Origin: Candidatus Bathyarchaeota archaeon
GTDB taxonomy: Archaea > Thermoproteota > Bathyarchaeia > Bathyarchaeales > Bathycorpusculaceae
DNA length: 64,000 nt
Assembly: GCA_026014685.1 (NCBI GenBank)
Contig: JAOZHW010000007.1
Coordinates: forward strand, 310,001-374,000
Direction of reading: 5' to 3'
Notes under the pieces: generated by a model
Seen by the model: the letters and a program-made list of their open reading frames with translations, nothing else
Database searches by the model: none
Told to the model about the DNA's origin: nothing
Part shown: in pieces, positions 1-64,000 of the stretch
How the letters are laid out: each line of letters opens with the position of its first letter
Numbering within the stretch: position 1 is the first letter of the stretch
Translations under genes and position numbers: made by a program

Positions 1-2664
1 CATCAGCAATGCAAGTATAGCGCCGACAATGAAGATTGAAACTATTATAGCTGCGACTGCTGCTGGGAAGTATTGATCAACAAGCGATACAGGTATCGGT
101 GTCGGTGATGGGGTTGGTTGCTCTGGTTCAACTACGTTAAAGGTGGTTACTGAACTTGATGGCCAATACCCGTTGGTTCCTTCGAAAGATGCCGTAATTT
201 TGTAGTCGCCTGGAATATCGGGTGTCCAAGTTACGCTGTATGAACCTCTACTGTCAGTGGTTGCCGAAACCATTCGATAGTTATTGTTTGAGTCCAAGAT
301 AGCTATCTTAACGTTGACTCCAGTGAAATTCTCGGGTTTGGGTTTTTGTTGGTAGACGTAGCCCATCCAGTCTTTCATGCTGCTGTCGCCACAAACGGGC
401 ACACCGTCAGGGAAGCGAGAGGCTTGCTCGTGCTGTTTGGTTCCAGCTGATATATCAGTTACTGTGCCTTCAATAACGACGTTTCCACCTAGTGTTAAGC
501 TCTTTGGTCCGACTTGCACAGTGGTTTTGCTTGGTCCTCTGCCGACGCTATAGATTTGTTGGTCATAGCTGTTGAAGAAAGTTGAATATCCATCTGCGAT
601 TGCGTAGCTTGAGGCAGCGAATTCTCCTGTAGCAGCTGAAAGCGTCCAGATTTCGGTGCCGTCGGTTGCGTTAATTGCTCTGGCCAATGCTCCTTTATAG
701 ATTGGTGTTTGGAAAGTATGTTCAGAGGTGACGGTGTAGATTATGCCATTACCTATTGCGTTGATGAATGTTGGGTATGGTCCAGGGACTTCAAAGCCGC
801 TGTAGGTGGTGTTTCCTGGTACTCCGCCGTTACCGTAAGTCCACAGAACTTTGCCTGTTGACATATCATAACAGTAGAGTATACCTGAGTATGCACAGCT
901 ATAGACGCGCCCGTAGGCAACTACGTTTGATAGTGTGCCTGGTCCATTGCTGCCGTAATAGTCGAGCGCTGCTTGCGGTTCACTTAATCTGATGAATTCA
1001 CCTGTACGTAGGTTAAAGAATGCAAACTGCTGGGTTTGTCTGTATGACTCGCAGAAGTATCCAGATGGATCCATGCCTGCGAACGAGATGGTAGTGATGT
1101 TCCCTGCTGGCGGGTTTACTGTTTTCCACCATAGGACGTTGCCAAAGGTGCCGCGTGACTTGTTTATGTCGACTGCAAAGTACGTGTATGGTTGACCATT
1201 ATCACCTAACGCGGGATATGATCCGTTTCTGCAAAGTAAGATGTCGTTGTAAATAGCGCCAAGTATTGTTGGTGTATTAGGCATTGATTTACGCCATGAG
1301 ATCGATTTATTCTGTGTTGACTCACTTATGTAGTCATAGAATATTCCTCGGCTGGCTTGAACGGCGGTTGTTTGGGTTGTAGTAGTCACGTTTTTGCTCT
1401 GAATCTGAGGTACATTATTCACGTAAATTGTTGTGTTTTCCCACTGCCATGTGGTAGTAGTAGTGGTTGTTGTTTGTATGTTCCAAGCTGTGCTGGATCC
1501 GCCCCACATCAGACTTGAATTCCATTGAGTTAAGTACCAATCGGGGTTTGATGAGGTGCCATTGTTGAAGAAATTGTACTTTATCATTTCTCCTAAGGGG
1601 CCAATAACACTAGCACCTGAGGGTACTCCTGTCACGTTGAATAACGGTTTTCCTGTATCTGCGTCGTATGCGTTTGCGAAGTTGCTAGTGAAGAGTATCG
1701 CTGGGTAAACTCCATGGTAGTTGGGTGTATGTACACCAGATATGTAGGCAAATGATAGTGCAGGTATGTCTGATTTTCTCCAAACCTCTTCGCCTGTTTG
1801 CAAATCAACGCAAACCGTGTCTCCTCCAGTTCCGCTAAAGGAGAACGGTTCTTTGTAGTAGATTCTACCGTATACGATTATTGGGTTAACGTATCGCTGT
1901 TGGTAGGCGGTTCCTTCAAAGTATGTGTCGCCTAGAATCTCAAAGTTGTTTCCTCCAACCACACCACCTGGCTGCAACGATTTAGTCCACATTATGTGGG
2001 CTGTTTGTGATCCAACTGCGTCAGGTGCGAATTGGCGTTGGTTTGGTCCATTCATGCCACCATAGCCGGGCATGCCGCTTCCAAGCCAGTTGGAAGAAAT
2101 TATGTACCAGAATGGGTTTTCACCGTAGATGGGGCGACTCCAGTATTCAGTTGGCAGTGGGTTGACAGGTAATTCGAGAATTTGCTCTTCTTGAACAGTT
2201 AAGGTTGTTGTCGCGTTGCTAGGCAGATAGTAGTCGTCGATGTAGGCCGATGTGGGGCTGTGTGGGTAGTCGTTGACACGTTGTCCTGGGAAAATGAACG
2301 TCAAATTGTAGACGCCTACTTGGTCAGGTGTAAACGTGGCGATTTGGTTTGAGGTTGTGTCCCAAATCGTGTCCCACTTCTGAGTAGTTACCTTGCCGTC
2401 GGGAGCGGTTATTATGAGTTCATAGTTGTGGAATCTGTAGTTATTTGTCATAAGTGTATCTGCGTAGGTTGGAGTGAGGAATAGGTATATGGATGCTTGT
2501 TGACCGACGCCTATGGGGTTTGTAGCAGCATAAATGTGGGCGAAGGTGGGAATATTCCAGGGTGGAGTGTGTGCTGATGTTTGAGCTATCAGAAAGGTTG
2601 CCATTGAAGAGGCTAATAGTGCAATAAACAGAATAGTCACTAATTGTTTTTTAGGTTTGTTCAT
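1..2664 (-). CDS. PQQ-like beta-propeller surface protein (C-terminus cut by window edge)
   Basis: An open frame of 888 codons runs from an ATG at 2664 to the left edge without a stop, so the C-terminal end is missing. The N-terminus is a signal peptide (MNKPKKQLVTILFIALLASS). An Ig-like segment follows, then repeated propeller blades of the type 'D..TGE.VW' and 'CYDMSTGKVLWTYGNGG', which are typical of PQQ/quinoprotein-like repeats. Near the end there is a second Ig-like domain ('DSRGSYSVTWTPDIPGDYKI'), a Pro/Thr linker (PTPSPTPIP) and the start of a hydrophobic anchor. This is the usual build of a cell-surface archaeal protein. It is clearly paralogous to the protein entering at the right edge of the window: the two share HIMWTK and the blade spacing. 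No enzymatic residues were recognised and the ligand is unknown. Confidence 0.85.
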   Translation of the reverse strand, partial: MNKPKKQLVTILFIALLASSMATFLIAQTSAHTPPWNIPTFAHIYAATNPIGVGQQASIYLFLTPTYADTLMTNNYRFHNYELIITAPDGKVTTQKWDTIWDTTSNQIATFTPDQVGVYNLTFIFPGQRVNDYPHSPTSAYIDDYYLPSNATTTLTVQEEQILELPVNPLPTEYWSRPIYGENPFWYIISSNWLGSGMPGYGGMNGPNQRQFAPDAVGSQTAHIMWTKSLQPGGVVGGNNFEILGDTYFEGTAYQQRYVNPIIVYGRIYYKEPFSFSGTGGDTVCVDLQTGEEVWRKSDIPALSFAYISGVHTPNYHGVYPAILFTSNFANAYDADTGKPLFNVTGVPSGASVIGPLGEMIKYNFFNNGTSSNPDWYLTQWNSSLMWGGSSTAWNIQTTTTTTTTWQWENTTIYVNNVPQIQSKNVTTTTQTTAVQASRGIFYDYISESTQNKSISWRKSMPNTPTILGAIYNDILLCRNGSYPALGDNGQPYTYFAVDINKSRGTFGNVLWWKTVNPPAGNITTISFAGMDPSGYFCESYRQTQQFAFFNLRTGEFIRLSEPQAALDYYGSNGPGTLSNVVAYGRVYSCAYSGILYCYDMSTGKVLWTYGNGGVPGNTTYSGFEVPGPYPTFINAIGNGIIYTVTSEHTFQTPIYKGALARAINATDGTEIWTLSAATGEFAASSYAIADGYSTFFNSYDQQIYSVGRGPSKTTVQVGPKSLTLGGNVVIEGTVTDISAGTKQHEQASRFPDGVPVCGDSSMKDWMGYVYQQKPKPENFTGVNVKIAILDSNNNYRMVSATTDSRGSYSVTWTPDIPGDYKITASFEGTNGYWPSSSVTTFNVVEPEQPTPSPTPIPVSLVDQYFPAAVAAIIVSIFIVGAILALLM

Positions 2665-2867
2665 GGTTTTTCTCTTCTGATATTTCTTGAATGACAGGCA
2701 ATTAAGAAAAAATTGCTTGCCAACCATAAAGCATGTGTCTCAGTGTTTAGGCAATATAATTAAAATGGACAATACGTCCATTAAACTTAAAACTACAAAC
2801 TACACATAATAATAAGGTTAATTTTATTTTTATTTACGCGAAAAAACAGAAACATAAGGGGAAAACC

Positions 2868-3146
2868 CTAGAAATCAAGCCCAACTTTGCTGAGCAAAGA
2901 ATTTACTTCACGCAACTGACTCAAACAATTAATCCCCCTCTGAGTTACTAGAATACCACTATCGGTAAATCGAACCATACCCACATCAACCAAATGTTTC
3001 AGTATCTTCTGAAATCGAACATAAGAAAGATTGGCCCGCCGAGCAACACGTGTTGGACTGGCTTTTCCAGTTCTGCCGCCCTCTTTACATAATAGGTCTA
3101 ACACGTCAAGATAGATGTCAGTTCTGCTACGTTTTTTCACAGCCAT
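2868..3146 (-). CDS. Winged-helix DNA-binding protein (HTH_45-like)
   Basis: This 92-residue protein has the pattern of small archaeal winged-helix regulators: a first helix (IYLDVLDLLC), a helix-turn-helix (SPTRVARRANLSYVRFQKIL), and a wing (GMVRFTDSGILVTQRG) ending in a short helix. Such proteins usually act as single-domain transcription regulators. The gene is separated by about 200 bases from kamA-like and by about 200 bases from the surface-protein gene, all on the minus strand. It may control one of them, but no operator was identified with certainty; two inverted repeats lie in its upstream region (3177-3195 and 3239-3280). The target is unknown. Confidence 0.75.
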   Translation of the reverse strand: MAVKKRSRTDIYLDVLDLLCKEGGRTGKASPTRVARRANLSYVRFQKILKHLVDVGMVRFTDSGILVTQRGINCLSQLREVNSLLSKVGLDF

Positions 3147-3176
3147 TAGGTTTCGCCTCCGTTACTCAGCGAAGAA

Positions 3177-3195
3177 TTACCCCTGGTTGGGGTAA
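3177..3195. repeat. Perfect 7-bp stem hairpin upstream of the winged-helix gene
   Basis: TTACCCC and GGGGTAA flank a five-base loop (TGGTT). It lies about 30 bases upstream of the winged-helix start (3146, minus strand). It could be an operator for that regulator or a structured leader; the sequence alone does not decide. Confidence 0.5.
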
Positions 3196-3238
3196 GCAAA
3201 AAACTATAGTTCTGGGCCATGAGTATTCTTAGCAGTAA

Positions 3239-3280
3239 TTCAACTGTCATGGCAATACCCCTTTGGTTTAGTCAGTTGAA
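3239..3280. repeat. Inverted repeat in the kamA/winged-helix spacer
   Basis: TTCAACTG at 3239-3246 pairs with CAGTTGAA at 3273-3280 across a 26-base loop. It lies downstream of the KamA-like gene (stop at 3353, minus strand) and upstream of the winged-helix gene, so it may be a terminator stem or an operator pair. Confidence 0.4.
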
Positions 3281-3352
3281 CTATTATTTATAATATACAC
3301 ATCGCGCGTTTGATGGATGCTTCTTGTTTAATTTGCATCTAAGGTTTGGCGT

Positions 3353-4525
3353 TTAGTTAGTTTCTTCTTGGATTTCCCATTTTATTGCTTGCTTAATCTT
3401 GAGTTCTTTTTGACTCTGATCTTCATAGGGGTTGAAATCATCAAGCCACCCTGCCGTTCTACTTACAGGATACTTGAACATTGCACCTATTTTTTTTCTG
3501 TCTTTTGCTTGATGATACTTGAAGTATATTTCGTCATCCATTATGCCCAAAATCTCGATTTTCCCTGTGACATGAGACATAATGTACTTGAAACGTTTGC
3601 TTAAACCGCTACAGTGCGCTTTTGCTTTCTCAATAACCATTAACCCATCATATATGGGAACTTGGAAATGGCTCTTAACTCTGGTAAGCGGGCGACATTG
3701 AAAAACATAATATGGCGTGACACCGATACCTACAAGGTTGTTCATTAAGGTGGCAAGTGTTTCGGGTTTATCGTTGACGCCTCTGAGCAGAACAGCTTGG
3801 TTATTAATCAAAACGCCCGCATTGATTAACTCGCTTACCGCTTTGATAGATTGAGGACAGATTTCTTTTGGATGATTAAACTGGGTTACAACGTACAACC
3901 GTTTTTGGCTGGTTGAGTATTTTTTAAATATCCCCAAAAGTTCGCCGTCATCAAACCTCTGCGGGTACGTCACGGGTACTCTTGTGCCGATTCTTATGGC
4001 TTTTATATGGGGGATTTTTGTTAGAAGCGCCAGCATTTTCTCGATTGTTCGGTTGCTCAGAGTAAGGGGGTCGCCGCCGCTGACAAGAACGTTGTTTATC
4101 TCGGTATGTTTTTTTATGTACTCAGCCGCGTCTTCTAAGCGTTTAAGTATCTCTTTGGTCGGCAGCCCAACAAATCGTTTTCTAAAACAATGCCTGCAGT
4201 ACATCGCACAGGTATTTGTAGCCAGAAGCAGTGCGGTTTCGGCGTATTTATGTTGAATTCCGGGGAACTTGGTGTTTTCGGCTTCTCCGCTTGTATCGTA
4301 GCTGCCTTCAAGGTTTAGCTCTTGACGGGAAGGGACAGCCATTTTCTTTAGGGGATCGGCTGGGTCGGTCCAGTCAATTAAAGATGCGTAATGTGGAGTG
4401 ATTAGCATGGGGTGCGCTTGTAGTACACGCTCGAGCTGCGTCTCTGTTACAGGTGAGATATTGAGGTGCTTCTTAAGCTGGTCTAAAGTTGAGATGCTGT
4501 CTTCGGTGGGTAGTTTTTCTTTCAC
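3353..4525 (-). CDS. KamA-family radical SAM protein (lysine 2,3-aminomutase-like)
   Basis: The protein (about 390 residues) carries the radical SAM cysteine motif CxxxCxxC in 'CAMYCRHCFRKR' near residue 106, and the KamA-family stretches 'VLVSGGDPL', 'RIGTRVPVTYPQR' and 'PYYVFQCRPL'. Family members use a 4Fe-4S cluster, SAM and PLP to move an amino group from C2 to C3 of lysine or glutamate. In archaea the product beta-lysine is often acetylated by AblB as an osmolyte, but no AblB lies next to this gene. The frame opens at GTG 4540. I prefer GTG 4525 because GGAGG lies eight bases before it. The substrate could be lysine or glutamate. Confidence 0.85.
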   Translation of the reverse strand: MKEKLPTEDSISTLDQLKKHLNISPVTETQLERVLQAHPMLITPHYASLIDWTDPADPLKKMAVPSRQELNLEGSYDTSGEAENTKFPGIQHKYAETALLLATNTCAMYCRHCFRKRFVGLPTKEILKRLEDAAEYIKKHTEINNVLVSGGDPLTLSNRTIEKMLALLTKIPHIKAIRIGTRVPVTYPQRFDDGELLGIFKKYSTSQKRLYVVTQFNHPKEICPQSIKAVSELINAGVLINNQAVLLRGVNDKPETLATLMNNLVGIGVTPYYVFQCRPLTRVKSHFQVPIYDGLMVIEKAKAHCSGLSKRFKYIMSHVTGKIEILGIMDDEIYFKYHQAKDRKKIGAMFKYPVSRTAGWLDDFNPYEDQSQKELKIKQAIKWEIQEETN

Positions 4526-4688
4526 ATTTCTTTCCTCCACATCAGGGCCCGAAAAATATCACGAAAGCACTAAAGGAGATGTTTAGTAGAGACTAAATGG
4601 CAAGAAGCCCTGTGTTGTTGGTTGTGTAATGTAGGGTTTTTATTTCTAATAAGTGTTTATTTTTTCGTAACAGACTTAAGAGTTTTCT

Positions 4689-5024
4689 TTATAAAATTTT
4701 GATTAATATTCCGTGGTTTTCTATCTTAAGCGGATAAGTGGGCAGGTTCTCGATTTCTGGCCGATCCAGCGGCTCCGTAGGCGGGGAAACAACGTTGCCG
4801 GTGGTTACGTCAAATTTTGCTCCGTGAATTGGGCAGGTTAGTATGTTGCCTTCGAGTTTGCCCTCGGAGAGGTCGCCGCCGTAGTGGGTGCATAAACTGT
4901 CAAGAGCATAGAAATTGCCATCGACGTTTGCGACGAGGACTTCTATGTCTCTTGCTGTGACCTTCTTTGTTTTCCCCACAGCGATTTCAGATGTATCTGC
5001 AACTCGGATAAACCCTGATTCCAA
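4689..5024 (-). CDS. Rieske-type [2Fe-2S] ferredoxin
   Basis: The two Rieske ligand motifs are present: C-T-H-Y-G-G-D at residues 45-51 and C-P-I-H-G at 64-68, separated as in soluble Rieske ferredoxins of about 105-110 residues. These proteins are cytoplasmic electron carriers, often for oxygenases or reductases. The frame is open far upstream into padR, but a TTG at 5024 preceded by GCGGGTG gives a 111-residue protein of normal family length, so I place the start there. It follows the PadR/TRASH regulator on the same strand with about 75 bases between them and is probably co-transcribed. Its redox partner is not identifiable here. Confidence 0.8.
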   Translation of the reverse strand: MESGFIRVADTSEIAVGKTKKVTARDIEVLVANVDGNFYALDSLCTHYGGDLSEGKLEGNILTCPIHGAKFDVTTGNVVSPPTEPLDRPEIENLPTYPLKIENHGILIKIL

Positions 5025-5098
5025 AGAGACACCCGCTTCAATTAATGTAGAAGCTTTAGGAATAAAAGGATAAGGCACGCCTAAAAAACTGCTAAACG

Positions 5099-5578
5099 TT
5101 ATTTTGCTTGTTTGGCGGTTCTTTTGCACTCTTTGTACGAAGCTGCGCAGTGCATGCAACAGAACGCCGTCTCTTTGCCGTCTATGACTTCTTTGTAGGC
5201 GCCTTCGTAGACTTTGCAACCGCAGTGGGCACAAACACTGAGGCTTGGCTCAAGTGCAATTGAGACTAAACCAGCGAACCGTTTGAACAGACACGTGCAG
5301 AGTTCTCGACCTTCAGGGGTTAGTTCGAAGATTTTGCGTTCTTTTTCTCCGACAGGTTCCACTGTGTATTTGACTAGGCCTTTGTCTTGGAGTTGTTGCA
5401 GAAATGGGTAGACCAGTGAGGGGCTGATTTCTTTTTTTACCCGTTTTTTGAATTGGTTTATGATGCTGTAGCCGTGTGTGGGGCCTTCGTAGAGTATGGT
5501 GAGTATGTAGAAGCGGCTGAAGTCGCTGACTAATTCGTCTATGCCTTCGGGGTTGGCTGTTTTTGTCATGTTGGTCAT
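5099..5578 (-). CDS. PadR-family regulator with C-terminal TRASH-like metal-binding tail
   Basis: Residues 20-100 form a PadR winged helix ('FYILTILYEGPTHGYSIINQ', 'SLVYPFLQQLQDKGLV', 'FELTPEG'). Residues 116-144 add a cysteine cluster: CAHCGC followed by CCMHC. C119-G120, nineteen residues, C140, three residues, C144 fits the TRASH metal-binding pattern (C-G-x19-22-C-x3-C). TRASH tails in archaeal regulators sense heavy metals, so metal-responsive repression is a fair inference but is not shown by sequence. The gene is divergent from a cysteine-rich cupin and upstream of the Rieske gene, and the 76-base divergent spacer contains the palindrome AGATATATCT. The start is ATG 5578 or 5569. Confidence 0.82.
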   Translation of the reverse strand: MTNMTKTANPEGIDELVSDFSRFYILTILYEGPTHGYSIINQFKKRVKKEISPSLVYPFLQQLQDKGLVKYTVEPVGEKERKIFELTPEGRELCTCLFKRFAGLVSIALEPSLSVCAHCGCKVYEGAYKEVIDGKETAFCCMHCAASYKECKRTAKQAK

Positions 5579-5609
5579 GTGGTATTGGGGTTTTGAAGTA
5601 TTAAATGTT

Positions 5610-5622
5610 TATTAGATATATC
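5610..5622. promoter_or_regulatory. Palindrome in the padR/cupin divergent promoter
   Basis: The self-complementary sequence AGATATATCT lies in the short AT-rich spacer between the divergent PadR regulator and the cupin gene. Its position suggests a shared operator or TATA region. It is short and AT-rich, so chance is possible. Confidence 0.35.
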
Positions 5623-5654
5623 TCAAAAATACACATATAACTCAGTGAAAAAAC

Positions 5655-5984
5655 ATGAACATCTGCCACTACAAATGCCTACAAGAAAAAGAAACCTGCT
5701 GCACAAAAAGCAAAGTCCGAAAACTCACCCCCACAAACTCAACAAAACCCGAAATAGAACTCTACGAAATGGCACCCGCTGGCTTCAGCCCCCTACACAG
5801 CCACAAAGCCCAACATACCCTCCTTGTGCTCGAAGGTGAAGGCGCAGTTTTTGACGGAGAAAAAACCCTACCAATACAGCTTGATGACGTAGTTAACATA
5901 GAAGCAAACGAGCCGCATCAAATAAGAAACATCGGAAAAAAGCCCCTAAAGTTCCTCACCATAACAACCCAACCAAAGCAGTAA
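5655..5984 (+). CDS. Cupin-domain protein with Cys-rich N-terminus
   Basis: The 109-residue protein is a single cupin barrel: G-F-S-P-L-H-S-H (His48, His50), Glu60 in 'LVLEGEG', and His88 in 'ANEPHQI', giving a likely metal site. The N-terminal 20 residues hold Cys4, His5, Cys8, Cys15 and Cys16, unusual for small cupins, and could form an extra metal site. It is divergently transcribed from the PadR/TRASH regulator, which suggests joint metal- or redox-linked control. The function of single-domain cupins cannot be read from sequence; sugar isomerase, dioxygenase or sensor roles are all possible. Confidence 0.75.
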   Translation: MNICHYKCLQEKETCCTKSKVRKLTPTNSTKPEIELYEMAPAGFSPLHSHKAQHTLLVLEGEGAVFDGEKTLPIQLDDVVNIEANEPHQIRNIGKKPLKFLTITTQPKQ

Positions 5985-6069
5985 CCCGCCAGCTCTTTAG
6001 GCTCAGGGTAGCTAAAAATATATGCTAGTTGTCACATCTAACTCTGGGTTCCAGGGAGAGAAAGTTCCT

Positions 6070-7455
6070 TTGAAATACGACGTAATCATCGTGGGCGCAG
6101 GTCCCGCAGGCATCTTCTCAGCATTAGAATTAACTGAAAACACAAACCTAAACGTATTAGTCATCGATCGAGGCAACGACATCGACCAACGCAAATGCCC
6201 CAGCAGCCGCGGCTTCGAATGTGTCCACTGCGAACCTTGCAACGTCCTAAACGGTTGGGGCGGTGCAGGAGCCTACAGTGACGGCAAACTCACCTTATCC
6301 ACCGAAGTCGGAGGTTGGCTAAACCAGTACGTCTCCAACAAAGAACTGCAAGAACTCGTCAAGTACTGTGACGACATCTACATCAAATTTGGCGCCAGCA
6401 AAGAAGTCTTCGGCGTCGAAAACGAACAAGTAGACGAAATCGAACGCAAAGCCTCCCTTGCAGGTTTGAAGCTTATCAAACAAGAAGTCCGCCACATGGG
6501 CACCGACAAATGCCTCGAAACACTCATGCGCATGCGCAAATACCTCGAAGGCAAAATCACGTTTTTACCCAAAACCGAAGTCAAGGGGCTAATCGCCGAG
6601 GGCAACACCATCCAAGGCGTCGAAACCGTCAACGGCGAAAAAATCATGGGGAAATACGTCATCATCGCGCCGGGCAGAGGTGGAGCAGAGTGGCTGCAGA
6701 TGGAAGCCCAAATCCGCGGATTAAAAACCGTCAACAACCCCGTTGACATCGGTGTCCGCGTCGAGCTTTTGGCTTCAGTTATGGAAAACTTAACCAAAGT
6801 GCTCTATGAACCTAAACTCGTTTACTATTCACGCGCCTTCGACGACCAAGTACGCACCTTCTGCGTTTCACCGTATGGCGAGGTCACAACTGAATCCTAC
6901 GATGGTGTCTTAACCGTCAACGGCGGCAGCCACGCAGAAACCCGAACCGCCAACACCAACTTCGCCATACTCGTCAGCACCCAATTCACCGAACCCTTCA
7001 AAGAACCCATAGCGTACGGCAAATACATCGCCCGCCTATCCAACCTCCTCAGCGGCGGAGTCATGGTACAGAGACTTGGAGACCTTGAAAGAGGTAGACG
7101 CTCAACCCCTGAACGCCTCGCCCACAGCGTCCTTAGCCCAACACTCAAAAACGCCACGCCAGGAGACCTCAGCTTCGTTTTGCCCTATCGTTACCTCGCC
7201 GACATCCGTGAGATGCTCCAAGCCTTGGACAAGATTTCCCCAGGTGTCGCTTCCCCTGAAACGCTGCTCTACGGTGTCGAAGTCAAATTCTACAGTAGCC
7301 ACCTACAGTTGAACACCAGCTTAGAAACCAAGATCAAAAACATGTTCACCATCGGCGACGGTGCAGGCGTTACACGTGGCCTCATCCAAGCCTCAGCAAG
7401 CGGCGTCATAGTGGCCAGAGAGATTCTAAAGAGAGAAAACCTCCTAAAGGCGTAA
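6070..7455 (+). CDS. FAD-dependent dehydrogenase (COG2509-like)
   Basis: The protein begins with a Rossmann FAD-binding motif (DVIIVGAGPAGIFSALEL), followed by the family signature 'CPSSRGFECVHCEPCNVLNGWGGAGAYSDGKL', given here as positions about 44-75, and ends with 'TIGDGAGVTRGLIQASASG', the second FAD contact. It belongs to the large uncharacterised FAD dehydrogenases. The cysteine-rich signature suggests redox chemistry. The frame is open from ATG 6022, but that ATG lies inside a TATA-like stretch (AAAAATATATG). TTG 6070, with GGGAGAG nine bases upstream, is the better start and gives 461 residues. The substrate is unknown. Confidence 0.83.
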   Translation: MKYDVIIVGAGPAGIFSALELTENTNLNVLVIDRGNDIDQRKCPSSRGFECVHCEPCNVLNGWGGAGAYSDGKLTLSTEVGGWLNQYVSNKELQELVKYCDDIYIKFGASKEVFGVENEQVDEIERKASLAGLKLIKQEVRHMGTDKCLETLMRMRKYLEGKITFLPKTEVKGLIAEGNTIQGVETVNGEKIMGKYVIIAPGRGGAEWLQMEAQIRGLKTVNNPVDIGVRVELLASVMENLTKVLYEPKLVYYSRAFDDQVRTFCVSPYGEVTTESYDGVLTVNGGSHAETRTANTNFAILVSTQFTEPFKEPIAYGKYIARLSNLLSGGVMVQRLGDLERGRRSTPERLAHSVLSPTLKNATPGDLSFVLPYRYLADIREMLQALDKISPGVASPETLLYGVEVKFYSSHLQLNTSLETKIKNMFTIGDGAGVTRGLIQASASGVIVAREILKRENLLKA

Positions 7456-7459
7456 AACG

Positions 7460-8203
7460 ATGGCAGTGGCTCAAAACATCCAGTGTTCGCATTGCGGTGC
7501 GCCAGTGGAGTTTAAGCCAGGCGAAATCGTGGCGTCTTGTCGCTACTGCGGTTTTACCACAGTCATTCAAACAGGCAAAGCCTTCAACTTTGAACATTCA
7601 CTGCTTTTGAACAATTACTCACCTGACCAGATTGAAAATTTTGTGCGGGACTGGATGCGGTCAGGGTTCATGAAGCCAGGGGATTTAGCGAAGAAATCCA
7701 AAATTCTTGAAAAAAACCTCGTTTACCTACCGTTTTGGGTAGTTTCGGTACAAGCGTCAACCAAATACAAGGGCATTTTTGAACGCATCGCACCACCCAT
7801 CGTCAAAGAAGGCCAAATACAAAAAGAGTACAATTGGCTGGTTTTGGCACGGAGCGCCGCGGGATTCCCCACCAAAGAATACAACGTTCCCCTAGCGGGG
7901 AAAGTGCCGTATGATTTCCGCAAAATCGAAGGTTTCGCTAAACTTTTAAACAGCGAAATCGAACGGGATCAAGCCTTAGAAGCAGCCAAACAACAAATCG
8001 ACAGCCACCACAGGTTTCTGCTCCAGCAAGACGTCGACCGCATAATAGAAACAACAACCACAGTTGAAGCGAAACAGATGGTGTATTTGCATGCGCCAGT
8101 GTGGTTCATCAAGTACGAATACAAGGGCAACAACTACCAGATGATAATCGACGGCTCAAAGGGCATTGTTCTCAAAGGCGACATACCTAACGCTAAGTTC
8201 TAG
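7460..8203 (+). CDS. Zinc-ribbon protein of the SPFH module
   Basis: The N-terminus carries a zinc ribbon (C9SHC12 and C27RYC30, in 'IQCSHCGAPVEF' and 'VASCRYCGF'). The remaining 210 residues are a mixed alpha/beta domain with 'LPFWVVSVQASTKYKGIF' and a related repeat 'LHAPVWFIKYEYKGNNYQMI'. The internal repetition suggests a duplicated domain. No enzyme motif is visible. It is the first gene of a tight row with a coiled-coil protein, an SPFH protein and a small membrane protein, which resembles bacterial phage-shock/SPFH gene sets such as ydjFGHI in overall logic. A role in membrane stress is inferred from this context only. Confidence 0.7.
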   Translation: MAVAQNIQCSHCGAPVEFKPGEIVASCRYCGFTTVIQTGKAFNFEHSLLLNNYSPDQIENFVRDWMRSGFMKPGDLAKKSKILEKNLVYLPFWVVSVQASTKYKGIFERIAPPIVKEGQIQKEYNWLVLARSAAGFPTKEYNVPLAGKVPYDFRKIEGFAKLLNSEIERDQALEAAKQQIDSHHRFLLQQDVDRIIETTTTVEAKQMVYLHAPVWFIKYEYKGNNYQMIIDGSKGIVLKGDIPNAKF

Positions 8204-8263
8204 CCAACCTTTAAAAGTAAGCTTTTTCCATTAACGGAATGCGAATAATGGAGGAATTGAGAA

Positions 8264-8803
8264 ATGAGCGAAAATAAAGATGTTTATGCCCAAGCGAAAA
8301 GCCAAATGAGGCTTTCGGAAAAAATTGCGGCTGCCCTTCCAGGTTTCCGTGGATACAAAGAGAAGGAACTGCGCCGCGAATCAGATAAATTAATCAGAAA
8401 TCACCTCACCCTCAAACTCTCCAAAGCCAAAGATAACGTCAAAAGCATCTCTCAAAAGATAGCGGACAGACGCTACTTTGACGTACTAGAAGATGTGGAC
8501 CGCTTAAACGCTAAAATGGACCGCATCACACAGAAAATCAATCATGCCTCTTACGGTTACGCAGGCTTCTTTGACGTGGTTAAAGTTAAAGAGGAAAACC
8601 TTGACCGCATGATAGCCTTTGACAATCAACTACTCGACAGTGTAAACGCCTTAACCGCTGAGATCGATGCCTTCAAAGCTCAACTGATGAGCGGCGACTA
8701 CAAAAACCTCAAAGACAGCGTTCAAAGCGTAACTGACAAGTTCGAGTTGCTCGAAGACACCTTTGATAAGCGACAGGAAGTAATCATGGGAGTGAATGCA
8801 TAA
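8264..8803 (+). CDS. Coiled-coil protein of the SPFH module
   Basis: This 179-residue protein is predicted to be almost wholly helical, with heptad-like stretches from residue 45 to the end and no Cys or membrane segment. The conserved-looking N-terminal stretch 'ALPGFRGYKEKELRRESD' recurs, as far as I recall, in proteins encoded beside SPFH or stress genes. It starts at ATG 8264 after GGAGGAATTGAG, and its TAA overlaps the ATG of the SPFH gene (TAATG), so the two are translationally coupled. It may act as a PspA-like membrane-associated scaffold, but that is inference from context. Confidence 0.65.
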   Translation: MSENKDVYAQAKSQMRLSEKIAAALPGFRGYKEKELRRESDKLIRNHLTLKLSKAKDNVKSISQKIADRRYFDVLEDVDRLNAKMDRITQKINHASYGYAGFFDVVKVKEENLDRMIAFDNQLLDSVNALTAEIDAFKAQLMSGDYKNLKDSVQSVTDKFELLEDTFDKRQEVIMGVNA

Positions 8804-9780
8804 TGCCACAAGTAATTGAATGGTCAAACGTCGGCGCAGAAGACATCGTCTGGCGCTACCCAATCGAAGACATCACATGGGGCGCCCAACTCATCGTTAA
8901 AGAATACGAGATGGCTGTGTTCTTCCGAGACGGAAAAGCCTACGACGTGTTCGGCCCCGGACGCCACACCCTAACCACCCTAAACCTACCCATACTAACG
9001 AGCCTCCTCACACGTTTAGCGGGCTTCGGTGGCAACAAACCCTTCAAAGCCACCGTGCTCTTCATCAGCACCAAAATCTTCGCAGGCAAATGGGGCACAC
9101 GCGCACAGACCACCGAGTTAGCTCCTCTGCAAGTGTATGGGCAATTCTGGTTCAAAATCGGCGACGCCAGCCTATTCGTTAACGAAGTCGTCGGCGGACA
9201 GAAAGCCTACACCACCGACAGCGTCAACAGCTTCCTACGAGGCTTCCTAAACGAGAAAATCATCGACGAACTCAGCCACTACGACATAGTCACAGTGTTC
9301 ACGAGACTAAACGAAACCAGCGTCATCGTCAAAAACACCTTAATCGACTACTTCAAACGCGTCGGCATCGAATTAACCGACCTCCGCTTCGAAGGCATCG
9401 ACACCACACCCGAGTACCGTGAACGCCTCTTCTGGCTCAAAACAGGCCAAACCGCAGCCGGAGACGTCCTCCGCATGGAAACCGTCAAATCCGCAGCAGC
9501 AAGTCTCGGTCAAGGCGGCGGTTCAGGCGCCCTCGGTGCAGGCATGGTACTCATCCCGCAAATCATGAACCAGCAAGGCGCACCCCAAGCAGCCCCCGCA
9601 GCAGCCTTGGTCATCTGCCCCAAATGCAGCGAAAAAGTTCCCGCAACCAGCAAATTCTGCCCCAACTGCGGAACACCCCTTGCACCCCCCAGCCAACAAG
9701 CCATAACCTGCCCCAACTGCGGCAAATCCATCCCAGCCAACAGCAAATTCTGCCCTGAATGCGGACACAAATTCAGCTAG
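8803..9780 (+). CDS. SPFH-domain protein with C-terminal double zinc ribbon
   Basis: Residues 30-215 form an SPFH/band-7 type domain ('AVFFRDGKAYDVFGPGRHTL', 'FWFKIGDASLFVNEVVGG'), like the COG4260 family (B. subtilis YdjI; virion-core-like). A Gly/Ala/Gln-rich linker follows. The tail has two zinc ribbons: CPKCSEKVPATSKFCPNCG and CPNCGKSIPANSKFCPECG. Family members assemble on membranes, often with PspA-type partners, and are thought to organise stressed membrane patches. It overlaps the upstream coiled-coil gene by one base and is followed after 12 bases by a small membrane protein. Confidence 0.82.
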   Translation: MPQVIEWSNVGAEDIVWRYPIEDITWGAQLIVKEYEMAVFFRDGKAYDVFGPGRHTLTTLNLPILTSLLTRLAGFGGNKPFKATVLFISTKIFAGKWGTRAQTTELAPLQVYGQFWFKIGDASLFVNEVVGGQKAYTTDSVNSFLRGFLNEKIIDELSHYDIVTVFTRLNETSVIVKNTLIDYFKRVGIELTDLRFEGIDTTPEYRERLFWLKTGQTAAGDVLRMETVKSAAASLGQGGGSGALGAGMVLIPQIMNQQGAPQAAPAAALVICPKCSEKVPATSKFCPNCGTPLAPPSQQAITCPNCGKSIPANSKFCPECGHKFS

Positions 9781-9792
9781 GAGAACCCCTCC

Positions 9793-10131
9793 ATGAGCGA
9801 AAGCAACCGCCAACTGCTCACCCTCGGCATCTTCCTCCTCACAATCGTAGTGGCTATAGGGCTCTACGCTGTGGGGTTGATTGAGTGGACGCTGATTGCG
9901 CCGGTAGTTCTGTTGCTTTCGGGACTATGGATGCTGGCGTTGGCCGCAATCCGAATGGGAAATCCCATTAGGTACGAACGTAGCGGATTCAGCACCATGG
10001 CGCTTGGGCTAATTGCGATTGCTGTGGGTGGAGCATGGTTCCTGTGGGGCATAAACTGGCTCTACTCCATCATCTTGGTACTACTAGTTGCAGCGGCGTT
10101 GTCACTCGCAGCAGCACTAAAACGCAAATAA
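9793..10131 (+). CDS. Small integral membrane protein of the SPFH module
   Basis: The 112-residue protein has about four hydrophobic segments (LLTLGIFLLTIVVAIGLYAV, LIAPVVLLLSGLWMLALAAI, TMALGLIAIAVGGAWFLWGI, LYSIILVLLVAAALSLAAAL) and a short basic tail. It starts at ATG 9793, preceded by GGAGAACCCCTCC, 12 bases after the SPFH stop. It is likely the membrane partner of the SPFH/coiled-coil module. No family was recognised. Confidence 0.65.
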   Translation: MSESNRQLLTLGIFLLTIVVAIGLYAVGLIEWTLIAPVVLLLSGLWMLALAAIRMGNPIRYERSGFSTMALGLIAIAVGGAWFLWGINWLYSIILVLLVAAALSLAAALKRK

Positions 10132-10274
10132 CCCTTTCTCTTTCTTTTCCTTTCTGTAAAAATTTTTGTTGCTTGTTTACTCGGGGCTTTTTTGTAGACT
10201 CCAAGCTGAGGTGTGAAAGGCTAGTAGTAGGTTTTGCCACACCATAGCGTATACCTCTAAATGCTCTGTATGTA

Positions 10275-10290
10275 AAGTTAAATACCACAT
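10275..10290 (+). promoter_or_regulatory. Probable TATA region for serS
   Basis: GTTAAATACC lies about 45 bases before the serS ATG, a suitable distance for a promoter giving a short leader. The rest of the 190-base spacer is T-rich at its left end, consistent with termination of the SPFH operon. Confidence 0.4.
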
Positions 10291-10324
10291 TACCTTAGTT
10301 AGACAATCATCCAAGTGACCCCGA

Positions 10325-11614
10325 ATGTTAGACATCAAACTCATCCGCGAAAACCCCGCCCTCGTTAGAGAAAACCTAGCAAAACGCAACAACCCCGAAT
10401 GCCTCCAGATGCTAGACGAGCTCATTGCACTTGATAAGGAATGGCGAGCTAACAACACAAAACTAAACGACCTGCGCCATGAACGAAAACAAGTCACCAT
10501 GGAAATTGCTAAACTCAAAAAAGCCTGCCAAAACGCTGACGCTGCATTCGCTAAAGCTCAACAAGTTGACCAGCAAGTTACCGCTGCAGAGAAGCAGGTG
10601 GTTGAGCAGGAAATAAAAATCAAAGACTACCTTTTGCGGTTACCTAACCTCTTAGACGCCACTGTACCAGTTGGAAAAGACTCCACTGAAAACGTAACCG
10701 TCAAAACATGGGGCACACCGCCAAAATTCAATTTCCAAATAAAAAACCACATCGACCTCGCTTTGGCATTGGACCAAGTTGATATGGAACGCGCAGGCAA
10801 AGTCAGCGCTGCACGATTCTTCTACCTCAAAAACGACGTAGCCATGCTAGACATGGCTCTGATGCATTTTGCGCTTGATGAACTGCAAAAGAGGGGTTAC
10901 ACGCCTGTTGTTCCGCCTTACATGATGAAACGTGACGCTTACGAGGGAGTAACTGCGTTAGGCGATTTTGAAGATGTACTTTACAAAATTCAAGGTGAAG
11001 ACCTCTACATGATCGCCACCAGCGAGCACCCGCTGGCTGCTATGTACTGGAACGAAGTCCTAAAACAAGACGACATGCCAATCAAACTTGCAGGAATCAG
11101 CACATGTTTCCGCAAAGAAGCCGGTGCACACGGTAAAGACACACGTGGTATCTTCCGCACTCACCAATTTAACAAGATCGAACAGTTCATATTCTGCAAA
11201 CCCGAAGACTCAGCCAAACTACACGAAGAGTTGCTTGAGAACGCCGAGGTGTTGTTGCAAAAGCTTGGGTTGCCTTACCGCGTTGTAAACGTCTGTACAG
11301 GCGACATCGGCACAGTAGCCGCCAAAAAGTATGACATCGAAGCATGGATGCCTGCGCAGGGCGATTACCGCGAAGTTGTCTCATGTAGCAACTGCACCGA
11401 TTACCAAGCAAGACGGTTAGGTGTCCGTTACCGCCTAAAAGAAGGCGCTCCTCCGCTTGGTCCAGTTCATACCCTTAACTCTACTGCTATAGCGACAGGT
11501 AGAACCATAGTTGCTCTGTTGGAAAACAACCAAAACGAAGATGGCACCATAAACATACCTGAAGTGCTAAGAAAGTACATGGGGAACAGAGAAAAAATAA
11601 CCAAAAAACGCTAA
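10325..11614 (+). CDS. serS: Seryl-tRNA synthetase
   Basis: This 429-residue protein is a standard class II (bacterial/eukaryotic-type) SerRS, not the rare methanogen form. The N-terminal helical arm (MLDIKLIRENPALVRENLAK and a long coiled coil to about residue 100) contacts tRNA-Ser. The catalytic core shows motif 2 ('ISTCFRKEAGAHGKDTRGIF', then 'RTHQFNKIEQFIF'), the TSEHPLAA serine site and motif 3 ('TLNSTAIATGRTIVALLEN'). It charges tRNA-Ser and the initial step of selenocysteine, where used. It is followed 27-50 bases later by rps3ae, which has its own TATA-like box. Confidence 0.95.
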   Translation: MLDIKLIRENPALVRENLAKRNNPECLQMLDELIALDKEWRANNTKLNDLRHERKQVTMEIAKLKKACQNADAAFAKAQQVDQQVTAAEKQVVEQEIKIKDYLLRLPNLLDATVPVGKDSTENVTVKTWGTPPKFNFQIKNHIDLALALDQVDMERAGKVSAARFFYLKNDVAMLDMALMHFALDELQKRGYTPVVPPYMMKRDAYEGVTALGDFEDVLYKIQGEDLYMIATSEHPLAAMYWNEVLKQDDMPIKLAGISTCFRKEAGAHGKDTRGIFRTHQFNKIEQFIFCKPEDSAKLHEELLENAEVLLQKLGLPYRVVNVCTGDIGTVAAKKYDIEAWMPAQGDYREVVSCSNCTDYQARRLGVRYRLKEGAPPLGPVHTLNSTAIATGRTIVALLENNQNEDGTINIPEVLRKYMGNREKITKKR

Positions 11615-11618
11615 AAGT

Positions 11619-11630
11619 TTTAATATATCC
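11619..11630 (+). promoter_or_regulatory. TATA-like box for rps3ae
   Basis: TTTTAATATATCC directly follows the serS stop and is centred about 40 bases before the preferred TTG start at 11666, a normal archaeal spacing for a short leader. Confidence 0.45.
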
Positions 11631-11665
11631 TTGAGAATGTTGTGGGTCGTCTCGGAGAAATAAGT

Positions 11666-12325
11666 TTGTCCGCAAAATCAGCAAAGCACATACGTGATAA
11701 GTGGCGCAGTAAAACATGGTACATGGTAGTTGCGCCATCGTTCTTCGGCAACATAGAGTTAGGAAGCATTCCAGCTCAAGAAGAACAAATGCTCATCGGC
11801 AGAGTCGTAGAAGCAACTCTCTATGACATAACAGGCGACTTTTCACATCACTACCTAAAAATGTTCTTCCAAATTAACGCGGTAGAAGGTAAAACCGCCC
11901 GAACCCTCTTCAAAGGCCACGAATATTCACGTGACTACCTAAGAAGCTTGGTCAGGCGAAGAACAACCAAAGTAGACGGGTTATTCAACCTCGTCACCAA
12001 AGACGGCTTCAAACTCCGCATCTCCGTCTCAGCACTCACACTTTCACGTATAAAGACTTCACAGGAAAAAATCATCCGCGAAATGATGGAGAAAACCATC
12101 AAAGACAAAGCCGCAGCACTTACCATGGACCAATTCGTTCAGGAAATGGTTCTTGGCAAAATCGCTTCAGACATCTACAACCAAGCTAAACTCGTCGCGC
12201 CACTACGTCACGTCGGTATTCGCAAATCCAAACTAATCGCAGCCCCAACCGATCTACCAAAAGCTGCACCACTGCCCGCCGCTGAGGAAGAAAGCGAAGA
12301 AGAAGCTGAAGCTCCCGCGGCATAA
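11666..12325 (+). CDS. rps3ae: 30S ribosomal protein S3Ae (eS1)
   Basis: The sequence has the S3Ae signatures 'KWRSKTWYMVVAPSFFGN', 'LIGRVVEATLYDITGDFSHH', 'KGHEYSRDYLRSLVRRRTTK' and 'LVAPLRHVGIRKSKL'. The protein is universal in archaea and eukaryotes and absent from bacteria, so it is a domain marker. It has an acidic, Ala/Glu-rich tail. The frame is open from GTG 11642, but TTG 11666 has GGAG eight bases before it and lies at a better distance from the TATA-like box, giving 219 residues. Confidence 0.93.
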   Translation: MSAKSAKHIRDKWRSKTWYMVVAPSFFGNIELGSIPAQEEQMLIGRVVEATLYDITGDFSHHYLKMFFQINAVEGKTARTLFKGHEYSRDYLRSLVRRRTTKVDGLFNLVTKDGFKLRISVSALTLSRIKTSQEKIIREMMEKTIKDKAAALTMDQFVQEMVLGKIASDIYNQAKLVAPLRHVGIRKSKLIAAPTDLPKAAPLPAAEEESEEEAEAPAA

Positions 12326-12387
12326 AACAATTTTTCTATTCTTTTCTTTTAATGTAAAGTTTTTAACTTCATCAATCCAGATTACGT

Positions 12388-13356
12388 TTGGTTCTCTATG
12401 ACTCAGTTCGGAGAGGGTTTACTCTGAAGGTTACTGCACTAGCAGGTGGAGTTGGCGCAGCCAGATTCTTAACAGGTCTCACACAGTTAATTCCACAGAA
12501 AGACCTTACAGTTATCGTTAACACAGGCGACGACATAGAACTTTTTGGGTTGCACATTTCGCCTGACATAGACATCGTCACCTACACTTTAGCAGGCATC
12601 GTGGATGAAGCTAAAGGTTGGGGAATTCGAGGAGACACTTTTCACTGTCTTAGCCAACTTAAAGCCTTAGGCGAAGACACATGGTTTAACCTTGGCGACC
12701 AAGACTTGGCAACCCACATCTACCGTACCCAACGCTTACAGCAAGGCGCAACCCTGCTGCAGGTCACTGAAGAAATCCGCCAACACTTAGGAGTCAAAAC
12801 AAAAATTTTGCCGATGAGCAATGACCGATTCGAAACCCGAATAGTCACACCTAATGGTTCAGTGCATTTCGAGGAATACTTTGTGAAGCGACAATGCAAA
12901 GACGAGGTTTTAGGGGTAGAATTTGTCGGCCAAGCAACCGCAAAACCAGCAATGGGGGTTTTGGAGGCGATTGATGAGGCGGATTTGGTTGTGGTTTGCC
13001 CAAGCAATCCACTGGTTAGCATCGGCACAATCCTGTCAGTTCAAGGTGTTAGAGAAGCTTTGAAGAAAACCTCTGCATATATGGTTGGGGTTAGTCCGAT
13101 TGTTGCTGGTGCAGCGATTAAGGGTCCAGCTGATAAGATGTTGCGTGGTTTGGGTTTGGAAGTTTCAGCGGTTGGTGTAGCTGGGCTTTATTGTGATTTT
13201 TTGGATGCTTTGGTGATTGATTCACAAGACGCTGAGTTGAAGGTGCGTGTTGAGAAGCTTGGTTTGAAGGTAACTGTGGCTAACACCGTGATGAAGTCGC
13301 TTGAAGATAAGGTGGCTTTAGCTAAAGCAGTTTTGGACTCTAAAGTGTCAATATAG
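12388..13356 (+). CDS. cofD: 2-phospho-L-lactate transferase CofD
   Basis: The N-terminal motif 'VTALAGGVGAARFLTGL' and 'VNTGDDIELFGLHISPDIDI' with 'SNPLVSIGTIL' are diagnostic of CofD, which joins the lactyl-phosphate (or PEP) moiety to the deazaflavin Fo to make F420-0. This shows the host makes F420. Length (about 310) is normal. The start is uncertain: TTG 12388 has no clear Shine-Dalgarno, while CTG 12424 has GGAGAGG seven bases upstream and begins exactly where CofD proteins usually begin. No other cof gene is nearby. Confidence 0.92.
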   Translation: MVLYDSVRRGFTLKVTALAGGVGAARFLTGLTQLIPQKDLTVIVNTGDDIELFGLHISPDIDIVTYTLAGIVDEAKGWGIRGDTFHCLSQLKALGEDTWFNLGDQDLATHIYRTQRLQQGATLLQVTEEIRQHLGVKTKILPMSNDRFETRIVTPNGSVHFEEYFVKRQCKDEVLGVEFVGQATAKPAMGVLEAIDEADLVVVCPSNPLVSIGTILSVQGVREALKKTSAYMVGVSPIVAGAAIKGPADKMLRGLGLEVSAVGVAGLYCDFLDALVIDSQDAELKVRVEKLGLKVTVANTVMKSLEDKVALAKAVLDSKVSI

Positions 13357-13423
13357 TTTTGTTAGTTCTCTATAGATTATGTTGGTTACTCTAAATAGTG
13401 CAGCATCTCAATATAGGGTTGGT

Positions 13424-13614
13424 GTGGTATCATGTAAAAAAGAAAGCCTAAAAAGCGGTGCGCAAAAGCCGAGGCAGCATGGTACTTTATCCACGTGTAG
13501 CGTGCAAAGTGAGGGGGAAACGTGAAACCAAAACTTAGATCAAAAAACCAAGTGAAAACAAAAAAATATGAGTTCATCGATTGGCTTCTAGCAATCGACG
13601 CTTCAGTAATGTAA
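13424..13614 (+). other. Two possible overlapping micro-ORFs in the cofD-phoU spacer
   Basis: The 334-base spacer holds GTG 13424-TGA 13525 (33 codons) whose stop overlaps GTG 13522 of a second frame to TAA 13614 (30 residues, beginning MKPKLRSKNQ). The second frame has a strong GAGGGGG five bases before its start. Neither resembles a known family and such short frames arise by chance, so these are candidates only. A hairpin CGAAAG-CC-CTTTCG type palindrome (13620-13633) and a TATA-like TTATAAATA (13636-13644) follow and probably serve the next gene. Confidence 0.25.
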
Positions 13615-13635
13615 CGTTGCGAAAGCCTTTCGGAA

Positions 13636-13645
13636 TTATAAATAG
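13636..13645 (+). promoter_or_regulatory. TATA box for the PhoU-like gene
   Basis: TTATAAATAG lies about 55 bases upstream of the start and just after a short perfect palindrome (CGAAAGCCTTTCGG), which could be an operator. Confidence 0.45.
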
Positions 13646-13699
13646 ATAAGGGTTATATCTACAAGCCCAAATAGTGATTAACAACCGGAGTTGGTGTTG

Positions 13700-14368
13700 G
13701 TGGAAAAGAAAAGTTACGATTGGTTTGAGCAGAGACGCAAAACCAGAGGCTTAGAATTAGCCCATGACCAGATAACAAAAGCATTTGACACAGTAACATG
13801 GCTACAGAAAGCCACAAAAAGCTTCTCGGAAAAAAACCCCAAAGAAGCAAAAAAATACATCGAAAACCTCTACAAAGCCGAAGAGGAAGTCGATGCACTA
13901 CGCACCGACGTATTCATGGAGCTCTCCAAGGGTGCAGCATTGGTTGCAGACTACCGCGAAGACCTCTTGCACCTCGTTAAACGCTTGGACACATTAGCAG
14001 ATCACACCAAAGATGCAGCAAGATGCCTCGAGATGCTTCTTGAAGCAGAAATTCCAGTTGAACTAGCCCAAAAAACCGTCTTCATGACTGGAAAACTTGT
14101 CGAGACAGCTCAAACTCTGCGTGGCAGTATAGAGAAAATTTCCTCTGCACCAAACGAAGCTATTCGTGAGGCAAAGAAAGTCGGCGAAATCGAACACGCG
14201 ATCGATGAGGAATACCTTAAATCTAAAGGGTTGTTCGTCAAGTATGGCACAACTATGAACTGCGGTGCTTTGGTGATTTTTGATGACTTAATCGAGTTTA
14301 TCGAGCAAGCTGCAGACATGTGTGCTGATACAGCAGACTACATTTTGGTGCTCTCAAGCAGAGAGTAA
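13700..14368 (+). CDS. PhoU/DUF47-family protein
   Basis: The protein (about 222 residues) is all-helical and ends with 'LIEFIEQAADMCADTADYIL', the typical last helix of the DUF47/PhoU-like family (TIGR00153). Members are often encoded with phosphate permeases and regulate phosphate transport, but no permease is seen here. Internal acidic motifs ('EHAIDEEYLK') match the metal-binding E-x3-D pattern of PhoU repeats. Starts TTG 13697 and GTG 13700 both follow GGAG; the choice changes only one residue. Confidence 0.78.
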   Translation: MEKKSYDWFEQRRKTRGLELAHDQITKAFDTVTWLQKATKSFSEKNPKEAKKYIENLYKAEEEVDALRTDVFMELSKGAALVADYREDLLHLVKRLDTLADHTKDAARCLEMLLEAEIPVELAQKTVFMTGKLVETAQTLRGSIEKISSAPNEAIREAKKVGEIEHAIDEEYLKSKGLFVKYGTTMNCGALVIFDDLIEFIEQAADMCADTADYILVLSSRE

Positions 14369-14455
14369 CCGTATTTTTCTTTTCCTATTTTATTTGTTTG
14401 GTTTTTGACTGAATGCTTATCTTTTTGTTGCTTCAACAAGGGTTGAGGTAGCGGT

Positions 14456-14755
14456 TTGCCGACGTTTCTTGCGAAAAAAGAAGTTTTTCTATGGCTTAAG
14501 CAGGGCAAAAAAACCATCGATGTCAGAAAAGGCAACCCGCAGAAAGGGGGCATTATTCAGTTTATCTGTGGTCCATATAGGCTAAGATTGCGTGTTGTAA
14601 ACGTGCAGTGTGGTAGGCTTTGTGATGTGATTCGGTCGGATAATTTTAGGCAGGTTATTCCTTCTGCAGTGTGTTTGGAGGATGCGTTGGGTTATTTGCG
14701 GGGGATTTATGGGGATTATGATGGGGTTTTTACGGCTTATACGGTTGAACCTTAA
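14456..14755 (+). CDS. ASCH-domain protein
   Basis: This 99-residue protein matches the ASCH (PUA-like) fold: 'LWLKQGKKTIDVRKGNPQKGGIIQF' style N-terminus with the Lys-T-hydrophobic-D-R pattern, then a beta-rich core and a C-terminal 'GDYDGVFTAYTVEP'. ASCH proteins bind RNA or nucleotides; some are amidohydrolases acting on acetylated cytidine. The TTG start at 14456 has GAGGT six bases upstream. It is a monocistronic gene before the lysine operon. Confidence 0.7.
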   Translation: MPTFLAKKEVFLWLKQGKKTIDVRKGNPQKGGIIQFICGPYRLRLRVVNVQCGRLCDVIRSDNFRQVIPSAVCLEDALGYLRGIYGDYDGVFTAYTVEP

Positions 14756-14818
14756 AGTCTGTGTACGTTTAATAATGTCTATAGTATGTATTTAACATTT
14801 ATTAACGCTATTTTTTTC

Positions 14819-14862
14819 GTTTTCCGTAAAAATAATTCGTAAAACGTAACGCTTAAATATAT
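14819..14862 (+). promoter_or_regulatory. Promoter and possible operator of the lysine (DAP) operon
   Basis: TTAAATATATAGG (about 14853-14865) is a clear TATA box about 40 bases before the dapA start. Just upstream, CGTTTT (14819) and AAAACG form an imperfect inverted repeat, with CGTAAA repeated inside it. Such a repeat next to the TATA box is a good candidate operator, for example for a lysine-responsive Lrp-type regulator; that is inference. Confidence 0.55.
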
Positions 14863-14900
14863 AGGTAAATATCACTCTACCCTGCAAAGAGGAACCAAAA

Positions 14901-15938
14901 TTGACAACATTCAGCGGCTGTTACACAGCACTAATAACACCCATGAACCGTAATCGCGAAATCGATTACGAAGGATTACAACAATTAGTAGAATTCCAAA
15001 TAAAAAACGGGGCCAAAGGCATCCTCGCCGTCGGCACAACAGGCGAAAGCCCCACCCTAGACTGGAACGAACACAGCAAAGTCATAGAAAAAACCCACGA
15101 ATACGCAGGCAACCGATGCCTCACCATCGCAGGAACGGGTAGCAACAGCACCCAAGAAACCCTCGACGGCACCGAACACGCATACGAAGCAGGAGTAAAA
15201 ACGGTACTACTCGTTGACCCCTACTACAACGGGCCCAGCTCGCTTGAAATCCGCAAGGAATACATCGAGCCCATTGCACGCCGTTTTCCTGAAGTCCAAA
15301 TCATCCCATACATCATCCCCGGCAGAACAGGCACACAACTCCTCCCGCAAGACATCGCCACATTGCATGCCGAGTTCCCCAACGTGCGTTGTGTCAAGGA
15401 AGCCACAGGCGACCTCAAGAACATGGAGTTAACGAGGCAGCTTTGCGGAGAAGACTTTGACATACTCAGCGGAGACGATGATAAAACCTACACGATGATG
15501 ATTGCGCCCGACATCAGGGCAAGCGGCGTCATCTCCGTCATATCCAACGTTGCACCCAGCGCATTGGCAGATATGGTGCACTACGTTTTGGATGGAAACG
15601 AGGAGGCTGCAAGCGTCATCGCTCAAGCCCTTCAACCTCTCTTTAACATCGTTACCGTGAAAACCACCGAGCAAAGCCGATACGGGCCCGTCGCGTGTAA
15701 AGCTCGCAACCCCCTCGCAATCAAGACGCTCATGAACATTTTGGGTATGCCCGCTGGACCCTGCAGGCAGCCCCTGGGAAAAATGACCCGCAACGGCATC
15801 GAGGTCGTCTTGGCCAGTGCACGCAAAGTTTACGAAGCCAACCCGCAGGTTCTGCAGCCAGTCGCGGACCACTTCGGCGTAGACCTAAAAGACCGCCTCT
15901 ACAACGAGAAGTACATTGAGGGACTATACTATGCTTAA
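14901..15938 (+). CDS. dapA: 4-hydroxy-tetrahydrodipicolinate synthase DapA (long form)
   Basis: This TIM-barrel enzyme condenses pyruvate with aspartate semialdehyde. The Schiff-base lysine is K166 in 'CVKEATGD', the Thr pair is in 'GTTGES' (46-47) and the catalytic Tyr is Y137 in 'YIIPGRTG' (usually YNVPGRT). At 345 residues it is about 50 longer than the usual 290-300, with a C-terminal extension after residue 295 rich in Asn/Lys. It starts at TTG 14901 after GAGGAACC and its stop overlaps the dapB ATG. It opens a six-gene lysine operon. Confidence 0.92.
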   Translation: MTTFSGCYTALITPMNRNREIDYEGLQQLVEFQIKNGAKGILAVGTTGESPTLDWNEHSKVIEKTHEYAGNRCLTIAGTGSNSTQETLDGTEHAYEAGVKTVLLVDPYYNGPSSLEIRKEYIEPIARRFPEVQIIPYIIPGRTGTQLLPQDIATLHAEFPNVRCVKEATGDLKNMELTRQLCGEDFDILSGDDDKTYTMMIAPDIRASGVISVISNVAPSALADMVHYVLDGNEEAASVIAQALQPLFNIVTVKTTEQSRYGPVACKARNPLAIKTLMNILGMPAGPCRQPLGKMTRNGIEVVLASARKVYEANPQVLQPVADHFGVDLKDRLYNEKYIEGLYYA

Positions 15939-16716
15939 GCTCTGTGTTGCTGGTGCAGCAGGCAGAATGGGCCATGCAATCATTGCTGAAGCCCTATCTA
16001 AAGGTCATCAGATAGTAGGTGCAACCGAAGCACCGACCTCCTCCGCAGTAGGCAAATCTTTACGTGAACTAGGTCTTGCCTCCGATACAGTAATTACCAG
16101 AGACCTATCTGAAGCGCTGCAGAACGCGGATGTGTTCATAAGCTTCACCGTTCCCGCTGCCGACTTAGTCAACATCCCCCTCGCTGCAGACTTGGGCAAA
16201 CGCATAGTCCTCGGAACCACAGGCTTCACTCCTGAACAGAACCGCCAAGTCACCGCAGCCATGGCAGGCAAAGTTCCCGCCGTGTTCTCCCCAAACTACA
16301 GTGTAGGCGTAAACATACTCTTCAAGTTGGCAGAACAGCTTAGAGCGTTTCCTCAGGGCTACGATTTCAGCATAAACGAAATCCACCACACAGGCAAAAA
16401 GGACGCACCAAGCGGCACAGCAAAAAAACTCGGCGAAATCATCTCAAACGTCCGCGGATACACCAAAACCGTCTCTGGACGCGAAGGCATCAGCCCACGC
16501 CAACCGCAAGACATGGAAATTACGGCTCTACGTGCAGGAGGCGTCGCAGGGATCCACGACTTGATCGTCGCAGGTCCAAATGAGATGCTACGCATTGAAC
16601 ACACAGCTTTCACTCGCAACGTATTTGCTCAAGGTGCAGTTTACGCCGCAGAGTGGCTTAGCAGGCAGTCAGAGCCAAAAGTTTACAGCATGGCGGATGT
16701 GTTGGGGTTAGTTTAA
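15931..16716 (+). CDS. dapB: 4-hydroxy-tetrahydrodipicolinate reductase DapB
   Basis: The Rossmann motif 'VAGAAGRMGHAI' and the family signature 'EIHHTGKKDAPSGTAKKL' identify DapB, which reduces the DapA product with NAD(P)H. 'VLGTTGFT' and 'APSPNYSVGVN'-like 'FSPNYSVGVNILF' mark the substrate site. The frame opens earlier, but ATG 15931 has GAGGGA upstream and overlaps the dapA stop (ATGCTTAA), so 261 residues is the best call. It is the second gene of the operon. Confidence 0.94.
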   Translation: MLKLCVAGAAGRMGHAIIAEALSKGHQIVGATEAPTSSAVGKSLRELGLASDTVITRDLSEALQNADVFISFTVPAADLVNIPLAADLGKRIVLGTTGFTPEQNRQVTAAMAGKVPAVFSPNYSVGVNILFKLAEQLRAFPQGYDFSINEIHHTGKKDAPSGTAKKLGEIISNVRGYTKTVSGREGISPRQPQDMEITALRAGGVAGIHDLIVAGPNEMLRIEHTAFTRNVFAQGAVYAAEWLSRQSEPKVYSMADVLGLV

Positions 16717-16783
16717 GAAAAATTCACCATTACCTTTTTTATTTAAGTTACATAATAAATGGTCGCTCAAAGGAAGAATCAAT

Positions 16784-17842
16784 ATGCCCAATAAGCGTAA
16801 AGTCGCCATTTTAGGCGCAACAGGAGCCGTTGGACAACGGTACATTCAACTCTTACAGGGGCACCCCTGGTTTGAGATTTCCGTACTTGCAGCATCAGAA
16901 AAAAGCGCAGGCAAAAAGTACAAGGACGCAGCCACTTGGCTTATGGAGACAGAGCTGCCAAAAGAGATAGCGGAGATGCCAGTCGCAAACATAGATGTCA
17001 AGTCATGTGAAGCCACAGGTGACTTTGACTTAGTCTTCACTTCACTTCCAGGCGATTTGGCAGGTCCAACTGAAAACGAATTCGGCGCACTGTACCCCGT
17101 TTTCAGCAAAGCAAGCGCACACCGCATGGATAAAGATGTCCCCTTAATCATTCCAGAAATCAACCCCGACCACATCGAACTCATCAAAGTCCAACAGAAA
17201 CAGCGCGGTTGGAAGGGCTTCATCACAACCGACCCTAACTGCAGCACCATCGGGTTAGCCATAACCTTAGCTCCGCTCATGCAGTTCGGTATAAAGCAAG
17301 TAATGGTCACCACGATGCAGGCGCTCAGCGGTGCTGGTTACCCCGGAGTGGCTTCACTGGACATCATTGATAACGTGGTTCCCTTCATTTCAGGTGAAGA
17401 GGACAAGATGGAGACTGAAGCACAAAAGATACTCGGCAAATTCGACGGCAAAACAATCAAATACGCAGATTTCCAAGTCAGCGCAAGCTGCAACCGCGTA
17501 AACGTCAAAGACGGCCATCTCGAATCTGTATTCGTCAAACTCGACAAAGAACCATCGATTGAGGAAGTGGAAGCGGCTTTCACCAAGTTCAAGGGCGAAC
17601 CCCAAAAACTCAAGTTGCCCTCTGCTCCAGCACAACCCATCATCGTTCGGCACGAAAAGAACCGCCCACAACCCAGATACGACCGCGACGCAGGACGAGG
17701 ACAAAGCGTAGTCGTTGGCAGGTTACGTAAGGATCCAATTATGACTATAAAGTACATGTGCCTAAGTCACAACACGGTTCGTGGCGCAGCAGGCGGCGGC
17801 ATCCTTAGCGCTGAACTCTACGTAGCTAAAGGATTGGCATAA
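16784..17842 (+). CDS. asd: Aspartate-semialdehyde dehydrogenase, archaeal type
   Basis: The protein starts with the NADP site 'AILGATGAVGQRYIQLL' and carries the catalytic cysteine in 'TTDPNCSTIGLAITL'. 'SGAGYPGVASLDIIDNVVPF' and a C-terminal 'HNTVRGAAGGGILSAELYV' complete an archaeal/fungal-type Asd of normal length (352). It makes the aspartate semialdehyde used by DapA. The gene follows dapB after 67 bases with GGAAGAA before the ATG. No aspartokinase is present in the window. Confidence 0.94.
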   Translation: MPNKRKVAILGATGAVGQRYIQLLQGHPWFEISVLAASEKSAGKKYKDAATWLMETELPKEIAEMPVANIDVKSCEATGDFDLVFTSLPGDLAGPTENEFGALYPVFSKASAHRMDKDVPLIIPEINPDHIELIKVQQKQRGWKGFITTDPNCSTIGLAITLAPLMQFGIKQVMVTTMQALSGAGYPGVASLDIIDNVVPFISGEEDKMETEAQKILGKFDGKTIKYADFQVSASCNRVNVKDGHLESVFVKLDKEPSIEEVEAAFTKFKGEPQKLKLPSAPAQPIIVRHEKNRPQPRYDRDAGRGQSVVVGRLRKDPIMTIKYMCLSHNTVRGAAGGGILSAELYVAKGLA

Positions 17843-17873
17843 ACAGCCACCCTGCTTTTTTTGGTGTGATGCT

Positions 17874-19163
17874 ATGGTTAAGAGAAAACTGCGTGAGCCC
17901 CTTGAAGACCGAAAAGGAACCCTCTACTTCGACGGCGTCTCCACCACTGAATTGGCAAAAACCTACGATACCCCACTGTACGTGATAAGCGAGAAGCGCA
18001 TACAAGACAACTACAACCGTCTCTACGGTGCCTTAGTCAACAACTACAAGTATGTGCGCATCTACTACGCCGCCAAAGCCAACACAAACCTCAATGTGCT
18101 GCGGATTCTACAGGCACAGGGCGCCTATTTGGACACCGTGAGCCCCGGCGAGGTTTTTTTGGCCTTAAGCGCAGGTTTCACTCCTGACCGCATCATGTTC
18201 ACTGGTACCAGTGTTAGAAATGACGAGTTAAAGATGCTTGCAGACGCTAACATAACAATCAACATCGATTCACAATCGGAAATGGATCGACTCCTCAAGA
18301 TCGCCGTACCCCAAATCCTCTCCGTCCGCGTGAACCCCGAAGTCGGCGCAGGTCACCACAGTCACTGCATAACCGCAGGCGCTGAATCCAAGTTTGGACT
18401 CTGGGAAGAAGAAGTCATCCAAGCATACGCCATTGCCCAACGTGCACGAGTGGAACGTTTCGGTATCCATATGCACATCGGTTCAGGTATCTTGGACGCT
18501 GAACCCTATGTTTCTGCGGTTGAGAAGCTGCTAAGTATTGCGAAGCGTGTTCATAAGGAAGTGGGGATAGACTTTGAGTTTATCGACATAGGCGGTGGAT
18601 TCGGTGTACCGTATAAGCCTGAAGATAAGGAGCTTGACTTAACAGAGTTCTCAAACAAGGTCGTTAACCTCTTTAAGAATAAAGTCAAAGACTATGGACT
18701 CGGTAAACCGTTCCTTTTTGTTGAACCCGGCAGATACCTCGTATGCGACGCAAGCATCCTTCTGACCACCGTTAACACGGTTAAAGTGACGCCCAGCCGC
18801 AAATTCGTCGGTGTAGACGCAGGCTTCAACACCCTCGTTCGACCCACAATGTATGGTAGCTATCATCCAATTTTGGTCGCCAACAAACTAACAGCAGCAG
18901 ACAAGGAAACCTACGACGTAGCGGGGCCAGTCTGTGAGTCAGGTGACCTGTTGGCAAAAGACCGCAAATTGCCCGAAATTGCAGAAGGCGACCTGCTTGC
19001 AGTGCTCAACGCTGGCGCGTACGGATTCAGCATGAGTTCACAGTATAATTCGCGTCCAAGAGCCGCCGAAGTCTTGATACGGGGCGGTAAAGCTGTAGTG
19101 GCGAGAGAACGGGAACAGCTAAAGGATCTGTTAACAAATCAAAAAATGCAAAGTGATTCTTGA
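17874..19163 (+). CDS. lysA: Diaminopimelate decarboxylase LysA
   Basis: This PLP enzyme of the alanine-racemase fold has the lysine that binds PLP in 'IYYAAKANTNLNVL', the phosphate-binding 'FIDIGGGFGVPY', and the C-terminal catalytic 'GPVCESGDLLAKDR' and 'GAYGFSMSSQYNSRPR'. It converts meso-diaminopimelate to lysine, the last step of the pathway. Length (429) is typical. The TGA stop overlaps the dapF ATG (TGATG), so the two are translationally coupled. Confidence 0.95.
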   Translation: MVKRKLREPLEDRKGTLYFDGVSTTELAKTYDTPLYVISEKRIQDNYNRLYGALVNNYKYVRIYYAAKANTNLNVLRILQAQGAYLDTVSPGEVFLALSAGFTPDRIMFTGTSVRNDELKMLADANITINIDSQSEMDRLLKIAVPQILSVRVNPEVGAGHHSHCITAGAESKFGLWEEEVIQAYAIAQRARVERFGIHMHIGSGILDAEPYVSAVEKLLSIAKRVHKEVGIDFEFIDIGGGFGVPYKPEDKELDLTEFSNKVVNLFKNKVKDYGLGKPFLFVEPGRYLVCDASILLTTVNTVKVTPSRKFVGVDAGFNTLVRPTMYGSYHPILVANKLTAADKETYDVAGPVCESGDLLAKDRKLPEIAEGDLLAVLNAGAYGFSMSSQYNSRPRAAEVLIRGGKAVVAREREQLKDLLTNQKMQSDS

Positions 19164-20014
19164 TGAAGATGCCTTTCTGGAAGATGCATGGATTAGGAAA
19201 CGACTACGTCGTAATCGACAACCGAGACCAAAAAATCAGTGACGCACACGCTTCAAGGTGGGCTGAGCTGCTTTGTGAGCGGCGCTTCTCCATCGGCGCA
19301 GACGGACTTTTGCTTGTTTACAAGTCAAACGTTGCCGACGCCAAGATGCGTATATTCAACGCCGACGGCAGTGAAGCCGAGATGTGCGGTAACGGTATCC
19401 GATGCTTCACCAAATACTGTTACGAAAAAAACATCGTAAAGAAAACTGAGTTCACAGTAGAAACCCTCTCAGGCATAAAACACGTTTGGTTAACTCTGGA
19501 AGGCGACGAGGTGGCGTCTGTTAAGGTTGATATGGGTGCCCCTAACTGGCAGCGCTCTTCGCTTCCTATGATTGGCGAAGGCGAATGCATAAACGAAAAG
19601 TTAGATGTCGTCGGAGAAACCTACAGGGTCAGTTGCGTCTCTATGGGTAACCCGCACTGCGTGACCTTCGTTGGAGACGTAGATGCTTTCCCAGTGTACT
19701 CGATTGGAAAGCTTATTGAGAATCACAAGGCGTTCCCTAACAAAACTAACGTCGGTTTCGTGCAGGTCCTCGGTTCAGGTGAACTCAGCGTGCGAGTTTG
19801 GGAACGGGGATGTGGAGAAACCCTTGCTTGCGGAACTGGTACGTGCGCAGCGGTTGCAGTAGCTCACAGGCTTGGCAAAGTCAAAGACAAAGTTACAGTG
19901 CATCTGCTCGGCGGAGACCTGCAAGTTGAAGTTGGGAAAACCATCTTCATGACTGGACCCGCTGAAAAGGTTTTTGAAGGTACACTATTCAAGGAGCCAC
20001 TACTCTATGTTTGA
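19163..20014 (+). CDS. dapF: Diaminopimelate epimerase DapF
   Basis: Both catalytic cysteines are present in their signature contexts: 'GSEAEMCGNGIRC' and 'GCGETLACGTGTCAA'. DapF turns LL-diaminopimelate into the meso form. 'MHGLGNDYVVIDN' is the conserved N-terminus. I start at ATG 19163, which overlaps the lysA stop. The end overlaps the dapL start. Confidence 0.95.
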   Translation: MKMPFWKMHGLGNDYVVIDNRDQKISDAHASRWAELLCERRFSIGADGLLLVYKSNVADAKMRIFNADGSEAEMCGNGIRCFTKYCYEKNIVKKTEFTVETLSGIKHVWLTLEGDEVASVKVDMGAPNWQRSSLPMIGEGECINEKLDVVGETYRVSCVSMGNPHCVTFVGDVDAFPVYSIGKLIENHKAFPNKTNVGFVQVLGSGELSVRVWERGCGETLACGTGTCAAVAVAHRLGKVKDKVTVHLLGGDLQVEVGKTIFMTGPAEKVFEGTLFKEPLLYV

Positions 20015-21164
20015 ATACGCAGAAAGAATCAAGCGACTACCGCCATATCTCTTTGCCGAGATAGAGAAAATTCAAAAGGAAAAGAAAGCCCAAGGCGTGG
20101 ACCTCATCTCGCTTAGTATCGGTGACCCTGACCTGCCGCCTCCTCAATTCGTCATAGATGCGTTGGCAGCTGAGTCAGCGAACCCAAAAAATCATAACTA
20201 CTCCTTTAGTCAAGGTGAACCCGACTTCCGCGCTGCCGTAGTACAGTGGTATAAGACCCGTTTCGGCGTAGATTTAGCCTCCGACCAAGTCGTTGCCATG
20301 ATGGGTTCCAAAGAGGGCTTAGCAAACATCGCTCGCGCCTACATCAACCCAGGTGACCACGTCCTCTGCCCCGATCCCGCTTACCCAGTTTACGCAAACG
20401 GCAGTACCATACTCTGTGATGGCATACCTACTTCGATGCCGCTTCTGGAGGAAAACGGTTTCTGCCCAGACCTCACATCAGTTGACGCCAGACGGGTAAA
20501 AATGATGTTCCTCAACTTCCCCAACAACCCCACCGCTGCCACCGTGGACGCGAGATGCTTGAAGAAGGCGGTTGATTTCGCTAAAGACAACAACATTATC
20601 CTCTGCTACGACAACGCCTACTCAGAAGTAACCTACGACGGATACCGAGCACCAAGCATTCTTGAAATCCCCGGGGCAATGGATGTGGCGATAGAATTCC
20701 ATTCGTTGTCGAAGACGTTTAACATGACTGGTGACCGCATCGCATTTGCAGCCGGCAACAAAGACCTTGTTGCAGGTTTAGCTAAAGTGAAATCCCAAAT
20801 CGACTCAGGTCCACCTGTGTACACGCAGAAGGTAGCTGTGAAAGCTTTAGGCAGCTATACTAGCCGCGACCCCCCAGAGTTCCTCAAGAAAAACAACCAG
20901 ATTATGCAGGAACGCCGTGACCTGCTTGTTGACGCCCTAAACAAGCTCGGTTACCCGTGCCAGAAGCCCAAAGCAACCTTCTATGTCTGGTTTAACTGCA
21001 AAGGCGACTCCATGAAGTTCGCATCTAAACTGCTCGATGCAGGCATAGTGGTAACCCCTGGTGTTGGCTTCGGCAAATACGGCGAGGGCTATGTGCGAAT
21101 GACTTTCACGCAACCGAAGGAACAGATTGCGGAAGCTTGTAAACGTATGGCTTCCGTTCTTTAA
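20007..21164 (+). CDS. dapL: LL-diaminopimelate aminotransferase DapL
   Basis: This class I/II PLP aminotransferase shows the PLP lysine in 'FHSLSKTFNMTGDRI', 'NFPNNPTAA', 'YDNAYSEVTYDGYRAPS' and the N-terminal 'RLPPYLFAEIEK', all matching LL-DAP aminotransferase. It converts tetrahydrodipicolinate directly to LL-DAP, bypassing acylated intermediates, which explains why no dapD, dapE or dapC is present. The frame opens earlier but ATG 20007 with AAGGAGCC upstream, overlapping dapF, is the natural start (385 residues). Confidence 0.92.
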   Translation: MFEYAERIKRLPPYLFAEIEKIQKEKKAQGVDLISLSIGDPDLPPPQFVIDALAAESANPKNHNYSFSQGEPDFRAAVVQWYKTRFGVDLASDQVVAMMGSKEGLANIARAYINPGDHVLCPDPAYPVYANGSTILCDGIPTSMPLLEENGFCPDLTSVDARRVKMMFLNFPNNPTAATVDARCLKKAVDFAKDNNIILCYDNAYSEVTYDGYRAPSILEIPGAMDVAIEFHSLSKTFNMTGDRIAFAAGNKDLVAGLAKVKSQIDSGPPVYTQKVAVKALGSYTSRDPPEFLKKNNQIMQERRDLLVDALNKLGYPCQKPKATFYVWFNCKGDSMKFASKLLDAGIVVTPGVGFGKYGEGYVRMTFTQPKEQIAEACKRMASVL

Positions 21165-21235
21165 TCCCCCTTTCTTACCGTAAGCACCTTTTTTAAAGTT
21201 AAGAAACGAAGAAAGGCGGAATGGTGTGTTTTTTG

Positions 21236-22279
21236 TTAAATTCCGATGCCCAACGTAGTTATCAAGAATAACGCGTAGATTGTGAGGAACACGAGGCCTT
21301 CTTTCCATGTTATGGTCTTTCTGGATAAGAAGTACCAGAAGAACGTGTTGATTATGATTGAGAAGATGATTAGGTTTTGGTAAACCCCCATGTTTAGTGA
21401 GGTCAAGGGTGAGCCGACGAGTACAGGAACAAACAGTGTAACTCCCAAAATCAGTGTTGTGTTGAAGAAAGCTGCTCCGATGATGTTACCTAATGCAAGG
21501 TTGGGGTGTCCTCTTAGAATAGATTTTACGCCTATGGTTAATTCTGGTATGCTGGTGCCTAACGCGACGATTGTAGCGCCAATTACCTGCTGAGAAACCC
21601 CTGCAGAGGTTGCTAAGGAGATTGCAGCTTGAACCATATAATTCGCGCTGATAACGACACCTAAAGCACCAAGCACAGTTAATAGGACGTATTGTTTGAG
21701 TTTTCCTTTTTCTTCAATGGTGACTTCTACATCTGCTTCTGCAGTGGTTATTCGTACTTTTGATAATCTGTAGAGGTACGTTCCGAATATAATCAAAAGA
21801 ATTAAACCGACAATCCACGAAGCTTCAGTAGACACATACATCAGTGACAAGGGCACGATTGAAGCTACGAATAACCCGAATTCTATGTTGCTCAATTCGG
21901 AGGTTACGAACTTGGGAATTATATTGTTGCATCCGATTGGTCTTCCTATGTTTCTTTTTGAGATGTAAATCTTCAGCCCCAAAATTACTGCACCTATGCC
22001 AAGTATAGCGGAGATGTTGAAGATGTTTGAACCTATAGCGTTGCCAATAGATATCGCCGCTCCACCAGATAATGAAGCACTAAGAGCAACAGTTAATTCT
22101 GGCAGGGTAGTTGAAAGCGAGATCAGAGTAAAGCCGATTGATGTTTTGCCCAGTTTGCTGATGGCAGCTACCTTTGTTGCATATTTGATTACTACGTCGC
22201 TTGCAAGGTTGAGGAATACTAATGATACGGCGATGATTGCGAGGTTAATGAGGAAGTCAAAGCTGAAGAGATCGGCCAT
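21236..22279 (-). CDS. CaCA-family sodium/calcium exchanger
   Basis: The protein (347 residues) has about ten hydrophobic segments in two related halves. The alpha-repeats are 'SLSTTLPELTVALSASL' with 'GNAIGSNIFNI', and 'ALGTSIPELTIGVKSIL' with 'GNIIGAAFFNTTLIL', the hallmarks of the YrbG/CaCA exchanger family. Each half binds cations through the acidic residue of PEL. It likely exports Ca2+ or another divalent ion. In the second repeat Asn is replaced by Ala ('GAAFFN' for GSNIFN). It converges with dapL. Confidence 0.9.
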   Translation of the reverse strand: MADLFSFDFLINLAIIAVSLVFLNLASDVVIKYATKVAAISKLGKTSIGFTLISLSTTLPELTVALSASLSGGAAISIGNAIGSNIFNISAILGIGAVILGLKIYISKRNIGRPIGCNNIIPKFVTSELSNIEFGLFVASIVPLSLMYVSTEASWIVGLILLIIFGTYLYRLSKVRITTAEADVEVTIEEKGKLKQYVLLTVLGALGVVISANYMVQAAISLATSAGVSQQVIGATIVALGTSIPELTIGVKSILRGHPNLALGNIIGAAFFNTTLILGVTLFVPVLVGSPLTSLNMGVYQNLIIFSIIINTFFWYFLSRKTITWKEGLVFLTIYALFLITTLGIGI

Positions 22280-22412
22280 CTTGGATGCCTCTGAGGAGTT
22301 TTAGTTTTTTCTCGGTTGAATAGGATTATAAACTCTTAAAGGTTGTCCAAATTGTTTCCAGACAAGAAATTATAAATTAACCAAAAACGGTATTTTGATA
22401 GGTTATCTTGTT

Positions 22413-22829
22413 ATGTATGAAAAAATCTTGGTGCCAATCGACGGTTCAGACTACTCCTTTCGCGCCCTATGCGAAGCAATCAATTTAGCGAAACTCACTG
22501 GCGGCTCAATCACCCTTATTCACGTAACACCCACTGGTTCATCAGTTGTGATGTCTTCTAAGCAGCACTTCTACGCTATGCTCCAACAAGAAGGCAAACA
22601 AGTTCTTTCTAATCGAATGAAGTTAGCTGAAGAAGAAGGAGTTAAAACCGAGACACTTCTAGTTGAAGGAGACCCAGTTGAGCAGATAGTGAAGACGGCT
22701 AAGCAGGGCAATTTTAGCCTAATCGTCATGGGCGCAAGAGGCCTGAGTAAGCTTGCGGGTCTTGTTGTGGGTAGTACAAGTCAGGGGGTAATCAAGAACG
22801 CGCCGTGCCCCGTCTTAGTTACACGCTGA
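22413..22829 (+). CDS. Universal stress protein (UspA family)
   Basis: The 138-residue protein begins 'MYEKILVPIDGSDYSFRAL' and ends with the ATP-binding pattern G-A-R-G-x9-G-S-T ('GARGLSKLAGLVVGSTSQG') and 'APCPVLVTR', the standard UspA layout. I prefer ATG 22413 to the upstream TTG. The gene is convergent with the MscS gene, and Usp proteins are often paired with ion channels, so a shared osmotic-stress role is possible. Confidence 0.9.
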   Translation: MYEKILVPIDGSDYSFRALCEAINLAKLTGGSITLIHVTPTGSSVVMSSKQHFYAMLQQEGKQVLSNRMKLAEEEGVKTETLLVEGDPVEQIVKTAKQGNFSLIVMGARGLSKLAGLVVGSTSQGVIKNAPCPVLVTR

Positions 22830-22844
22830 CCTCTTGGTTAGTGT

Positions 22845-23906
22845 TTAATTTTTAACGTAGACTGTGCTGGTTGGGAACGCTATCTGTATGCCTTCACGTT
22901 CAAAGGCTTCTTTTATGGCATAATTGATCTTCTGCTGAGTATCTAAGTAAACTGTATAAACTGGCGAATTCACGTAGTAAACGGTTACGAATTTTAAGCT
23001 GTAATCGCCGTATTCGGTGAAGTGGACGCGATCGAATTGTGCGGTGTCTATGCTTTTTATGATGTCGGTTATTATGGTTGGGATCTTTTTGAGTTTCTCC
23101 AGTGAGGTGTCATAGGTGACGCCTATAGTGAAGGAGATGCGTCTCTTTTCGAGTTTTCTAAAATTACGCACGCTAGTGGAAGTAAGTTCTTTGTTCGAGA
23201 TGATGAGTTCTTCGCCCTGCAAAAGCTTGATGCGGGTTGATTTTACCCCGATACTCTTGACGAAACCACTGTACTCGCCTACAACTATGAAGTCATCAAT
23301 TTCGAATGGACGATCAAAGTATATGGAGAAGGCGCTAAAGAAGTCGCTTAATGTGCTCTGCAAGGCAAAAGCAATGGCGATACCTCCGACACCTAAACCA
23401 ACCACTACACCGGTGAGGTCAACTTTGAAGACGTAGAGGATTATTAGAAAAGCGAAGATGTAGACGACTAGCTGAATTACTTTTTTGAGTATAAACATGA
23501 GGTGGTGACTGTTTTTTCCGTCAGCATCTTTCTTTTCAGTGTACCAATCTATGAGTATACTTGACACTCTAGTGGCGGCGTAGGCGCCTAGAAAAATTTG
23601 TAGAACCATGAAAACTCCCGTCAAGACGTCATTGTATGGTTCTAAGACGGAGAGCGGGGAAAGCGCATATTCAATCCCCAAGATCATAATGCTTATGACT
23701 ATGACTGTTTTTATCGAGGAAAGTATGACATCGTCGAGTTTAGTTTCGGTTTTCTCTGTCAACCGAATGAGATGCTTACTAAATATCCCATAAACCGCCC
23801 AGCCTACAAGTGCTACGACTGCAAAAATCACAAGCGACGCTAAGATTTCGCTGTCGATTTGACTTGTATGCAGTAACTGCTGGATTATTTCAGTCAGGGA
23901 AACCAT
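22845..23906 (-). CDS. MscS-family mechanosensitive channel
   Basis: The 353-residue protein has about four to five membrane segments in its first half and the MscS pore/beta signature 'GVGVGGIAIAFALQSTLSDFFSAFSIYFDRPFEIDD' (positions about 172-207) followed by the beta domain 'VGEYSGFVKSIGVKSTRIKL'. These channels release solutes upon hypo-osmotic shock. Glycine/alanine packing in the pore helix is retained. It is a single gene converging on uspA. Confidence 0.9.
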   Translation of the reverse strand: MVSLTEIIQQLLHTSQIDSEILASLVIFAVVALVGWAVYGIFSKHLIRLTEKTETKLDDVILSSIKTVIVISIMILGIEYALSPLSVLEPYNDVLTGVFMVLQIFLGAYAATRVSSILIDWYTEKKDADGKNSHHLMFILKKVIQLVVYIFAFLIILYVFKVDLTGVVVGLGVGGIAIAFALQSTLSDFFSAFSIYFDRPFEIDDFIVVGEYSGFVKSIGVKSTRIKLLQGEELIISNKELTSTSVRNFRKLEKRRISFTIGVTYDTSLEKLKKIPTIITDIIKSIDTAQFDRVHFTEYGDYSLKFVTVYYVNSPVYTVYLDTQQKINYAIKEAFEREGIQIAFPTSTVYVKN

Positions 23907-24006
23907 TTGGCGTTCTTGTTATTCAAGGCTATTTATTTAAGTTTCTTGAAAAAACCAAAAAAAACAACAAATGCTGAAAAAAGATAAAAAGGAAAAGAAA
24001 GCTGCA

Positions 24007-24936
24007 CTACTTTGCAGATGCTTTGGCAAGCTTCTTTAACATTTGATCTTTAGCGATACTGTACGCGATCGAGTAGTCAAAGAGTCCTTGTGGTTCAGCT
24101 GTGGCGCGTTTAATCATTTCCACTTCAGTTTTGATTTTCAGTTTACCTATGGCTAATGCACCGATGCCCCAAACGCCAGGTTTCATTTCTTTGTCATCGT
24201 TCGGACCAAGTCCTTCTACACCGAGGGGTTTAATCGCGTTTATGTCCGCGACGATTTTACATTTAGATGCTGCGGCTAAGTCGGCTGCGGTAAGCAACTG
24301 GACTCCGCCTGCACCAGCGGCAAGGATAATCTCGGCATCTTTAATGGCTGCAACTGTCTGCTCAGGCTTAGAAACTTCAACGACTTTGACGCGTTTGGCA
24401 CCGCATTCAGCGTTTATTTTATCCGCTACAGCTTGACCTTTTGCAAGGCTGCGACTGCTGATGGTTACGTCGGCTTTTTCTGCAGCATAGATACGGGCTG
24501 CGGTTTGGCCAACTGGACCTGTGCCAGCTAAAACGGTGACTTTTTTGCCTTCTAAGCTTCCGAGACCTCTCTCCATGGATGCGCCAAAAGTTTTGGCGAC
24601 TGCTGCAGCTGCGGTGCTGTATCCACCTCTGGGGTCAACGATGATGCTGTTTCCCCATGGAGCGGTGCTCATGGCTTTCTGGGTTGCCGCGACGACTTTT
24701 TCAACTTCCTCGAAGTTGCTGCCGTTGATGAAGACTTTGGTGTGTGCTGCGCCTGCGGGTCCGCGCGGGAAGAGGAGGTCGTAGACGATTTTGGGGGCGT
24801 CTTCGCCTGTGACGTTTTCGTATTTGAATATCATGGAGTCTGGGAATGCATCTATAGCGACGAGTAAGTCAAATGGGCTGCAATATTTGTCTGTGTCTAG
24901 GAAAACAAAAACTGTTTTGAAAGTTGGTTGTGCCAA
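24007..24936 (-). CDS. NAD(P)-dependent methylene-H4MPT dehydrogenase (MtdA/MtdB-type)
   Basis: The protein (309 residues) has the dinucleotide motif 'VTVLAGTGPVGQTAARIYA' at 133-151, 'SSRSLAKGQAVAD' just after the second strand (an arginine pair suited to NADP phosphate) and an N-terminal domain resembling MtdA/MtdB ('FLDTDKYCSPFDLLVAIDAF'). These enzymes oxidise methylene-tetrahydromethanopterin (or H4F) with NAD(P). Methanogen archaea use the unrelated F420-linked Mtd, so this type indicates one-carbon metabolism tied to NAD(P). It starts at TTG 24936 with AGGTG upstream and stands alone. Confidence 0.8.
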   Translation of the reverse strand: MAQPTFKTVFVFLDTDKYCSPFDLLVAIDAFPDSMIFKYENVTGEDAPKIVYDLLFPRGPAGAAHTKVFINGSNFEEVEKVVAATQKAMSTAPWGNSIIVDPRGGYSTAAAAVAKTFGASMERGLGSLEGKKVTVLAGTGPVGQTAARIYAAEKADVTISSRSLAKGQAVADKINAECGAKRVKVVEVSKPEQTVAAIKDAEIILAAGAGGVQLLTAADLAAASKCKIVADINAIKPLGVEGLGPNDDKEMKPGVWGIGALAIGKLKIKTEVEMIKRATAEPQGLFDYSIAYSIAKDQMLKKLAKASAK

Positions 24937-25143
24937 GTTTAAACACCTGTCTTGTCTGTGATGCAGTTTAATAATTTAAGAATTGTCCAGACACAACAGA
25001 AAAGCCCATACTCTTCTGCCTTTAATTTCAGCGTTGAAGATTAAACTGATGTCCGCGTTTGGTCTGGTCCTTAGAAAATAGTCGGCTTGTTACCGCTGTA
25101 TCTATAAACATGAAGCGAGTGTGTTTACTCGAGGAACCACTCA

Positions 25144-25623
25144 ATGGTACACTATAAAGGAAAAATCATTTGTTTCACTGCTTTCTGTTTAGTCATTTTT
25201 TTCTCTGGATTGGCATCTTCGGTTGCCGCGCCTTCTCTGAATTTAAGTTGGTATAAAAATAACGGTTACGGCATGGGAAACGACATAGGTGGAGAATGGA
25301 TCATAAACACTAACGTCTCCACAGATGTTGTCAGGGTAGAGTTTTACTTAGATGACGTATTACAGCTCAACGACACTGTATCTCCGTTTAGCTGGAACTT
25401 TAACACAAACAACTACACCGTAGGTCTACACACGTTTAAGGTTGTTGCGTTCGATTCAGCGGGGGATTCGGCGACTGCTGTTGCGGAGCGAAACTTTGGC
25501 GAATACTCCGTTAGTTCAGTTATCATCACAACTATCATAGTAGCAGTGGTGGGTTTCTCGATTTTGCTTGTTGCAAGCTGGGTTTGGATTAAGAAAAAAG
25601 CCAAACAGAAAAGAAAACAGTAG
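25144..25623 (+). CDS. Secreted membrane-anchored Ig-like protein
   Basis: The 159-residue protein has an N-terminal signal peptide (IICFTAFCLVIFFSGLASSV), a short Ig-like domain ('VRVEFYLDDVLQLNDTVSPF', 'VGLHTFKVVAFDSAGDSA') and a C-terminal membrane helix followed by a Lys-rich tail (KKKAKQKRKQ). It is probably displayed on the outside of the cell with the basic tail inside. No specific function is readable. It is followed by another membrane protein gene. Confidence 0.7.
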   Translation: MVHYKGKIICFTAFCLVIFFSGLASSVAAPSLNLSWYKNNGYGMGNDIGGEWIINTNVSTDVVRVEFYLDDVLQLNDTVSPFSWNFNTNNYTVGLHTFKVVAFDSAGDSATAVAERNFGEYSVSSVIITTIIVAVVGFSILLVASWVWIKKKAKQKRKQ

Positions 25624-25707
25624 GCAACCAGACAAGCGCTAACAAGTTTTTTATACCCCCAAAGCAAGAAACAGTCAGCATCAGTTTGCATAAAGGAGAA
25701 ACAGAAA

Positions 25708-26247
25708 ATGGTAAATCAAGTACAAAATCCACCGACCGCAGCATACTGGCTATCCATCATTGGCGCAGTTATCGGCTTACTAGTTGGGCTAGCATTTCTA
25801 GGTTTAGGCGCATTAGCTTACATCACACTTGGCGAATACATCGACTACTACGGCGGCTACTACGGATACGATTTAGGTCTCGGCTGGACATGGACAGTAT
25901 ACTTCGGGTTAGGCTTATGGTCCCTCATAACCTCCATACTGATAATCACCTTCGCACGCAAACTCAAAGCAAACCCAATGGAACACACCAAATGGGGCGC
26001 ACTCATCTTGGTCTTCTCTATCATCGGCGTCGGCGGCATCTTAGGCTTAATCGGCGGCATACTCGCAATCATCTACAAACCTATCCCTGCAGGAGCCCCA
26101 CAATACAGTCAACAACCATACTATCAGCAGCCACCCCCACAACAAGCATACCAACCGCCACCATCAATGCGTATCTGCCCTAACTGCGGCACCCAAATGC
26201 AAAACAACGTAAGATTCTGCCCCAACTGCGGAACACAGCAATACTAA
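25708..26247 (+). CDS. Membrane protein with Pro/Gln-rich linker and C-terminal zinc ribbon
   Basis: The protein has three to four hydrophobic segments in residues 12-125, then a linker rich in Pro, Gln and Tyr (QPPPQQAYQPPP), then a zinc ribbon 'CPNCGTQMQNNVRFCPNCG'. The ribbon is of the same type as those at the C-terminus of the SPFH protein at 8803. This build suggests a membrane protein that recruits a partner through its cytoplasmic ribbon. It starts at ATG 25708 after AAGGAGAAACAG. Confidence 0.72.
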   Translation: MVNQVQNPPTAAYWLSIIGAVIGLLVGLAFLGLGALAYITLGEYIDYYGGYYGYDLGLGWTWTVYFGLGLWSLITSILIITFARKLKANPMEHTKWGALILVFSIIGVGGILGLIGGILAIIYKPIPAGAPQYSQQPYYQQPPPQQAYQPPPSMRICPNCGTQMQNNVRFCPNCGTQQY

Positions 26248-26307
26248 ACCAGAAAGCCAAACAGCTTTTTGGAAAACACTTTTTTTCTTCGAAAAATAAA
26301 GAAAAAA

Positions 26308-27540
26308 TTAGATTTGTTTAGATTGAACAGCCGTCTCCAGTGCCACAACGCCGGGCAGTTTTTTACCCATCAAAAACTCGATGAGTGCGCCGCCTGCGGT
26401 ACTGATGTAGCCAATTTTGGGGGTTAAGCCGTATTCTTGGATGGCTGCGATAGTGTTTCCGCCGCCTGCTAAACTGAATGCGCTGCTTTCAGCTATAGCG
26501 GTTAGGACGCCTTTGGTGCCCCAATTAAATTGGGGGTTTTCATATACGCCCATGGGTCCGCTGACCACGATGGATTTGGCGGATTTAATGAGTGCGGCGT
26601 AGTTTTGGACGGTTTTGGAGCCTAAATCCAGAATCGTGTATTCGGTGGGTAGTTGGTCAACGGGGATTTCTAGGCGGTCGCCATAAACATTTAAAGCAAC
26701 GTCAACTGGAACTTGGATTTTGTCCCCGAATTGTTCAATCAAGGCTTTTATGCCTGGTAGAAACTGTGTTAATTCTTTCTTTGCCAAAAACTCCATCGTC
26801 GGCTTTCCCAAGTTAACGCCTTTAGCCGCCAAAAACAACTGCGAAGTTACGCCGCCAACCAAAACGTAGTCAGCTATGCCGTTCCCTAAAACGTACTTGC
26901 TGATTTCTAGGCTATCGTCGGCTTTTGCGCCACCCATAACGTAGACACATGGGTGCTCAGGTTTCTCAAGCGCCTTACTAAGCGAGGATAATTCGCGTTC
27001 CATTATGCGGCCAGCGGCGGAGGGCAAAACTGCGGTGAAGCCAACCATTGACACGTGACCACGGTGAGCGGCAGAGAAAGCGTCGCTAACAAAGAGGTCT
27101 GCCAACGGCGCCAGTTTCTGCACCAACTCAGTTTTGGCTTGCTGCTCGGGGGAGCCGCTTTTGGTTTCCCCGTCCCAGCTCCGTACGTTTTCCAGCACCA
27201 AGATTTCTCCAGCTTGGAGGTTTTTTATTGCGGCTTGGGCTTTTTCGCCAAAGAGATCGTCGACGTATTTTATTGGGCATTTGAGGATAGTTTGGAGGAT
27301 TTCAGTGTGGGTTTTAAGTGTGGTGTAGTCGGGGTCACCTTTACGGCCTTGGTGAGCGATGACGACGGTTTTGGCGCCTTTCTCGGCGAGTTCTTTAAGT
27401 GTTGATTCGGCATGGGCGCGGATACGTACATCGCTTGTGACTTTTTTGGTTTGGGGGTCAATTTCAGAGTTGAAGTCTACACGGACAAGAACAGTCTTGT
27501 TTTTTACGTCAAAATCGTTTAGGGTTTTGTATTTTGCCAT
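26308..27540 (-). CDS. pgk: Phosphoglycerate kinase
   Basis: The protein (410 residues) carries 'VLVRVDFNSEIDP' (N-terminal substrate loop), 'SDAFSAAHRGHVS', 'YVMGGAKADDS' and the C-terminal nucleotide site 'FSLAGGGNTIAAIQ', the standard PGK landmarks. It interconverts 1,3-bisphosphoglycerate and 3-phosphoglycerate. The conserved 'VDFN' has replaced VDLN. It lies 62 bases after gap on the same strand, so gap-pgk form an operon for lower glycolysis or gluconeogenesis. Confidence 0.94.
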   Translation of the reverse strand: MAKYKTLNDFDVKNKTVLVRVDFNSEIDPQTKKVTSDVRIRAHAESTLKELAEKGAKTVVIAHQGRKGDPDYTTLKTHTEILQTILKCPIKYVDDLFGEKAQAAIKNLQAGEILVLENVRSWDGETKSGSPEQQAKTELVQKLAPLADLFVSDAFSAAHRGHVSMVGFTAVLPSAAGRIMERELSSLSKALEKPEHPCVYVMGGAKADDSLEISKYVLGNGIADYVLVGGVTSQLFLAAKGVNLGKPTMEFLAKKELTQFLPGIKALIEQFGDKIQVPVDVALNVYGDRLEIPVDQLPTEYTILDLGSKTVQNYAALIKSAKSIVVSGPMGVYENPQFNWGTKGVLTAIAESSAFSLAGGGNTIAAIQEYGLTPKIGYISTAGGALIEFLMGKKLPGVVALETAVQSKQI

Positions 27541-27602
27541 GGAAATCCTCTCGAATTGTCTAAGAAAAAGAAAAGAAAGAATAATTAAATCTTACTTGCA
27601 GA

Positions 27603-28622
27603 CTATAAGCCTGCTTTTTTACCGATTAACTCTATGAAGTCAACCATGCGGTTGCTAAAGCCCCACTCGTTATCATACCAAGAGAAGACCTTCACAAAGT
27701 TGCTTTTCTCGCCAAGCACCATAGTTAAACCTGCATCGAAAACGCTGCTGTAGGTGCTGTGCAAAACGTCGCTTGACACGATGGGATCTTCTGTGTACTG
27801 AAGAATGCCTTTGAGTTCGCCTTCAGCGGCCCTCTTCATGGCGGCGTTGATGTCCTGTTTGGTGACTTCTTTACCTAAAACGCAGGTTAAGTCCACGATA
27901 GATACATCGGGTGTGGGTACACGCAGTGAGATACCGTTCATTTTGCCACTACAGTTGGGCAATACTTCGCCGATGGCTTTGGCAGCGCCTGTGCTGGTTG
28001 GGATGATGTTTAGGGCCGCAGCACGTGCACGTCTGAGGTCTTTGTGGACCAAGTCGAGGACTTTTTGGTCATTGGTATAACTGTGACAGGTGGTCATGAA
28101 CGCTTTTTCTAAGCCAAAGTTGTCGGCTAAAACTTTGCTGATGGGTGCTAAAGCGTTGGTGGTGCAGCTGGCGTTGGAGAGTATGTTGTCGGTTTCGGGG
28201 TTGTAGGTGTCTCCGTTGACGCCTAAAACTATGGTTTTATCGGGTTTCTCGGCTGGCGCAGATATAAGGACTTTTTTTGCGCCTGCAGTTAAATGTTTAG
28301 ATGCGCCTTCACGGTTAGTGAACAAACCAGTGCTTTCAACCGCCAAATAAACGCCCAGTTGCTTCCACGGTAGATTCCCAGGGTCCTTTTCTTGAACACA
28401 CTTGAGCACTTTTCCGTTTACGACCAAATCATTGCCCTGCACTTCTACGGTACCTGGAAATCGACCGTGAACGGAGTCGTATTTTAGGAGCATCGCGTTG
28501 GTTTTTGCGTCAGCTAAATCGTTAACTGCTACAAAATCGATGTTGGCTTGTTTTTCTATGGCAGCTCGGTAGATGAGTCTGCCTATTCTTCCAAAACCGT
28601 TGATTCCGACTTTTATTGCCAT
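27603..28622 (-). CDS. gap: Glyceraldehyde-3-phosphate dehydrogenase, class I (bacterial type)
   Basis: The protein (339 residues) starts '[20 protein letters not shown]', has the catalytic C153 in '[17 protein letters not shown]' and H180 in '[10 protein letters not shown]', and ends with '[15 protein letters not shown]'. These are the signatures of bacterial/eukaryotic class I GAPDH, not the archaeal class II enzyme. Position 33-36 'VNDLADAK' suggests NAD preference (Asp after the second strand). It starts after GGAGAAAAG and precedes pgk. A horizontal origin is likely. Confidence 0.93.
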
Positions 28623-28810
28623 AAAGCTTTTCTCCTATTGGATGCGCAGTTAAAATCGAATCTAGGTTAATTAATTTTCCTACCCACCAAAAATCTTGAA
28701 TGCAGAATCACCCGCAACTCTGCCATCTGCAAAATAATTCCAATAAAACACGCTCTAAACCAGCAATCCAATGTAGGAACAGGCTAACATAGAAATCACC
28801 TGGTGCTCTG

Positions 28811-28850
28811 CTACCTCCTCCCCTCCCTTATATAAAGAACAAAAATTTGA
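28811..28850 (-). promoter_or_regulatory. Dispersed TATA/purine-tract element, copy a
   Basis: On the minus strand this reads a T-rich stretch (AAATTTTTGTTC), TTTATATAAGG and the purine run GGGAGGGGAGGAGG, followed by CAGAGCA. It lies about 200 bases upstream of gap (minus strand), too far for a simple leaderless start. The same element occurs at five other intergenic sites in this window. Confidence 0.6.
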
Positions 28851-28888
28851 GACGCCTAAGAGCCGCTGACAACTAGAAAGCACACGCG

Positions 28889-29917
28889 TCAATTAGCAGG
28901 TAAACTATTTTTTACTATTGCTACAAGTGCCTCTTTGACAAAAGGCGGCAAATCAACCCCCTCACAATCCGCCAGTTGCTCGCAGCCGTTGGTTGGTGTA
29001 GCAAAGCATTTGGTTATGGTTTCCCAATCTTTGTAGTCTGTTGGCAGCAAGTTCTTCTTGTAGTCGTCATCCATCTTTGCAGCCGCCAACAAAACCGCGC
29101 TACTGCAGGGGTTCTGAGCTAAAATCTTTCTCAACTGCTCCGCGGTCACCTTTAAGCCTTCGATTTTAGATACCTCAGCAGCCAACTTTTCAACTGGCAG
29201 ATGCCTCTCACGTAGCCTATCTAGAACGCTGCGGTTAGCCCAAACAGGCTCCTGCTTAAGCAACGCCTGCGTAACCGCTTTGCGTGCACAGTGCCCGACG
29301 AGTTGCCCCAGTTTTGATGCTGGACCACCCAAAACCACCTCTTTACCTTTGCCTGTCGTGGCTACGGTGACGCTGTCGGTGATGGAGCCTGTGGCGGAGT
29401 CGCCTGTGTAGCGGCTTCTCATGTCAAAATCGCGGAGGGCGGCTGATTTGGCTTCTGTAGCGGTTATGAGGGCGGCGACCATGCAGCTTTCAGAGGGGTT
29501 GCCGTCGATGAAAACGATTATGTTTATGGTTCCTGTGATTTTTTCGACTCTTATGTCTTCGCCGCTGGATTCTCCGTGCGAGCACCCCGCGGTTGCGGCA
29601 ACACTAACAGTGAAGTCTTCGTCTTTTTTGGTTACGAGGGCATAGTTTTTGATTTTGGCGGCCGTTACCATGGCGAGGTAGTCTTTGGTTATGTTTAGTT
29701 TTGCTGCAGATTGGGTGATAAGTTGCAGCGGGTCAAGGTGCAAGGAGAGGTCACTGTAGCCCTCCGGCACCCCAATATTAAGGACGGCCTTAACCTGTCT
29801 GCTCCCGCCGTTAAAAATTGCGGAGCTAACTGTCTTTAAAGGATTATCACAAATTACGGCTAGCACGTTGTCTTTTATGACAAGCTTTGTTTTTTCTGCT
29901 AAATCAAACTGCTCCAA
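28889..29917 (-). CDS. cbiZ: Adenosylcobinamide amidohydrolase (CbiZ) with C-terminal extension
   Basis: Residues 1-230 match CbiZ: 'GTINIIVFIDGNPSESCMVA', 'ALITATEAKSAALRDFDM' and 'GDSATGSITDSVTVAT'. CbiZ removes the aminopropanol side chain of adenosylcobinamide so that salvaged corrinoids re-enter cobamide synthesis. Typical CbiZ is about 220 residues; this protein has roughly 110 more, mostly helical with Cys residues ('CSSAVLLAAAKMDDDYKKNL', 'ATPTNGCEQLADCEGVDLP') that I do not recognise. It follows a ferredoxin gene by 15 bases, so they are co-transcribed. Confidence 0.82.
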   Translation of the reverse strand: MEQFDLAEKTKLVIKDNVLAVICDNPLKTVSSAIFNGGSRQVKAVLNIGVPEGYSDLSLHLDPLQLITQSAAKLNITKDYLAMVTAAKIKNYALVTKKDEDFTVSVAATAGCSHGESSGEDIRVEKITGTINIIVFIDGNPSESCMVAALITATEAKSAALRDFDMRSRYTGDSATGSITDSVTVATTGKGKEVVLGGPASKLGQLVGHCARKAVTQALLKQEPVWANRSVLDRLRERHLPVEKLAAEVSKIEGLKVTAEQLRKILAQNPCSSAVLLAAAKMDDDYKKNLLPTDYKDWETITKCFATPTNGCEQLADCEGVDLPPFVKEALVAIVKNSLPAN

Positions 29918-29932
29918 TCTGTAATCCCGCTG

Positions 29933-30151
29933 CTACTTTTGGGGTTTGCCAACGTTTAACGTGATGGCTTTAGCTGGACAAAGGTTGACGCAGACACCGC
30001 ATTTGGTGCATTGGACAACCGCGATGACTTGGGGTTTGCGGTTTTTGCCCTCTTCAAGGGCGCCTTGGGGACAAACACCGATGCATATTTGGCCGGTGCA
30101 GGGAGGGCATTTGGCGGTGTCGATGGTTATGGGTGACTTATGTTTGTCCAT
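29933..30151 (-). CDS. 2[4Fe-4S] ferredoxin
   Basis: The 72-residue protein carries two cluster motifs. The second is canonical: CTKCGVCVNLCP. The first is C-x2-C with a longer spacing: CPPCTGQICIGVCP, where an insertion separates the second and third cysteines (as in some ferredoxin-like subunits). It is an electron carrier. It is the first gene of the pair with the CbiZ-like gene, which suggests a redox or corrinoid-linked role, but the pairing may be incidental. Confidence 0.82.
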   Translation of the reverse strand: MDKHKSPITIDTAKCPPCTGQICIGVCPQGALEEGKNRKPQVIAVVQCTKCGVCVNLCPAKAITLNVGKPQK

Positions 30152-30211
30152 GCGAAATCAACAACTAAATAAGCGCCAACAATATATCTGTTGCGAGCAA
30201 AGGTATTGGGC

Positions 30212-31096
30212 ATGCAAATAGGCTTAGTCACATACAAACCCGAGTTCGTCGAAGGCTATGATGTTCATGTTTACTTCTCTAAATGGGTGGATGGTCAAGT
30301 TTTTCCCGCTGCAAAGGGCATGCAAAATGACGTGACTGTTTTCTGCGACGCCAAAGCCATCCGAGAAGACCCCAACATCGTTTCACTCTCCAAAGGTGGC
30401 CCCGCATTACGTCGGAACCGTAAATCGAATTTAGCGTTTGACTTCGTCTGCCCTACCCATCAGGGATACCGCAAAAAAGTCTTCGACTATCTTGACGATG
30501 TTTCTAAGCAGGATATTCAAGGAGTTACCCTTAATCTCTACCACTTCGCTGATCAAGACTACTGCACCTGCCCAAGATGCACTGAGCAGCGCGAAAAAAG
30601 CAGATTGAACTGGACAGAGTGGCGAGCCAAAACGATAACCGCGTTCCTAAAAGAAGCTAAAACCCACACTAAAGGCACTTTTGCGGTTGAAATGTTCCCG
30701 GACCCTGTTTTGGCTAAGGAACGCTTTGGTATAGATTTCGCGGCTATTGCTGAGTTGGTGGATTACTTCCATGTGCCGCTGTCGTCGAGGGATTACTTCA
30801 CTAACTACTGGGTTGACACTATCGTCCGCGACTTCGTTGCCACCTTAAAGAAGCCTGTTGTGGTGGAGTTGAGTGCGGAGATGCCGACCGACGAAAAAAT
30901 CGATGCTCTTCTTAGGACTGTGGCTTATATCTCGCGCCATAACCTGATGGCGGTTTTGCTGTTGGTTCATGACTCTGAGAACGCACGGCAGGTTGCACGG
31001 TTTGCGGTGCATAACGCTGAATTCCGCGAATGGCTTCAAACCTACGATTTTAAAGAAATGATTCGTATCGTGGATAATTGGGCTAAACTTTACTGA
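30212..31096 (+). CDS. Uncharacterised TIM-barrel-like protein
   Basis: The protein (294 residues from ATG 30212) alternates short strands and helices as expected of a TIM barrel ('GVTLNLYHFADQDYC', 'GTFAVEMFPDPVLA', 'LVDYFHVPLSSRDYF', 'KPVVVELSAEMPTDEK'), with a cysteine cluster 'CTCPRCTEQREKSRLNW'. Several Glu/Asp at strand ends recall glycoside-hydrolase-like barrels, but no family could be assigned with confidence. The frame opens at TTG 30191 but ATG 30212 looks better. Its end overlaps the convergent nitrilase by 14 bases. Confidence 0.6.
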   Translation: MQIGLVTYKPEFVEGYDVHVYFSKWVDGQVFPAAKGMQNDVTVFCDAKAIREDPNIVSLSKGGPALRRNRKSNLAFDFVCPTHQGYRKKVFDYLDDVSKQDIQGVTLNLYHFADQDYCTCPRCTEQREKSRLNWTEWRAKTITAFLKEAKTHTKGTFAVEMFPDPVLAKERFGIDFAAIAELVDYFHVPLSSRDYFTNYWVDTIVRDFVATLKKPVVVELSAEMPTDEKIDALLRTVAYISRHNLMAVLLLVHDSENARQVARFAVHNAEFREWLQTYDFKEMIRIVDNWAKLY

Positions 31097-31835
31097 GCGT
31101 CTTTCGGTATTCCCTTAGTCGCTTCATATCTAACTCTGCAGTTAACACGGAGTCTTCAGGTGCGTCTGTGACCTGGCCCAGTATGCCCCAAGGCGCGATA
31201 ATGGCGCTTCTGCCGCCCCTCATGTTAGAGCATACATTGCCAACTTTTAGGACGAATACACCGTAGTCTCTAGCGATACCCTCGGTTAAGGGGTGCCCTT
31301 TTACGATTGGATGTGAACCCATGGCTGCAACGGGCAAAGAAATGATTTCTGCGCCTAACTGAGCAACCTTTTTAACTAGCGCGGGGTCAAAGCTGTCAGC
31401 GCAAACCAGCAGCCCTATCTTGCCGAGTTCCGTATCCACAGCCAATGGCTGGTCACCTCTGGCGACGCCTGCAGTGATTTCGGCTTGGATGGGGTTGATT
31501 TTTTTGTACTTAGCCAATAGCGCGCCGTTTCTCCATAGGGTGCTTGTGTTGTAGTATTTGCCGCTGTCTTCCTGTAGGACTGTGCCGCCTAAGAGGTAGA
31601 TGTTACCGATTAGTTTGGAGACTTCTTGGAGGAATTCGAGGGTTTTGGTGCAGGTTTCTTGGCTGATTTTGGCTGCGTCGGTGAAGTCTGCCATGCAGTT
31701 TGGGACGGTAAAGTATTCGGGTAAGGCTATTAGGGCTGGGTTTTGTTTGGCGGCTTTGAGGATGGCTGTTTTGGCGGCTTTGAGGTTTGCTTCAAGGGTG
31801 GGTCGGATTTCCATGTGGAGTATGCTGACTTTCAT
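31083..31835 (-). CDS. Carbon-nitrogen hydrolase (nitrilase superfamily)
   Basis: The nitrilase catalytic triad is visible: E40 in 'LIALPEYF', K111 or K112 in 'AKYKKINPI', and C145 in 'LLVCADSFDP'. The family hydrolyses amides, nitriles or carbamoyl groups. The length (250) is within range. The substrate cannot be predicted. The gene is convergent with the TIM-barrel-like gene, the two overlapping at the 3' ends. Confidence 0.87.
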   Translation of the reverse strand: MKVSILHMEIRPTLEANLKAAKTAILKAAKQNPALIALPEYFTVPNCMADFTDAAKISQETCTKTLEFLQEVSKLIGNIYLLGGTVLQEDSGKYYNTSTLWRNGALLAKYKKINPIQAEITAGVARGDQPLAVDTELGKIGLLVCADSFDPALVKKVAQLGAEIISLPVAAMGSHPIVKGHPLTEGIARDYGVFVLKVGNVCSNMRGGRSAIIAPWGILGQVTDAPEDSVLTAELDMKRLREYRKTLSKV

Positions 31836-32008
31836 TGAGTTTCCTCTTTGGGGTTGTGTATTGGTTTGGTTGATGGCTTTTGAAGTTTACTGTGTTTTTT
31901 GTAAGAGGCGATTGTGGTGAATGATTGGTGTTGTCGGCGCCTTAAAGTGAGCTAAGCGATGTGTTTGTTTAAATTTTTTGCATATTTTTATACAAATGTT
32001 CAGGTTTT

Positions 32009-32025
32009 AAAGTCTTTTATATGCA
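32009..32025 (+). promoter_or_regulatory. TATA-type promoter for the asparagine-synthetase-like gene
   Basis: CTTTTATATGC lies about 60 bases before the ATG at 32081 in a very AT-rich spacer. The remainder of this 245-base gap holds no convincing gene. Confidence 0.45.
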
Positions 32026-32080
32026 TGCAGTAAACTTAATTAGCGGCGAAGCGACAGACACTATAACAAAAGTGATGTAA

Positions 32081-33064
32081 ATGGCCATTAACGAAACAGA
32101 AGTTAACAAATACAAAGCAGAAGCCCGAGAACTAGTCCACAAAGTAGTAAAGAAAAACCTAGCCGACGGCTTCCTTTTCTCCGCAGGAACCGACACCCAA
32201 ATAATCGCCTACGAAGCAGTCAAATACAAACCCGACATCCCCTGCCTAACCCTCGCGTTTAAACATGGACAACCCAAAGACACCGAATACGTCAAAAAAA
32301 TGGTTGAACTCCTCCACCTCAAACACGAAACCTACCAATTCGGCAAAGAAGAAGTCTACAAATTCTACCCAAAAGTCGTCGAAGCCCTCAAAAAATATGA
32401 CCCCATGGAAATCCGCAACAGCCTCCCCGTCTACATCGGCTTAACACTCCTAAAACCCAAGGGCATAAAAACCGTCTTCACAGGAGACGCTTTAGACGAG
32501 CTTTTCGGTTACCCTTGGCAGTTCCACCTAAGCGAAGAACAGTTTGCAGTTAAACAGAAGGAAATGTGGGCGGAAATGGGTTTCTCCTCGTTCCCTATGG
32601 CTGAATCGATGGGCATGCAAATCAAAGCACCTTACCGCGACCCCGAATTCATGGAATGGGCCATGAAGCTGCCAATCAAATACAAAATCAACATGTACAA
32701 CGGCGTCAAATACAGCAAATGGATCCTACGTAAAGCCTATGAAGACGTCATCCCCAAAGACATCATCTGGCGACCCAAAGCGCCACTGGAAGCAGGCACT
32801 GGCACAGAAACCCTGCGCACCTACTTCAACGACTTAGTTGAAGACAAAGAATTCAACGAGAAGAAAGCAGCTATCAAAGCCGAAGACGACGTTGAAATCC
32901 AAGACAAAGAACAACTGCTCTATTACGAAGTGTTCCGCAAGAAATTTGGCAAACCTAAAGACGTCTTCCCCAAAGTCGAAGGTGCAGTGCAATGCCCCAA
33001 GTGCAAAAGCCACCTCGTAACTAAAATCCAGTTCTGCAAAGTTTGCGGAGCTTACCCCATCTAA
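32081..33064 (+). CDS. Asparagine-synthetase-like ATP pyrophosphatase with C-terminal zinc ribbon
   Basis: The protein (327 residues) has the synthetase half of AsnB ('FTGDALDELFGYPW', 'KYSKWILRKAYEDVIP', 'IKAPYRDPEFMEWAMKLP') but no N-terminal glutaminase domain. The PP-loop SGGxDS is changed to S-A-G-T-D-T at residues 34-39, so nucleotide binding may be altered. A zinc ribbon (C305, C308, C319, C322) ends the protein. Relatives amidate or adenylate other substrates, so the product is unknown. It might use ammonia or a partner glutaminase; none is adjacent. Confidence 0.75.
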   Translation: MAINETEVNKYKAEARELVHKVVKKNLADGFLFSAGTDTQIIAYEAVKYKPDIPCLTLAFKHGQPKDTEYVKKMVELLHLKHETYQFGKEEVYKFYPKVVEALKKYDPMEIRNSLPVYIGLTLLKPKGIKTVFTGDALDELFGYPWQFHLSEEQFAVKQKEMWAEMGFSSFPMAESMGMQIKAPYRDPEFMEWAMKLPIKYKINMYNGVKYSKWILRKAYEDVIPKDIIWRPKAPLEAGTGTETLRTYFNDLVEDKEFNEKKAAIKAEDDVEIQDKEQLLYYEVFRKKFGKPKDVFPKVEGAVQCPKCKSHLVTKIQFCKVCGAYPI

Positions 33065-33104
33065 CATTTTTCTTCTTTTTGTTAGATTTTTATAGAGAAA
33101 AAAA

Positions 33105-33929
33105 TTAGGGTTTAGAGTTTTTTCTCAGCAACACAACGATTACGACGCCAAATACAGCTATAACCGCGACGATAATCAGGGCAATTGTCCAGTCTGAGTT
33201 AAGACCGTTTGGTTCTGGGGTGGGTGAAGCTGGGGGGTTTGCGGTGGGCTGTGTTGTGGGGGGTATGTAGGTGGTTGGCGCAGGCGTGGGGGTGGCTGTT
33301 GGAGTGGGAGTTGCGGTTAAGTCCGGGATTCGGGCAATTAACGTTGACGAACCATTGTTTCCTGCATGATCTATAACGGACAAAGTCACCGTATAGTTCC
33401 CTGCATCAGTATACGCATGAATTACTGTTACGCCGCTTGTAACGTTGCCATCTCCAAAATCCCAAACTACATTTGCAATTCCAAAGTTGTCTGTGCTGTA
33501 GCTGGCATCAAAATACACGGTCCGATAATCAGTAGTGTACCAGCTGGCGTAAGGCACGGCATCAGGCGGCGTAGTGTCAACCACGATGGAGGCATTTGCA
33601 GTTGAGATTTGGCTTTCGCTGTTTTGGAATTCAGCGTATATGGTGTAGTTTTTGTCTCCCTCTGTCACCGTATAATTTGCTTGGGTTGCATAGTCTTCCC
33701 ATTCTGACCAAGATGAGTTATCGGTGGAGAATCGCATCTGAACAGCGTTGCTTGAGAACAGAGTGAATGATAGGGTGGTTGAGTTGGTGTAGGCTTCTCC
33801 AGTGTTTATTACTATGGAGCCTGTTTGGGCATACACTTGTCCGCTGAAGAGGCTTGCTGCGGAGACTGCGGTGAGGATTAGCATTACGGTTAAGGCAACG
33901 GGGGGTAGCTTTGTTTGGTAAACTTTCAT
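33105..33929 (-). CDS. Secreted PKD-domain protein with C-terminal membrane anchor
   Basis: The protein (274 residues) has a signal peptide (VALTVMLILTAVSAASLFSG), an N-terminal Ig-like segment of about 90 residues, a PKD domain with its hallmark 'VVWDFGDGNVTSGVTVIHAY' and 'AGNYTVTLSVID', a Pro/Thr linker (TPTPTATPTPAPTT) and a C-terminal membrane helix followed by RKNSKP. PKD domains mediate surface adhesion or S-layer display. It is monocistronic and no partner was identified. Confidence 0.8.
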   Translation of the reverse strand: MKVYQTKLPPVALTVMLILTAVSAASLFSGQVYAQTGSIVINTGEAYTNSTTLSFTLFSSNAVQMRFSTDNSSWSEWEDYATQANYTVTEGDKNYTIYAEFQNSESQISTANASIVVDTTPPDAVPYASWYTTDYRTVYFDASYSTDNFGIANVVWDFGDGNVTSGVTVIHAYTDAGNYTVTLSVIDHAGNNGSSTLIARIPDLTATPTPTATPTPAPTTYIPPTTQPTANPPASPTPEPNGLNSDWTIALIIVAVIAVFGVVIVVLLRKNSKP

Positions 33930-34035
33930 TTGGGTGCACTCTAAAAAGCTACAGCGCCAGTTTTCAATATAAAACTTTACCAGAATTGTACCCGCCTCTC
34001 AGCTTCTTTAAGGAAAAGAAGATTCCCAATGGAGA

Positions 34036-34836
34036 TCAGGTTCGTGTTTTTCCACCGTTCTCTGCAATCAAAGCTCTAAGTTGCCCAGCCGCCTTCTCCA
34101 GCCACCCATTAGGTTCCCCATTTTTTGACATCATGGTCAAATGCAACTCCACCCTGTTGCAACCCATCGGATGCGACTTAACGTAAACCCCACGATACTC
34201 CGCCATCACCCTATCTATGAGCGGAGCCAAACGTGACTCCACAACACCATCTGAAAAAACGCTACATTCACAAAAAACGCAATCTCCACCAGCCACCCTA
34301 ATCTCAGCTGCGATGCTTTCAGTGAAAATCGCTTTCATTTCAGCAGGTACTCCAGGTAAAGCGTACAAAACTGTTTCGCCGATTTGAGCCCGCAGCGCAG
34401 GTGCAGTTCCGATTGGGTTGTTTACAGGTTGAGTTGTTTCTGGAAAAATCGCCATCTTGACCCTCGGCGGCGTCATCTCAACTTCACCGGGCATGCCGTG
34501 GTTTTTGGCGAATTCGGTACATTTCCGCTTCACCGTTTCGTATGCATCGGCGTTTACAGCGAGTTTTTGGTTTAGGGCTTTGGCGATACCTTGGAAGGTT
34601 TTGTCGTCAAAAGTCGGACCTAAACCGCCTGTGGTGATGATGAATCGGGGTTTTCTGCAAGCGACTTCTTGAATACAGGCGGCGATTTCGTCGATGACAT
34701 CTTGGATTACAGTGACTCGCCTTAAGTTCGCGCCCAACGCGGTGATTTGTTTTGCAAGCCAATAAGCATTGGTGTTTTCGATTTTACCGATGAGCAATTC
34801 GTTACCGATGCAGATGACTTCGACATCAACGGTCAA
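34036..34836 (-). CDS. CinA/MoeA-like molybdopterin-binding domain protein
   Basis: The N-terminus 'VEVICIGNELLIGKIENTNA' and 'FIITTGGLGPTFDDKT' are the signatures of the CinA N-terminal (MoCF_biosynth) domain. 'PIGTAPALRAQIGETVLYALPGVPAEMKAIF' style text (about 140-170) follows. This is the ADP-ribose pyrophosphatase-type half of CinA; the C-terminal amidase is absent, as in archaeal members. Likely roles are nucleotide hydrolysis or repair. Length 266 matches archaeal single-domain forms. Confidence 0.82.
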   Translation of the reverse strand: MTVDVEVICIGNELLIGKIENTNAYWLAKQITALGANLRRVTVIQDVIDEIAACIQEVACRKPRFIITTGGLGPTFDDKTFQGIAKALNQKLAVNADAYETVKRKCTEFAKNHGMPGEVEMTPPRVKMAIFPETTQPVNNPIGTAPALRAQIGETVLYALPGVPAEMKAIFTESIAAEIRVAGGDCVFCECSVFSDGVVESRLAPLIDRVMAEYRGVYVKSHPMGCNRVELHLTMMSKNGEPNGWLEKAAGQLRALIAENGGKTRT

Positions 34837-34870
34837 AGGGGTTCCTCGTTTAGCCTTTCCAAAAAAGGTG

Positions 34871-34917
34871 CATAGTCAAGGCTATGAATGCTGTTGGTTC
34901 CCCTTGTTGGGGTGAAC
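34871..34917. repeat. Two small hairpins between the zinc-ribbon gene and cinA
   Basis: CATAG-TCAAGG-CTATG (34871-34886) and a GGTTCCCC / GGGGTGAACC imperfect stem (34895-34917) lie just downstream of the small zinc-ribbon gene stop. They look like a terminator or leader structure. Confidence 0.4.
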
Positions 34918-35124
34918 CTATTTTTTGCTAAGGTACCATTTAAGGTACTCTTTTCGGCGGGCTGCTTTGGCATCTTCCTCGCTGTCGTAGTCTGGTCGGC
35001 GTTTGTCGTGGTAATCGTTGAGTTCCTGCCCTGTGCAGGATAAGCCGCAACCTTTGCAGACGTAGTGCTTGGTTAAGGAGATGTAGTGCATTTCTCCGCC
35101 GCATTCGGGACAATAATTCACCAT
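34918..35124 (-). CDS. Small zinc-ribbon protein
   Basis: The 68-residue protein has a zinc ribbon (C5PEC8 and C23KGC26) and a highly charged C-terminal helix ('DDSEEDAKAARRKEYLKWY'-type, residues 45-65). It resembles small archaeal zinc-binding proteins that act as nucleic-acid or protein adaptors. No further assignment is possible. Confidence 0.65.
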   Translation of the reverse strand: MVNYCPECGGEMHYISLTKHYVCKGCGLSCTGQELNDYHDKRRPDYDSEEDAKAARRKEYLKWYLSKK

Positions 35125-35326
35125 TTATGTATGCCCTTTTTCGGTTTTGTAGTTAATCGGCGACGGAGAAATATTAGTCTTGTGCGGTTTTGTCGGGTTT
35201 TCGGGCTTGAAAACCTTTGAACCATTCCAGTGCCGTGTGAAGGGTGGATTTTTATGAAAAAAGCGTCTTTATTGTTGTTACTCAATATTATTATTCGATT
35301 AAACCATTCTATAATAAATGTGGGGG

Positions 35327-35401
35327 GTTGTAGTCGTAAGTTCCCTATGTTCCCCTAAGTGTAGGTTGCTTCGTGTATCTGTCCACCTTTACGACTACAA
35401 C
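35327..35401. repeat. Perfect 13-bp inverted repeat around a 49-base loop
   Basis: GTTGTAGTCGTAA at 35327-35339 is the exact reverse complement of TTACGACTACAAC at 35389-35401. It begins about 18 bases downstream of the htpX stop (35419, minus strand) and sits in the 294-base spacer before the zinc-ribbon gene. The loop itself can pair further (CCTA...TAGG). It may be a structured RNA, a terminator or a MITE-like remnant; the rest of the spacer holds no clear gene. Confidence 0.6.
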
Positions 35402-35418
35402 TCATCCTAAAAGGGGGT

Positions 35419-36477
35419 TTAGACGTGGCGGTACATTTGGTCATCAGTGTACTGTCCCGTATTCATTTCCTGCTCAATTTCCCGCAACAACATTATACGT
35501 TTGTAGGTTGGAGGGTGAGTTGCAAAGAGACTGTTCATCTGCACCCATGTATCATTAGCCTCCTTCTCCATGGCCAAACTGAGTTCACGCTCATTTAGAA
35601 CTCCATCATTGTCCAAGTCGTATTCGTCTTTCTTGCTCATAACACGCTTGATTTCCTGCTTTGCAGTAGCTGGATCACCGATGTAGAATGCACGGGCACC
35701 CTCAGGCGGCTTAGGTGAAATAGATAAACCATAAGTAATTTTTGCAAGACCACTCTGCAGACCATGCGGGGACCCCGTCAAATAAGCGGAGAAGGCGTCA
35801 GCGTAGTGTTCGCGAAGACGGCTTAGGCGCATGACGATAAGGAACGTCAAGATGTAGACTATGAACGCAACTATACCGATAACGATTAGGGCGGCGCCTG
35901 CGTTTCCTTCTTTTTGGTTCCGTCGCCCCCTGCTTGACATGGAGCTAATCATACCTGCACGTAACGCGGCTTGAGCGATGATGTATGCAATCAGCGGTAA
36001 AGCTGAAAGAACCGTCATAACTATGTAATCTTTGTGCTTGATGTGCCCCAGTTCATGAGCGATGACAGCCTCAATTTCCTGCTTGTTCAAGGTTCTAAGC
36101 AGCCCTTCATGTACGGCTAAGGTGGCGCTGCTGGTAGTTCTGCCAAACGTGAACGCGTTGGGCGAGTTGTCGGGCACGGTTGCCAGTTTGGGCATGGGTA
36201 ACCCGCTTTTTTGCGCCAACTCTTTAACCATGTTTTCAAGCCACGGATTTTCACCTGGCTTTAGATAATGTAGCCGTGTGGTTGCCGCGACTATGACTGG
36301 GCCGATGGCATACTGAAAGAGGATAAACAGTGCTGAGGCACCTAAAGCTACGAACAGCCCTGTGAATGTGTCTAATTCTAGGAAGTAGACGATGCCGAAG
36401 ACGAAGAGTCCAAAGATGAATGCTGATAGGAATATGGAGATTCCCATTGCGGCTTTAAGTTGTGACAGATTCGCCAA
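35419..36477 (-). CDS. htpX: HtpX-like M48 membrane metalloprotease with an EF-hand loop
   Basis: The active site HELGH lies at 141-145 with the third zinc ligand in 'REHYADAFSA' near 223, and there are four hydrophobic segments (10-35, 40-65, 150-175, 195-217). HtpX degrades misfolded membrane proteins. Unusually, residues 287-298 (D-L-D-N-D-G-V-L-N-E-R-E) match a 12-residue EF-hand calcium loop with acidic residues at positions 1, 3, 5 and 12, glycine at 6 and a hydrophobic at 8. This sits in the cytoplasmic C-terminal part and could make activity calcium dependent. Confidence 0.88.
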   Translation of the reverse strand: MANLSQLKAAMGISIFLSAFIFGLFVFGIVYFLELDTFTGLFVALGASALFILFQYAIGPVIVAATTRLHYLKPGENPWLENMVKELAQKSGLPMPKLATVPDNSPNAFTFGRTTSSATLAVHEGLLRTLNKQEIEAVIAHELGHIKHKDYIVMTVLSALPLIAYIIAQAALRAGMISSMSSRGRRNQKEGNAGAALIVIGIVAFIVYILTFLIVMRLSRLREHYADAFSAYLTGSPHGLQSGLAKITYGLSISPKPPEGARAFYIGDPATAKQEIKRVMSKKDEYDLDNDGVLNERELSLAMEKEANDTWVQMNSLFATHPPTYKRIMLLREIEQEMNTGQYTDDQMYRHV

Positions 36478-36594
36478 GTATTGCCCCTCTCAGTGCAATC
36501 CAGATTGTAGAACTAGAGATTAAGGTTTTTCCCAAAAAGAAGATTGAATCCTGCCCAGAAATCGACGCCTACGAATCGTCCAAATTGCGCCTTT

Positions 36595-36637
36595 CTTTAT
36601 ATAAGGGAGGGGAGGTAGACGCTGAGACGTCGCGTGG
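36595..36637 (+). promoter_or_regulatory. Dispersed TATA/purine-tract element, copy b
   Basis: The plus strand reads CTTTATATAAGGGAGGGG followed by AGGTAGACGCTGAGACGTCG and CGTGG. All 43 bases are identical to copy c at 50907-50949 on the opposite strand. It precedes no intact gene; a probable gene remnant lies about 110 bases downstream. The rest of the 36478-37006 gap holds nothing else convincing. Confidence 0.65.
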
Positions 36638-36746
36638 TTTTCATGTTTATTTTTTTGGTTAGTGAATTGTAAGTTGAACTTGTAGTTCAGGCTGATTGGA
36701 GTTCTTTTAGTTTGGCTTTGGTCATCGTTTGGTTAGTATTCCTCAG

Positions 36747-37010
36747 ATGGTGGTCGCGGTCTCGTTTGGCGTCGGCACCATTGTAGAAATTATACGTTAA
36801 GCGAGGGAGAATGAGGAGTTGAAAGAAAAAATTAAGAAAATCCAGAAAGCTAATCCAAGCTTAAACAGCTTCGGTGAAGGCATGGGGATAACTCGCTTTT
36901 TCTCTACACCACTCTGTCTTTTAGTTTTAAGTCAACTGATTAAATCCTTTCAAGAAAGCGTATACTTCGAGGAAGCCGCCTCAGTAAACCAAGTTTCGAA
37001 GGTAGCTTAG
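36747..37010 (+). pseudogene. Possible gene remnant interrupted by a TAA
   Basis: One frame reads a hydrophobic start (MVVAVSFGVGTIVEIIR), an in-frame TAA at 36798-36800, then a charged helical stretch (ARENEELKEKIKKIQKANPS) that would follow naturally after a membrane segment. The downstream part is open to 37010. This looks like a decayed small membrane/coiled-coil gene, but the segment is short and chance cannot be excluded. Confidence 0.28.
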
Positions 37011-37234
37011 GGCGAACAAACTCTGCAGACTAGTCGCCTCACAAGGGGCATAATCAAAAGTACGGTTGGTAAACCTACAGCGAACCCGATTAGCCACCCA
37101 AAAGTGAACCTCTCTAGAAACCCAGGTGTCCAGCCAGTCATAACTGTGGTCATTGTGAAAGTCATGGTTGTATCCATCACTATCATCATTAAGACCGCTG
37201 TGAGGGTGCCCGCGTATTTTGAGTTTAATTTCAT
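37007..37234 (-). CDS. DUF2798-like two-helix membrane protein
   Basis: The 75-residue protein has two membrane helices and the DUF2798 pattern 'TGWTPGFLERFTFGWLIGF' followed by 'PTVLLIMPLVRRLV'. The family is widespread in bacteria, of unknown role. Transfer from bacteria is possible. It is a single gene. Confidence 0.72.
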   Translation of the reverse strand: MKLNSKYAGTLTAVLMMIVMDTTMTFTMTTVMTGWTPGFLERFTFGWLIGFAVGLPTVLLIMPLVRRLVCRVCSP

Positions 37235-37356
37235 AGGTTGGCCCTTGTCTGCATTTTAGCTAACAAAAAAGATTTCGGCGACTAAAAAAGGTACTGTAGC
37301 GTTCGTGTTAGCTTAGGTTGACAAAGAAACCCGAAAAAAGGAAGCCACTGTTGGGG

Positions 37357-37809
37357 CTACATTGTACCTGATATCGTAATGCTGTTGCTAAAGACAGTTA
37401 TGCTGTTGTCTATAGATGAGGAAACAGTCAAAGTCAAGGTTGCTTGCAGCACCTGATTTGCACCCAGCACGGCGTTGTTGCGGTTCCACGTTATCGTTAT
37501 GTACTGTGAAGCTGTCTGGGGCGACCAGTTGCTTGTCGACATACTCAACGTTTCCGCGGCGTTGCCCGAGTTTTTTATGTAGAGTGTGTAGGTTGCTGAG
37601 GTTCCCGGTGAGAGATTGCCCCAGTTTATGTTTGTTGCTGTTTGTGTGCATGCGCTGTCAAGGTAGACTTCAACGTTTATGGTGGAGACGGTGCCGCTGG
37701 AGGAAATTGTTTTGCTGGTGTTTAGTACTCCATATGTGCCAGTTGCGACTGCGCCCAGAAGGATCGCTGCACAGAGGCCTGCCCAGAATACCTTCAATTC
37801 CAAGTTCAC
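37357..37809 (-). CDS. Secreted beta-sandwich protein
   Basis: The 150-residue protein has an N-terminal membrane/signal segment (VFWAGLCAAILLGAVATGTYG) and a body rich in Ser, Thr and Asn with strand periodicity ('TYTLYIKNSGNAAETLSMST', 'LQATLTLTVSSSIDNSITVF'). The pattern is that of an archaeal surface or pilin-like beta-sandwich, similar in style to TasA/camelysin-type proteins ('LSPGTSATYTLYIKNSGN'). A signal peptidase site near ATG-TYG is plausible. The function is unknown. Confidence 0.7.
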   Translation of the reverse strand: MNLELKVFWAGLCAAILLGAVATGTYGVLNTSKTISSSGTVSTINVEVYLDSACTQTATNINWGNLSPGTSATYTLYIKNSGNAAETLSMSTSNWSPQTASQYITITWNRNNAVLGANQVLQATLTLTVSSSIDNSITVFSNSITISGTM

Positions 37810-37994
37810 CTCATTGGCACAAATGTGTGAGGCTTCTTAGGTGTTGTCCGTCAGGTGAACTACACAAATATACCATTTGGCAGTCTAATGGTGCTTTTTT
37901 GGCGATATTTATATGCACAAAATTTATATTGAAAACAAACCCAATAGACAAACAAGGCGTAAACACATTTTTAAAACAATCAACGAGGAATAAA

Positions 37995-38345
37995 ATGAAC
38001 GACGTTGAACTCAGGGCAACCTTAGCTAAACTGGTTAAGCAAATAGAATGTATCGACGCCAAAATCAGTCAGATGCCTCAAGTTCAGATCCAAGTTTCCA
38101 GTCGTCTTTTGCCTACTTTGTTGGCGTTGCAGAAAATCGGGTCAGGAACCGCCACCCAAGTCAGCAGGATAACCCAGCGGTGCCGCGCCTTTGAAAGCAA
38201 AAACCTAAACGAACTCTGTCTCATGGGTGCTGTGACTAAAGAGAAGGTGGGGCACGAAAAGGTGTTCAAGGCCAAAACCGCAGTTGACCTCCTTAACGTC
38301 GAAGTGGTGCCTGCGAACATCAGATGTAGGTCTGTTCAACATTGA
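37995..38345 (+). CDS. Small helix-turn-helix-type regulator
   Basis: From ATG 37995 (GAGGA upstream) the protein is 116 residues: an N-terminal helix ('ELRATLAKLVKQIECIDAKI'), then a winged-helix-like core ('LLPTLLALQKIGSGTATQVS' and 'LNELCLMGAVTKEKVGHEKV'), as in archaeal MarR/ArsR-like regulators. A promoter (ATTTATATGCAC, around 37910) lies upstream. No target is evident. It is divergent from the secreted protein gene. Confidence 0.6.
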   Translation: MNDVELRATLAKLVKQIECIDAKISQMPQVQIQVSSRLLPTLLALQKIGSGTATQVSRITQRCRAFESKNLNELCLMGAVTKEKVGHEKVFKAKTAVDLLNVEVVPANIRCRSVQH

Positions 38346-38420
38346 ATTGCACAAAATCTTTAAAGAAACAGGTTAAATACACTGCATAACCTAACAGTTG
38401 TACAGTAATGGGTGGCTTGA

Positions 38421-38960
38421 TTGGTTAAAACTGCACTACTAACTCCAGCATATTTGTCAGTAGCTTGGGCATTGATGGTGAGTTACCAAATCTTCACACA
38501 AACAGCCGTAACAACCGTCGTTAATTCATTAGCAGTCTATGTCCCAGTGGTGGGGTTGTGGTTGGCTTCGAGAATCGACATGGTCATCTTCGTATACGCC
38601 TTCGCATGGGTCTTCGTCTTATCCTCAATCATTCCAACCCTGCTTTTGGGCAAAGAGCGAAGCGTCTTTGTGCAGTTCTTGGTCTGTTTAATCTTAACCC
38701 TGATGGGCTTCATCTTAATCGACGTCTTGGCAGGTTACGGCTTTAACCTAAACGACCCAGCCGCAGTCATGGCTAACCCCTATACGCAGCTATTTAGCAA
38801 CATATTCTTCGCTGCCTTCTACCTGTCGTTACCCTACATATTCATGCTTGCCATAGATGTACGGGGAAGGAAAAAGCGCAGACTACAGAATGACCGCGTA
38901 AAGAAACTAACTGAAGAATACTTTAAAGAAAAACCCAGCGACGCAACCACACAAACGTGA
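38421..38960 (+). CDS. Four-helix membrane protein
   Basis: The 179-residue protein has about four membrane helices (LSVAWALMVSYQIFTQTAV; IDMVIFVYAFAWVFVLSSII; VQFLVCLILTLMGFILIDVL; NIFFAAFYLSLPYIFMLAID) and a basic C-terminal tail. The start is TTG 38421. No family was recognised. It is not linked to the neighbouring minus-strand operon. Confidence 0.65.
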   Translation: MVKTALLTPAYLSVAWALMVSYQIFTQTAVTTVVNSLAVYVPVVGLWLASRIDMVIFVYAFAWVFVLSSIIPTLLLGKERSVFVQFLVCLILTLMGFILIDVLAGYGFNLNDPAAVMANPYTQLFSNIFFAAFYLSLPYIFMLAIDVRGRKKRRLQNDRVKKLTEEYFKEKPSDATTQT

Positions 38961-38968
38961 GGATTTTC

Positions 38969-39925
38969 TCAACTTAAACTCTTGTAAGTGAGCAATGTTC
39001 CGTCGGGTTCAAATTCTGCCTCAAAAAGGCCCGTGTAAACAGTAGTGCCCATTTCATCGCTGTTTTCGCCTCTTGCTGATAGCAGAATAGTTAACCCTTG
39101 ATAGTTGCCGACCTCGTTATAACCGATAGAAATTATTAATGCACTGATTTGCGAAGCGTTGGGCCGGTTTTGGTAGATGTCCACTCCCTGTTTTAAGAAT
39201 GAGGCAAGTCCTATGCGGTCAATTTGTTGGAATGTATCAACTGTGGATTGCAGTGTGTACCTTTTGGTTTGGGGTATTCTGGGGAAGAAGCTTTCCATCA
39301 TGTTGCCAACACTCGTGCGGTATGGTTTTCCTTCGATGTTGCCTATGGTTACTTCAGAATTTGTGTCTGTAGTTCGGAAGGTCCAGGTCAACCATCCATG
39401 GTTGGGGTAAGCGCAGATTCTCAGTTTTTCAAAAGTTGCCGAGTTAAGATGATTTGCTTGTAGCAAACGGAAATTTTCTGACTGCTCAACGTTTTGCAGA
39501 TACTCGGTTAACGAGGCGTTGAGTAATGAGGGATAACTAAGCTGAGGTACAGTTGTAATTGTAAATCCTGACGTTTCAAATACCAAAAACTGTAAACAGG
39601 CAAAGATTAACACAAGACCAAGAAGACAAAACGCGGATTTTCTCAAGAATATAGCTGCTTGTTTGTAGTTTGTTCGGTCGACTATAAACCAAAAAATCCC
39701 CGCTATTGCTGTTGAGACGACTAAGGCTGTTTGGATAGTTGAAAAAGCAAATAACAAAGTGAAAACTGCACTATACATTGCAGCATTAGTGAGGATTCTT
39801 CTGACAGGGTTAGGCAGCGATTTATGCCCTCTGGGTCTTCGTAGTGTGCTGCTTTGAAGTGGCATCTTCGTTTCCTGTGGGAACCAGCCTCTAACTTGCT
39901 TTTCTATTTCTTTAGTGTTTTTCAT
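38969..39925 (-). CDS. Membrane protein with RGWFPQE motif (operon gene 3)
   Basis: The 318-residue protein begins with a cytoplasmic stretch containing 'VRGWFPQETKMPL', then two or three membrane helices (residues 47-75 and about 95-115), then a soluble beta-rich domain outside. It shares the RGWFPQE motif with the next gene upstream in the same operon. No catalytic motif is visible. Its ATG overlaps the stop of the preceding gene by four bases. Confidence 0.68.
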   Translation of the reverse strand: MKNTKEIEKQVRGWFPQETKMPLQSSTLRRPRGHKSLPNPVRRILTNAAMYSAVFTLLFAFSTIQTALVVSTAIAGIFWFIVDRTNYKQAAIFLRKSAFCLLGLVLIFACLQFLVFETSGFTITTVPQLSYPSLLNASLTEYLQNVEQSENFRLLQANHLNSATFEKLRICAYPNHGWLTWTFRTTDTNSEVTIGNIEGKPYRTSVGNMMESFFPRIPQTKRYTLQSTVDTFQQIDRIGLASFLKQGVDIYQNRPNASQISALIISIGYNEVGNYQGLTILLSARGENSDEMGTTVYTGLFEAEFEPDGTLLTYKSLS

Positions 39926-40764
39926 GCTTTCAGCTCTTGATAAGCTATTTTCTTTGTGCTAGAACCCGGATGGCTTCTACCTATATTTACTAACGAAATG
40001 ACAAAAACCCCCAACAAACTCAATATACCTGCAGCGAGAACGATGTTACCGATGTCTCGATAAGGGTATCTTATGATGTATCCGCTTTGAGCTCCATTAA
40101 TAGGCGTCTCTATAGTAAAGGAGGATGCGCCTGCATTACTGGCATTACAGTATAAGGTGAAAACGACGCCTGAAACTAAAGGTTGTAAACTTACCGGACC
40201 CGGTTCAAAGGGTGGTGTCAGGTCAAATACGCTAAAGAGTAAAGCTGGTTTTTTAGACGCGTCAGGCCTAAACATGCCTGTCTGATTGAATTCTTCTGGT
40301 GTGTACGCTTTTAAAGTGGTGTTGTAGCGAGCATACCTTAACGTAGTAACGTATACTCCAGAACTAATGTTTCCAGGCTCGTTAAGATACACAAACAGCG
40401 TGTTAACCCTGTTAGCTGGACCAAGCACACTTTCTTGCAATGGCGGCGAAATGAAGAGGTGAATAGAACAATTATAGAGAGTTCCATCAATCTGAACGGG
40501 ATCATGATAAGTTACGCTATTTATAGGCAAAGAATAGGTACCTTTAATTGTAGAAACTGAGGTTAGAAGTAATCCACCAAGTATAAGACAGATAGATAAA
40601 ACCACAGCAACCAACTGGGCCACATTAATGGTTAATTTACTTCTTATGCGTTCGAGTTTTACGGGGTTTGTTTTAAGATGAAGTTTCATTTGCTTGTTTG
40701 GACTAAGAGGTTCCTGTGGAAACCAGCCTCTGATGAGAGATGCGAGTTTTCCTCTGAAAGTCAT
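39922..40764 (-). CDS. Membrane protein with RGWFPQE motif (operon gene 2)
   Basis: The 280-residue protein starts 'MTFRGKLASLIRGWFPQEPL', then has a membrane helix (about 50-72), a large extracytoplasmic beta-rich domain and a second helix near residue 240-262. The motif RGWFPQEP resembles a short N-terminal signature I associate with archaeal membrane proteins of unknown function. It overlaps the upstream regulator gene by four bases (ATGA) and the downstream gene by four bases. Confidence 0.68.
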   Translation of the reverse strand: MTFRGKLASLIRGWFPQEPLSPNKQMKLHLKTNPVKLERIRSKLTINVAQLVAVVLSICLILGGLLLTSVSTIKGTYSLPINSVTYHDPVQIDGTLYNCSIHLFISPPLQESVLGPANRVNTLFVYLNEPGNISSGVYVTTLRYARYNTTLKAYTPEEFNQTGMFRPDASKKPALLFSVFDLTPPFEPGPVSLQPLVSGVVFTLYCNASNAGASSFTIETPINGAQSGYIIRYPYRDIGNIVLAAGILSLLGVFVISLVNIGRSHPGSSTKKIAYQELKA

Positions 40765-41240
40765 TCCTTCAACTCCGGCATCAATTTAGAGAATACTTGA
40801 TGTGCTAACTTGGCTGGGTGAATATTTTCAGCGTTGGGAATTTCTATGCCTCTTTCTTTTGCTATGTCGATTAGGTATTGTTTTGTTTGGTTGAGGAAGG
40901 CTGGGTCGGTGACTTCTTCGGGGTTTGGGTGCCAGTACCAGACTTTTATTCCGTGGGTGGTTGTGTAGGTGATGATGGCTTTCTTTTTGAGTGCAGGGTG
41001 ATATCCTAAGAGGATGGCTTGTTGGGGGTTGAGTTTGGTTACTTGGAGGTCGTTTACTGCGGCGACTTCTAGGAGGGTGGTGGCGAGTTTTGTTTGGGCT
41101 GTGTGGCGGGTTTGGTTGACGTATTGGCGGGTGGTTTTGAGTTTTTCGGCGATGCTGCTTACTGTGAGGCCGCTACTTAGGAGGGCCCAGATGGTTTTTT
41201 GGCTTTGACTCAGCGGTGAGGATACGGAACAACTGGACAT
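40761..41240 (-). CDS. HTH regulator with unknown C-terminal domain (operon gene 1)
   Basis: Residues 8-50 form a helix-turn-helix of the LuxR/sigma-4-like type ('SQSQKTIWALLSSGLTVSSI', 'AEKLKTTRQYVNQTRHTAQT'). The C-terminal 100 residues contain 'ITYTTTHGIKVWYWHPNPEE', which I do not recognise. The gene leads an operon with two membrane proteins sharing an RGWFPQE motif, so it may be their dedicated regulator or be sequestered by them. Confidence 0.68.
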   Translation of the reverse strand: MSSCSVSSPLSQSQKTIWALLSSGLTVSSIAEKLKTTRQYVNQTRHTAQTKLATTLLEVAAVNDLQVTKLNPQQAILLGYHPALKKKAIITYTTTHGIKVWYWHPNPEEVTDPAFLNQTKQYLIDIAKERGIEIPNAENIHPAKLAHQVFSKLMPELKE

Positions 41241-41432
41241 AACAACATCTGTAAATAATTCAGTGTTTACAAATATTTATAACTTTCCAAAAACAACAGT
41301 CCCCAAACGCCGCACCAACCAAAGCAGTAACTTTACAAACATGCAAAAACCAACCGAGGGTCTTCTTTGGCAGGTTTATCTAAACAGTTATATTCGCCCC
41401 GCCCCACCCATTTAATTGGTGAATTATTTCTA

Positions 41433-41717
41433 ATGGAATTCTCCAAAGTTTCTGGAACCAAAACCGACCACAAAGTAACCATATACGCCCTCAGCACCTG
41501 TGTCTGGTGCAAACTAACCAAACAATTCCTAAGCGACAACGGCGTCGCCTACGAATTCGTAGACGTAGACCTCCTCGACGAAACCGACAAAAGAAAAGTA
41601 CACGAAACCATCCTAACCAGAGGCGGCAGCCTAAGTTACCCAACTACAATTGTGGACGACAAAAAAATCATCACAGGCTTCCGAAAAGACCAACTCAAAG
41701 AGGCACTTGGAATTTGA
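41433..41717 (+). CDS. Glutaredoxin-like protein
   Basis: The 94-residue protein has the redox motif C23-V-W-C26 in 'VTIYALSTCVWCKLTKQFL', the cis-proline in 'LSYPTTIVDD' and the C-terminal 'ITGFRKDQLKEAL', a standard glutaredoxin/thioredoxin-like fold. I use ATG 41433. Its TGA overlaps the TTG start of the ferredoxin-thioredoxin reductase-type gene, so both are translated together and probably form a thiol-reducing pair. Confidence 0.88.
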   Translation: MEFSKVSGTKTDHKVTIYALSTCVWCKLTKQFLSDNGVAYEFVDVDLLDETDKRKVHETILTRGGSLSYPTTIVDDKKIITGFRKDQLKEALGI

Positions 41718-42289
41718 CCCCACTAACCATAGATTTTGTGCGAAAACGCGCCGAAGCCGACGCCAAAACCTACGGTTACTACCTAACACCCCAACAAGAC
41801 CTACTCCAAATGTTTCTTGAAGGATTAAAAGCCAACGAAGAAAGATACGGATATCCGGTTTGCCCTTGCAGACTTGGCACAGGCAACATAGACCTTGACC
41901 GAGACATCATCTGCCCCTGCGACTACCGCGACCCCGACGTAGCCGAATACGGCTCATGCTACTGCCGCCTATACGTCACCAAAGCAGTCTACGAAAGCCA
42001 AAACCTCCCCGAAGTTCCAGAGCGCCGTCCCCAAGAAAAAATCGCACGCGCATACGGAGTGCCAACAGCGGCGCCTCAAGTACCTCAGCAGTTCACTGTG
42101 GCACCGACACCTGAAACATCAAAACCTCAACCACCACCAAAACAGCCTGCAGTCAAAAAGAAACTGTGGTACTGCAAACAATGCGGCTACGTGGTGTACC
42201 GTGAAGACCCGCCCTACATCTGCCCGATCTGTAAGGCTAAACGGGAAATCTTTGCAGAAATAGATGCCAAAGTGGAGTTAAACGGTTAA
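41714..42289 (+). CDS. Ferredoxin-thioredoxin reductase catalytic chain fused to rubredoxin-like domain
   Basis: The N-terminal half shows the FTR cysteine pattern C50-P-C52, C67-P-C69 and C82-Y-C84 ('CPCRLG', 'CPCDYRDPD', 'CYCRLY'), which binds a 4Fe-4S cluster next to a redox disulphide. A Pro/Gln linker (about 115-145) leads to a rubredoxin-like iron site with C154-KQ-C157 and C170-PI-C173. FTR reduces thioredoxins with ferredoxin electrons; the built-in rubredoxin may be the electron feed. The TTG start overlaps the glutaredoxin stop. Confidence 0.88.
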   Translation: MTPLTIDFVRKRAEADAKTYGYYLTPQQDLLQMFLEGLKANEERYGYPVCPCRLGTGNIDLDRDIICPCDYRDPDVAEYGSCYCRLYVTKAVYESQNLPEVPERRPQEKIARAYGVPTAAPQVPQQFTVAPTPETSKPQPPPKQPAVKKKLWYCKQCGYVVYREDPPYICPICKAKREIFAEIDAKVELNG

Positions 42290-42439
42290 CTACCGTTCCA
42301 CTTGGATTTCGATTTTTTTCCAGTCTTCGCGGACGCCTTTTAGAGTTGTTACTGCACCCGTTACGGTGCCGTTGAGGATGCTTTCAACAAAGTCGTTTAG
42401 GGGAATAACTTTTCCATCTACCTTTAATTGCAAACCCAT
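42290..42439 (-). CDS. Small conserved-looking protein
   Basis: The 49-residue product ('MGLQLKVDGKVIPLNDFVES', then 'GTVTGAVTTLKGVREDWKK') is a compact alpha/beta sequence with no Cys. The GGTGA seven bases before ATG 42439 favours this start over the longer frame to 42472. It is convergent with the FTR gene (adjacent stops). The pattern recalls small archaeal proteins of unknown role. Confidence 0.6.
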   Translation of the reverse strand: MGLQLKVDGKVIPLNDFVESILNGTVTGAVTTLKGVREDWKKIEIQVER

Positions 42440-42524
42440 CAGTTTCACCTTAACAGTAAGGTAGCTTGCCAAAGCAAAAAAGCTTATCGAAAAAGCGGAC
42501 GGAAAGTTGATTTAAAAAATTTGG

Positions 42525-42677
42525 TTAAGAAAATTGGGAGTGATTGAGGTTATGCCTGAACCTGTAGGTGTGGTTGTGATTTTTCATGTTGTCTCCGGTT
42601 TTCCTTGGTTTGAGGGTGTAGTTGGCGAAGACCTCTTTGGAGTTTGCTAGGGCGTTTAGGTTTAGGGTGGTTTCCAT
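42525..42677 (-). CDS. Micro-ORF P4, 50 residues
   Basis: ATG 42677 is preceded by GGAG nine bases upstream (GGAGAAAAAACAAC). The peptide begins METTLNLNALANSKEVFANY and ends with an Asn/His-rich stretch (NHNHTYRFRHNLNH). Its GGAG overlaps the stop of the micro-ORF before it. No homologue is known to me. A signal-like ribosome site and its position in a row of small frames make it worth a test. Confidence 0.4.
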   Translation of the reverse strand: METTLNLNALANSKEVFANYTLKPRKTGDNMKNHNHTYRFRHNLNHSQFS

Positions 42678-42690
42678 GTTGTTTTTTCTC

Positions 42691-42765
42691 CTATGGGTTT
42701 AGGGCTGTTGTGCAGCCGGCCAGTTTCTCTGGCATTTTTAGGTTTTTCTTGTTTTCCACACTCAT
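42691..42765 (-). CDS. Micro-ORF P3, 24 residues
   Basis: ATG 42765, preceded by GTTGGTG and a TATA-like box (AATTATATATAG, near 42807-42818), encodes a basic peptide beginning MSVENKKNLKMPEKLAG with one Cys. Its TAG is followed at once by the ribosome site of micro-ORF P4. Such a short frame could be a leader peptide or chance. Confidence 0.35.
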   Translation of the reverse strand: MSVENKKNLKMPEKLAGCTTALNP

Positions 42766-42806
42766 GTTTTTACACCAACTTTTCGTGAAACAATATAATA
42801 GTTACA

Positions 42807-42820
42807 ATCTATATATAATT
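42807..42820 (-). promoter_or_regulatory. TATA box for the micro-ORF pair P3/P4
   Basis: On the minus strand AATTATATATAG lies about 45-50 bases before ATG 42765, a normal promoter distance. Confidence 0.4.
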
Positions 42821-42944
42821 AGTTGAGAATAATTCATAAAAGTTAAGAATACATCAGTAAAACTACAAGCATATATTTACAGAACTGCCTTAAAAAGACG
42901 CCTAAAGTAACTCCTAAAACAAACATGCCGAACTCAGCAACTTT

Positions 42945-42959
42945 TCCCAAAAGGGGGCA
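42945..42959 (-). terminator. Probable terminator hairpin after micro-ORF P1
   Basis: CCCCCTTTTGGG forms a short stem just downstream of the P1 stop (42964). The stem is short and the U-run is weak, so it is only a candidate. Confidence 0.3.
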
Positions 42960-42963
42960 AGTT

Positions 42964-43062
42964 CTAAAGTTCGGATTTCTCTGCCAAGCTTTTGGCCAAA
43001 ATTATCTCGCTAGCGAAGTAACCCACTACCAAGACGATTAAGCCTAAACCGATGGCTAACAT
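42964..43062 (-). CDS. Micro-ORF P1, single-pass membrane peptide, 32 residues
   Basis: ATG 43062 (AAGGTTGA about seven bases upstream) encodes a peptide with one strong membrane helix (MLAIGLGLIVLVVGYFASEI) and a charged tail (AKSLAEKSEL). A clear AT-rich promoter region (TATATTTATATTTAA, around 43100) precedes it. Small single-pass peptides of this size often modulate membrane complexes. It lies downstream of the RHH regulator and of a perfect palindrome. Confidence 0.45.
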   Translation of the reverse strand: MLAIGLGLIVLVVGYFASEIILAKSLAEKSEL

Positions 43063-43162
43063 AGTAATCAACCTTTATCACCAGTATTCCATATTTGTTT
43101 AATTAAATATAAATATAGTTAAGATATGTTCATAAAAATTAAGAAAAAATAAACGTATGATA

Positions 43163-43183
43163 TAGTAATTCGCGGAATTACTA
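43163..43183. promoter_or_regulatory. Perfect 21-bp palindrome (9-bp arms)
   Basis: TAGTAATTC-GCG-GAATTACTA is perfectly symmetric. It starts six bases after the RHH regulator stop (43189, minus strand) and precedes the P1 micro-ORF. Two readings fit: an operator for the RHH protein, or a transcription terminator followed by T-rich sequence. Confidence 0.6.
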
Positions 43184-43188
43184 AACAA

Positions 43189-43758
43189 TTATGCTTTAGA
43201 TGAGCACGGTTTCAAAGTAACCCGCAACTTTGTCAAGTTCTCCTTAATCTCCACTTTCACACCCATAGCCGCAAAGTACTCCTCAAGGAAGATGCGGATG
43301 AAATTCTTTGAAACCTCCGAAATTAACACCAACGTATAATCGTTAGGCGCGTTTTTTGTGAGACGATAAAGGTTACAAGCTTCCAGACGCGACAACATGT
43401 CCTCTGTTGTGTGCACTTTCCCTTTGAGTTGTTCCCAGTGGGCTTTAGCGAGTTCTCGATGTTCTATCCAGAACCGCTCCTTCTGTGGCGACGTTTCAAC
43501 TATCCGCAGAAACATAAGCCAGTGATCGACGTCTATGATGACGTGTTCGCCGCTCAGCAGCATGTCTAGGTATGAGTGAAGTTTGCGTTTGGTTTGGGGT
43601 TCTTCGAGGGTTTTGTTTTCGGCGTAGAATTTTATGGCTCGACGCATGACTTCGCTTTGTGAAACATCTGATTCAGTGCTTATTTTTTCTAGCATGTCTG
43701 CGGTGGTTTTGTCGAATGCTACGGTTATTCTTGTCGGGTTTGTCACGTTTTCAGTCAA
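43189..43758 (-). CDS. Ribbon-helix-helix regulator with C-terminal domain
   Basis: Residues 8-50 form an RHH (CopG-like) DNA-binding unit: 'PTRITVAFDKTTADMLEKIS' and 'DVSQSEVMRRAIKFYAENK'. The remaining 135 residues are mostly helical with 'HVIIDVDHWLMFLRIVETSP' and a beta-rich end ('VKVEIKENLTKLRVTLK'), a build seen in archaeal transcription regulators. Downstream on the same strand lie a perfect palindrome and a row of micro-ORFs, which suggests autoregulation and control of those short frames. Confidence 0.8.
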   Translation of the reverse strand: MTENVTNPTRITVAFDKTTADMLEKISTESDVSQSEVMRRAIKFYAENKTLEEPQTKRKLHSYLDMLLSGEHVIIDVDHWLMFLRIVETSPQKERFWIEHRELAKAHWEQLKGKVHTTEDMLSRLEACNLYRLTKNAPNDYTLVLISEVSKNFIRIFLEEYFAAMGVKVEIKENLTKLRVTLKPCSSKA

Positions 43759-43962
43759 CCTTTTTTTTGACAGCTTTTCAGTTTATTGATAATTATATAA
43801 ACATTACGCAACAATATTCAAGTTTTACTTTTCATATTTCCAAATATCTGGGCTTTAAACTGTACATATGTTTAACAATTCCCGCCGTGGAAGCGCAAAA
43901 CTCTTTTATCCCCAACAAACCCTAAACAACACAACAAACCACCCACAAAACAGGAACCACAC

Positions 43963-44622
43963 ATGACCACCCCACAAATAAACCTCAACCCAAAACAGCG
44001 AACCCAAAAAATCCTAGAACTACTCCAAAAACTCTACCCAAACGCCAAAACCGCCCTCAACTACACCAACCCCCTCGAACTCCTCGTCGCCACCATGCTC
44101 TCCGCCCAAACAACCGACGTAAGAGTCAACATAGTCACCCAAACCCTATTCAAAAAGTACCGCACCGCACAAGACTACGCAAACGCATCCATAAAAGAAC
44201 TAGAAAAGGACATACACTCAACGGGTTTCTATCACAACAAAGCAAAAAACCTCAAAGCCTGCTGCCAAATGCTAATGGAAAAATTCGGAGGGCAAGTGCC
44301 TAAAACAATGGAAGAACTAATTCAACTTCCCGGTGTAGCCAGAAAAACCGCCAACATTGTCCTCTACCACGGTTACGGCATAACCGCTGGAGTTGCCGTA
44401 GACACCCACGTGATGAGGCTTTCGCAGCGCTTGGGCTTAACAAAAGAAAAAGACCAAAACAAAATCGAACAAGACCTCATGGCCATAACACCCAAAGACC
44501 AGTGGATGCCGCTAACTGACGTGCTGATTTTCCACGGCCGCCAAGTTTGCATGGCAAAAAACCCCCAATGCAACGCTTGTGTACTGAACAAAATTTGCCC
44601 CTCCGCGTTTACCTTCAAATAG
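43963..44622 (+). CDS. nth: Endonuclease III
   Basis: The helix-hairpin-helix 'LPGVARKTANIVLYHGYG' carries the catalytic Lys128, and Asp147 follows in 'VAVDTHVMRLSQRLG'. The 4Fe-4S loop has C196-x6-C203-x2-C206-x5-C212. The enzyme removes oxidised pyrimidines and nicks abasic sites. Length (219) is normal. A TATA-like CTCTTTTATCC lies about 70 bases upstream. It is followed by a peroxiredoxin, giving an oxidative-damage neighbourhood. Confidence 0.93.
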   Translation: MTTPQINLNPKQRTQKILELLQKLYPNAKTALNYTNPLELLVATMLSAQTTDVRVNIVTQTLFKKYRTAQDYANASIKELEKDIHSTGFYHNKAKNLKACCQMLMEKFGGQVPKTMEELIQLPGVARKTANIVLYHGYGITAGVAVDTHVMRLSQRLGLTKEKDQNKIEQDLMAITPKDQWMPLTDVLIFHGRQVCMAKNPQCNACVLNKICPSAFTFK

Positions 44623-44675
44623 CATCAAAAATTTATAGCCCCAACACCTAACTTTGGGTGAGGACTGATTCTTGT

Positions 44676-45152
44676 ATGGTAAACGTTAAAGTAGGCGATC
44701 AAGCCCCCGATTTCACTTTGCTCGATGTCGATATGAACGCACGGAGTCTGCGTGAATTTTTGGGACAAAAAGTTGTTTTAGCCTTTTTTGTAGGCGCATT
44801 CACCGCCACATGCACCAAAGAGATGTGTACCTTTAGAGATTCTATGGCAAGACTGACAAACTTAAACGCCCAAGTTATCGGCATAAGCGTCAACGACCCC
44901 TTCTCAAACAAGGCATTCGCAGAAAAAAACCGTTTACCTTACCCTATTCTCAGCGACTACAAACGTGAAGTCATACGGCAGTATGGGTTGGAGTCAACGG
45001 ATTTTGCTGGTTTAGGGGGATACGTGGTTGCTAAACGGTCGATTTTTGTTTTAGACGAGAAGGGTGTTGTTCGCTACGTGTGGGTTTCAGATGACCCCAA
45101 TGTTGAACCGAACTATGAAGAAGTTCAAGCGGCGCTAACCAAGATTACATAG
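44676..45152 (+). CDS. Peroxiredoxin (AhpC/TSA family)
   Basis: The protein (158 residues) has the peroxidatic cysteine C46 in 'GAFTATCTKEMCTFRDSM', with C51 close by, and an 'FFVGAFT' replacing the usual FFPAAFT (Pro to Val-Gly). The rest ('QVIGISVNDPFSNKAFAEKN', 'PYPILSDYKREVIRQYG') is standard. It reduces hydrogen peroxide and alkyl peroxides. ATG 44676 is preferred over an upstream GTG. No reductase partner is adjacent, though the FTR/Grx pair lies 3 kb upstream. Confidence 0.9.
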   Translation: MVNVKVGDQAPDFTLLDVDMNARSLREFLGQKVVLAFFVGAFTATCTKEMCTFRDSMARLTNLNAQVIGISVNDPFSNKAFAEKNRLPYPILSDYKREVIRQYGLESTDFAGLGGYVVAKRSIFVLDEKGVVRYVWVSDDPNVEPNYEEVQAALTKIT

Positions 45153-45210
45153 CAACCTTGAAGTGCTCATCCACTTTTTTGGATGAGGAGTTACTCGGCT
45201 GCCGTAGCAG

Positions 45211-45253
45211 CGTTTGTTCTATATATCGGGCGGGGAGGAGGCGGCAGAGCAGC
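45211..45253 (+). promoter_or_regulatory. Dispersed TATA/purine-tract element, copy e
   Basis: GTTTGTTCTATATATCGGG followed by CGGGGAGGAGG and CAGAGCA matches the shared layout (T-rich, TATA, purine tract, CAGAGCA) with a few changes. It lies downstream of the peroxiredoxin gene and points towards the 3' end of the Ugd-like gene, so it drives no annotated gene. A 9-bp inverted repeat (ATGCGATTG / CAATCGCAT) lies further downstream. Confidence 0.55.
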
Positions 45254-45321
45254 AAAGCATGCGATTGCGGTCTCTTATGCCCAAAAATAAGAAGGGCTAT
45301 AGATAAAAATCTCAATCGCAT

Positions 45322-46209
45322 TTAGCTACATTGGTCTTTTTGTGGAAGTGTAACGTTTTTGTTGCCTGTCAGTTCTTTTTGCAGGGCTTCGGCGCGTGCA
45401 GCGACTTTTTGGGCTTCGGCTTTTATTTCTGGGTCCTTCATTTCTTCGCGGCGTTTTTTGTTGGATTCTAAAATCAACCGCAGCATGTCACTGTCGTAGG
45501 ATTTCAGCAGCAACTCAGTGTTTGGAATGAGGCAGTGACCGCCGATGACTCCTGGAAACATCACAGGTCTATCAAGCCGCACACGATGCGTGTCTTCGAT
45601 GAAATCGACCGTTTCGTTAAAGTCTGCGCCGAATTTGTGGGCGATGCGGTGCATCTCTTGGAAGCAAGTGATCATCCAAGCGCGGTATGTGGTTTCGAAG
45701 ATTTTTGCCAACTCCGTTTCTGTGCAGCCTTTGAGCACTTTAACTTTAAGCCCCAACTTCTCGAAATGAGCCTTCGCCAACTTGGAATCTTCTGGTGTGG
45801 CGCCGCCAACGTATTTTGGCCAGCGCTTCATTTCCCAAAGCATATGTTCAGCGTTTATGTGGACGCCGCGCGAGGGCGAATGGGCAACTGGGCATTTGCA
45901 TTGGTCAGCGATTTTTTTTGTGGTTCCAGGGGGTGTGGTGCTGTTGTTGATGATTAATTTTGGTTTGTATTGGGTTGCGTATTCTGCCACGATTTGGACG
46001 AATTTGTCGGGGTTGCCGCAGGGAAGGCAAACCTGAAGCGTATTGACCGTGGCTGGAACCGTATGTTTGCTTTGACCCAGTTCACGCATCTTAGCTTCGT
46101 CTAAATCCAGTCCATAAACCTCAAAAACATCCTTTCTCTCAGCGTATAGGGTGAAGAGAGTGTGACCGATTTCGCCTAAACCGATCACTAAAACTGTTTC
46201 TTTAGTCAT
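45322..46209 (-). CDS. UDP-glucose/GDP-mannose dehydrogenase-like protein
   Basis: The N-terminal Rossmann domain ('VLVIGLGEIGHTLFTLY', 'YGLDLDEAKMREL') and a central helical domain ('ELAKIFETTYRAWMITCFQEM') match nucleotide-sugar dehydrogenases, and the catalytic cysteine is kept in 'FPGVIGGHCLIPNTELLL'. It is shorter (295) than usual (about 430), lacking the C-terminal NAD-sugar domain. It could oxidise a nucleotide sugar or work on a smaller acid. It is divergent from the acyltransferase/DUF354 pair, forming a small surface-sugar locus. Confidence 0.75.
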   Translation of the reverse strand: MTKETVLVIGLGEIGHTLFTLYAERKDVFEVYGLDLDEAKMRELGQSKHTVPATVNTLQVCLPCGNPDKFVQIVAEYATQYKPKLIINNSTTPPGTTKKIADQCKCPVAHSPSRGVHINAEHMLWEMKRWPKYVGGATPEDSKLAKAHFEKLGLKVKVLKGCTETELAKIFETTYRAWMITCFQEMHRIAHKFGADFNETVDFIEDTHRVRLDRPVMFPGVIGGHCLIPNTELLLKSYDSDMLRLILESNKKRREEMKDPEIKAEAQKVAARAEALQKELTGNKNVTLPQKDQCS

Positions 46210-46285
46210 AGAGTGATGCCTTCGTTTTGTTGGTGAACCATGTGATTTTAAAACTATTTAAATCTGGAGCCAGAAAAAGCTAAGT

Positions 46286-46789
46286 ATGCAGAATCAGAAA
46301 CGTGGCGTCGGCATCGTTGAAGGCAAAAACGTGCAGATCGGCAAAGACTGTGCGATTTGGAACTATGTGGTTATCGGTGATAACACCAAAATCGGCGACA
46401 ACACAATCATCGGCAGTTTTGTTGACCTCGGCAAAGACGTCTCAATCGGAAAGAACTGTAACATACAAGCCCATGTCACCATCTCAAACGGTTGTGTCCT
46501 TGGCGACAACGTTTTCATCGCGCCTAACAGTAGTCTGCTAAATGACAAGTACCCCAAAAGCACCTACATGACACCGCCAATCATAAAAGACGGGGCAGCT
46601 ATCGGTGGAGGAGTCACCATCTTGCCAAACGTCACCGTCGGCGAAAAAGCGGTTGTGGGCGGTGGAAGTGTCGTCACCAAAAACGTGCCTCCCAAAACTG
46701 TGGTCGCTGGTTGTCCCGCGAAAAAAGTCATGACACTTACAGAGTTTGAGGCAAAACGTGAAAGGTTCTTAGCTCAGGTGAAGCGATGA
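46286..46789 (+). CDS. Hexapeptide-repeat acyltransferase (WbbJ/LpxA-like)
   Basis: The protein (167 residues) consists of hexapeptide repeats ('VQIGKDCAIWNYVVIGDNTK', 'IGSFVDLGKDVSIGKNCNIQ', 'GGGVTILPNVTVGEKAVVGG') forming a left-handed beta-helix, and ends 'VVTKNVPPKTVVAGCPAKKV'. Such enzymes N-acetylate amino sugars, for example UDP-sugar 4-amines. The stop overlaps the DUF354 gene start (ATGA), so the two are coupled. Confidence 0.88.
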   Translation: MQNQKRGVGIVEGKNVQIGKDCAIWNYVVIGDNTKIGDNTIIGSFVDLGKDVSIGKNCNIQAHVTISNGCVLGDNVFIAPNSSLLNDKYPKSTYMTPPIIKDGAAIGGGVTILPNVTVGEKAVVGGGSVVTKNVPPKTVVAGCPAKKVMTLTEFEAKRERFLAQVKR

Positions 46790-47763
46790 GGGTTTGGTAT
46801 GACGCCTGCACGGGTAAGCACACCCGATACGGCGCAGCCATCGGCAAAGAGCTGAAAAAATGTGGTCACGAATTCATATTCACCACAAGAGAGCACCCTG
46901 ACACGTTGCCGCTTGCGAAACTGCTCGGCGAAAAACCACTTGTCGTCGGCAAATATAACCCTTCAACTAATGAATCTAGGCTCAAAGAAAGCGCGGAACG
47001 TGTCATCGAATTCGCTAAGCTTTTTGAAAAAAACAAACCCGACGTCGCTATCGCTCACCAATCTGTCGAGTTATGCCGAACCGCCTTTGGCTTGGGTATT
47101 CCAATTATTTTGACTGCTGATACGCCGCATGCGTTGGCAGTTAACAGGTTAACCATCCCCTTCGCCCACACAGTGGTGGTTTCTGAGGCTTTGCCAAAGA
47201 GCTTCACGCGGCAATACTGTGCTCAGAGGGTTGTTCCATTTCGAGGTGTAGATGAGGTTGCGTGGATTAAGGACTTCAAACCCGCAAAACTCTCGGTTAA
47301 GAAGCCCCTGATTGTGCTTCGGCAAATAGAAACCAAAGCTGCATACGCGAAAGGCAAAAGTGACAGCGCAAAAACCCTCGCGGAGCAGCTTGCGGAACTG
47401 GGAAATGTGCATCTGCTTGAGCGCTACAACTGTGAAGGTCACGCTTTTGGGGCGAAGGTGGCTTTTGAGGATTCAGCCAGTTTGGTTGCGCACGCAGATT
47501 TAGTTGTCAGCTACGGCGGAACCATAAGCCGCGAAGCTGCCCTGCAAGGCGTCCCAAGCATCGCCATCGGTGACATGGCAAAAACCCCCGTCAACAGCTA
47601 CCTCGCAAAAAAGGGCTTTCCACTTTTCATAACAACCGAAGACAAAGTGCAGGGGTTGGCAAAGAAGTACATGAGCAAACGCTTTGATGTTGCCGAAAAG
47701 CTTGCGGCGTTGGAAAACCCCGTTGAAGTCATCGCAAAACTCGTAGAAACCATAAAACCCTAA
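46786..47763 (+). CDS. DUF354 glycosyltransferase-like protein
   Basis: The 325-residue protein begins 'MRVWYDACTGKHTRYGAAIG' and contains 'GKYNPSTNESRLKESAERV', 'DTPHALAVNRLTIPFA' and 'VVSYGGTISREAALQGVPSI', typical of archaeal DUF354 proteins with a GT-B-like two-domain fold related to UDP-GlcNAc 2-epimerase. With the acyltransferase and Ugd-like gene this points to synthesis of a nucleotide-sugar for glycans. The exact reaction is unknown. Confidence 0.82.
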   Translation: MRVWYDACTGKHTRYGAAIGKELKKCGHEFIFTTREHPDTLPLAKLLGEKPLVVGKYNPSTNESRLKESAERVIEFAKLFEKNKPDVAIAHQSVELCRTAFGLGIPIILTADTPHALAVNRLTIPFAHTVVVSEALPKSFTRQYCAQRVVPFRGVDEVAWIKDFKPAKLSVKKPLIVLRQIETKAAYAKGKSDSAKTLAEQLAELGNVHLLERYNCEGHAFGAKVAFEDSASLVAHADLVVSYGGTISREAALQGVPSIAIGDMAKTPVNSYLAKKGFPLFITTEDKVQGLAKKYMSKRFDVAEKLAALENPVEVIAKLVETIKP

Positions 47764-48530
47764 ACCGCAGAAACTTGAACCTTGTCGCCTGCGTTAACAT
47801 GGAACTTTTCTGCGAAACTGCCCTGATTGAGAGCTAACTCTAAAAAACCGTGACTGCCAACTAACGCTGTGGGTTCGTGGAGTTTGGTTTCTGCGTAGGT
47901 TTCTGAGAGAGCAAGCTGCAACGTTAAATGATGTAGAGTTACTTTCAGGGTTCCGTCTTGTAGGTCTTCTTTTGGTATGTTTGTTATGACGTTGCCAAAG
48001 TCATCAACATGCAAAACCTCACCAAACAATGCGCCATTTTTGTGCTCCACGGACGCGAATTTTGGGGTGACTGGGTCGGTGACTTCTGGGCCGAACTCTT
48101 GTGGTGCAATACCTCGGTCGAGGTGGGCTGCGGCGGGGGCAAAGATGTCCCTGCCATGGAAAGTGGAGGAAACCTTGGGAAGCATGAACTTTGGGTTAGC
48201 TATTTCATAGATGTGCTCGATTCCCTGTGCTTGAGCGGCTATCATCAACAGGCCGTTGTCTGGGCCAACGAAAAAGCCGTTTTTAGTTTGAACTATAATT
48301 GCTCGTCGAGTGGTGCCTACACCGGGATCTACCACCGCTACGTGCACTGCACCTTTTGGATAGTATGGTGCAGCGGAAGCTAAAATGAAGGCACCCATGC
48401 GGATGTTGTATTTTTCTACTTTGTGGGTTATATCGATGAGGGTGGCGTTTGGGTTTATGGTTAAGATGACACCTTTCATTTCCGCCACGTATGGGTCTTT
48501 GAGCCCAAAATCCGAAGTTAAAGTTATCAT
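47760..48530 (-). CDS. SAM hydroxide adenosyltransferase (DUF62)
   Basis: The signatures 'ITLTSDFGLKDPYVAEMKG', 'AVVDPGVGTTRRAIIVQT', 'FVGPDNGLLM' and 'DDFGNVITNIP' mark the DUF62/SAM hydrolase family, which splits S-adenosylmethionine into methionine and adenosine. Length 256 is normal. It ends a four-gene minus-strand operon that starts with S17e and is separated from the MoaD-like gene by three bases. Its role may be control of SAM level. Confidence 0.9.
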   Translation of the reverse strand: MITLTSDFGLKDPYVAEMKGVILTINPNATLIDITHKVEKYNIRMGAFILASAAPYYPKGAVHVAVVDPGVGTTRRAIIVQTKNGFFVGPDNGLLMIAAQAQGIEHIYEIANPKFMLPKVSSTFHGRDIFAPAAAHLDRGIAPQEFGPEVTDPVTPKFASVEHKNGALFGEVLHVDDFGNVITNIPKEDLQDGTLKVTLHHLTLQLALSETYAETKLHEPTALVGSHGFLELALNQGSFAEKFHVNAGDKVQVSAV

Positions 48531-48533
48531 TTT

Positions 48534-48818
48534 TTAGCCGCCGTGTACAACTGGAACAAACACGACTTCGTCTCCGTCACACAGTTTAGTTGCATATCCG
48601 TTTAGTACGCTAATTTCTCTGCCGTTAACCAGTATGAGCGAGTTGGAGCGTGCATCGTTTAGTTCTTGGTCACAGAAGGTGTGCTTCAACGATGGGATGT
48701 CTTGGCTTATGGCGTCAACCATGCTTTTGACGGTGAAGCCTTCTTGGAAGTTTAGGGTGAACTGTTTTTTTCCTGACAGATGACGGAATGCACCGAGGAA
48801 TTTGATTATTAGAGGCAC
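48534..48818 (-). CDS. MoaD/ThiS-like small ubiquitin-fold protein
   Basis: The 94-residue protein has the beta-grasp outline ('IKFLGAFRHLSGKKQFTLNF', 'LILVNGREISVLNGYATKLC') and ends with '...VVHGG', the Gly-Gly tail that is activated by E1-like enzymes. Such proteins act as sulphur carriers for molybdopterin or as SAMP-type tags. It sits in the S17e operon. No E1 (MoeB) is in the window. Confidence 0.85.
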   Translation of the reverse strand: MPLIIKFLGAFRHLSGKKQFTLNFQEGFTVKSMVDAISQDIPSLKHTFCDQELNDARSNSLILVNGREISVLNGYATKLCDGDEVVFVPVVHGG

Positions 48819-48868
48819 CAGTGATTACACTCGTAACAGTAGGATAAGAAAGTGGTTTGTTAAAAGTT

Positions 48869-49249
48869 TTAGCTAAAACCGTCGAGTTTTTCCTGCGTGA
48901 GGGTTTCAACGATATCTGTGGCGATGTCCACGATGGAATCTGCCTGCTTCATCATTGCATCCCCGTTGACTTCTTCAAGCTGAGAAATCTGCTGCACAAT
49001 CGTCTCTATCTCCATCAAAAACCGCAAAACAGAATCGTTAGTCGCAGGGTTTTTTGCAACTTCGTCACGGATGAGTATCTCGATGAAGGCTGGTTCGCCG
49101 AGGCTGTAGTAGATGGCGTTTCGGGCTTTACGTATGGCCTCTAAAACCAAGCTTGGTGCCATGTAGGGGATTTTGCGTGCGGCTTCTAATTCAGCTTTTG
49201 CTTCACGCAAATACCTTAATGCCCAACCTCTGCGGTACTCATCCATCAT
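48869..49249 (-). CDS. Small helical protein following S17e
   Basis: The 126-residue protein is helical throughout ('YLREAKAELEAARKIPYMAP', 'LEAIRKARNAIYYSLGEPAF') and acidic at its end. The N-terminal pattern resembles HEPN-like or helical-bundle proteins ('RKARNAIYYSL'), but no R-x4-6-H active site is evident. It lies 16 bases after rps17e, between it and the MoaD gene, so an RNA- or ribosome-linked role is possible. Confidence 0.6.
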   Translation of the reverse strand: MMDEYRRGWALRYLREAKAELEAARKIPYMAPSLVLEAIRKARNAIYYSLGEPAFIEILIRDEVAKNPATNDSVLRFLMEIETIVQQISQLEEVNGDAMMKQADSIVDIATDIVETLTQEKLDGFS

Positions 49250-49264
49250 AGCATATTTCTCTGA

Positions 49265-49498
49265 TTAATCGACTATATCTTCTTCGATTTCAGTTTCCAT
49301 CTCAGAGCTAGATTGAGCCAACGCGATTGTGCGTGTAATGTACCCGGCGACTTTGTTGCGTACGCGTGTAGTTGTGCCTTTGGTCACTTCGTCTACGGCG
49401 CGTTTGTTTTCGTCAAAGTTAGTTGTGAATTTGCCTGGAAAGCGAGTCATTAGTTCTTTGCCGAGATGCTTTATCTGCTCAGTCTTTACTTTTCCCAA
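49265..49498 (-). CDS. rps17e: 30S ribosomal protein S17e
   Basis: The 77-residue protein reads 'MGKVKTEQIKHLGKELMTRF', 'PGKFTTNFDENKRAVDEVTK' and 'TTTRVRNKVAGYITRTIALA', the archaeal S17e signature. It is shared by archaea and eukaryotes only. It is the first gene of the minus-strand operon S17e - helical protein - MoaD-like - SAM hydrolase. Confidence 0.93.
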   Translation of the reverse strand: MGKVKTEQIKHLGKELMTRFPGKFTTNFDENKRAVDEVTKGTTTRVRNKVAGYITRTIALAQSSSEMETEIEEDIVD

Positions 49499-49641
49499 TC
49501 AGTTTCCTCCAGTGTTAACGTGTTTTCTCCGACGTTTAAAAGCGTAGGAGCAACTCTCAATATTGAGTAGCCGTAATTTAAGGTTACGCCTCAAACCAAC
49601 ATAATATGCTGCCAGCAAGTTGCGTATAAACCGTTAAATTG

Positions 49642-50415
49642 CTAGTTTAGTTTTATGTTAAAGAAGGTTTCAAAGTTCTTGGCAACCTGCAAAGCAACTT
49701 CATCGGCAGATAATTTTTTAATTTCAGCAACAGCAGCAACAACGTTTCGGATGTAGGAGGGCCTAGTTAATTGCCCATTGTAGGGTTGTTTCCAGTAAGT
49801 TACTGGACCATCAGTTTCCGTCAACAGGTTGGTAAGAGGGGTTTTTTCTACAACTTCACGGATGCCGTTGGAGTATGTTACAGGTGGACCTTCAGTGATG
49901 TAGTAACCGTTGTCTATGGCTTTAGCAAGGGCTGTCATGGGGTGACTAAACCAATGCAGCAACACACGACTAAGGCGGTATGATGGAAGCATTTCGACGA
50001 TTTTGTCGGTGGTGCCCCTTGAATGTATGATCACTGGAAGGTTGAGTTCTTCAGCTAAATGCAGCATGCTATTGAAAACCTCAACTTGCTGCTCCCAGAT
50101 AGATTCATACTTGTAGTCTAAGCCGATTTCGCCGATGGCGACCACTTTACCTTTTTGGGACCGGATGAATTCTATAGTATCCTGTAGCTCGTTTCCTTTG
50201 AGCACATTAACATTCCAAGGATGGATACCTAAAGCAGGATAAACCAAACCTAGATACTGCTCGGCGAGTTTAACGTCGTTTTGGCAGGTCTTTAAATCCA
50301 TAGAATTAGTCACCAAAGCAGCCACCCCAGAGGTTTTCGCATCGGCAATTAAATCTTCAATGCGACCAATATATTCGGTGTCAGAGAGGTGAATGTGAGC
50401 GTCGATTAATTTCAT
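49642..50415 (-). CDS. TatD-family metal-dependent DNase
   Basis: The amidohydrolase motifs are present: 'DAHIHLSDTEY', 'GEIGLDYKYE', 'LPVIIHSRGTTDK' and 'LLTETDGPVTYW'. TatD proteins are metal-dependent 3'-5' exonucleases involved in DNA repair. Length (257) is normal. The gene is divergent from the histone. Confidence 0.9.
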   Translation of the reverse strand: MKLIDAHIHLSDTEYIGRIEDLIADAKTSGVAALVTNSMDLKTCQNDVKLAEQYLGLVYPALGIHPWNVNVLKGNELQDTIEFIRSQKGKVVAIGEIGLDYKYESIWEQQVEVFNSMLHLAEELNLPVIIHSRGTTDKIVEMLPSYRLSRVLLHWFSHPMTALAKAIDNGYYITEGPPVTYSNGIREVVEKTPLTNLLTETDGPVTYWKQPYNGQLTRPSYIRNVVAAVAEIKKLSADEVALQVAKNFETFFNIKLN

Positions 50416-50564
50416 TATTTCTCAGCGCTATATGCGTAGTTGAGGGTTTTAAAATTTTCTTTACTAAACTCGCTGAGTATGGGCTGGCTGCTTTTTAGAG
50501 CAAAAAACGATAACAAAGGTTAAATACAGCTTTAAAAAGAAAAAGGAGCTAGAGAGATGTCGAT

Positions 50565-50786
50565 ATGACAGAATTAGAAATAGCTGTAGCTCCCATGCAT
50601 AGACTATGTAAAAAAGCAGGCGCGGACAGAGTAAGCGAAGCCGCAGCAAAAGAACTAGCAAAAGCCTTAGAAGAAATCGGCGTCAAAGTCGCCAAAGAAG
50701 CACTCGATTTCGCAATGCATGCGGGAAGAAAAACAATCAAAGCCGAAGACATAGAAATCGCGGCAAAAAAAGTCATGGGCAAATGA
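50565..50786 (+). CDS. Archaeal histone
   Basis: The 73-residue protein is a full histone fold: '[20 protein letters not shown]', '[20 protein letters not shown]', '[20 protein letters not shown]' and 'EIAAKKVMG'. Length and sequence match archaeal HMf-type histones; it packages DNA and shapes transcription. It has one Cys near the start, unusual. SD-like GGAG lies upstream of ATG 50565. Confidence 0.95.
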
Positions 50787-50906
50787 GCTAACTAACATTC
50801 ATCTTTCCCTTCTTCTTTTTTGTTCAACACCCCAACCTGAGATGTGCTTTTTTGAATAGATTCCCCTTTTAGATGTGCAATCGGTTCCGTATCCGTACAT
50901 GGTGGA

Positions 50907-50949
50907 GCCACGCGACGTCTCAGCGTCTACCTCCCCTCCCTTATATAAA
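50907..50949 (-). promoter_or_regulatory. Dispersed TATA/purine-tract element, copy c
   Basis: On the minus strand this reads CTTTATATAAGGGAGGGG, then AGGTAGACGCTGAGACGTCG, then CGTGG, identical over 43 bases to copy b at 36595-36637 (plus strand). It points into the histone 3' end, not at an annotated gene. A small open frame (ATG 50899 to about 50793, 35 codons) follows it. Confidence 0.65.
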
Positions 50950-51002
50950 GGGCAAACAAATTTTCAAATCAAAAAAGGTACAAAAAGAAAAAGGAAAGAC
51001 GC

Positions 51003-52613
51003 TTAGAAGTCAAGTATCTTCTTGACTGCGTCGTTTTCGACTTCATGCGCCAACGGAATGCCTGTCACTTGCTGTGCAATGTTGCTTAGACTCATCAAGT
51101 CGCCGCGGTTCAGCAAACTCAAGTTCCATTTGCGGTTACCCGCCATCAACTGCTTAAGACCCACACCGACTCTGTCAGTTAGGTACGTGTAGACGCCGAC
51201 ACTTTCCAGCGGGATTTCGCTGTATCGTTTGCCGTATTTGGCTTTAAGCTCTGGGGCAGCTATGAAGAACTTGTCTGGGTTAGCGCCGAACTTGTCCACG
51301 AAGCTCTTGGGCAGTTTGCCTTCAGCTGCGAGTTGTTTGAAGTAGCTGGCTTTCATGGCTGCAGTGATCGGTGAGCGTCCCATCAAAACCGCTTTGACCA
51401 GTGGGCCATCTCCGAAGTTGCTCATGGCGATGGTTTTGAATATGCTGGTTTCTTCTATGAAGCCGCCTGCCATGACGAGGTCAGGAACGTACTTGCCCTT
51501 CTTCTTGAGAATCTGAGCACATTGCAATACGAGTGCTTGGAGGTAGAGAGTTGGGATGCTCATTTCATCCATCATGGGGACTGGGCTCATGCCTGTTCCG
51601 CCTCCTGCACCGTCAAAGCTGAGGGCGTCGATTTTAGCTTCCGAAGCCCATTTCATGGTATAAGCAACTGCGCTGGGTCGGTATGCGCCTGTTTTGAGGA
51701 ACACTTTTTTGGCGCCCTGTTTGCGTAGCCACTCTATGTCTTCTAGAAAGCTTTTCTCTTTGGGGATGCCGACTCTGCTGTGGCGCTCAAAGGTGTTGAA
51801 GACGCCGTCTTTGAAGGCTTGCTGTACTACTGGGTCTTCAGGGTCTGGGATAACGATGTAGCCGCGTTTTTTGAGTAAGATGGCTTTTTCGAGACTTTTT
51901 AGGCGTACTTCTCCGCCGATGGCTTTGGCTCCTTGGCCCCATTTACGTTCGATGATGTTGACTTCAAGTTTAGAAAGTGCGTAGACGTCTATGCCTAAAC
52001 GTTGGTCTTCAACGTTGGTTTGGATGATGACGTCGCCGTATTTTTTATCCCAGAATTTGCGGAAGGAATCGACTCTGCGTTTGAGTTCTGGTGAGTGGGT
52101 GACTTTGCCGCCTGTCAGTTGAGATTCAACATCCATACCTGCGATGTTTTCGCCTATGGTTACTGATACACCTGAGAGGGCTGCGCCTATGGCTAATCCA
52201 TCCCAGTTGGCGCGTGCGACCTCGGTTGAGCCGAAGGCGCCTGTGAGGATGGGCAACTTTAGGGGCATGCCGCCGACTACGACTTCTGTGTTGGCGTTGG
52301 GGAAAATTGCTGCTTCAGATGTTTCTGCTACGCCCTGTGCTTCAAAGAGTCCAGCTTGTATGCTGAAGTGCGACCAGTCTAAGCCGAAGTTTTTGAGGGC
52401 TCCGGCGGTGCTGGTTCCGAATTGGGCTGGTTCGGGGTAGAGGGCTTCTCTTCCTCTAAATGCTGAGAGGCTGATTTCGCACAGGACAGGGCAGTCGCGT
52501 ATGCAGATGGGGCACATGCCGCTGATTGTGCTTGTGTCTTTTACTCTGGTGTTGGTTCCAACGGTTGATTTGCCGTTGAGGTATGAACTGTTTTTGTGTA
52601 CTCGTTCGCTCAT
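51003..52613 (-). CDS. FMN-binding glutamate-synthase-like protein
   Basis: The 536-residue protein has an N-terminal cysteine cluster ('GMCPICIRDCPVLCEI') followed by an FMN TIM-barrel of the glutamate synthase alpha family ('GGAGGGTGMSPVPMMDEMSI', 'LVMAGGFIEETSIFKTIA', 'AVLMGRSPITAA'). It belongs to the archaeal GltB2-like stand-alone synthase domains. Ammonia assimilation is likely, yet the glutaminase part is missing here. The Cys cluster could hold an iron-sulphur cluster. Confidence 0.85.
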   Translation of the reverse strand: MSERVHKNSSYLNGKSTVGTNTRVKDTSTISGMCPICIRDCPVLCEISLSAFRGREALYPEPAQFGTSTAGALKNFGLDWSHFSIQAGLFEAQGVAETSEAAIFPNANTEVVVGGMPLKLPILTGAFGSTEVARANWDGLAIGAALSGVSVTIGENIAGMDVESQLTGGKVTHSPELKRRVDSFRKFWDKKYGDVIIQTNVEDQRLGIDVYALSKLEVNIIERKWGQGAKAIGGEVRLKSLEKAILLKKRGYIVIPDPEDPVVQQAFKDGVFNTFERHSRVGIPKEKSFLEDIEWLRKQGAKKVFLKTGAYRPSAVAYTMKWASEAKIDALSFDGAGGGTGMSPVPMMDEMSIPTLYLQALVLQCAQILKKKGKYVPDLVMAGGFIEETSIFKTIAMSNFGDGPLVKAVLMGRSPITAAMKASYFKQLAAEGKLPKSFVDKFGANPDKFFIAAPELKAKYGKRYSEIPLESVGVYTYLTDRVGVGLKQLMAGNRKWNLSLLNRGDLMSLSNIAQQVTGIPLAHEVENDAVKKILDF

Positions 52614-52797
52614 TTGTTCAATTCTCCAAGTTACCTCAAAGTTAATGTGGTTGCTAGTGCGTTCGTTCAGTATTTAATCCTATTCAACATCATATATACG
52701 AAAAAACGAGTAATTATATGAAATAAATGAAACAGCCGTTCAACACTAGACGTACCATACTAAACAGAAATAAATAGTGAAAAGCGTGAACATTTGT

Positions 52798-53133
52798 CTA
52801 AAAATTCACTAAGGACGCCTCAGAACTTTGCCCACGTAAACACTTGTGGCAAACACAACTGAAAGGCAAATTCTTAGTTGAACAAGTCTCTACGTAGCTG
52901 CATTCTTTGCAGCCAAAGCTCTTCCCGCATCCAATACAAATCTGCTGAAAAACAACTTCATCCCCCAAAATCACGCCGACCGTTTCAATAAGCTTCTCTA
53001 TGTTATTGTAACTCTTAATAGAAAACAAGCCTGCGTTACGGTCATAATCCAAGCCGAGATGGATGAGGCTGACGAATTTTTCTTTCTCCAGCCGCGGAAG
53101 CTTAAACCCTTTGCTGTTCAAAACAATCGTCAT
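52798..53133 (-). CDS. Cysteine-rich protein downstream of RFC large subunit
   Basis: The 111-residue protein has a C-terminal cluster of nine cysteines ('CIGCGKSFGCKECSYVETC', then 'CVCHKC') and an N-terminal alpha/beta part. This suggests a double zinc-binding domain or an iron-sulphur site. It lies four bases after the RFC large subunit stop on the same strand, so the three genes (RFC-S, RFC-L, this one) form one operon. A replication or repair role is suggested only by this. Confidence 0.6.
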   Translation of the reverse strand: MTIVLNSKGFKLPRLEKEKFVSLIHLGLDYDRNAGLFSIKSYNNIEKLIETVGVILGDEVVFQQICIGCGKSFGCKECSYVETCSTKNLPFSCVCHKCLRGQSSEASLVNF

Positions 53134-53137
53134 GACC

Positions 53138-54382
53138 CTAGAACCTGCCCATTGTAACTAAGAAATTAACCTCTTCAGGGGTAAACTTAAACCAAGCCGC
53201 TAAGGGGCTTTTGGGTTTCTTCTGCAAAATCAGCCGAATGTAGGGCACATACTGTTCTCTGGCAATTTGGTGGCTAACGTGGCATTGTGCTCCGATTTTG
53301 CCGCAGATAGCGTCCAGCGTGGTGCGTTTGCCTTTCGTCCAAAACAGAGTTATCACGCGAATAGGGGGAGTAATGAAGGTGAAAGGCTTGTAGGACGCGG
53401 GGTTTACTGCGGAGGCTTCAGCGAGACAGTTGAAGAAGTATTTGAGTAGATGCCAGTTTTCTGTGCCGATTCTTCCACGAAACACATCAGCTTTAGAGAC
53501 AAAGTCGAAGGCTTTGGCGAGTTCAGCGGCATCGGTGTAGCGTTTAGGCAAGTTGTCCGCCACGGAGAGCAAGAAGTCATCGTAGTCCACGTTTGAGTAG
53601 CTAAGCAACCGTGAGGTATCCGCTATTGACTGTGCTGAGAAGAAGCCTCTTAATGTGTCGTCGAAGCTTACGTCTTTGTTGCGGCTACTTAAGGTGAGTG
53701 TGTCTTGGAGCGTTAAGCGGTGGTTTTCTTCGCTAAGACTCTGTAGGTCATTTATGGCTGAGCGTACGTCGCCTTTGCTGTTCTGAGCTATGCGTTCGAG
53801 CGCTTCAAACTCAGCCTTCACACCTTCCAACCGGCATATTTTTTGTAGCAACGCAATGATAAGCGGGATGCGAACCTGATGAAAACGCACAAGCAGACAC
53901 ACTTTTTTGAGAGGCCGCAGCTTCTCTACGTCAGGATCATTTGCAGCCATAATCACGGGCACAAGCGACTCTTCCACGATTTTTAAGATCGCGTTAACGC
54001 CGCCTCTGTCCTCGTTCCCTGCGATGCCGTCCACTTCGTCAAGGAACAACACGTTACCGCCCGCTTTTTTGGCTGCACCTGAAAAGCTGTCCAGCGACGT
54101 GTATGAGGTGGCGGGTTTAGCGACGGCGTTTATGGCTTTTTCTGATCGGGTGTCGCTGGCGTTCATTTCGATAACGTTAAAGTTGAATTCAGATGCAGCA
54201 GCCGTGACCAAGGTTGTTTTGCCGACTCCTGGTGGACCATAGAGCAGCACCGCTTTTTTGGTGTGTTTCTTGTTTTTTAGCCAATCCAGAAATAGGGCTT
54301 TGGCTTCGTCGTTGCCCGTGACATCGGCGATTTTTTTGGGTCGGTACTTTTCAACCCAGAGCAGGTCACTTTGTTTCTGCAT
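53138..54382 (-). CDS. rfcL: Replication factor C large subunit
   Basis: Walker A 'LLYGPPGVGKTTLVTAAASE' and Walker B 'VLFLDEVDGIAG' are clear, with the AAA+ sensor 'DPDVEKLRPLKKVCLLVRFH'. The N-terminus 'DLLWVEKYRPKKIADVTGND' is the RFC box II. The C-terminal collar domain binds the small subunits; the total (414) is short for an archaeal RFC-L, lacking a long PIP tail. It loads the PCNA clamp. It overlaps the small subunit gene by 17 bases. Confidence 0.93.
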   Translation of the reverse strand: MQKQSDLLWVEKYRPKKIADVTGNDEAKALFLDWLKNKKHTKKAVLLYGPPGVGKTTLVTAAASEFNFNVIEMNASDTRSEKAINAVAKPATSYTSLDSFSGAAKKAGGNVLFLDEVDGIAGNEDRGGVNAILKIVEESLVPVIMAANDPDVEKLRPLKKVCLLVRFHQVRIPLIIALLQKICRLEGVKAEFEALERIAQNSKGDVRSAINDLQSLSEENHRLTLQDTLTLSSRNKDVSFDDTLRGFFSAQSIADTSRLLSYSNVDYDDFLLSVADNLPKRYTDAAELAKAFDFVSKADVFRGRIGTENWHLLKYFFNCLAEASAVNPASYKPFTFITPPIRVITLFWTKGKRTTLDAICGKIGAQCHVSHQIAREQYVPYIRLILQKKPKSPLAAWFKFTPEEVNFLVTMGRF

Positions 54383-55379
54383 AACTTTCCTCTATACTTT
54401 TTCCGAACTTGGCAAACTGGGCGAGGAGTGCGCTAAGTTGGATGTCGGTGTTTGCACCTTCAGTTAAGCGGAAGTCGTATTCACCGATGACTTCTGAGAG
54501 TTCGGCTTTCTGTTCAGCGGTTAAATCCGACATTTTGAAGATTTCACGCTGTATTTGCCGTATGATTTCTGTGCCTGAAAAACCGAAGTTACCCATTATG
54601 TCGTACATGGTTTTACGTGCCTCCATAAAGTCCCCGTAGAGCGCTTTTCTAATCATTTTTTGGACTAGCATGGGGCTGGCTTCGCCGATGACAAGCGCCA
54701 CTGTTTTCTCGTCGATGACGCCTTCCTTGTAAGCTGAAGCAGTTTGCAGCGAGTTTATGGCATGCCTTAAGTCGCCTTCAGAAAAGTCTACGATTCGGTC
54801 GGCAGCTTCGGGCACAAGCGTGTAGCCCTCCTTTTTAGCGATACAAATGAGGTGCTCTTTCATGGCCTGTTTGTCTACGCGGCTGAAGCGGAATATGGCA
54901 CAGCGGCTTTGGATGGGTTCGATGATTTTGCTGGATTGGTTGCAGATGAGGATAAATCGGCTGGTGCGGCTGCCAACTTCCATAATGCGGCGCAGGGCGG
55001 TTTGGGCTGGGCCTGTCATTTGGTCGCATTCGTCGAGGATAATTAAGGCGAAGGGGATGTCTCCGCCAAAGCCTGTTCGGCTGTAACGGCTGAAGTCTTT
55101 GATGCGGTCTCGGACGGTGTCGATGCCGCGTTCGTCTGAGGCGTTGAGCTCCAGCGTGAAGCTTTTCCAATTCGGCCCGTAAAGGGTGTGGGCGATGGCG
55201 AGTGCGAGGGTGGTTTTTCCTGTGCCTGGAACGCCTGCGAAAAGGAGGTGGGGCATGGTTTTGGGGTTTTTCATGAATGCTTTGAGGCTTTCGACTATAT
55301 CTTTTAAGCCGACGACTTCGTCAAGCGTTTTGGGGCGGTACTTCTCTACCCACATAAGTGCTTCTTCGGATGTTGCCAT
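54366..55379 (-). CDS. rfcS: Replication factor C small subunit
   Basis: The protein (337 residues) has RFC box II ('LMWVEKYRPKTLDEVVGLKD'), Walker A 'LLFAGVPGTGKTTLALAIAH', Walker B 'LIILDECDQM', sensor 1 'FILICNQSSKIIEPIQSRC' with the SRC motif, and a C-terminal oligomerisation domain. It forms the ring with RFC-L and loads PCNA. It is the first gene of the RFC operon. Confidence 0.95.
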   Translation of the reverse strand: MATSEEALMWVEKYRPKTLDEVVGLKDIVESLKAFMKNPKTMPHLLFAGVPGTGKTTLALAIAHTLYGPNWKSFTLELNASDERGIDTVRDRIKDFSRYSRTGFGGDIPFALIILDECDQMTGPAQTALRRIMEVGSRTSRFILICNQSSKIIEPIQSRCAIFRFSRVDKQAMKEHLICIAKKEGYTLVPEAADRIVDFSEGDLRHAINSLQTASAYKEGVIDEKTVALVIGEASPMLVQKMIRKALYGDFMEARKTMYDIMGNFGFSGTEIIRQIQREIFKMSDLTAEQKAELSEVIGEYDFRLTEGANTDIQLSALLAQFAKFGKSIEESYAETK

Positions 55380-55664
55380 AAACTGGAACCTTCAAGTGGA
55401 ATACTAACATAACCTTTGGGATAATTAATTTAACTTTTCTCTAAAACCTGTTTTTCTACAGTGGATGTAGAGAATTTGCTTTGTACAATTAGCTGGAGTA
55501 ACTGCACTATTCAGGGTATCGTTTTTAATTAATGTCATGTGCAGTTTTTATTGCGAGTAAAAGCTGTAGAGTTGAGTTGTTGATGTTAAGTAACTCTTAA
55601 ATTATGCGCCCCTTCTATTTCTGCTTAGAAGCTAAGCCTATCTAAACCGTCGAGGCGACCCTTT

Positions 55665-56243
55665 ATGTCTGAAATTGGATTAAGAACAAAAATGCTAGTA
55701 AGAGACGTCATGAGCAGCCCCGTCGTAACCATAGACGAGGATGAAACCGCCAACAAAGCAGCCGCAAACATGGATATGAAAGATTTAGGCGCAGTCATAG
55801 TCCAAAACAAAGCAGGCAAATCCATAGGCATCATCACCGAACGCGACCTCGTAAAACGAGTGGTAGCAAAAAACCTCAAACCCGACACGGTGAAAGCTAA
55901 AGAAATCATGACCACTCCGTTAGTCACTATCGAGCCTGAGGCATCCATCACTGACGCGGCAAGACGCATGACAAGGCTGGACATTAGAAGACTTGGCGTC
56001 ATCTACAAAGGTAACCTCGCAGGCATAATTTCAAGCAAAGACATCCTCGGCGTGATGCCTGAGTTAATTGAAATCATGCAGGAAAGACAACGCATCGAAG
56101 GCTCAGCAAGAGTGGAAGACACCGAAGAGGTGCCGCTTTCAGGTTACTGCGACCGATGCAACACCTACTCAGAGAGCCTCAAAGAACGCAACGGACAAAA
56201 CATCTGCGACGAATGCCGCATCGAACTCGAACAAGAAAAGTAA
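55665..56243 (+). CDS. CBS-domain protein with C-terminal zinc ribbon
   Basis: Two CBS units ('VRDVMSSPVVTIDEDETANK' and 'AKEIMTTPLVTIEPEASITD', ending 'DILGVMPELIEIMQERQRIE') bind adenosine nucleotides, and the tail carries a ribbon-like 'CDRCNTYSESLKERNGQNIC' and 'DEC'. CBS pairs with zinc tails are common archaeal regulatory proteins; energy-charge sensing is the usual role. It precedes pyrC. Confidence 0.87.
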   Translation: MSEIGLRTKMLVRDVMSSPVVTIDEDETANKAAANMDMKDLGAVIVQNKAGKSIGIITERDLVKRVVAKNLKPDTVKAKEIMTTPLVTIEPEASITDAARRMTRLDIRRLGVIYKGNLAGIISSKDILGVMPELIEIMQERQRIEGSARVEDTEEVPLSGYCDRCNTYSESLKERNGQNICDECRIELEQEK

Positions 56244-56314
56244 CCCTTCGCGGGTTTTCTATCTTTTTCAAATAACTTTATTTAACTAACCGCCCGCTAA
56301 TTCTATGACCCAAC

Positions 56315-57661
56315 TTGATAGTTGATTCTGTACTCACTAACGCCAAAGCCTACCTAAAAGGCCAAATCACCGACTGTTGCATAGCCATCGAAGAAGGCAA
56401 AATCCAAAAAATCGGCAAAGAAACCCACATGCCCCAAGCAGACGAAAAAACGGATTTGCACAACCTGCTGGTTCTACCGGGATTGATTGATGAGCATGTG
56501 CATCTACGGGATGAGGGCAGGGCTTACAAAGAAGACTTCGCTTCAGGAACCGCGGCTGCTGCGGCTGGCGGCTTTACCACCGTCTTAGACATGCCTAACA
56601 ACGAGCCCGTAACCATGAGTGCCCAAAGCCTTAGAAATCGCATGCAACTTGCACAGCGAAGGCTTCTGGTCAACGTAGGATTCTACTCCGAGTTTCCCAA
56701 AACGTTCCCAGAAATCAAAGAAATCGTCTCAGGGGGCGCGGTTGGGTTCAAACTTTTCATGGGCAACCAAACGGGCGGCGTAAACGTTGACGACGACTCA
56801 GCCCTAAAAGAAGCCCTCAAAGAGGTTGCTGGTCAAAAGGTGCCAGTCGCCGTCCACGCCGAAGACCGCACAATGCTGGCAGCCAATGAGGCGAAACTCA
56901 AGAAAGCTCAAAAAACGGCGCCAGCCGACTACCTGCGAGCCCACACAGAAGAGGTTGAGTTGAAAGCGGTTCAACGTGTCCTCAAACTCATAGAGGGAAC
57001 GGATGTGCAACTGCATTTCTGTCACATCTCCACCAAAGGCGCGCTCGAAGCGATTGCAGGAGCAAAAAAAGCAAGCAAAGCGGTCACCTGCGAGGTTACC
57101 CCTAACCATCTGATGCTATCAAGTGATGATTTGCAAAGATATGGCTCATTGGTGATTATGGCTCCGCCCCTGCGTGACCGACTTCAAGTCGAGGCGCTCT
57201 GGCGCGGTTTAGAAGACGGTGCCGTGGACACTTTGGGCTCAGACCACGCACCCCACACGCTAGAAGAAAAGATGGCAAGCAGCGTCTGGGATGTCAAGGC
57301 AGGTATCCCCGGTTTAGAGGTTACTTTACCACTGATTTTAACGATGGTGCGAAAGAGGCGATTGACGCTTAACCAAGTTGTATCGCTTCTTGCTGAGAAA
57401 CCCGCAGAAATCTACGGCTTAACCGACCGAGGCCGCCTCGAAGCAGGCAAAGCCGCAGACCTAACCATAATCGACTACAATTACCAATTCAAAATCGAAG
57501 CAGCCAAATTCAAAACCAAAGCCAAATTCTCCCCCTACAACGGCTGGGAAGTCAACGGCAAAGTCGCCAAAACCATCGTCAACGGCACAGTTGTCTACGA
57601 AGACGGCGAAATCATCGCGAAGGGCGGCGTTGGCGGAATCGTACGGGGAGGCACCCGGTGA
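56315..57661 (+). CDS. pyrC: Dihydroorotase
   Basis: The 448-residue amidohydrolase has 'PGLIDEHVHLRDEGRAYKED' with its metal-binding HxH, 'PVAVHAEDRT', 'LHFCHISTKGALEAI' and 'LGSDHAPHTLEEK', the standard dihydroorotase I set. It catalyses ring closure of carbamoyl aspartate in pyrimidine synthesis. The start at TTG 56315 has no strong ribosome site and could be leaderless. The Mut7-C gene overlaps its stop by four bases (GTGA). Confidence 0.92.
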   Translation: MIVDSVLTNAKAYLKGQITDCCIAIEEGKIQKIGKETHMPQADEKTDLHNLLVLPGLIDEHVHLRDEGRAYKEDFASGTAAAAAGGFTTVLDMPNNEPVTMSAQSLRNRMQLAQRRLLVNVGFYSEFPKTFPEIKEIVSGGAVGFKLFMGNQTGGVNVDDDSALKEALKEVAGQKVPVAVHAEDRTMLAANEAKLKKAQKTAPADYLRAHTEEVELKAVQRVLKLIEGTDVQLHFCHISTKGALEAIAGAKKASKAVTCEVTPNHLMLSSDDLQRYGSLVIMAPPLRDRLQVEALWRGLEDGAVDTLGSDHAPHTLEEKMASSVWDVKAGIPGLEVTLPLILTMVRKRRLTLNQVVSLLAEKPAEIYGLTDRGRLEAGKAADLTIIDYNYQFKIEAAKFKTKAKFSPYNGWEVNGKVAKTIVNGTVVYEDGEIIAKGGVGGIVRGGTR

Positions 57662-58134
57662 AGTTCCTAGCAGATGGTATGCTGGGGAAACTTGCGCGTT
57701 GGTTACGGATGCTTGGACAAGACGTCAGCTACTCCACACAATTAGGCGATAATGAGTTGTTGGGGTTGGCTAAGGCGGAGGGCAGGGTTTTGTTGACGAA
57801 GGATTTGGAGCTCTACAAGCGCGCGGTGACGCGGGGCTTGGAGGCTTTCTACGTTGAGGGTAAAACTGAGGTAGAGCGGCTGGCGGAGGTTACCAAACGG
57901 TACAGCGTCGATTTAGCGGTGGATATGGATAAAGCGAACTGCCCAATCTGCAACACACCGCTGAAAGCATCGCCTAAAGAGCAACTTAAAGACAAATTAG
58001 AACCCAACACCTACCTTCACTACGACAGGTTCTGGCATTGCCCCAACTGTGGACAAGTCTACTGGCAAGGAGCACACTGGAAACAAATCACAAACACACT
58101 AACACAAGCACATCAAAAAAAGCTCTGCGTCTAG
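57658..58134 (+). CDS. Mut7-C RNase domain protein with zinc ribbon
   Basis: The N-terminal PIN-like Mut7-C domain is seen in 'MKFLADGMLGKLARWLRMLG' with acidic residues at 'LADGM', 'GDNELL', 'LLTKDLELY'. The C-terminal zinc ribbon C-PIC (about 110-113) and C-PNC (about 138-141) are typical of the family. It is probably an RNase; family members act in RNA decay. The gene is coupled with pyrC and starts with GTG 57658. Confidence 0.85.
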   Translation: MKFLADGMLGKLARWLRMLGQDVSYSTQLGDNELLGLAKAEGRVLLTKDLELYKRAVTRGLEAFYVEGKTEVERLAEVTKRYSVDLAVDMDKANCPICNTPLKASPKEQLKDKLEPNTYLHYDRFWHCPNCGQVYWQGAHWKQITNTLTQAHQKKLCV

Positions 58135-58225
58135 CGGGGGCGCCAGACTGTCTTGAGGTTCTCAATTTTCTCGAAGTGTGCTTCGTCTGCGGATAAACCC
58201 AACAGTAACTTTTTCATATAGAGCC

Positions 58226-58268
58226 AAATTTTTCTATATATAAGGGGAGGGGAGGTATCCTCAGAGCA
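58226..58268 (+). promoter_or_regulatory. Dispersed TATA/purine-tract element, copy d
   Basis: AAATTTTTCTATATATAAGG, then GGAGGGGAGGTATCC and CAGAGCA, matches the shared layout. It lies 100-145 bases upstream of gdhA, which has its own TATA-like box (CTTATTTAAC near 58326) closer to the start. Confidence 0.6.
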
Positions 58269-58371
58269 GTTGCGTAACTCGAACATTCAAGTAGAATACA
58301 CTGTGGAGCTTTGACCAAAGCAAGTCTTATTTAACTACCCACAATTATGAATTGAACATAGAAGGCTCTTT

Positions 58372-59622
58372 ATGTCCGAAACACCCAACGCGTTAAACGT
58401 AGCACTTTCTCACCTTAAACTCGCATCAGAAAAACTCAACTTAGACGACGGCTTACAAAAAATGCTAAGCCACGCCAAACGCTCCATAACCGTAAGCATG
58501 GACATCCACCTCGACGACGGCTCGGTAGGCGTCTTCAACGGCATCCGCGTTCAGCACTGGGACGCCCGCGGCCCCTTCAAAGGCGGCATCCGCTTCTACC
58601 CCGACGTAACAGTCGAAGACGTAACCGCGCTTGCGATGCTGATGACTTGGAAATGCGCCATAGCCGACATACCCTTCGGTGGCGCTAAAGGCGGCATATG
58701 TGTGGACAGCAAACAACTCAGCAAACTCGAACTTGAACGCCTAACCCGCCGATACGTCAGCCTCATGTTCGAATACCTCGGGCCACACCGCGACATCCCC
58801 GCACCCGACCTCTACACTGACGCACAAACCATGGCTTGGATAATGGACACCTACAGCCAACTCAAAGGCTACCGCGTCCCCGAAGCTGTAACAGGCAAAC
58901 CGGTGGAGATCGGCGGTTCATGGGGCAGAACCGAAGCCACAGGCAGAGGCGTTGTCCACTGTGTCAAGCAGGCCGCAGCTAACAAGGGACTAAAACTCGG
59001 CGGTGCTTTGGTTGCAATTCAGGGATTTGGCAACGTCGGTTACCATGCAGGGGTGGCTGCTGACGAAATCGGCTGCAGAGTAGTGGCGATTAGCGATAGT
59101 TCAGGCGGTATCTATTGTGCTGATGGTTTAAATCCGCAGGCGGTGTTGGCGCATAAAGAGCAGACGGGGTCAATTCAGAACTATAAGGGCTGTAGAAACA
59201 TAACTAATCAAGAACTGCTGGAACTTCAATGTGACATCCTCATCCCCGCGGCGCTGGAAAACCAAATAACCAGCCAAAACGCGGATAAAATCAAAGCAAA
59301 GCTGGTGGCTGAAGCCGCCAACGAACCCACCACACCCGAAGCGGACCGAATCCTCAACGAGAAAGAAATCTGCCTTATACCCGACATCTTAGCTAACAGC
59401 GGCGGAGTCACCGTGAGCTACTTTGAGTGGGTGCAGAATCTCACGCGGGAGCAGTGGCCGCTTGAAGTCGTCAACCGCAAATTGGAGGAAAAGATGACTA
59501 AAGCGTTTAATGATGTGGAGGCGGTTGTTGCAAGGGAAGAAAGCGACATGCGTACAGGTGCGTTGATGCTGGGCGTGGGCAGAGTGGCAAACGCGATTAA
59601 GACGCTTGGATTGTGGCCTTGA
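58372..59622 (+). CDS. gdhA: Glutamate dehydrogenase
   Basis: The 416-residue protein has 'FKGGIRFYPDVTVEDVTALA', the catalytic lysine in 'IPFGGAKGGICVDSKQLSKL', 'PAPDLYTDAQTMAWIMDTYS' and the nucleotide site 'VAIQGFGNVGYHAGVAADEI'. These fit hexameric GDH of archaea. It interconverts glutamate and 2-oxoglutarate plus ammonia. With the glutamate-synthase-like protein nearby this gives the cell more than one route for nitrogen assimilation. Confidence 0.95.
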   Translation: MSETPNALNVALSHLKLASEKLNLDDGLQKMLSHAKRSITVSMDIHLDDGSVGVFNGIRVQHWDARGPFKGGIRFYPDVTVEDVTALAMLMTWKCAIADIPFGGAKGGICVDSKQLSKLELERLTRRYVSLMFEYLGPHRDIPAPDLYTDAQTMAWIMDTYSQLKGYRVPEAVTGKPVEIGGSWGRTEATGRGVVHCVKQAAANKGLKLGGALVAIQGFGNVGYHAGVAADEIGCRVVAISDSSGGIYCADGLNPQAVLAHKEQTGSIQNYKGCRNITNQELLELQCDILIPAALENQITSQNADKIKAKLVAEAANEPTTPEADRILNEKEICLIPDILANSGGVTVSYFEWVQNLTREQWPLEVVNRKLEEKMTKAFNDVEAVVAREESDMRTGALMLGVGRVANAIKTLGLWP

Positions 59623-59783
59623 AAGCTGTAAGTGCTTGTTTAGTTTTTGAGTCATAATCTGTTAAAAGGCTGGAAATCAAGAAAAACCGCTAACCTGCGG
59701 CTGTATCGACATGATGGGCCTAGAAAAATTTATATGGATAAGGCTGTCATGTTGTTGTTCGCATTAATGGAGGTTTACTTGAT

Positions 59784-61466
59784 TTGTCAACAGCACCAAC
59801 ACAAGCAGGCGGAATACCCATTATGGTTCTCAAAGAAGGCTCAAACCGCAGCCGCGGCAGAGAAGCCCAACACAGCAACATAATGGCTGCCAAAGTTGTC
59901 GCTGAAAGCGTCCGAAGCGCACTCGGCCCCAAAGGCATGGATAAGATGCTGGTCGACAACTTCGGCGATGTAACAATCACAAACGACGGCAGAACCATCC
60001 TTGACGAGATGGATATTCAACATCCAGCCGCCAAGATGATGGTTGAAGTCGCCAAAACCCAAGATAAAGAAGCAGGCGACGGGACAACCAGCAGCGTCAT
60101 CGTTGCAGGTGAACTGCTCAGCCGCGCAGAAGAACTCATAGACAAAAACATCCACCCCACAGTTATTATTGAAGGCTACAAGTTAGCGGCACAGAAAGCC
60201 CTTGCAACACTTGACAAAATCGCCATACCCATTGATTTAAAGAAACCTGATTACCTCAAAAAAGTCGCCATAACCACCATGGGCAGCAAAATTGTTTCTG
60301 AACACAAAGAATACCTTGCTGATATAACCGTTAAAGCGATGCTTGCCGCCGCTGAAAATCAAGGCGACAGCTACAAAGTAGACGTCGATGACGTTAAAGT
60401 GGAAAAGAAAACAGGAGAATCACTCGCCGACACAGCCCTAATCAACGGTATCGTTTTGGATAAAGAAATAGTACACAGCGGCATGCCCAAACGTGTCGAA
60501 AAAGCAAAAATCGCCCTGCTGGACGCTTCACTAGAAAACGAGAAACCAGAACTCGACGCAAAACTCAACATAGAAAACCCCGCCCAAATCGAAGCTTTCC
60601 TTAAACAGGAAGAAGCAATGCTCAAAGCCATGGTTGAAAAAATCGCTTCAACAGGCGCAAACGTGGTTATCTGCCAAAAAGGCATAGATGACATGGCTCA
60701 GCATTTCTTGGCAAGAAAAGGCATAGTTGCGGTACGAAGAGCCAAAAAATCTGACATGGAAAAACTTGCCCGCGCCACAGGTGGAAAAATCATCTCGAAC
60801 ATCGACGCCCTTTCAGCCTCTGACCTCGGTGAAGCCAAACTTGTAGAAGAACGCAAGACAGGCGACGACAAAATGACCTATATCGAGGGCTGCAAGAACC
60901 CAAAATCCGTCACCATACTCATCCGAGGCGGAAACCAACGCTTAACCGCAGAGGCAGAACGCTCAATCCACGATGCACTATGCGTCATCAAAGACCTGCT
61001 TGAAGACCCCCGTGTAGTTGCGGGTGGTGCAGCTCCCGAAATGGAGTTAGCCAGTGTTCTCAAAAAGTATGCTCAAACTTTACCTGGCAGAGAACAGTTT
61101 GCTGTACGAGTGTTTGCTGAAAGCCTCGAAACCATAGCAACTGCCATCGCTGAAAACGCAGGATTAGATCCCGTTGAGTTACTTACTCAGCTTCGTGCAA
61201 GCCACGAGAAGAACCAAACATGGGCAGGCATAAACGTAGCTGAAGGCAAAGTCTCTGACATGACTAAACTAAACGTTTACGAGCCGCTCGCAGTCAAAAA
61301 ACAAATCATAAAATCAGCCACAGAAGCAGCATCCATGATACTCAAAATCGACGACGTCATCTCCGTAGCAAAGATGAAAGCTCCTCCGATGCCACCAGGA
61401 GGAGGCATGCCAGGCGGCGGAATGGGCATGGGCGGAATGGGTGGAATGCCGGGAGGCATGATGTAG
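59784..61466 (+). CDS. Thermosome subunit (group II chaperonin)
   Basis: The 560-residue protein has '[20 protein letters not shown]', '[19 protein letters not shown]' (the ATP site with GDGTT), '[13 protein letters not shown]' and a Gly/Met-rich tail ([15 protein letters not shown]). It is a full-length group II chaperonin subunit. It starts at TTG 59784 with GGAGG upstream. It folds cytosolic proteins and is a heat-shock-type protein. rpoK follows after one base. Confidence 0.96.
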
Positions 61467-61467
61467 A

Positions 61468-61710
61468 ATGCAAGAAAAAACAATCAGTGTAGGACCCCCA
61501 AAAATTACTCGCTTCGAGAAAGCACGCATAGTCGGCGCACGCGCCTTGCAGATCTCGATGGGAGCACCAATCTTGGTTGATGCAGAAGAAAACACAAACC
61601 CAATCGACATAGCCGTAACAGAACTCGACGCAGGCATCTTGCCGATTACCATACGCAGAACTCTGCCAGACGGCACCTTCCAAGATATACCCCTAAAATG
61701 GCTTTCTTAA
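61468..61710 (+). CDS. rpoK: RNA polymerase subunit K (Rpb6)
   Basis: The 80-residue protein shows the Rpb6/omega signature '[20 protein letters not shown]' and '[20 protein letters not shown]'. It helps assemble RNA polymerase. It follows the thermosome stop by one base and is probably co-transcribed. Confidence 0.95.
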
Positions 61711-61844
61711 ACGCCATTTCTTTTCTTATTTACTCCCCTAACCACCACAGCTAATACGGTTACACTGTAGACATTTTTTTATCTAAATTCCAATTTTAGG
61801 GCGCATAAGAAACCGTAACCGCAGACGCTTGTTGCTCCCTGCCA

Positions 61845-61879
61845 TAGACACCTCTCCCTTATACATAGAACAAAAATCT
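61845..61879 (-). promoter_or_regulatory. Dispersed TATA/purine-tract element, copy f (diverged)
   Basis: On the minus strand AGATTTTTGTTCTATGTATA is followed by AGGGAGAGGTGTCTA. The T-rich, TATA and purine parts are kept, with a shortened purine tract. It points towards rpoK, not at an annotated start. Confidence 0.5.
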
Positions 61880-61896
61880 CAAAAGGCGTTGCATTG

Positions 61897-62005
61897 GCTG
61901 GGTTTGCTGGGGCTTCTGGGTCAGTTTTCTTTAAGGAGAAAAGAAAAATGAAAACCACGATCGCAACATCGTAATTTTAAACCCAGAAACCCACTCAGCC
62001 CCAGC
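61897..62005. terminator. Long imperfect inverted repeat with 8-codon ORF inside
   Basis: A 25-base arm at 61897-61921 pairs with one at 61981-62005 (GCTGGG and TTCTGGGT conserved, a few mismatches). The loop contains AAGGAG, then ATG 61948 to TAA 61974 encoding MKTTIATS. It lies between the 3' ends of rpoK and the right-hand surface protein, so a bidirectional terminator is the simplest reading. The rest of the 353-base spacer holds only copy f of the dispersed element. Confidence 0.45.
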
Positions 62006-62063
62006 TTGGATTTCAAAGAAACGAAAAAATTGAGGGAAGATGGGTGTCTTCATTTTTTTCACT

Positions 62064-64000
62064 TTACGGGTGTTTTCTGAGCAGTAACAGTACAAGAACT
62101 GCACCGATAGCTACGACTGCTATGATGATTGCAATGGACATCGGTAGGAAGTACAGGTCAGCTGCGGATGGAGGTTGCGTTGGCTGTTGAGTTGGTGTTG
62201 CTACAGCTTCAGAGATCACTACGGCGGTTTCTGCAAATGACCCGTAGTAGCCTTCTGTGCCTGCAAACGTAGCGGTGACTGTGTATTTGCCTGGGACATC
62301 AGGAGTCTTCCATGCAAAACTGTATAATCCACTGGTGTCGCTTGTTGCTTTGCCAAGGATTATGTAGTTGCCGTTGGGGTCAATTGCGCTGATTGTTACG
62401 TCAACACCTGTAGCGTCAGTCGGCTTTGCTTTTTGCATATAAACGTACTCCATCCAACCACTCATGCTGTCGTCAGACACACAAGCAACGCCATTGGGGA
62501 AACGTGCCGCTTGCTCATCTTGTGCAACGCCTGCAGCGGTGTCTGTCACTGTTCCCTGTACGATTATGCTCTCCCCTGCTGTTATCTGAGTTAGAGGAGC
62601 TTGGATAGTAGTAGCGCTTGGACCCTTGCCCACACAGTACAATTGCATGTCATAGCTGTTCAAGTAGACCATGTAACCGTCTGCGATAGGCCAGCTTTGA
62701 TCCACACCTACCTGTCCCCAGCCGCTCATTGTCCAGAGTTCTGCGCCAGTGGTAGCGTTAAGGCAGCGTACCAATGCACCTTTGTAAAGTGGAGCGTTAG
62801 GGGAGTGCTCAGAAGTGTATACGTATATTTTGCCGTCAGCAATGTTGGCGATCGCCAGAGGATAGCGACCGTAAGCTGTTTCGAGACCGCTGTTGGTGCT
62901 GTTGCCTGCGCCACCGTTGCCATAGGAGTATTCCAGTTTACCTGTTTCTAGATCATAGCAGTAGAGTACTCCGCCGTAGCCAGCATAGTACATGTTACCA
63001 TATGCTTTGAATGCTTTCATTGTGTTGCTTGCAGTACCATAGTAGTCAAAGGCAACTTGAGATTCAGTTGGACCCCAGATTTCTTTACCTGTATCTAAGT
63101 CATAGCCGTACCACCGCATAGTTTCTTTTTCTGACAACGTGAAAACACGAGTATCTTCGTCAACTACACCTATGATTCTGCTGACGTTGCCTGAAGGGGC
63201 AGCGTAATTTTTGGCCCATAGCAGGCTTCCGCGTGTGTCTGGGTCTATGCTAATGGCCCAGAAAGTGTAGGGATCTGTGGTTCCCCACGTAAAGCTTGAA
63301 GCTAATGTGCTGCTACCGAGAATCATGTCGTCGTAGATTATTGCTTGTATGGTTGCTCCTGTTACGTTTGTCTCCTTGGGTATCGTTACGTTCCAAGAAT
63401 AAGCATTTTTAGCGTCAACTATTGCGCCTATTGGTCTGTATGAAATCATATTGGCTCCAAAGGCTTCAGTTGAATTCCAAAGGGCTAACCAGCCCTTGTT
63501 GGTGTTGATTTGATAAATCAGTAATTCTCCGTTGGGACCGTATCGGGTGGTGCCTGAGGGGACGTTGGTAAGGTTGAATAGCCAGCTTCCGTCAAGAGGG
63601 TCGTAGGCTATCCATGTTGTTCCTGAGACTGCCCATAAGTAGCCGTTGGGTATTACGCCATGTTGGTTAGGGCTTTCGAAGTCATAAAGTTGTCCGAATG
63701 TGGGGGCTACGGTATAGGTTTGTCGCCATATTTCTTCGCCTGTTTGCAGGTTGACGCAGACGTAGTCGTTGCTTTTGGGGTTGTTGCTTTCTGGTGGGGT
63801 GTAGTATAGACGTCCATTGATGATTATTGAGTTCGTGAATTTCGCTTCGTATAAGAGGCCGTTATAGTAGGTTACTCCGTCAATTGCGCCGGTTGTTCCA
63901 CCCACTACACCGCCGTATTGGAGAGCTTTTGTCCACATTATGTGAGAACTGCTCGGTGCTGCACCGTCTGGTTGTACTGATTGATCGCCATATTGGGTTC
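62064..64000 (-). CDS. PQQ-like beta-propeller surface protein (N-terminus cut by window edge)
   Basis: The frame runs from the right edge without a stop to TAA 62064, so the N-terminus (signal peptide) lies outside. Blade motifs such as 'CVNLQTGEEIWRQTY', 'YDLDTGKEIWGPTE' and 'CYDLETGKLEYSYGNGGAGN' mark a PQQ-like propeller. An Ig-like domain ('DTSGLYSFAWKTPDVPGKYT'), a Pro/Thr linker (ATPTQQPTQPPS) and a C-terminal membrane helix (IIIAVVAIGAVLVLLLLRKH) follow. It is a paralogue of the gene at the left edge. It is probably anchored outside the cell membrane. Confidence 0.88.
   Translation of the reverse strand, partial: TQYGDQSVQPDGAAPSSSHIMWTKALQYGGVVGGTTGAIDGVTYYNGLLYEAKFTNSIIINGRLYYTPPESNNPKSNDYVCVNLQTGEEIWRQTYTVAPTFGQLYDFESPNQHGVIPNGYLWAVSGTTWIAYDPLDGSWLFNLTNVPSGTTRYGPNGELLIYQINTNKGWLALWNSTEAFGANMISYRPIGAIVDAKNAYSWNVTIPKETNVTGATIQAIIYDDMILGSSTLASSFTWGTTDPYTFWAISIDPDTRGSLLWAKNYAAPSGNVSRIIGVVDEDTRVFTLSEKETMRWYGYDLDTGKEIWGPTESQVAFDYYGTASNTMKAFKAYGNMYYAGYGGVLYCYDLETGKLEYSYGNGGAGNSTNSGLETAYGRYPLAIANIADGKIYVYTSEHSPNAPLYKGALVRCLNATTGAELWTMSGWGQVGVDQSWPIADGYMVYLNSYDMQLYCVGKGPSATTIQAPLTQITAGESIIVQGTVTDTAAGVAQDEQAARFPNGVACVSDDSMSGWMEYVYMQKAKPTDATGVDVTISAIDPNGNYIILGKATSDTSGLYSFAWKTPDVPGKYTVTATFAGTEGYYGSFAETAVVISEAVATPTQQPTQPPSAADLYFLPMSIAIIIAVVAIGAVLVLLLLRKHP

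Follow-up and report, generated by a model that had tools for sequence, protein, structure and literature searches.

The window, a 64,000-nucleotide stretch of the genome of a Candidatus Bathyarchaeota archaeon, carries two overlapping genes on the + strand that very probably encode a ferredoxin:disulfide reductase (FDR) and its cognate glutaredoxin, a reading to which we assign a probability of roughly 0.88. The basis obtained here consists of the domain make-up of the two proteins, their invariant ligands, the conserved pairing of the genes, the co-occurrence of both genes in genomes, and the structural match of the ferredoxin–thioredoxin reductase (FTR) domain to FDRs of solved structure; the metal content, electron donor, direction of transfer, partner, and clients of the pair are what we infer. 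Such an arrangement has been described before as FDR, and the pair in the window would be its archaeal version in Bathyarchaeia.

Gene Arrangement

The upstream gene (41433..41717, + strand; ATG at 41433, TGA at 41715–41717) encodes a glutaredoxin-like protein of 94 amino acids, and the downstream gene (41714..42289, + strand; TTG at 41714, stop at 42287–42289) encodes an FDR-type protein of 191 amino acids. As the initial annotation had described, the start of the FTR gene overlaps the stop of the glutaredoxin gene, sharing the four bases TTGA (41714–41717, + strand), which suggests that the translation of the two genes is coupled. The TTG start is supported by the ATG found at the same place in four relatives (loci L012, L026, L028, and L029), and a 4-base overlap occurs in 27 of the 29 loci of the window's class that have the glutaredoxin (the window's own counted), where the start nearest the match was chosen automatically at each locus. 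A chance open reading frame was ruled out by the family scores and the conservation, and a plasmid origin was rejected, the plasmid collection having yielded no match at E 1e-5.

Directly after the FTR gene lies a small convergent open reading frame (42290–42472, − strand) that has no Pfam match. Downstream of the FTR gene, on the opposite strand, 23 of the 80 named loci have a relative of this frame, at about 1.5 kb in L035 and within about 0.2 kb in the other 22; among the 30 class loci, counting that of the window, 17 have one.

Domains and Cysteine Residues of the Two Proteins

The glutaredoxin is the single match to Pfam Glutaredoxin (PF00462) in the whole genome, scoring 40.6 bits (cut-off 22.9). 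Its active site is C23-V-W-C26, Pro70 is probably the cis-proline, and these two cysteines and the proline are invariant in all 17 aligned sequences. Two narrower assignments were rejected: the match to NrdH (TIGR02194) reaches 44.4 bits, under the NCBIfam cut-off of 85.75, and that to the YruB subfamily is likewise under its NCBIfam cut-off.

The FDR-type protein, the only one with an FTR domain in this genome, consists of an N-terminal FTR catalytic domain (41732..42001, + strand; Pfam FeThRed_B, residues 7–96, 75.6 bits, cut-off 22), a Pro/Gln-rich linker (42032..42166, + strand), and a C-terminal rubrerythrin-type rubredoxin domain (42167..42253, + strand; Pfam RUBY_RBDX, residues 152–180, 39.9 bits, cut-off 26.5), so that the three-part composition proposed earlier is borne out by both the reading frame and Pfam. 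Two features of FDR membership are thus present, namely an FTR catalytic fold with three C-x-C motifs (C50-P-C52, C67-P-C69, and C82-Y83-C84) and a C-terminal rubredoxin domain with four cysteines (C154-x2-C157 and C170-x2-C173). By analogy with FTR, Cys50, Cys67, Cys69, and Cys82 presumably bind a [4Fe–4S] cluster, while Cys52 and Cys84 presumably form the redox-active disulfide. Tyr83, which we take to be the FDR form at this position, occupies the site of the FTR active-site histidine; the motif reads CYC in the window, ACYC in 4tpu, and ECHC in 7bzk.

The initial annotation had made the capacity of the fusion to carry iron depend on the conservation of the rubredoxin-like cysteines, and these four residues, together with the six of the FTR domain, are invariant in all 30 class loci, the window's included. 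All ten are likewise kept without exception across a broader alignment of 28 archaeal and bacterial sequences, which were picked by hand among rubredoxin-bearing loci, so that the presence of the rubredoxin domain in that set is by choice. The linker is much less constrained: between ERR and the first rubredoxin cysteine it measures 48 residues in the window protein, with 11 prolines and six glutamines, compared with 30–56 residues across the 49 loci L032–L080 and 22–42 residues in the 20 rubredoxin-bearing loci of L081–L111. The linker is probably flexible, and invariant cysteines combined with a variable linker fit two functional domains that are loosely tethered to each other.

The predicted model of the FDR-type protein has a mean pLDDT of 86.4 and a pTM of 0.72, with lower pLDDT at residues 111–150 and mostly low confidence in the linker. 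Its FTR domain matches 7pwe (Z 17.4, rmsd 2.6, 112 residues) and 4tpu (Z 14.9, rmsd 2.0, 101 residues) more closely than the plant-type FTRs (Z about 10), and the best structure match of its rubredoxin part is rubrerythrin (Z 7.0, rmsd 2.0, 41 residues). The model leaves the placing of the two domains loose, since the whole-length fit to 4tpu has an rmsd of 19, and the interdomain geometry was set aside as unusable because of the low confidence of the linker.

Conservation of the Pairing and of the Fusion

The initial annotation also raised the question of whether fusion and pairing recur in relatives, and both do. The 80 named loci, 59 of them archaeal and 21 bacterial by record titles, are the best 80 of at least 582 confirmed relatives. 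A glutaredoxin gene lies directly upstream of the FTR gene in 77 of these loci, and 69 encode rubredoxin in frame with FTR; the search patterns for these loci contain CYC and CPC, and the two motifs are not independent evidence there. In the three loci that make up the difference to 80, the contig ends (L034), no glutaredoxin was found (L056), or the glutaredoxin lies about 1 kb upstream (L099). For L056, the class genome that has a contig of this length (G041) carries a glutaredoxin on a different contig. The pairing with glutaredoxin is thus kept more widely than the rubredoxin domain, which is missing from the frame in 11 of the 80 loci and so is not needed everywhere for the pairing.

One of these 11 loci, L086 from Candidatus Solincola sediminis, lacks an in-frame rubredoxin through an in-frame TGA (3220–3222). 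In the CYC motif of FTR this codon occupies the position of the second redox cysteine, and beyond it the frame runs on into the rubredoxin domain. The TGA probably encodes selenocysteine; an FtrB double-selenoprotein family is already in NCBIfam.

Within the window's class, 29 of 30 loci have the glutaredoxin directly upstream of FTR. They are the top 30 from a search over the full length, which favors rubredoxin-bearing genes; they include the window's own locus (L002) and the near-identical L024 and L025, and the set overlaps the named one, as with L022 and L056, whose contigs share the length 10095. When loci of the phylum were found by the FTR domain alone, both the upstream glutaredoxin and the in-frame rubredoxin were present in 30 of 30, these being the best 30 of 37 matches; 14 of them belong to the window's class, counting the window's own genome, and 16 do not.

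The two genes also occur together at the level of whole genomes. Of 151 genomes of the class, 56 have both FTR and glutaredoxin, one has FTR only, 13 have glutaredoxin only (most of them with a weak glutaredoxin match), and 81 have neither. These counts ignore relatedness and combine an FTR and a glutaredoxin table taken as covering the same 151 genomes, the identifiers agreeing for those that are listed. They omit 20 genomes whose matches cover the rubredoxin part only; six of the FTR matches counted are weak, as are some of the glutaredoxin matches, and others of the latter are fragmentary. Even the window's genus does not have the pair throughout, an FTR match being present in 10 of 15 genomes (the window's own included) and not in five. 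In the genomes G049, G053, G073, G112, and G125, which all come from a single family of the class, a short FTR frame of 115–126 amino acids, too short for a rubredoxin domain, lies close behind the glutaredoxin.

Relation to Known Systems

The best solved match of the FDR-type protein is 4tpu (E 1.1e-35, residues 6–181), which is entitled in the PDB as the ferredoxin-dependent disulfide reductase of Methanosarcina acetivorans. Both proteins have an FTR catalytic domain followed by a C-terminal rubredoxin domain, and in the alignment they share the CPC, CPC, and CYC motifs with tyrosine in place of histidine; a gap in that alignment marks the longer linker of the window protein, and in the structure alignment the two are approximately 35% identical overall. 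The best solved match of the glutaredoxin is 5cax (E 6.6e-23), which has the same CVWC motif and which we take to be the methanoredoxin of M. acetivorans. A 2018 paper on FDR reportedly described both the rubredoxin center of the M. acetivorans enzyme and its reduction of methanoredoxin. A natural glutaredoxin/ferredoxin disulfide reductase fusion from Desulfotalea psychrophila, also of solved structure (7pwe), unites these two partners in one chain, in the order in which the window encodes them. Whereas the window proteins are separate, the fusion is a single chain of 196 residues that stops shortly behind the FTR domain (the match extends to residue 192) and has no rubredoxin domain.

FDRs are presented as archaeal and bacterial iron–sulfur enzymes related to the FTR catalytic subunit (PMC6262447), and a review lists FTR and FDR among the thioredoxin and disulfide reductases and describes methanoredoxin, which has been characterized with coenzyme M as its reductant (PMC7278568). 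MaTrx5 of M. acetivorans is described in a passage of PMC6262447 as being reduced by an FDR, while Table 1 of the same article places FDR in the MaTrx1 row.

The ferredoxin:thioredoxin reductase of plants and cyanobacteria has a catalytic chain folded like that of the window protein (Z about 10) and shares its C-x-C motifs. In contrast, the window protein has Tyr83 instead of histidine and an extra rubredoxin domain. The variable subunit FTRV (PF02941) has no match in the window's genome, which is 99.1% complete; among 14 control genomes, Synechococcus elongatus gave the only match to this family. A plant-type FTR was ruled out on these grounds, the lack of a variable subunit match and the tyrosine between the last two cysteines.

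Proposed Electron Route and Alternative Explanations

In the route that we propose for the pair, reduced ferredoxin would deliver single electrons to the rubredoxin iron, coordinated by Cys154, Cys157, Cys170, and Cys173, and the rubredoxin domain, moving on its flexible linker, would hand them one by one to the [4Fe–4S] cluster of the FTR domain. Together with the adjacent Cys52–Cys84 disulfide, the cluster would then carry out the two-electron cleavage of the glutaredoxin disulfide (Cys23–Cys26) through a mixed disulfide, and the reduced glutaredoxin would pass the electrons on to client proteins. The path from an iron site to a disulfide and on to glutaredoxin envisaged in the initial annotation stands in outline; its description as self-contained does not, as it leaves out the ferredoxin donor and the [4Fe–4S] cluster. 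The donor is expected to be a separate ferredoxin, with the rubredoxin iron acting as a relay to the cluster and disulfide.

The C-terminal domain could instead be a structural zinc ribbon with a holding or docking role, with ferredoxin reducing the [4Fe–4S] cluster directly, as in plant FTR. Four cysteines of this kind can hold zinc as well as iron, and the four-cysteine knuckles of the domain fit such a ribbon, as do weak Pfam matches below the cut-off (zf-C4H2 and FYVE_2), structure matches of the domain to MCM domains (Z about 4.6), and the existence of the 11 named loci that manage without it. Ferredoxin binds the catalytic subunit in FTR, according to a section of PMC9025218. However, the rubrerythrin rubredoxin-like domain is the only family over the Pfam cut-off, and rubrerythrin, over 41 residues, is the best structure match (Z 7.0), whereas rubredoxin B, at Z 5.0, is level with the MCM domains; a Z under 8 can mean a common arrangement only. 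The FDR of M. acetivorans is also said to have a rubredoxin center, and we regard a purely structural zinc site as improbable. It also appears unlikely that the main substrate of the reductase is a thioredoxin, with the glutaredoxin being reduced otherwise, for instance by a thiol coenzyme. Three thioredoxins are encoded in the window's genome, and the precedents of MaTrx5 reduction by the M. acetivorans FDR (a passage of PMC6262447) and of coenzyme M giving electrons to methanoredoxin (a passage of PMC7278568) lend weight to such a division of labor, but adjacency and co-occurrence tie FTR to the glutaredoxin, the two are fused in 7pwe, and a 314-amino-acid TrxB-like flavoprotein with a CGVC motif in the same genome is a possible thioredoxin reductase.

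A further suggestion of the initial annotation, that the pair may feed the peroxiredoxin at 44676, concerned a real gene, an AhpC/TSA peroxiredoxin (44676–45152; AhpC-TSA match 3.3e-37), which follows an endonuclease III gene in the interval 43963–45152. The one-strand order of FTR, endonuclease III, and peroxiredoxin recurs in nine of the 80 named loci; in L082 (Dehalococcoidales bacterium), the glutaredoxin gene is immediately preceded on its own strand by a peroxiredoxin gene (2103–2597, + strand), and L040, L049, and L054 have a weaker peroxiredoxin-like gene upstream on the minus strand, divergent from the glutaredoxin. The link itself fared less well, since the peroxiredoxin comes after endonuclease III in all nine loci. 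Endonuclease III was found in 19 of the 80 loci, at least 2.4 kb of downstream DNA being present in 66, and ten of these 19 have no downstream peroxiredoxin; the stretch covered beyond endonuclease III was 1 kb or more in eight of the ten and 353 bases in L035, and in L063 endonuclease III is on the other strand. With endonuclease III preceding the peroxiredoxin and an opposite-strand RHH gene standing between FTR and endonuclease III in the window, a link of the pair to the peroxiredoxin is possible but not specific, and a pair dedicated to this peroxiredoxin is quite doubtful.

Ribonucleotide Reduction and Significance of the Pair

If the glutaredoxin is reduced by the FDR as proposed, class III ribonucleotide reductase would be a plausible client, as the window's genome has two matches to PF13597 (NRDD) and none to PF02867. 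A title in the reference lists of PMC6262447 and PMC11846895 states that an FDR delivers electrons to the class III ribonucleotide reductase of M. barkeri. As this genome also has a single PF00462 glutaredoxin and a single FTR, Bathyarchaeia of this kind might even use their only glutaredoxin and only FDR as a dedicated ferredoxin route to class III ribonucleotide reductase. We put this forward tentatively, as a conjecture with the odds against it; an FTR match is absent from 94 of the 151 class genomes, which must reduce ribonucleotides in another way.

The FDR–glutaredoxin pair of the window offers a concrete candidate for the coupling of ferredoxin to protein thiols in uncultured anaerobic archaea, and its two genes keep their tight linkage in many Bathyarchaeia as well as in Methanomethylicia and several groups of bacteria. 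Should the dedicated route hold true, the synthesis of DNA precursors in uncultured Bathyarchaeia would be driven by ferredoxin and not by NADPH or formate.

Follow-up and report, generated by a model that had tools for sequence, protein, structure and literature searches.

Does a small ribbon-helix-helix (RHH) regulator control the row of very short reading frames which lies downstream of its gene? This question is raised by positions 42525-43758 of the window, the 64,000-nucleotide stretch of Candidatus Bathyarchaeota DNA which was analysed here. A preliminary description of the locus had proposed an unrecognised small-peptide system under control of the RHH protein, with a palindrome next to the regulator gene as a possible binding site. 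The features concerned are the following.

43189..43743, minus strand: RHH regulator gene, 184 aa from a GTG start (the ORF listing has a TTG start at 43758)
43163..43183, no strand assigned: inverted repeat with 9-bp arms and a GCG centre, 5 nt past the RHH stop codon, outside the conserved system
43098..43147, minus strand: promoter element 1, operator TTCTTAA-TTT-TTATGAA-N4-TCTTAA, TATA box TTTATAT at 43107-43113
42964..43071, minus strand: membrane micropeptide MITMLAIGLGLIVLVVGYFASEIILAKSLAEKSEL, 35 aa from TTG, 32 aa from ATG at 43062
42802..42851, minus strand: promoter element 2, operator TTCTTAACTTTTATGAATTATTCTCAACT, TATA box TTATATATA at about 42810-42818
42691..42765, minus strand: leader peptide of 24 aa, MSVENKKNLKMPEKLAGCTTALNP, strongly diverged, in the position taken elsewhere by the EYAEKTGxxWIESALxE leader family
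42525..42677, minus strand: 50-aa frame METTLNLNALANSKEVFANYTLKPRKTG..., divergent member of the B family of membrane micropeptides, without a transmembrane helix

The locus and its promoter element

The regulator gene is readily confirmed, as a Pfam search places PF01402 at 23.5 bits over a cut-off of 20.5 and thus an RHH domain at the N-terminus, which is followed by a C-terminal domain of about 135 amino acids. The three micro-ORFs are also borne out, all on the minus strand and with TATA boxes ahead of both groups, and all three are intact in the close relative G018, where the 50-aa frame has a single indel, of 3 nt and in frame, and keeps its stop codon. The 32-aa frame is real and encodes one hydrophobic membrane helix, but the ATG proposed as its start is not conserved in G018, whereas a TTG nine bases upstream, at 43071, is conserved and has the better-spaced GGTGA ribosome site. 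A further frame between the two units (42843-42950, minus strand) was rejected as a gene because of its intergenic-level divergence and an indel in G018. What had been described as a perfect 21-bp palindrome consists of two 9-bp arms around a nonpalindromic 3-nt centre (TAGTAATTC-GCG-GAATTACTA); it is broken in G018, the closest sister genome, and was discarded as an operator for this reason.

A different sequence recurs. When 41 genomes were searched at the DNA level with the region downstream of the RHH gene, a stretch of about 60 bp located before the 32-aa frame (43093-43153) was found again both at RHH loci and at other sites in these genomes. Aligned without gaps, 25 copies yielded the consensus TTTTCnTAATTTTTATGAACAAATCTTAACTAnnTTTATATT, in which TATGAA is invariant and the distance to the TATA box is fixed. 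The operator of about 26 bp reads TTCATAA-N3-TTATGAA-N4-TCTYAAC; its half-sites TTCATAA, TTATGAA, and TCTYAA are spaced by 10 bp, and the last of them reaches into the expected position of the BRE. The final set of 96 copies has an information content of about 50 bits, a value somewhat inflated by the score threshold. In the window the element occurs twice on the minus strand, once ahead of each micro-ORF group. The element profile R1, a covariance model without structure, finds element 1 in its own genome with an E value of 1.5e-10 and element 2 with 1.6e-5, both copies having belonged to the training set. Both are conserved in G018.

Two neighbours of the locus were observed in addition. A conserved protein of 60 amino acids (LASYLTVKVKLMGLQLKVDGKVIPLNDFVESI..., 42290-42472, minus strand) has counterparts of 49-92% identity in most sister genomes, likewise at the RHH locus, and has no Pfam match at an E value of 1. 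Adjoining the locus on the plus strand (41367-42289) are a glutaredoxin and a fusion of a ferredoxin-thioredoxin-reductase beta-chain with a rubredoxin-like part, a pair which is syntenic in several sister genomes.

Distribution and targets of the element

Among 257 genomes of the class RHH orthologues were found in 31, the element in 32, and both together in 31 (Fisher p 3e-39, a value uncorrected for phylogeny and inflated by relatedness). The sole genome with the element and without the RHH gene (G140) is 88% complete. Outside the training genus the corresponding numbers are 17, 18, and 17; within the genus all 14 genomes with the RHH gene carry the element, and none of the 18 others has a good copy. 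The core pattern searched without the TATA box gave about 68 matches in the 32 element-bearing genomes as compared to 7 in the other 225, while a reversed control pattern remained at background level in both groups. A TATA box at the one fixed distance accompanied 61 of 64 distinct core copies in element-bearing genomes and none of five in the others. Many loci were selected for containing the element; RHH loci with no element nearby do exist, for example in G003, G017, and most g30 genomes. This distribution suggests that the RHH protein very probably binds the operator-TATA element.

The genes led by the element in Bathyarchaeia comprise Amt transporters, type I glutamine synthetase (GlnA), asparagine synthase (AsnB), an amino acid permease, and AsnC-type RAM proteins, and furthermore KdpA and a CitMHS-type permease; RAM-KdpA genes follow it in G024 and KdpA in G137. 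The nifHDK genes of G017 stand behind a weak copy upstream of nifH, and a more degenerate copy is present in G045; the amt, glnA, and nif promoters have the operator in common, with degenerate copies at nifH. The NifH, NifD, and NifK homologues are located at L105:4320-8752 (G017, nifH over the cut-off) and at L205:4320-7003 (G045, assigned by sequence start and order). Amt itself occurs in 14 of 14 genomes of the genus with the RHH gene versus 4 of 18 without it. In other genera the gene order is RHH-element-KaiC-like ATPase-Amt or RHH-element-Amt, often with an Lrp gene before the RHH gene. The KaiC/RecA-like ATPase, a label which rests on a Walker motif, lies between the element and Amt in at least five genomes (L169-L174, e.g., L173:2430-3200, minus strand).

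The association is not confined to Bathyarchaeia. A collection-wide search revealed RHH homologues of 44-52% identity in ANME-1, Methanosarcinales, Methanothrix, Methanolliviera, and Hydrothermarchaeota, and 21 of 57 of these distant loci have amt, glnA, or nifH within about 3 kb, often in divergent orientation. The promoters of these distant genes carry TTTCATAAnTTTTRTGAAAAGTTCTCAAATAG or close variants, and several are recovered by the model trained on Bathyarchaeia, e.g., that of glnA at L294 with an E value of 8e-8. The genes near most of the Methanothrix homologues are not related to nitrogen. A paralogue of the ANME-1 group (L281) is divergent from a NuoE-like gene and has a good operator there (E 6e-7), which suggests that the RHH family may have targets beyond nitrogen genes. 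From the targets, and from the distant homologues in ANME-1, Methanosarcinales, and Hydrothermarchaeota which are divergent from nifH, glnA, or amt with the same operator, the RHH protein can very probably be regarded as a nitrogen regulator of archaea which differs from NrpR.

Micropeptides and leader peptides

Besides these known genes the element precedes many unannotated frames of 30-45 amino acids, in which a single hydrophobic helix is combined with a tail of basic residues. Such transmembrane micropeptides stand behind 36 of 95 elements, as compared to 1.75 in dinucleotide shuffles. They fall into families, of which B and C have the motif SLxxAFxxYxxxxRK in common; MFG peptides are encoded near Kdp at several loci, and D peptides in a conserved gene neighbourhood. 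Leader peptides precede B (EYAEKTGxxWIESALxE) and C (C-terminal YFxH[IV]), and the permease has a leader of its own (...YQKRI), the end of which usually coincides with the permease start. Leaders of 19-24 amino acids in which YFxH[IV], or a close variant of it, immediately precedes the stop were observed mostly ahead of a membrane micropeptide (L063, L101, L102, L115, L116, L191, L199, L201, L202, and L206). Pairwise dN/dS values of the micropeptides are mostly 0.1-0.4, which indicates purifying selection. At E<=1e-6 the profile of the transmembrane micropeptides (A6) finds matches in 23 of 31 genomes with the RHH gene versus 4 of 226 without it, and matches to the B-leader profile (A5) at E<1e-12 are confined to element-bearing genomes. 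In the window A5 misses the diverged 24-aa copy and A6 the peptides.

The window itself very probably encodes two transcripts of this regulon, one for a membrane micropeptide and one for a leader with a degenerate partner. The 35-aa micropeptide has a dN/dS of 0.08 towards G018 (pN 0.084, pS 0.595), and relatives of it are encoded at the corresponding position of other RHH loci. The 24-aa frame is identical to that of G018 in all nucleotides (0 synonymous changes at 15.7 sites). For the 50-aa frame 5.3 changes at 30.5 synonymous sites were counted, pS of neighbouring genes being 0.3-0.64; it can be aligned with 11 B relatives which retain the helix that is gone in the window copy. The second transcript (42525-42765) thus appears to be under constraint at the nucleotide level beyond coding, for which a dual-function RNA is one possibility. 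Its folding z-score is only -1.0, and an Rfam search gave no match at the gathering threshold; a match of LSU_trypano_mito on 42678-42919 was dismissed as a spurious hit to low-complexity sequence.

With the co-occurrence of regulator and element, micropeptides above chance level, and purifying selection on the frames, the proposal of an unrecognised small-peptide system stands and reaches well beyond this locus, and we strongly infer that it is controlled by the RHH protein. As a self-contained peptide system it could not be upheld: the peptides are one member class of a genome-wide regulon associated with nitrogen.

The regulator, its proposed role, and alternative explanations

An AlphaFold (AF2) model calculated from 28 sequences (mean pLDDT 78.7, about 80-95 in the C-terminal blocks) shows the RHH helices and a C-terminal domain of helices plus beta structure. 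A first model had a mean pLDDT of 68 and weak fold matches; with the deeper alignment the quality of the model rose, yet its fold matches remained weak. Foldseek relates the predicted C-terminal fold weakly to the V4R, H-NOX, Bet3, and YslB group (H-NOX, Bet3, and YslB at E 0.03-0.1, TM about 0.4), designed proteins scoring higher. In agreement with an N-terminal RHH domain, the best profile match in the PDB is CopG, with a weak E value of 0.005. Five residues are invariant (His67, Asp71, Asp73, His74, and His102) and would be compatible with a binding site for a ligand or a metal. The 184-aa regulator has the DNA-binding domain in common with archaeal RHH proteins (CopG/Arc/MetJ) such as CdrS and aCcr1 and differs from them by its C-terminal domain and its targets; the match to the aCcr1 model is weak with 19.6 bits (cut-off 60).

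In methanogens NrpR and NrpA act on the nif, glnA, amtB, and nrpA promoters and on nitrogen-responsive small genes (PMC9765008, PMC11456600), so that, as proposed here, nitrogen genes and small genes are controlled via sites near the promoter. NrpR, however, has NRD1_2 domains, while the present regulator belongs to the RHH proteins and its operator is unrelated. For NRD1_2 (PF01995) none of the 32 genomes of the genus scored over the cut-off, both methanogen controls being positive, and NrpR was rejected as the regulator on this ground. Small proteins with a part in nitrogen control are already known from Methanosarcina, namely sP36 (PMC10714827) and those of the small proteome (PMC11456600). 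sP36 of M. mazei, a protein of 61 amino acids with no transmembrane helix, binds AmtB1 and GlnK1 (PMC10714827). Compared by description only, it resembles the peptides in its tie to nitrogen limitation and an ammonium transporter, whereas these have 30-45 amino acids and a helix. KdpF, likewise compared by description only, is similar in its about 30 amino acids and single helix, and some peptides are encoded near Kdp; the peptides differ as many paralogues with own transcripts under one element and with the motif SLxxAFxxYxxxxRK. In the open-access literature, to which the search extended, no description of the regulator, the operator, or the peptides was found.

The explanation which we favour, with a probability of roughly 80%, is that the RHH protein regulates transcription in archaea according to nitrogen status. 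Its regulon would comprise ammonium transporters, the synthetases of glutamine and asparagine, amino acid permeases, and Kdp, as well as many micropeptides and, in some species, nif; the peptides would serve as membrane partners. A tetramer would place its RHH domains on the three half-sites, abutting BRE and TATA box, where it could either contact TBP/TFB or block the BRE. Activation when nitrogen is scarce is the most likely sign of control, with release from repression nearly as likely; the fixed spacing directly upstream of BRE and TATA box leads to the slight lean to activation and is compatible with repression. Nitrogen status might be sensed by the C-terminal domain, and the micropeptides would most likely be small membrane partners or modulators of transporters under nitrogen limitation.

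It is improbable that the element is instead bound by another factor to which the RHH gene is only linked, the best candidate being the Lrp/AsnC protein from the Amt cluster or the one beside the RHH gene. Lrp proteins often regulate nitrogen genes, and an Lrp gene adjoins the RHH gene in several genera, is near Amt in six genomes of the genus, and its product could share the site. An orthologue of the Amt-cluster Lrp (54% identity or more) is, however, present in only 6 of the 14 element genomes of the genus, all of which have the RHH gene that is absent from all 18 genomes without the element; no Lrp match is listed near the distant RHH-operator loci, and the 10-bp spacing suits RHH tetramers. 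As sole binder Lrp was rejected for its poor co-occurrence with the element. A response to potassium, osmotic, or compatible-solute status in place of nitrogen is unlikely as well. Kdp is not a classic nitrogen gene, the element stands before the RAM-KdpA and KdpA genes mentioned above, and Kdp, amino acid permease, and glutamine enzymes could together supply osmolyte pools, but among enzymes and transporters the targets that recur most often are Amt, glnA, and nifH, distant archaea included.

The two remaining alternatives concern the peptides. Antitoxins of the RHH type are common, as are toxic peptides with a single helix, which could point to a toxin-antitoxin module of an RHH antitoxin with small membrane-peptide toxins. 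Against such a module, each peptide group has a promoter of its own rather than belonging to one co-transcribed pair, the targets are genome-wide, the same element is found at Amt, GlnA, and AsnB, and the RHH protein has a large C-terminal domain and, in other lineages, is encoded next to amt, glnA, or nif. This highly improbable reading was rejected, as neither the geometry nor the targets agree with it. Doubtful, yet with more in its favour, is a second transcript which is mainly a regulatory RNA, like the nitrogen-regulated sRNA154 of Methanosarcina, with frames that are incidental or part of a dual function. The scarcity of synonymous changes in both its frames and the loss of the transmembrane helix from its peptide would agree with an RNA; the frame-preserving indel, the stops and Shine-Dalgarno sites conserved in G018, clear peptides of low dN/dS at the orthologous positions elsewhere, and the folding and Rfam results speak against it.

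A wider form of the nitrogen-regulator explanation, for which we see about even odds, is that RHH proteins with a sensor-like domain are widespread archaeal nitrogen regulators and that micropeptide and leader families of Bathyarchaeia were recruited as their membrane effectors. The RHH protein would then replace NrpR at least in this genus of Bathyarchaeia, with an operator conserved in ANME-1 and other distant groups, and dozens of unannotated single-helix micropeptides with co-encoded leaders would be effectors of nitrogen limitation.

What is known of nitrogen control in archaea comes chiefly from methanogens and concerns NrpR and NrpA. If the RHH protein is a nitrogen regulator, it would be a second one with its own operator, which can be followed from Bathyarchaeia as far as ANME-1 and other groups. 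It would account for the way in which abundant uncultured archaea control nitrogen, and its target genes could be recognised in metagenomes by a promoter code that can be read. The element points, moreover, to genes missed by ORF callers, membrane micropeptide families under purifying selection, and the micropeptides marked by it are testable candidates for modulators of transporters.
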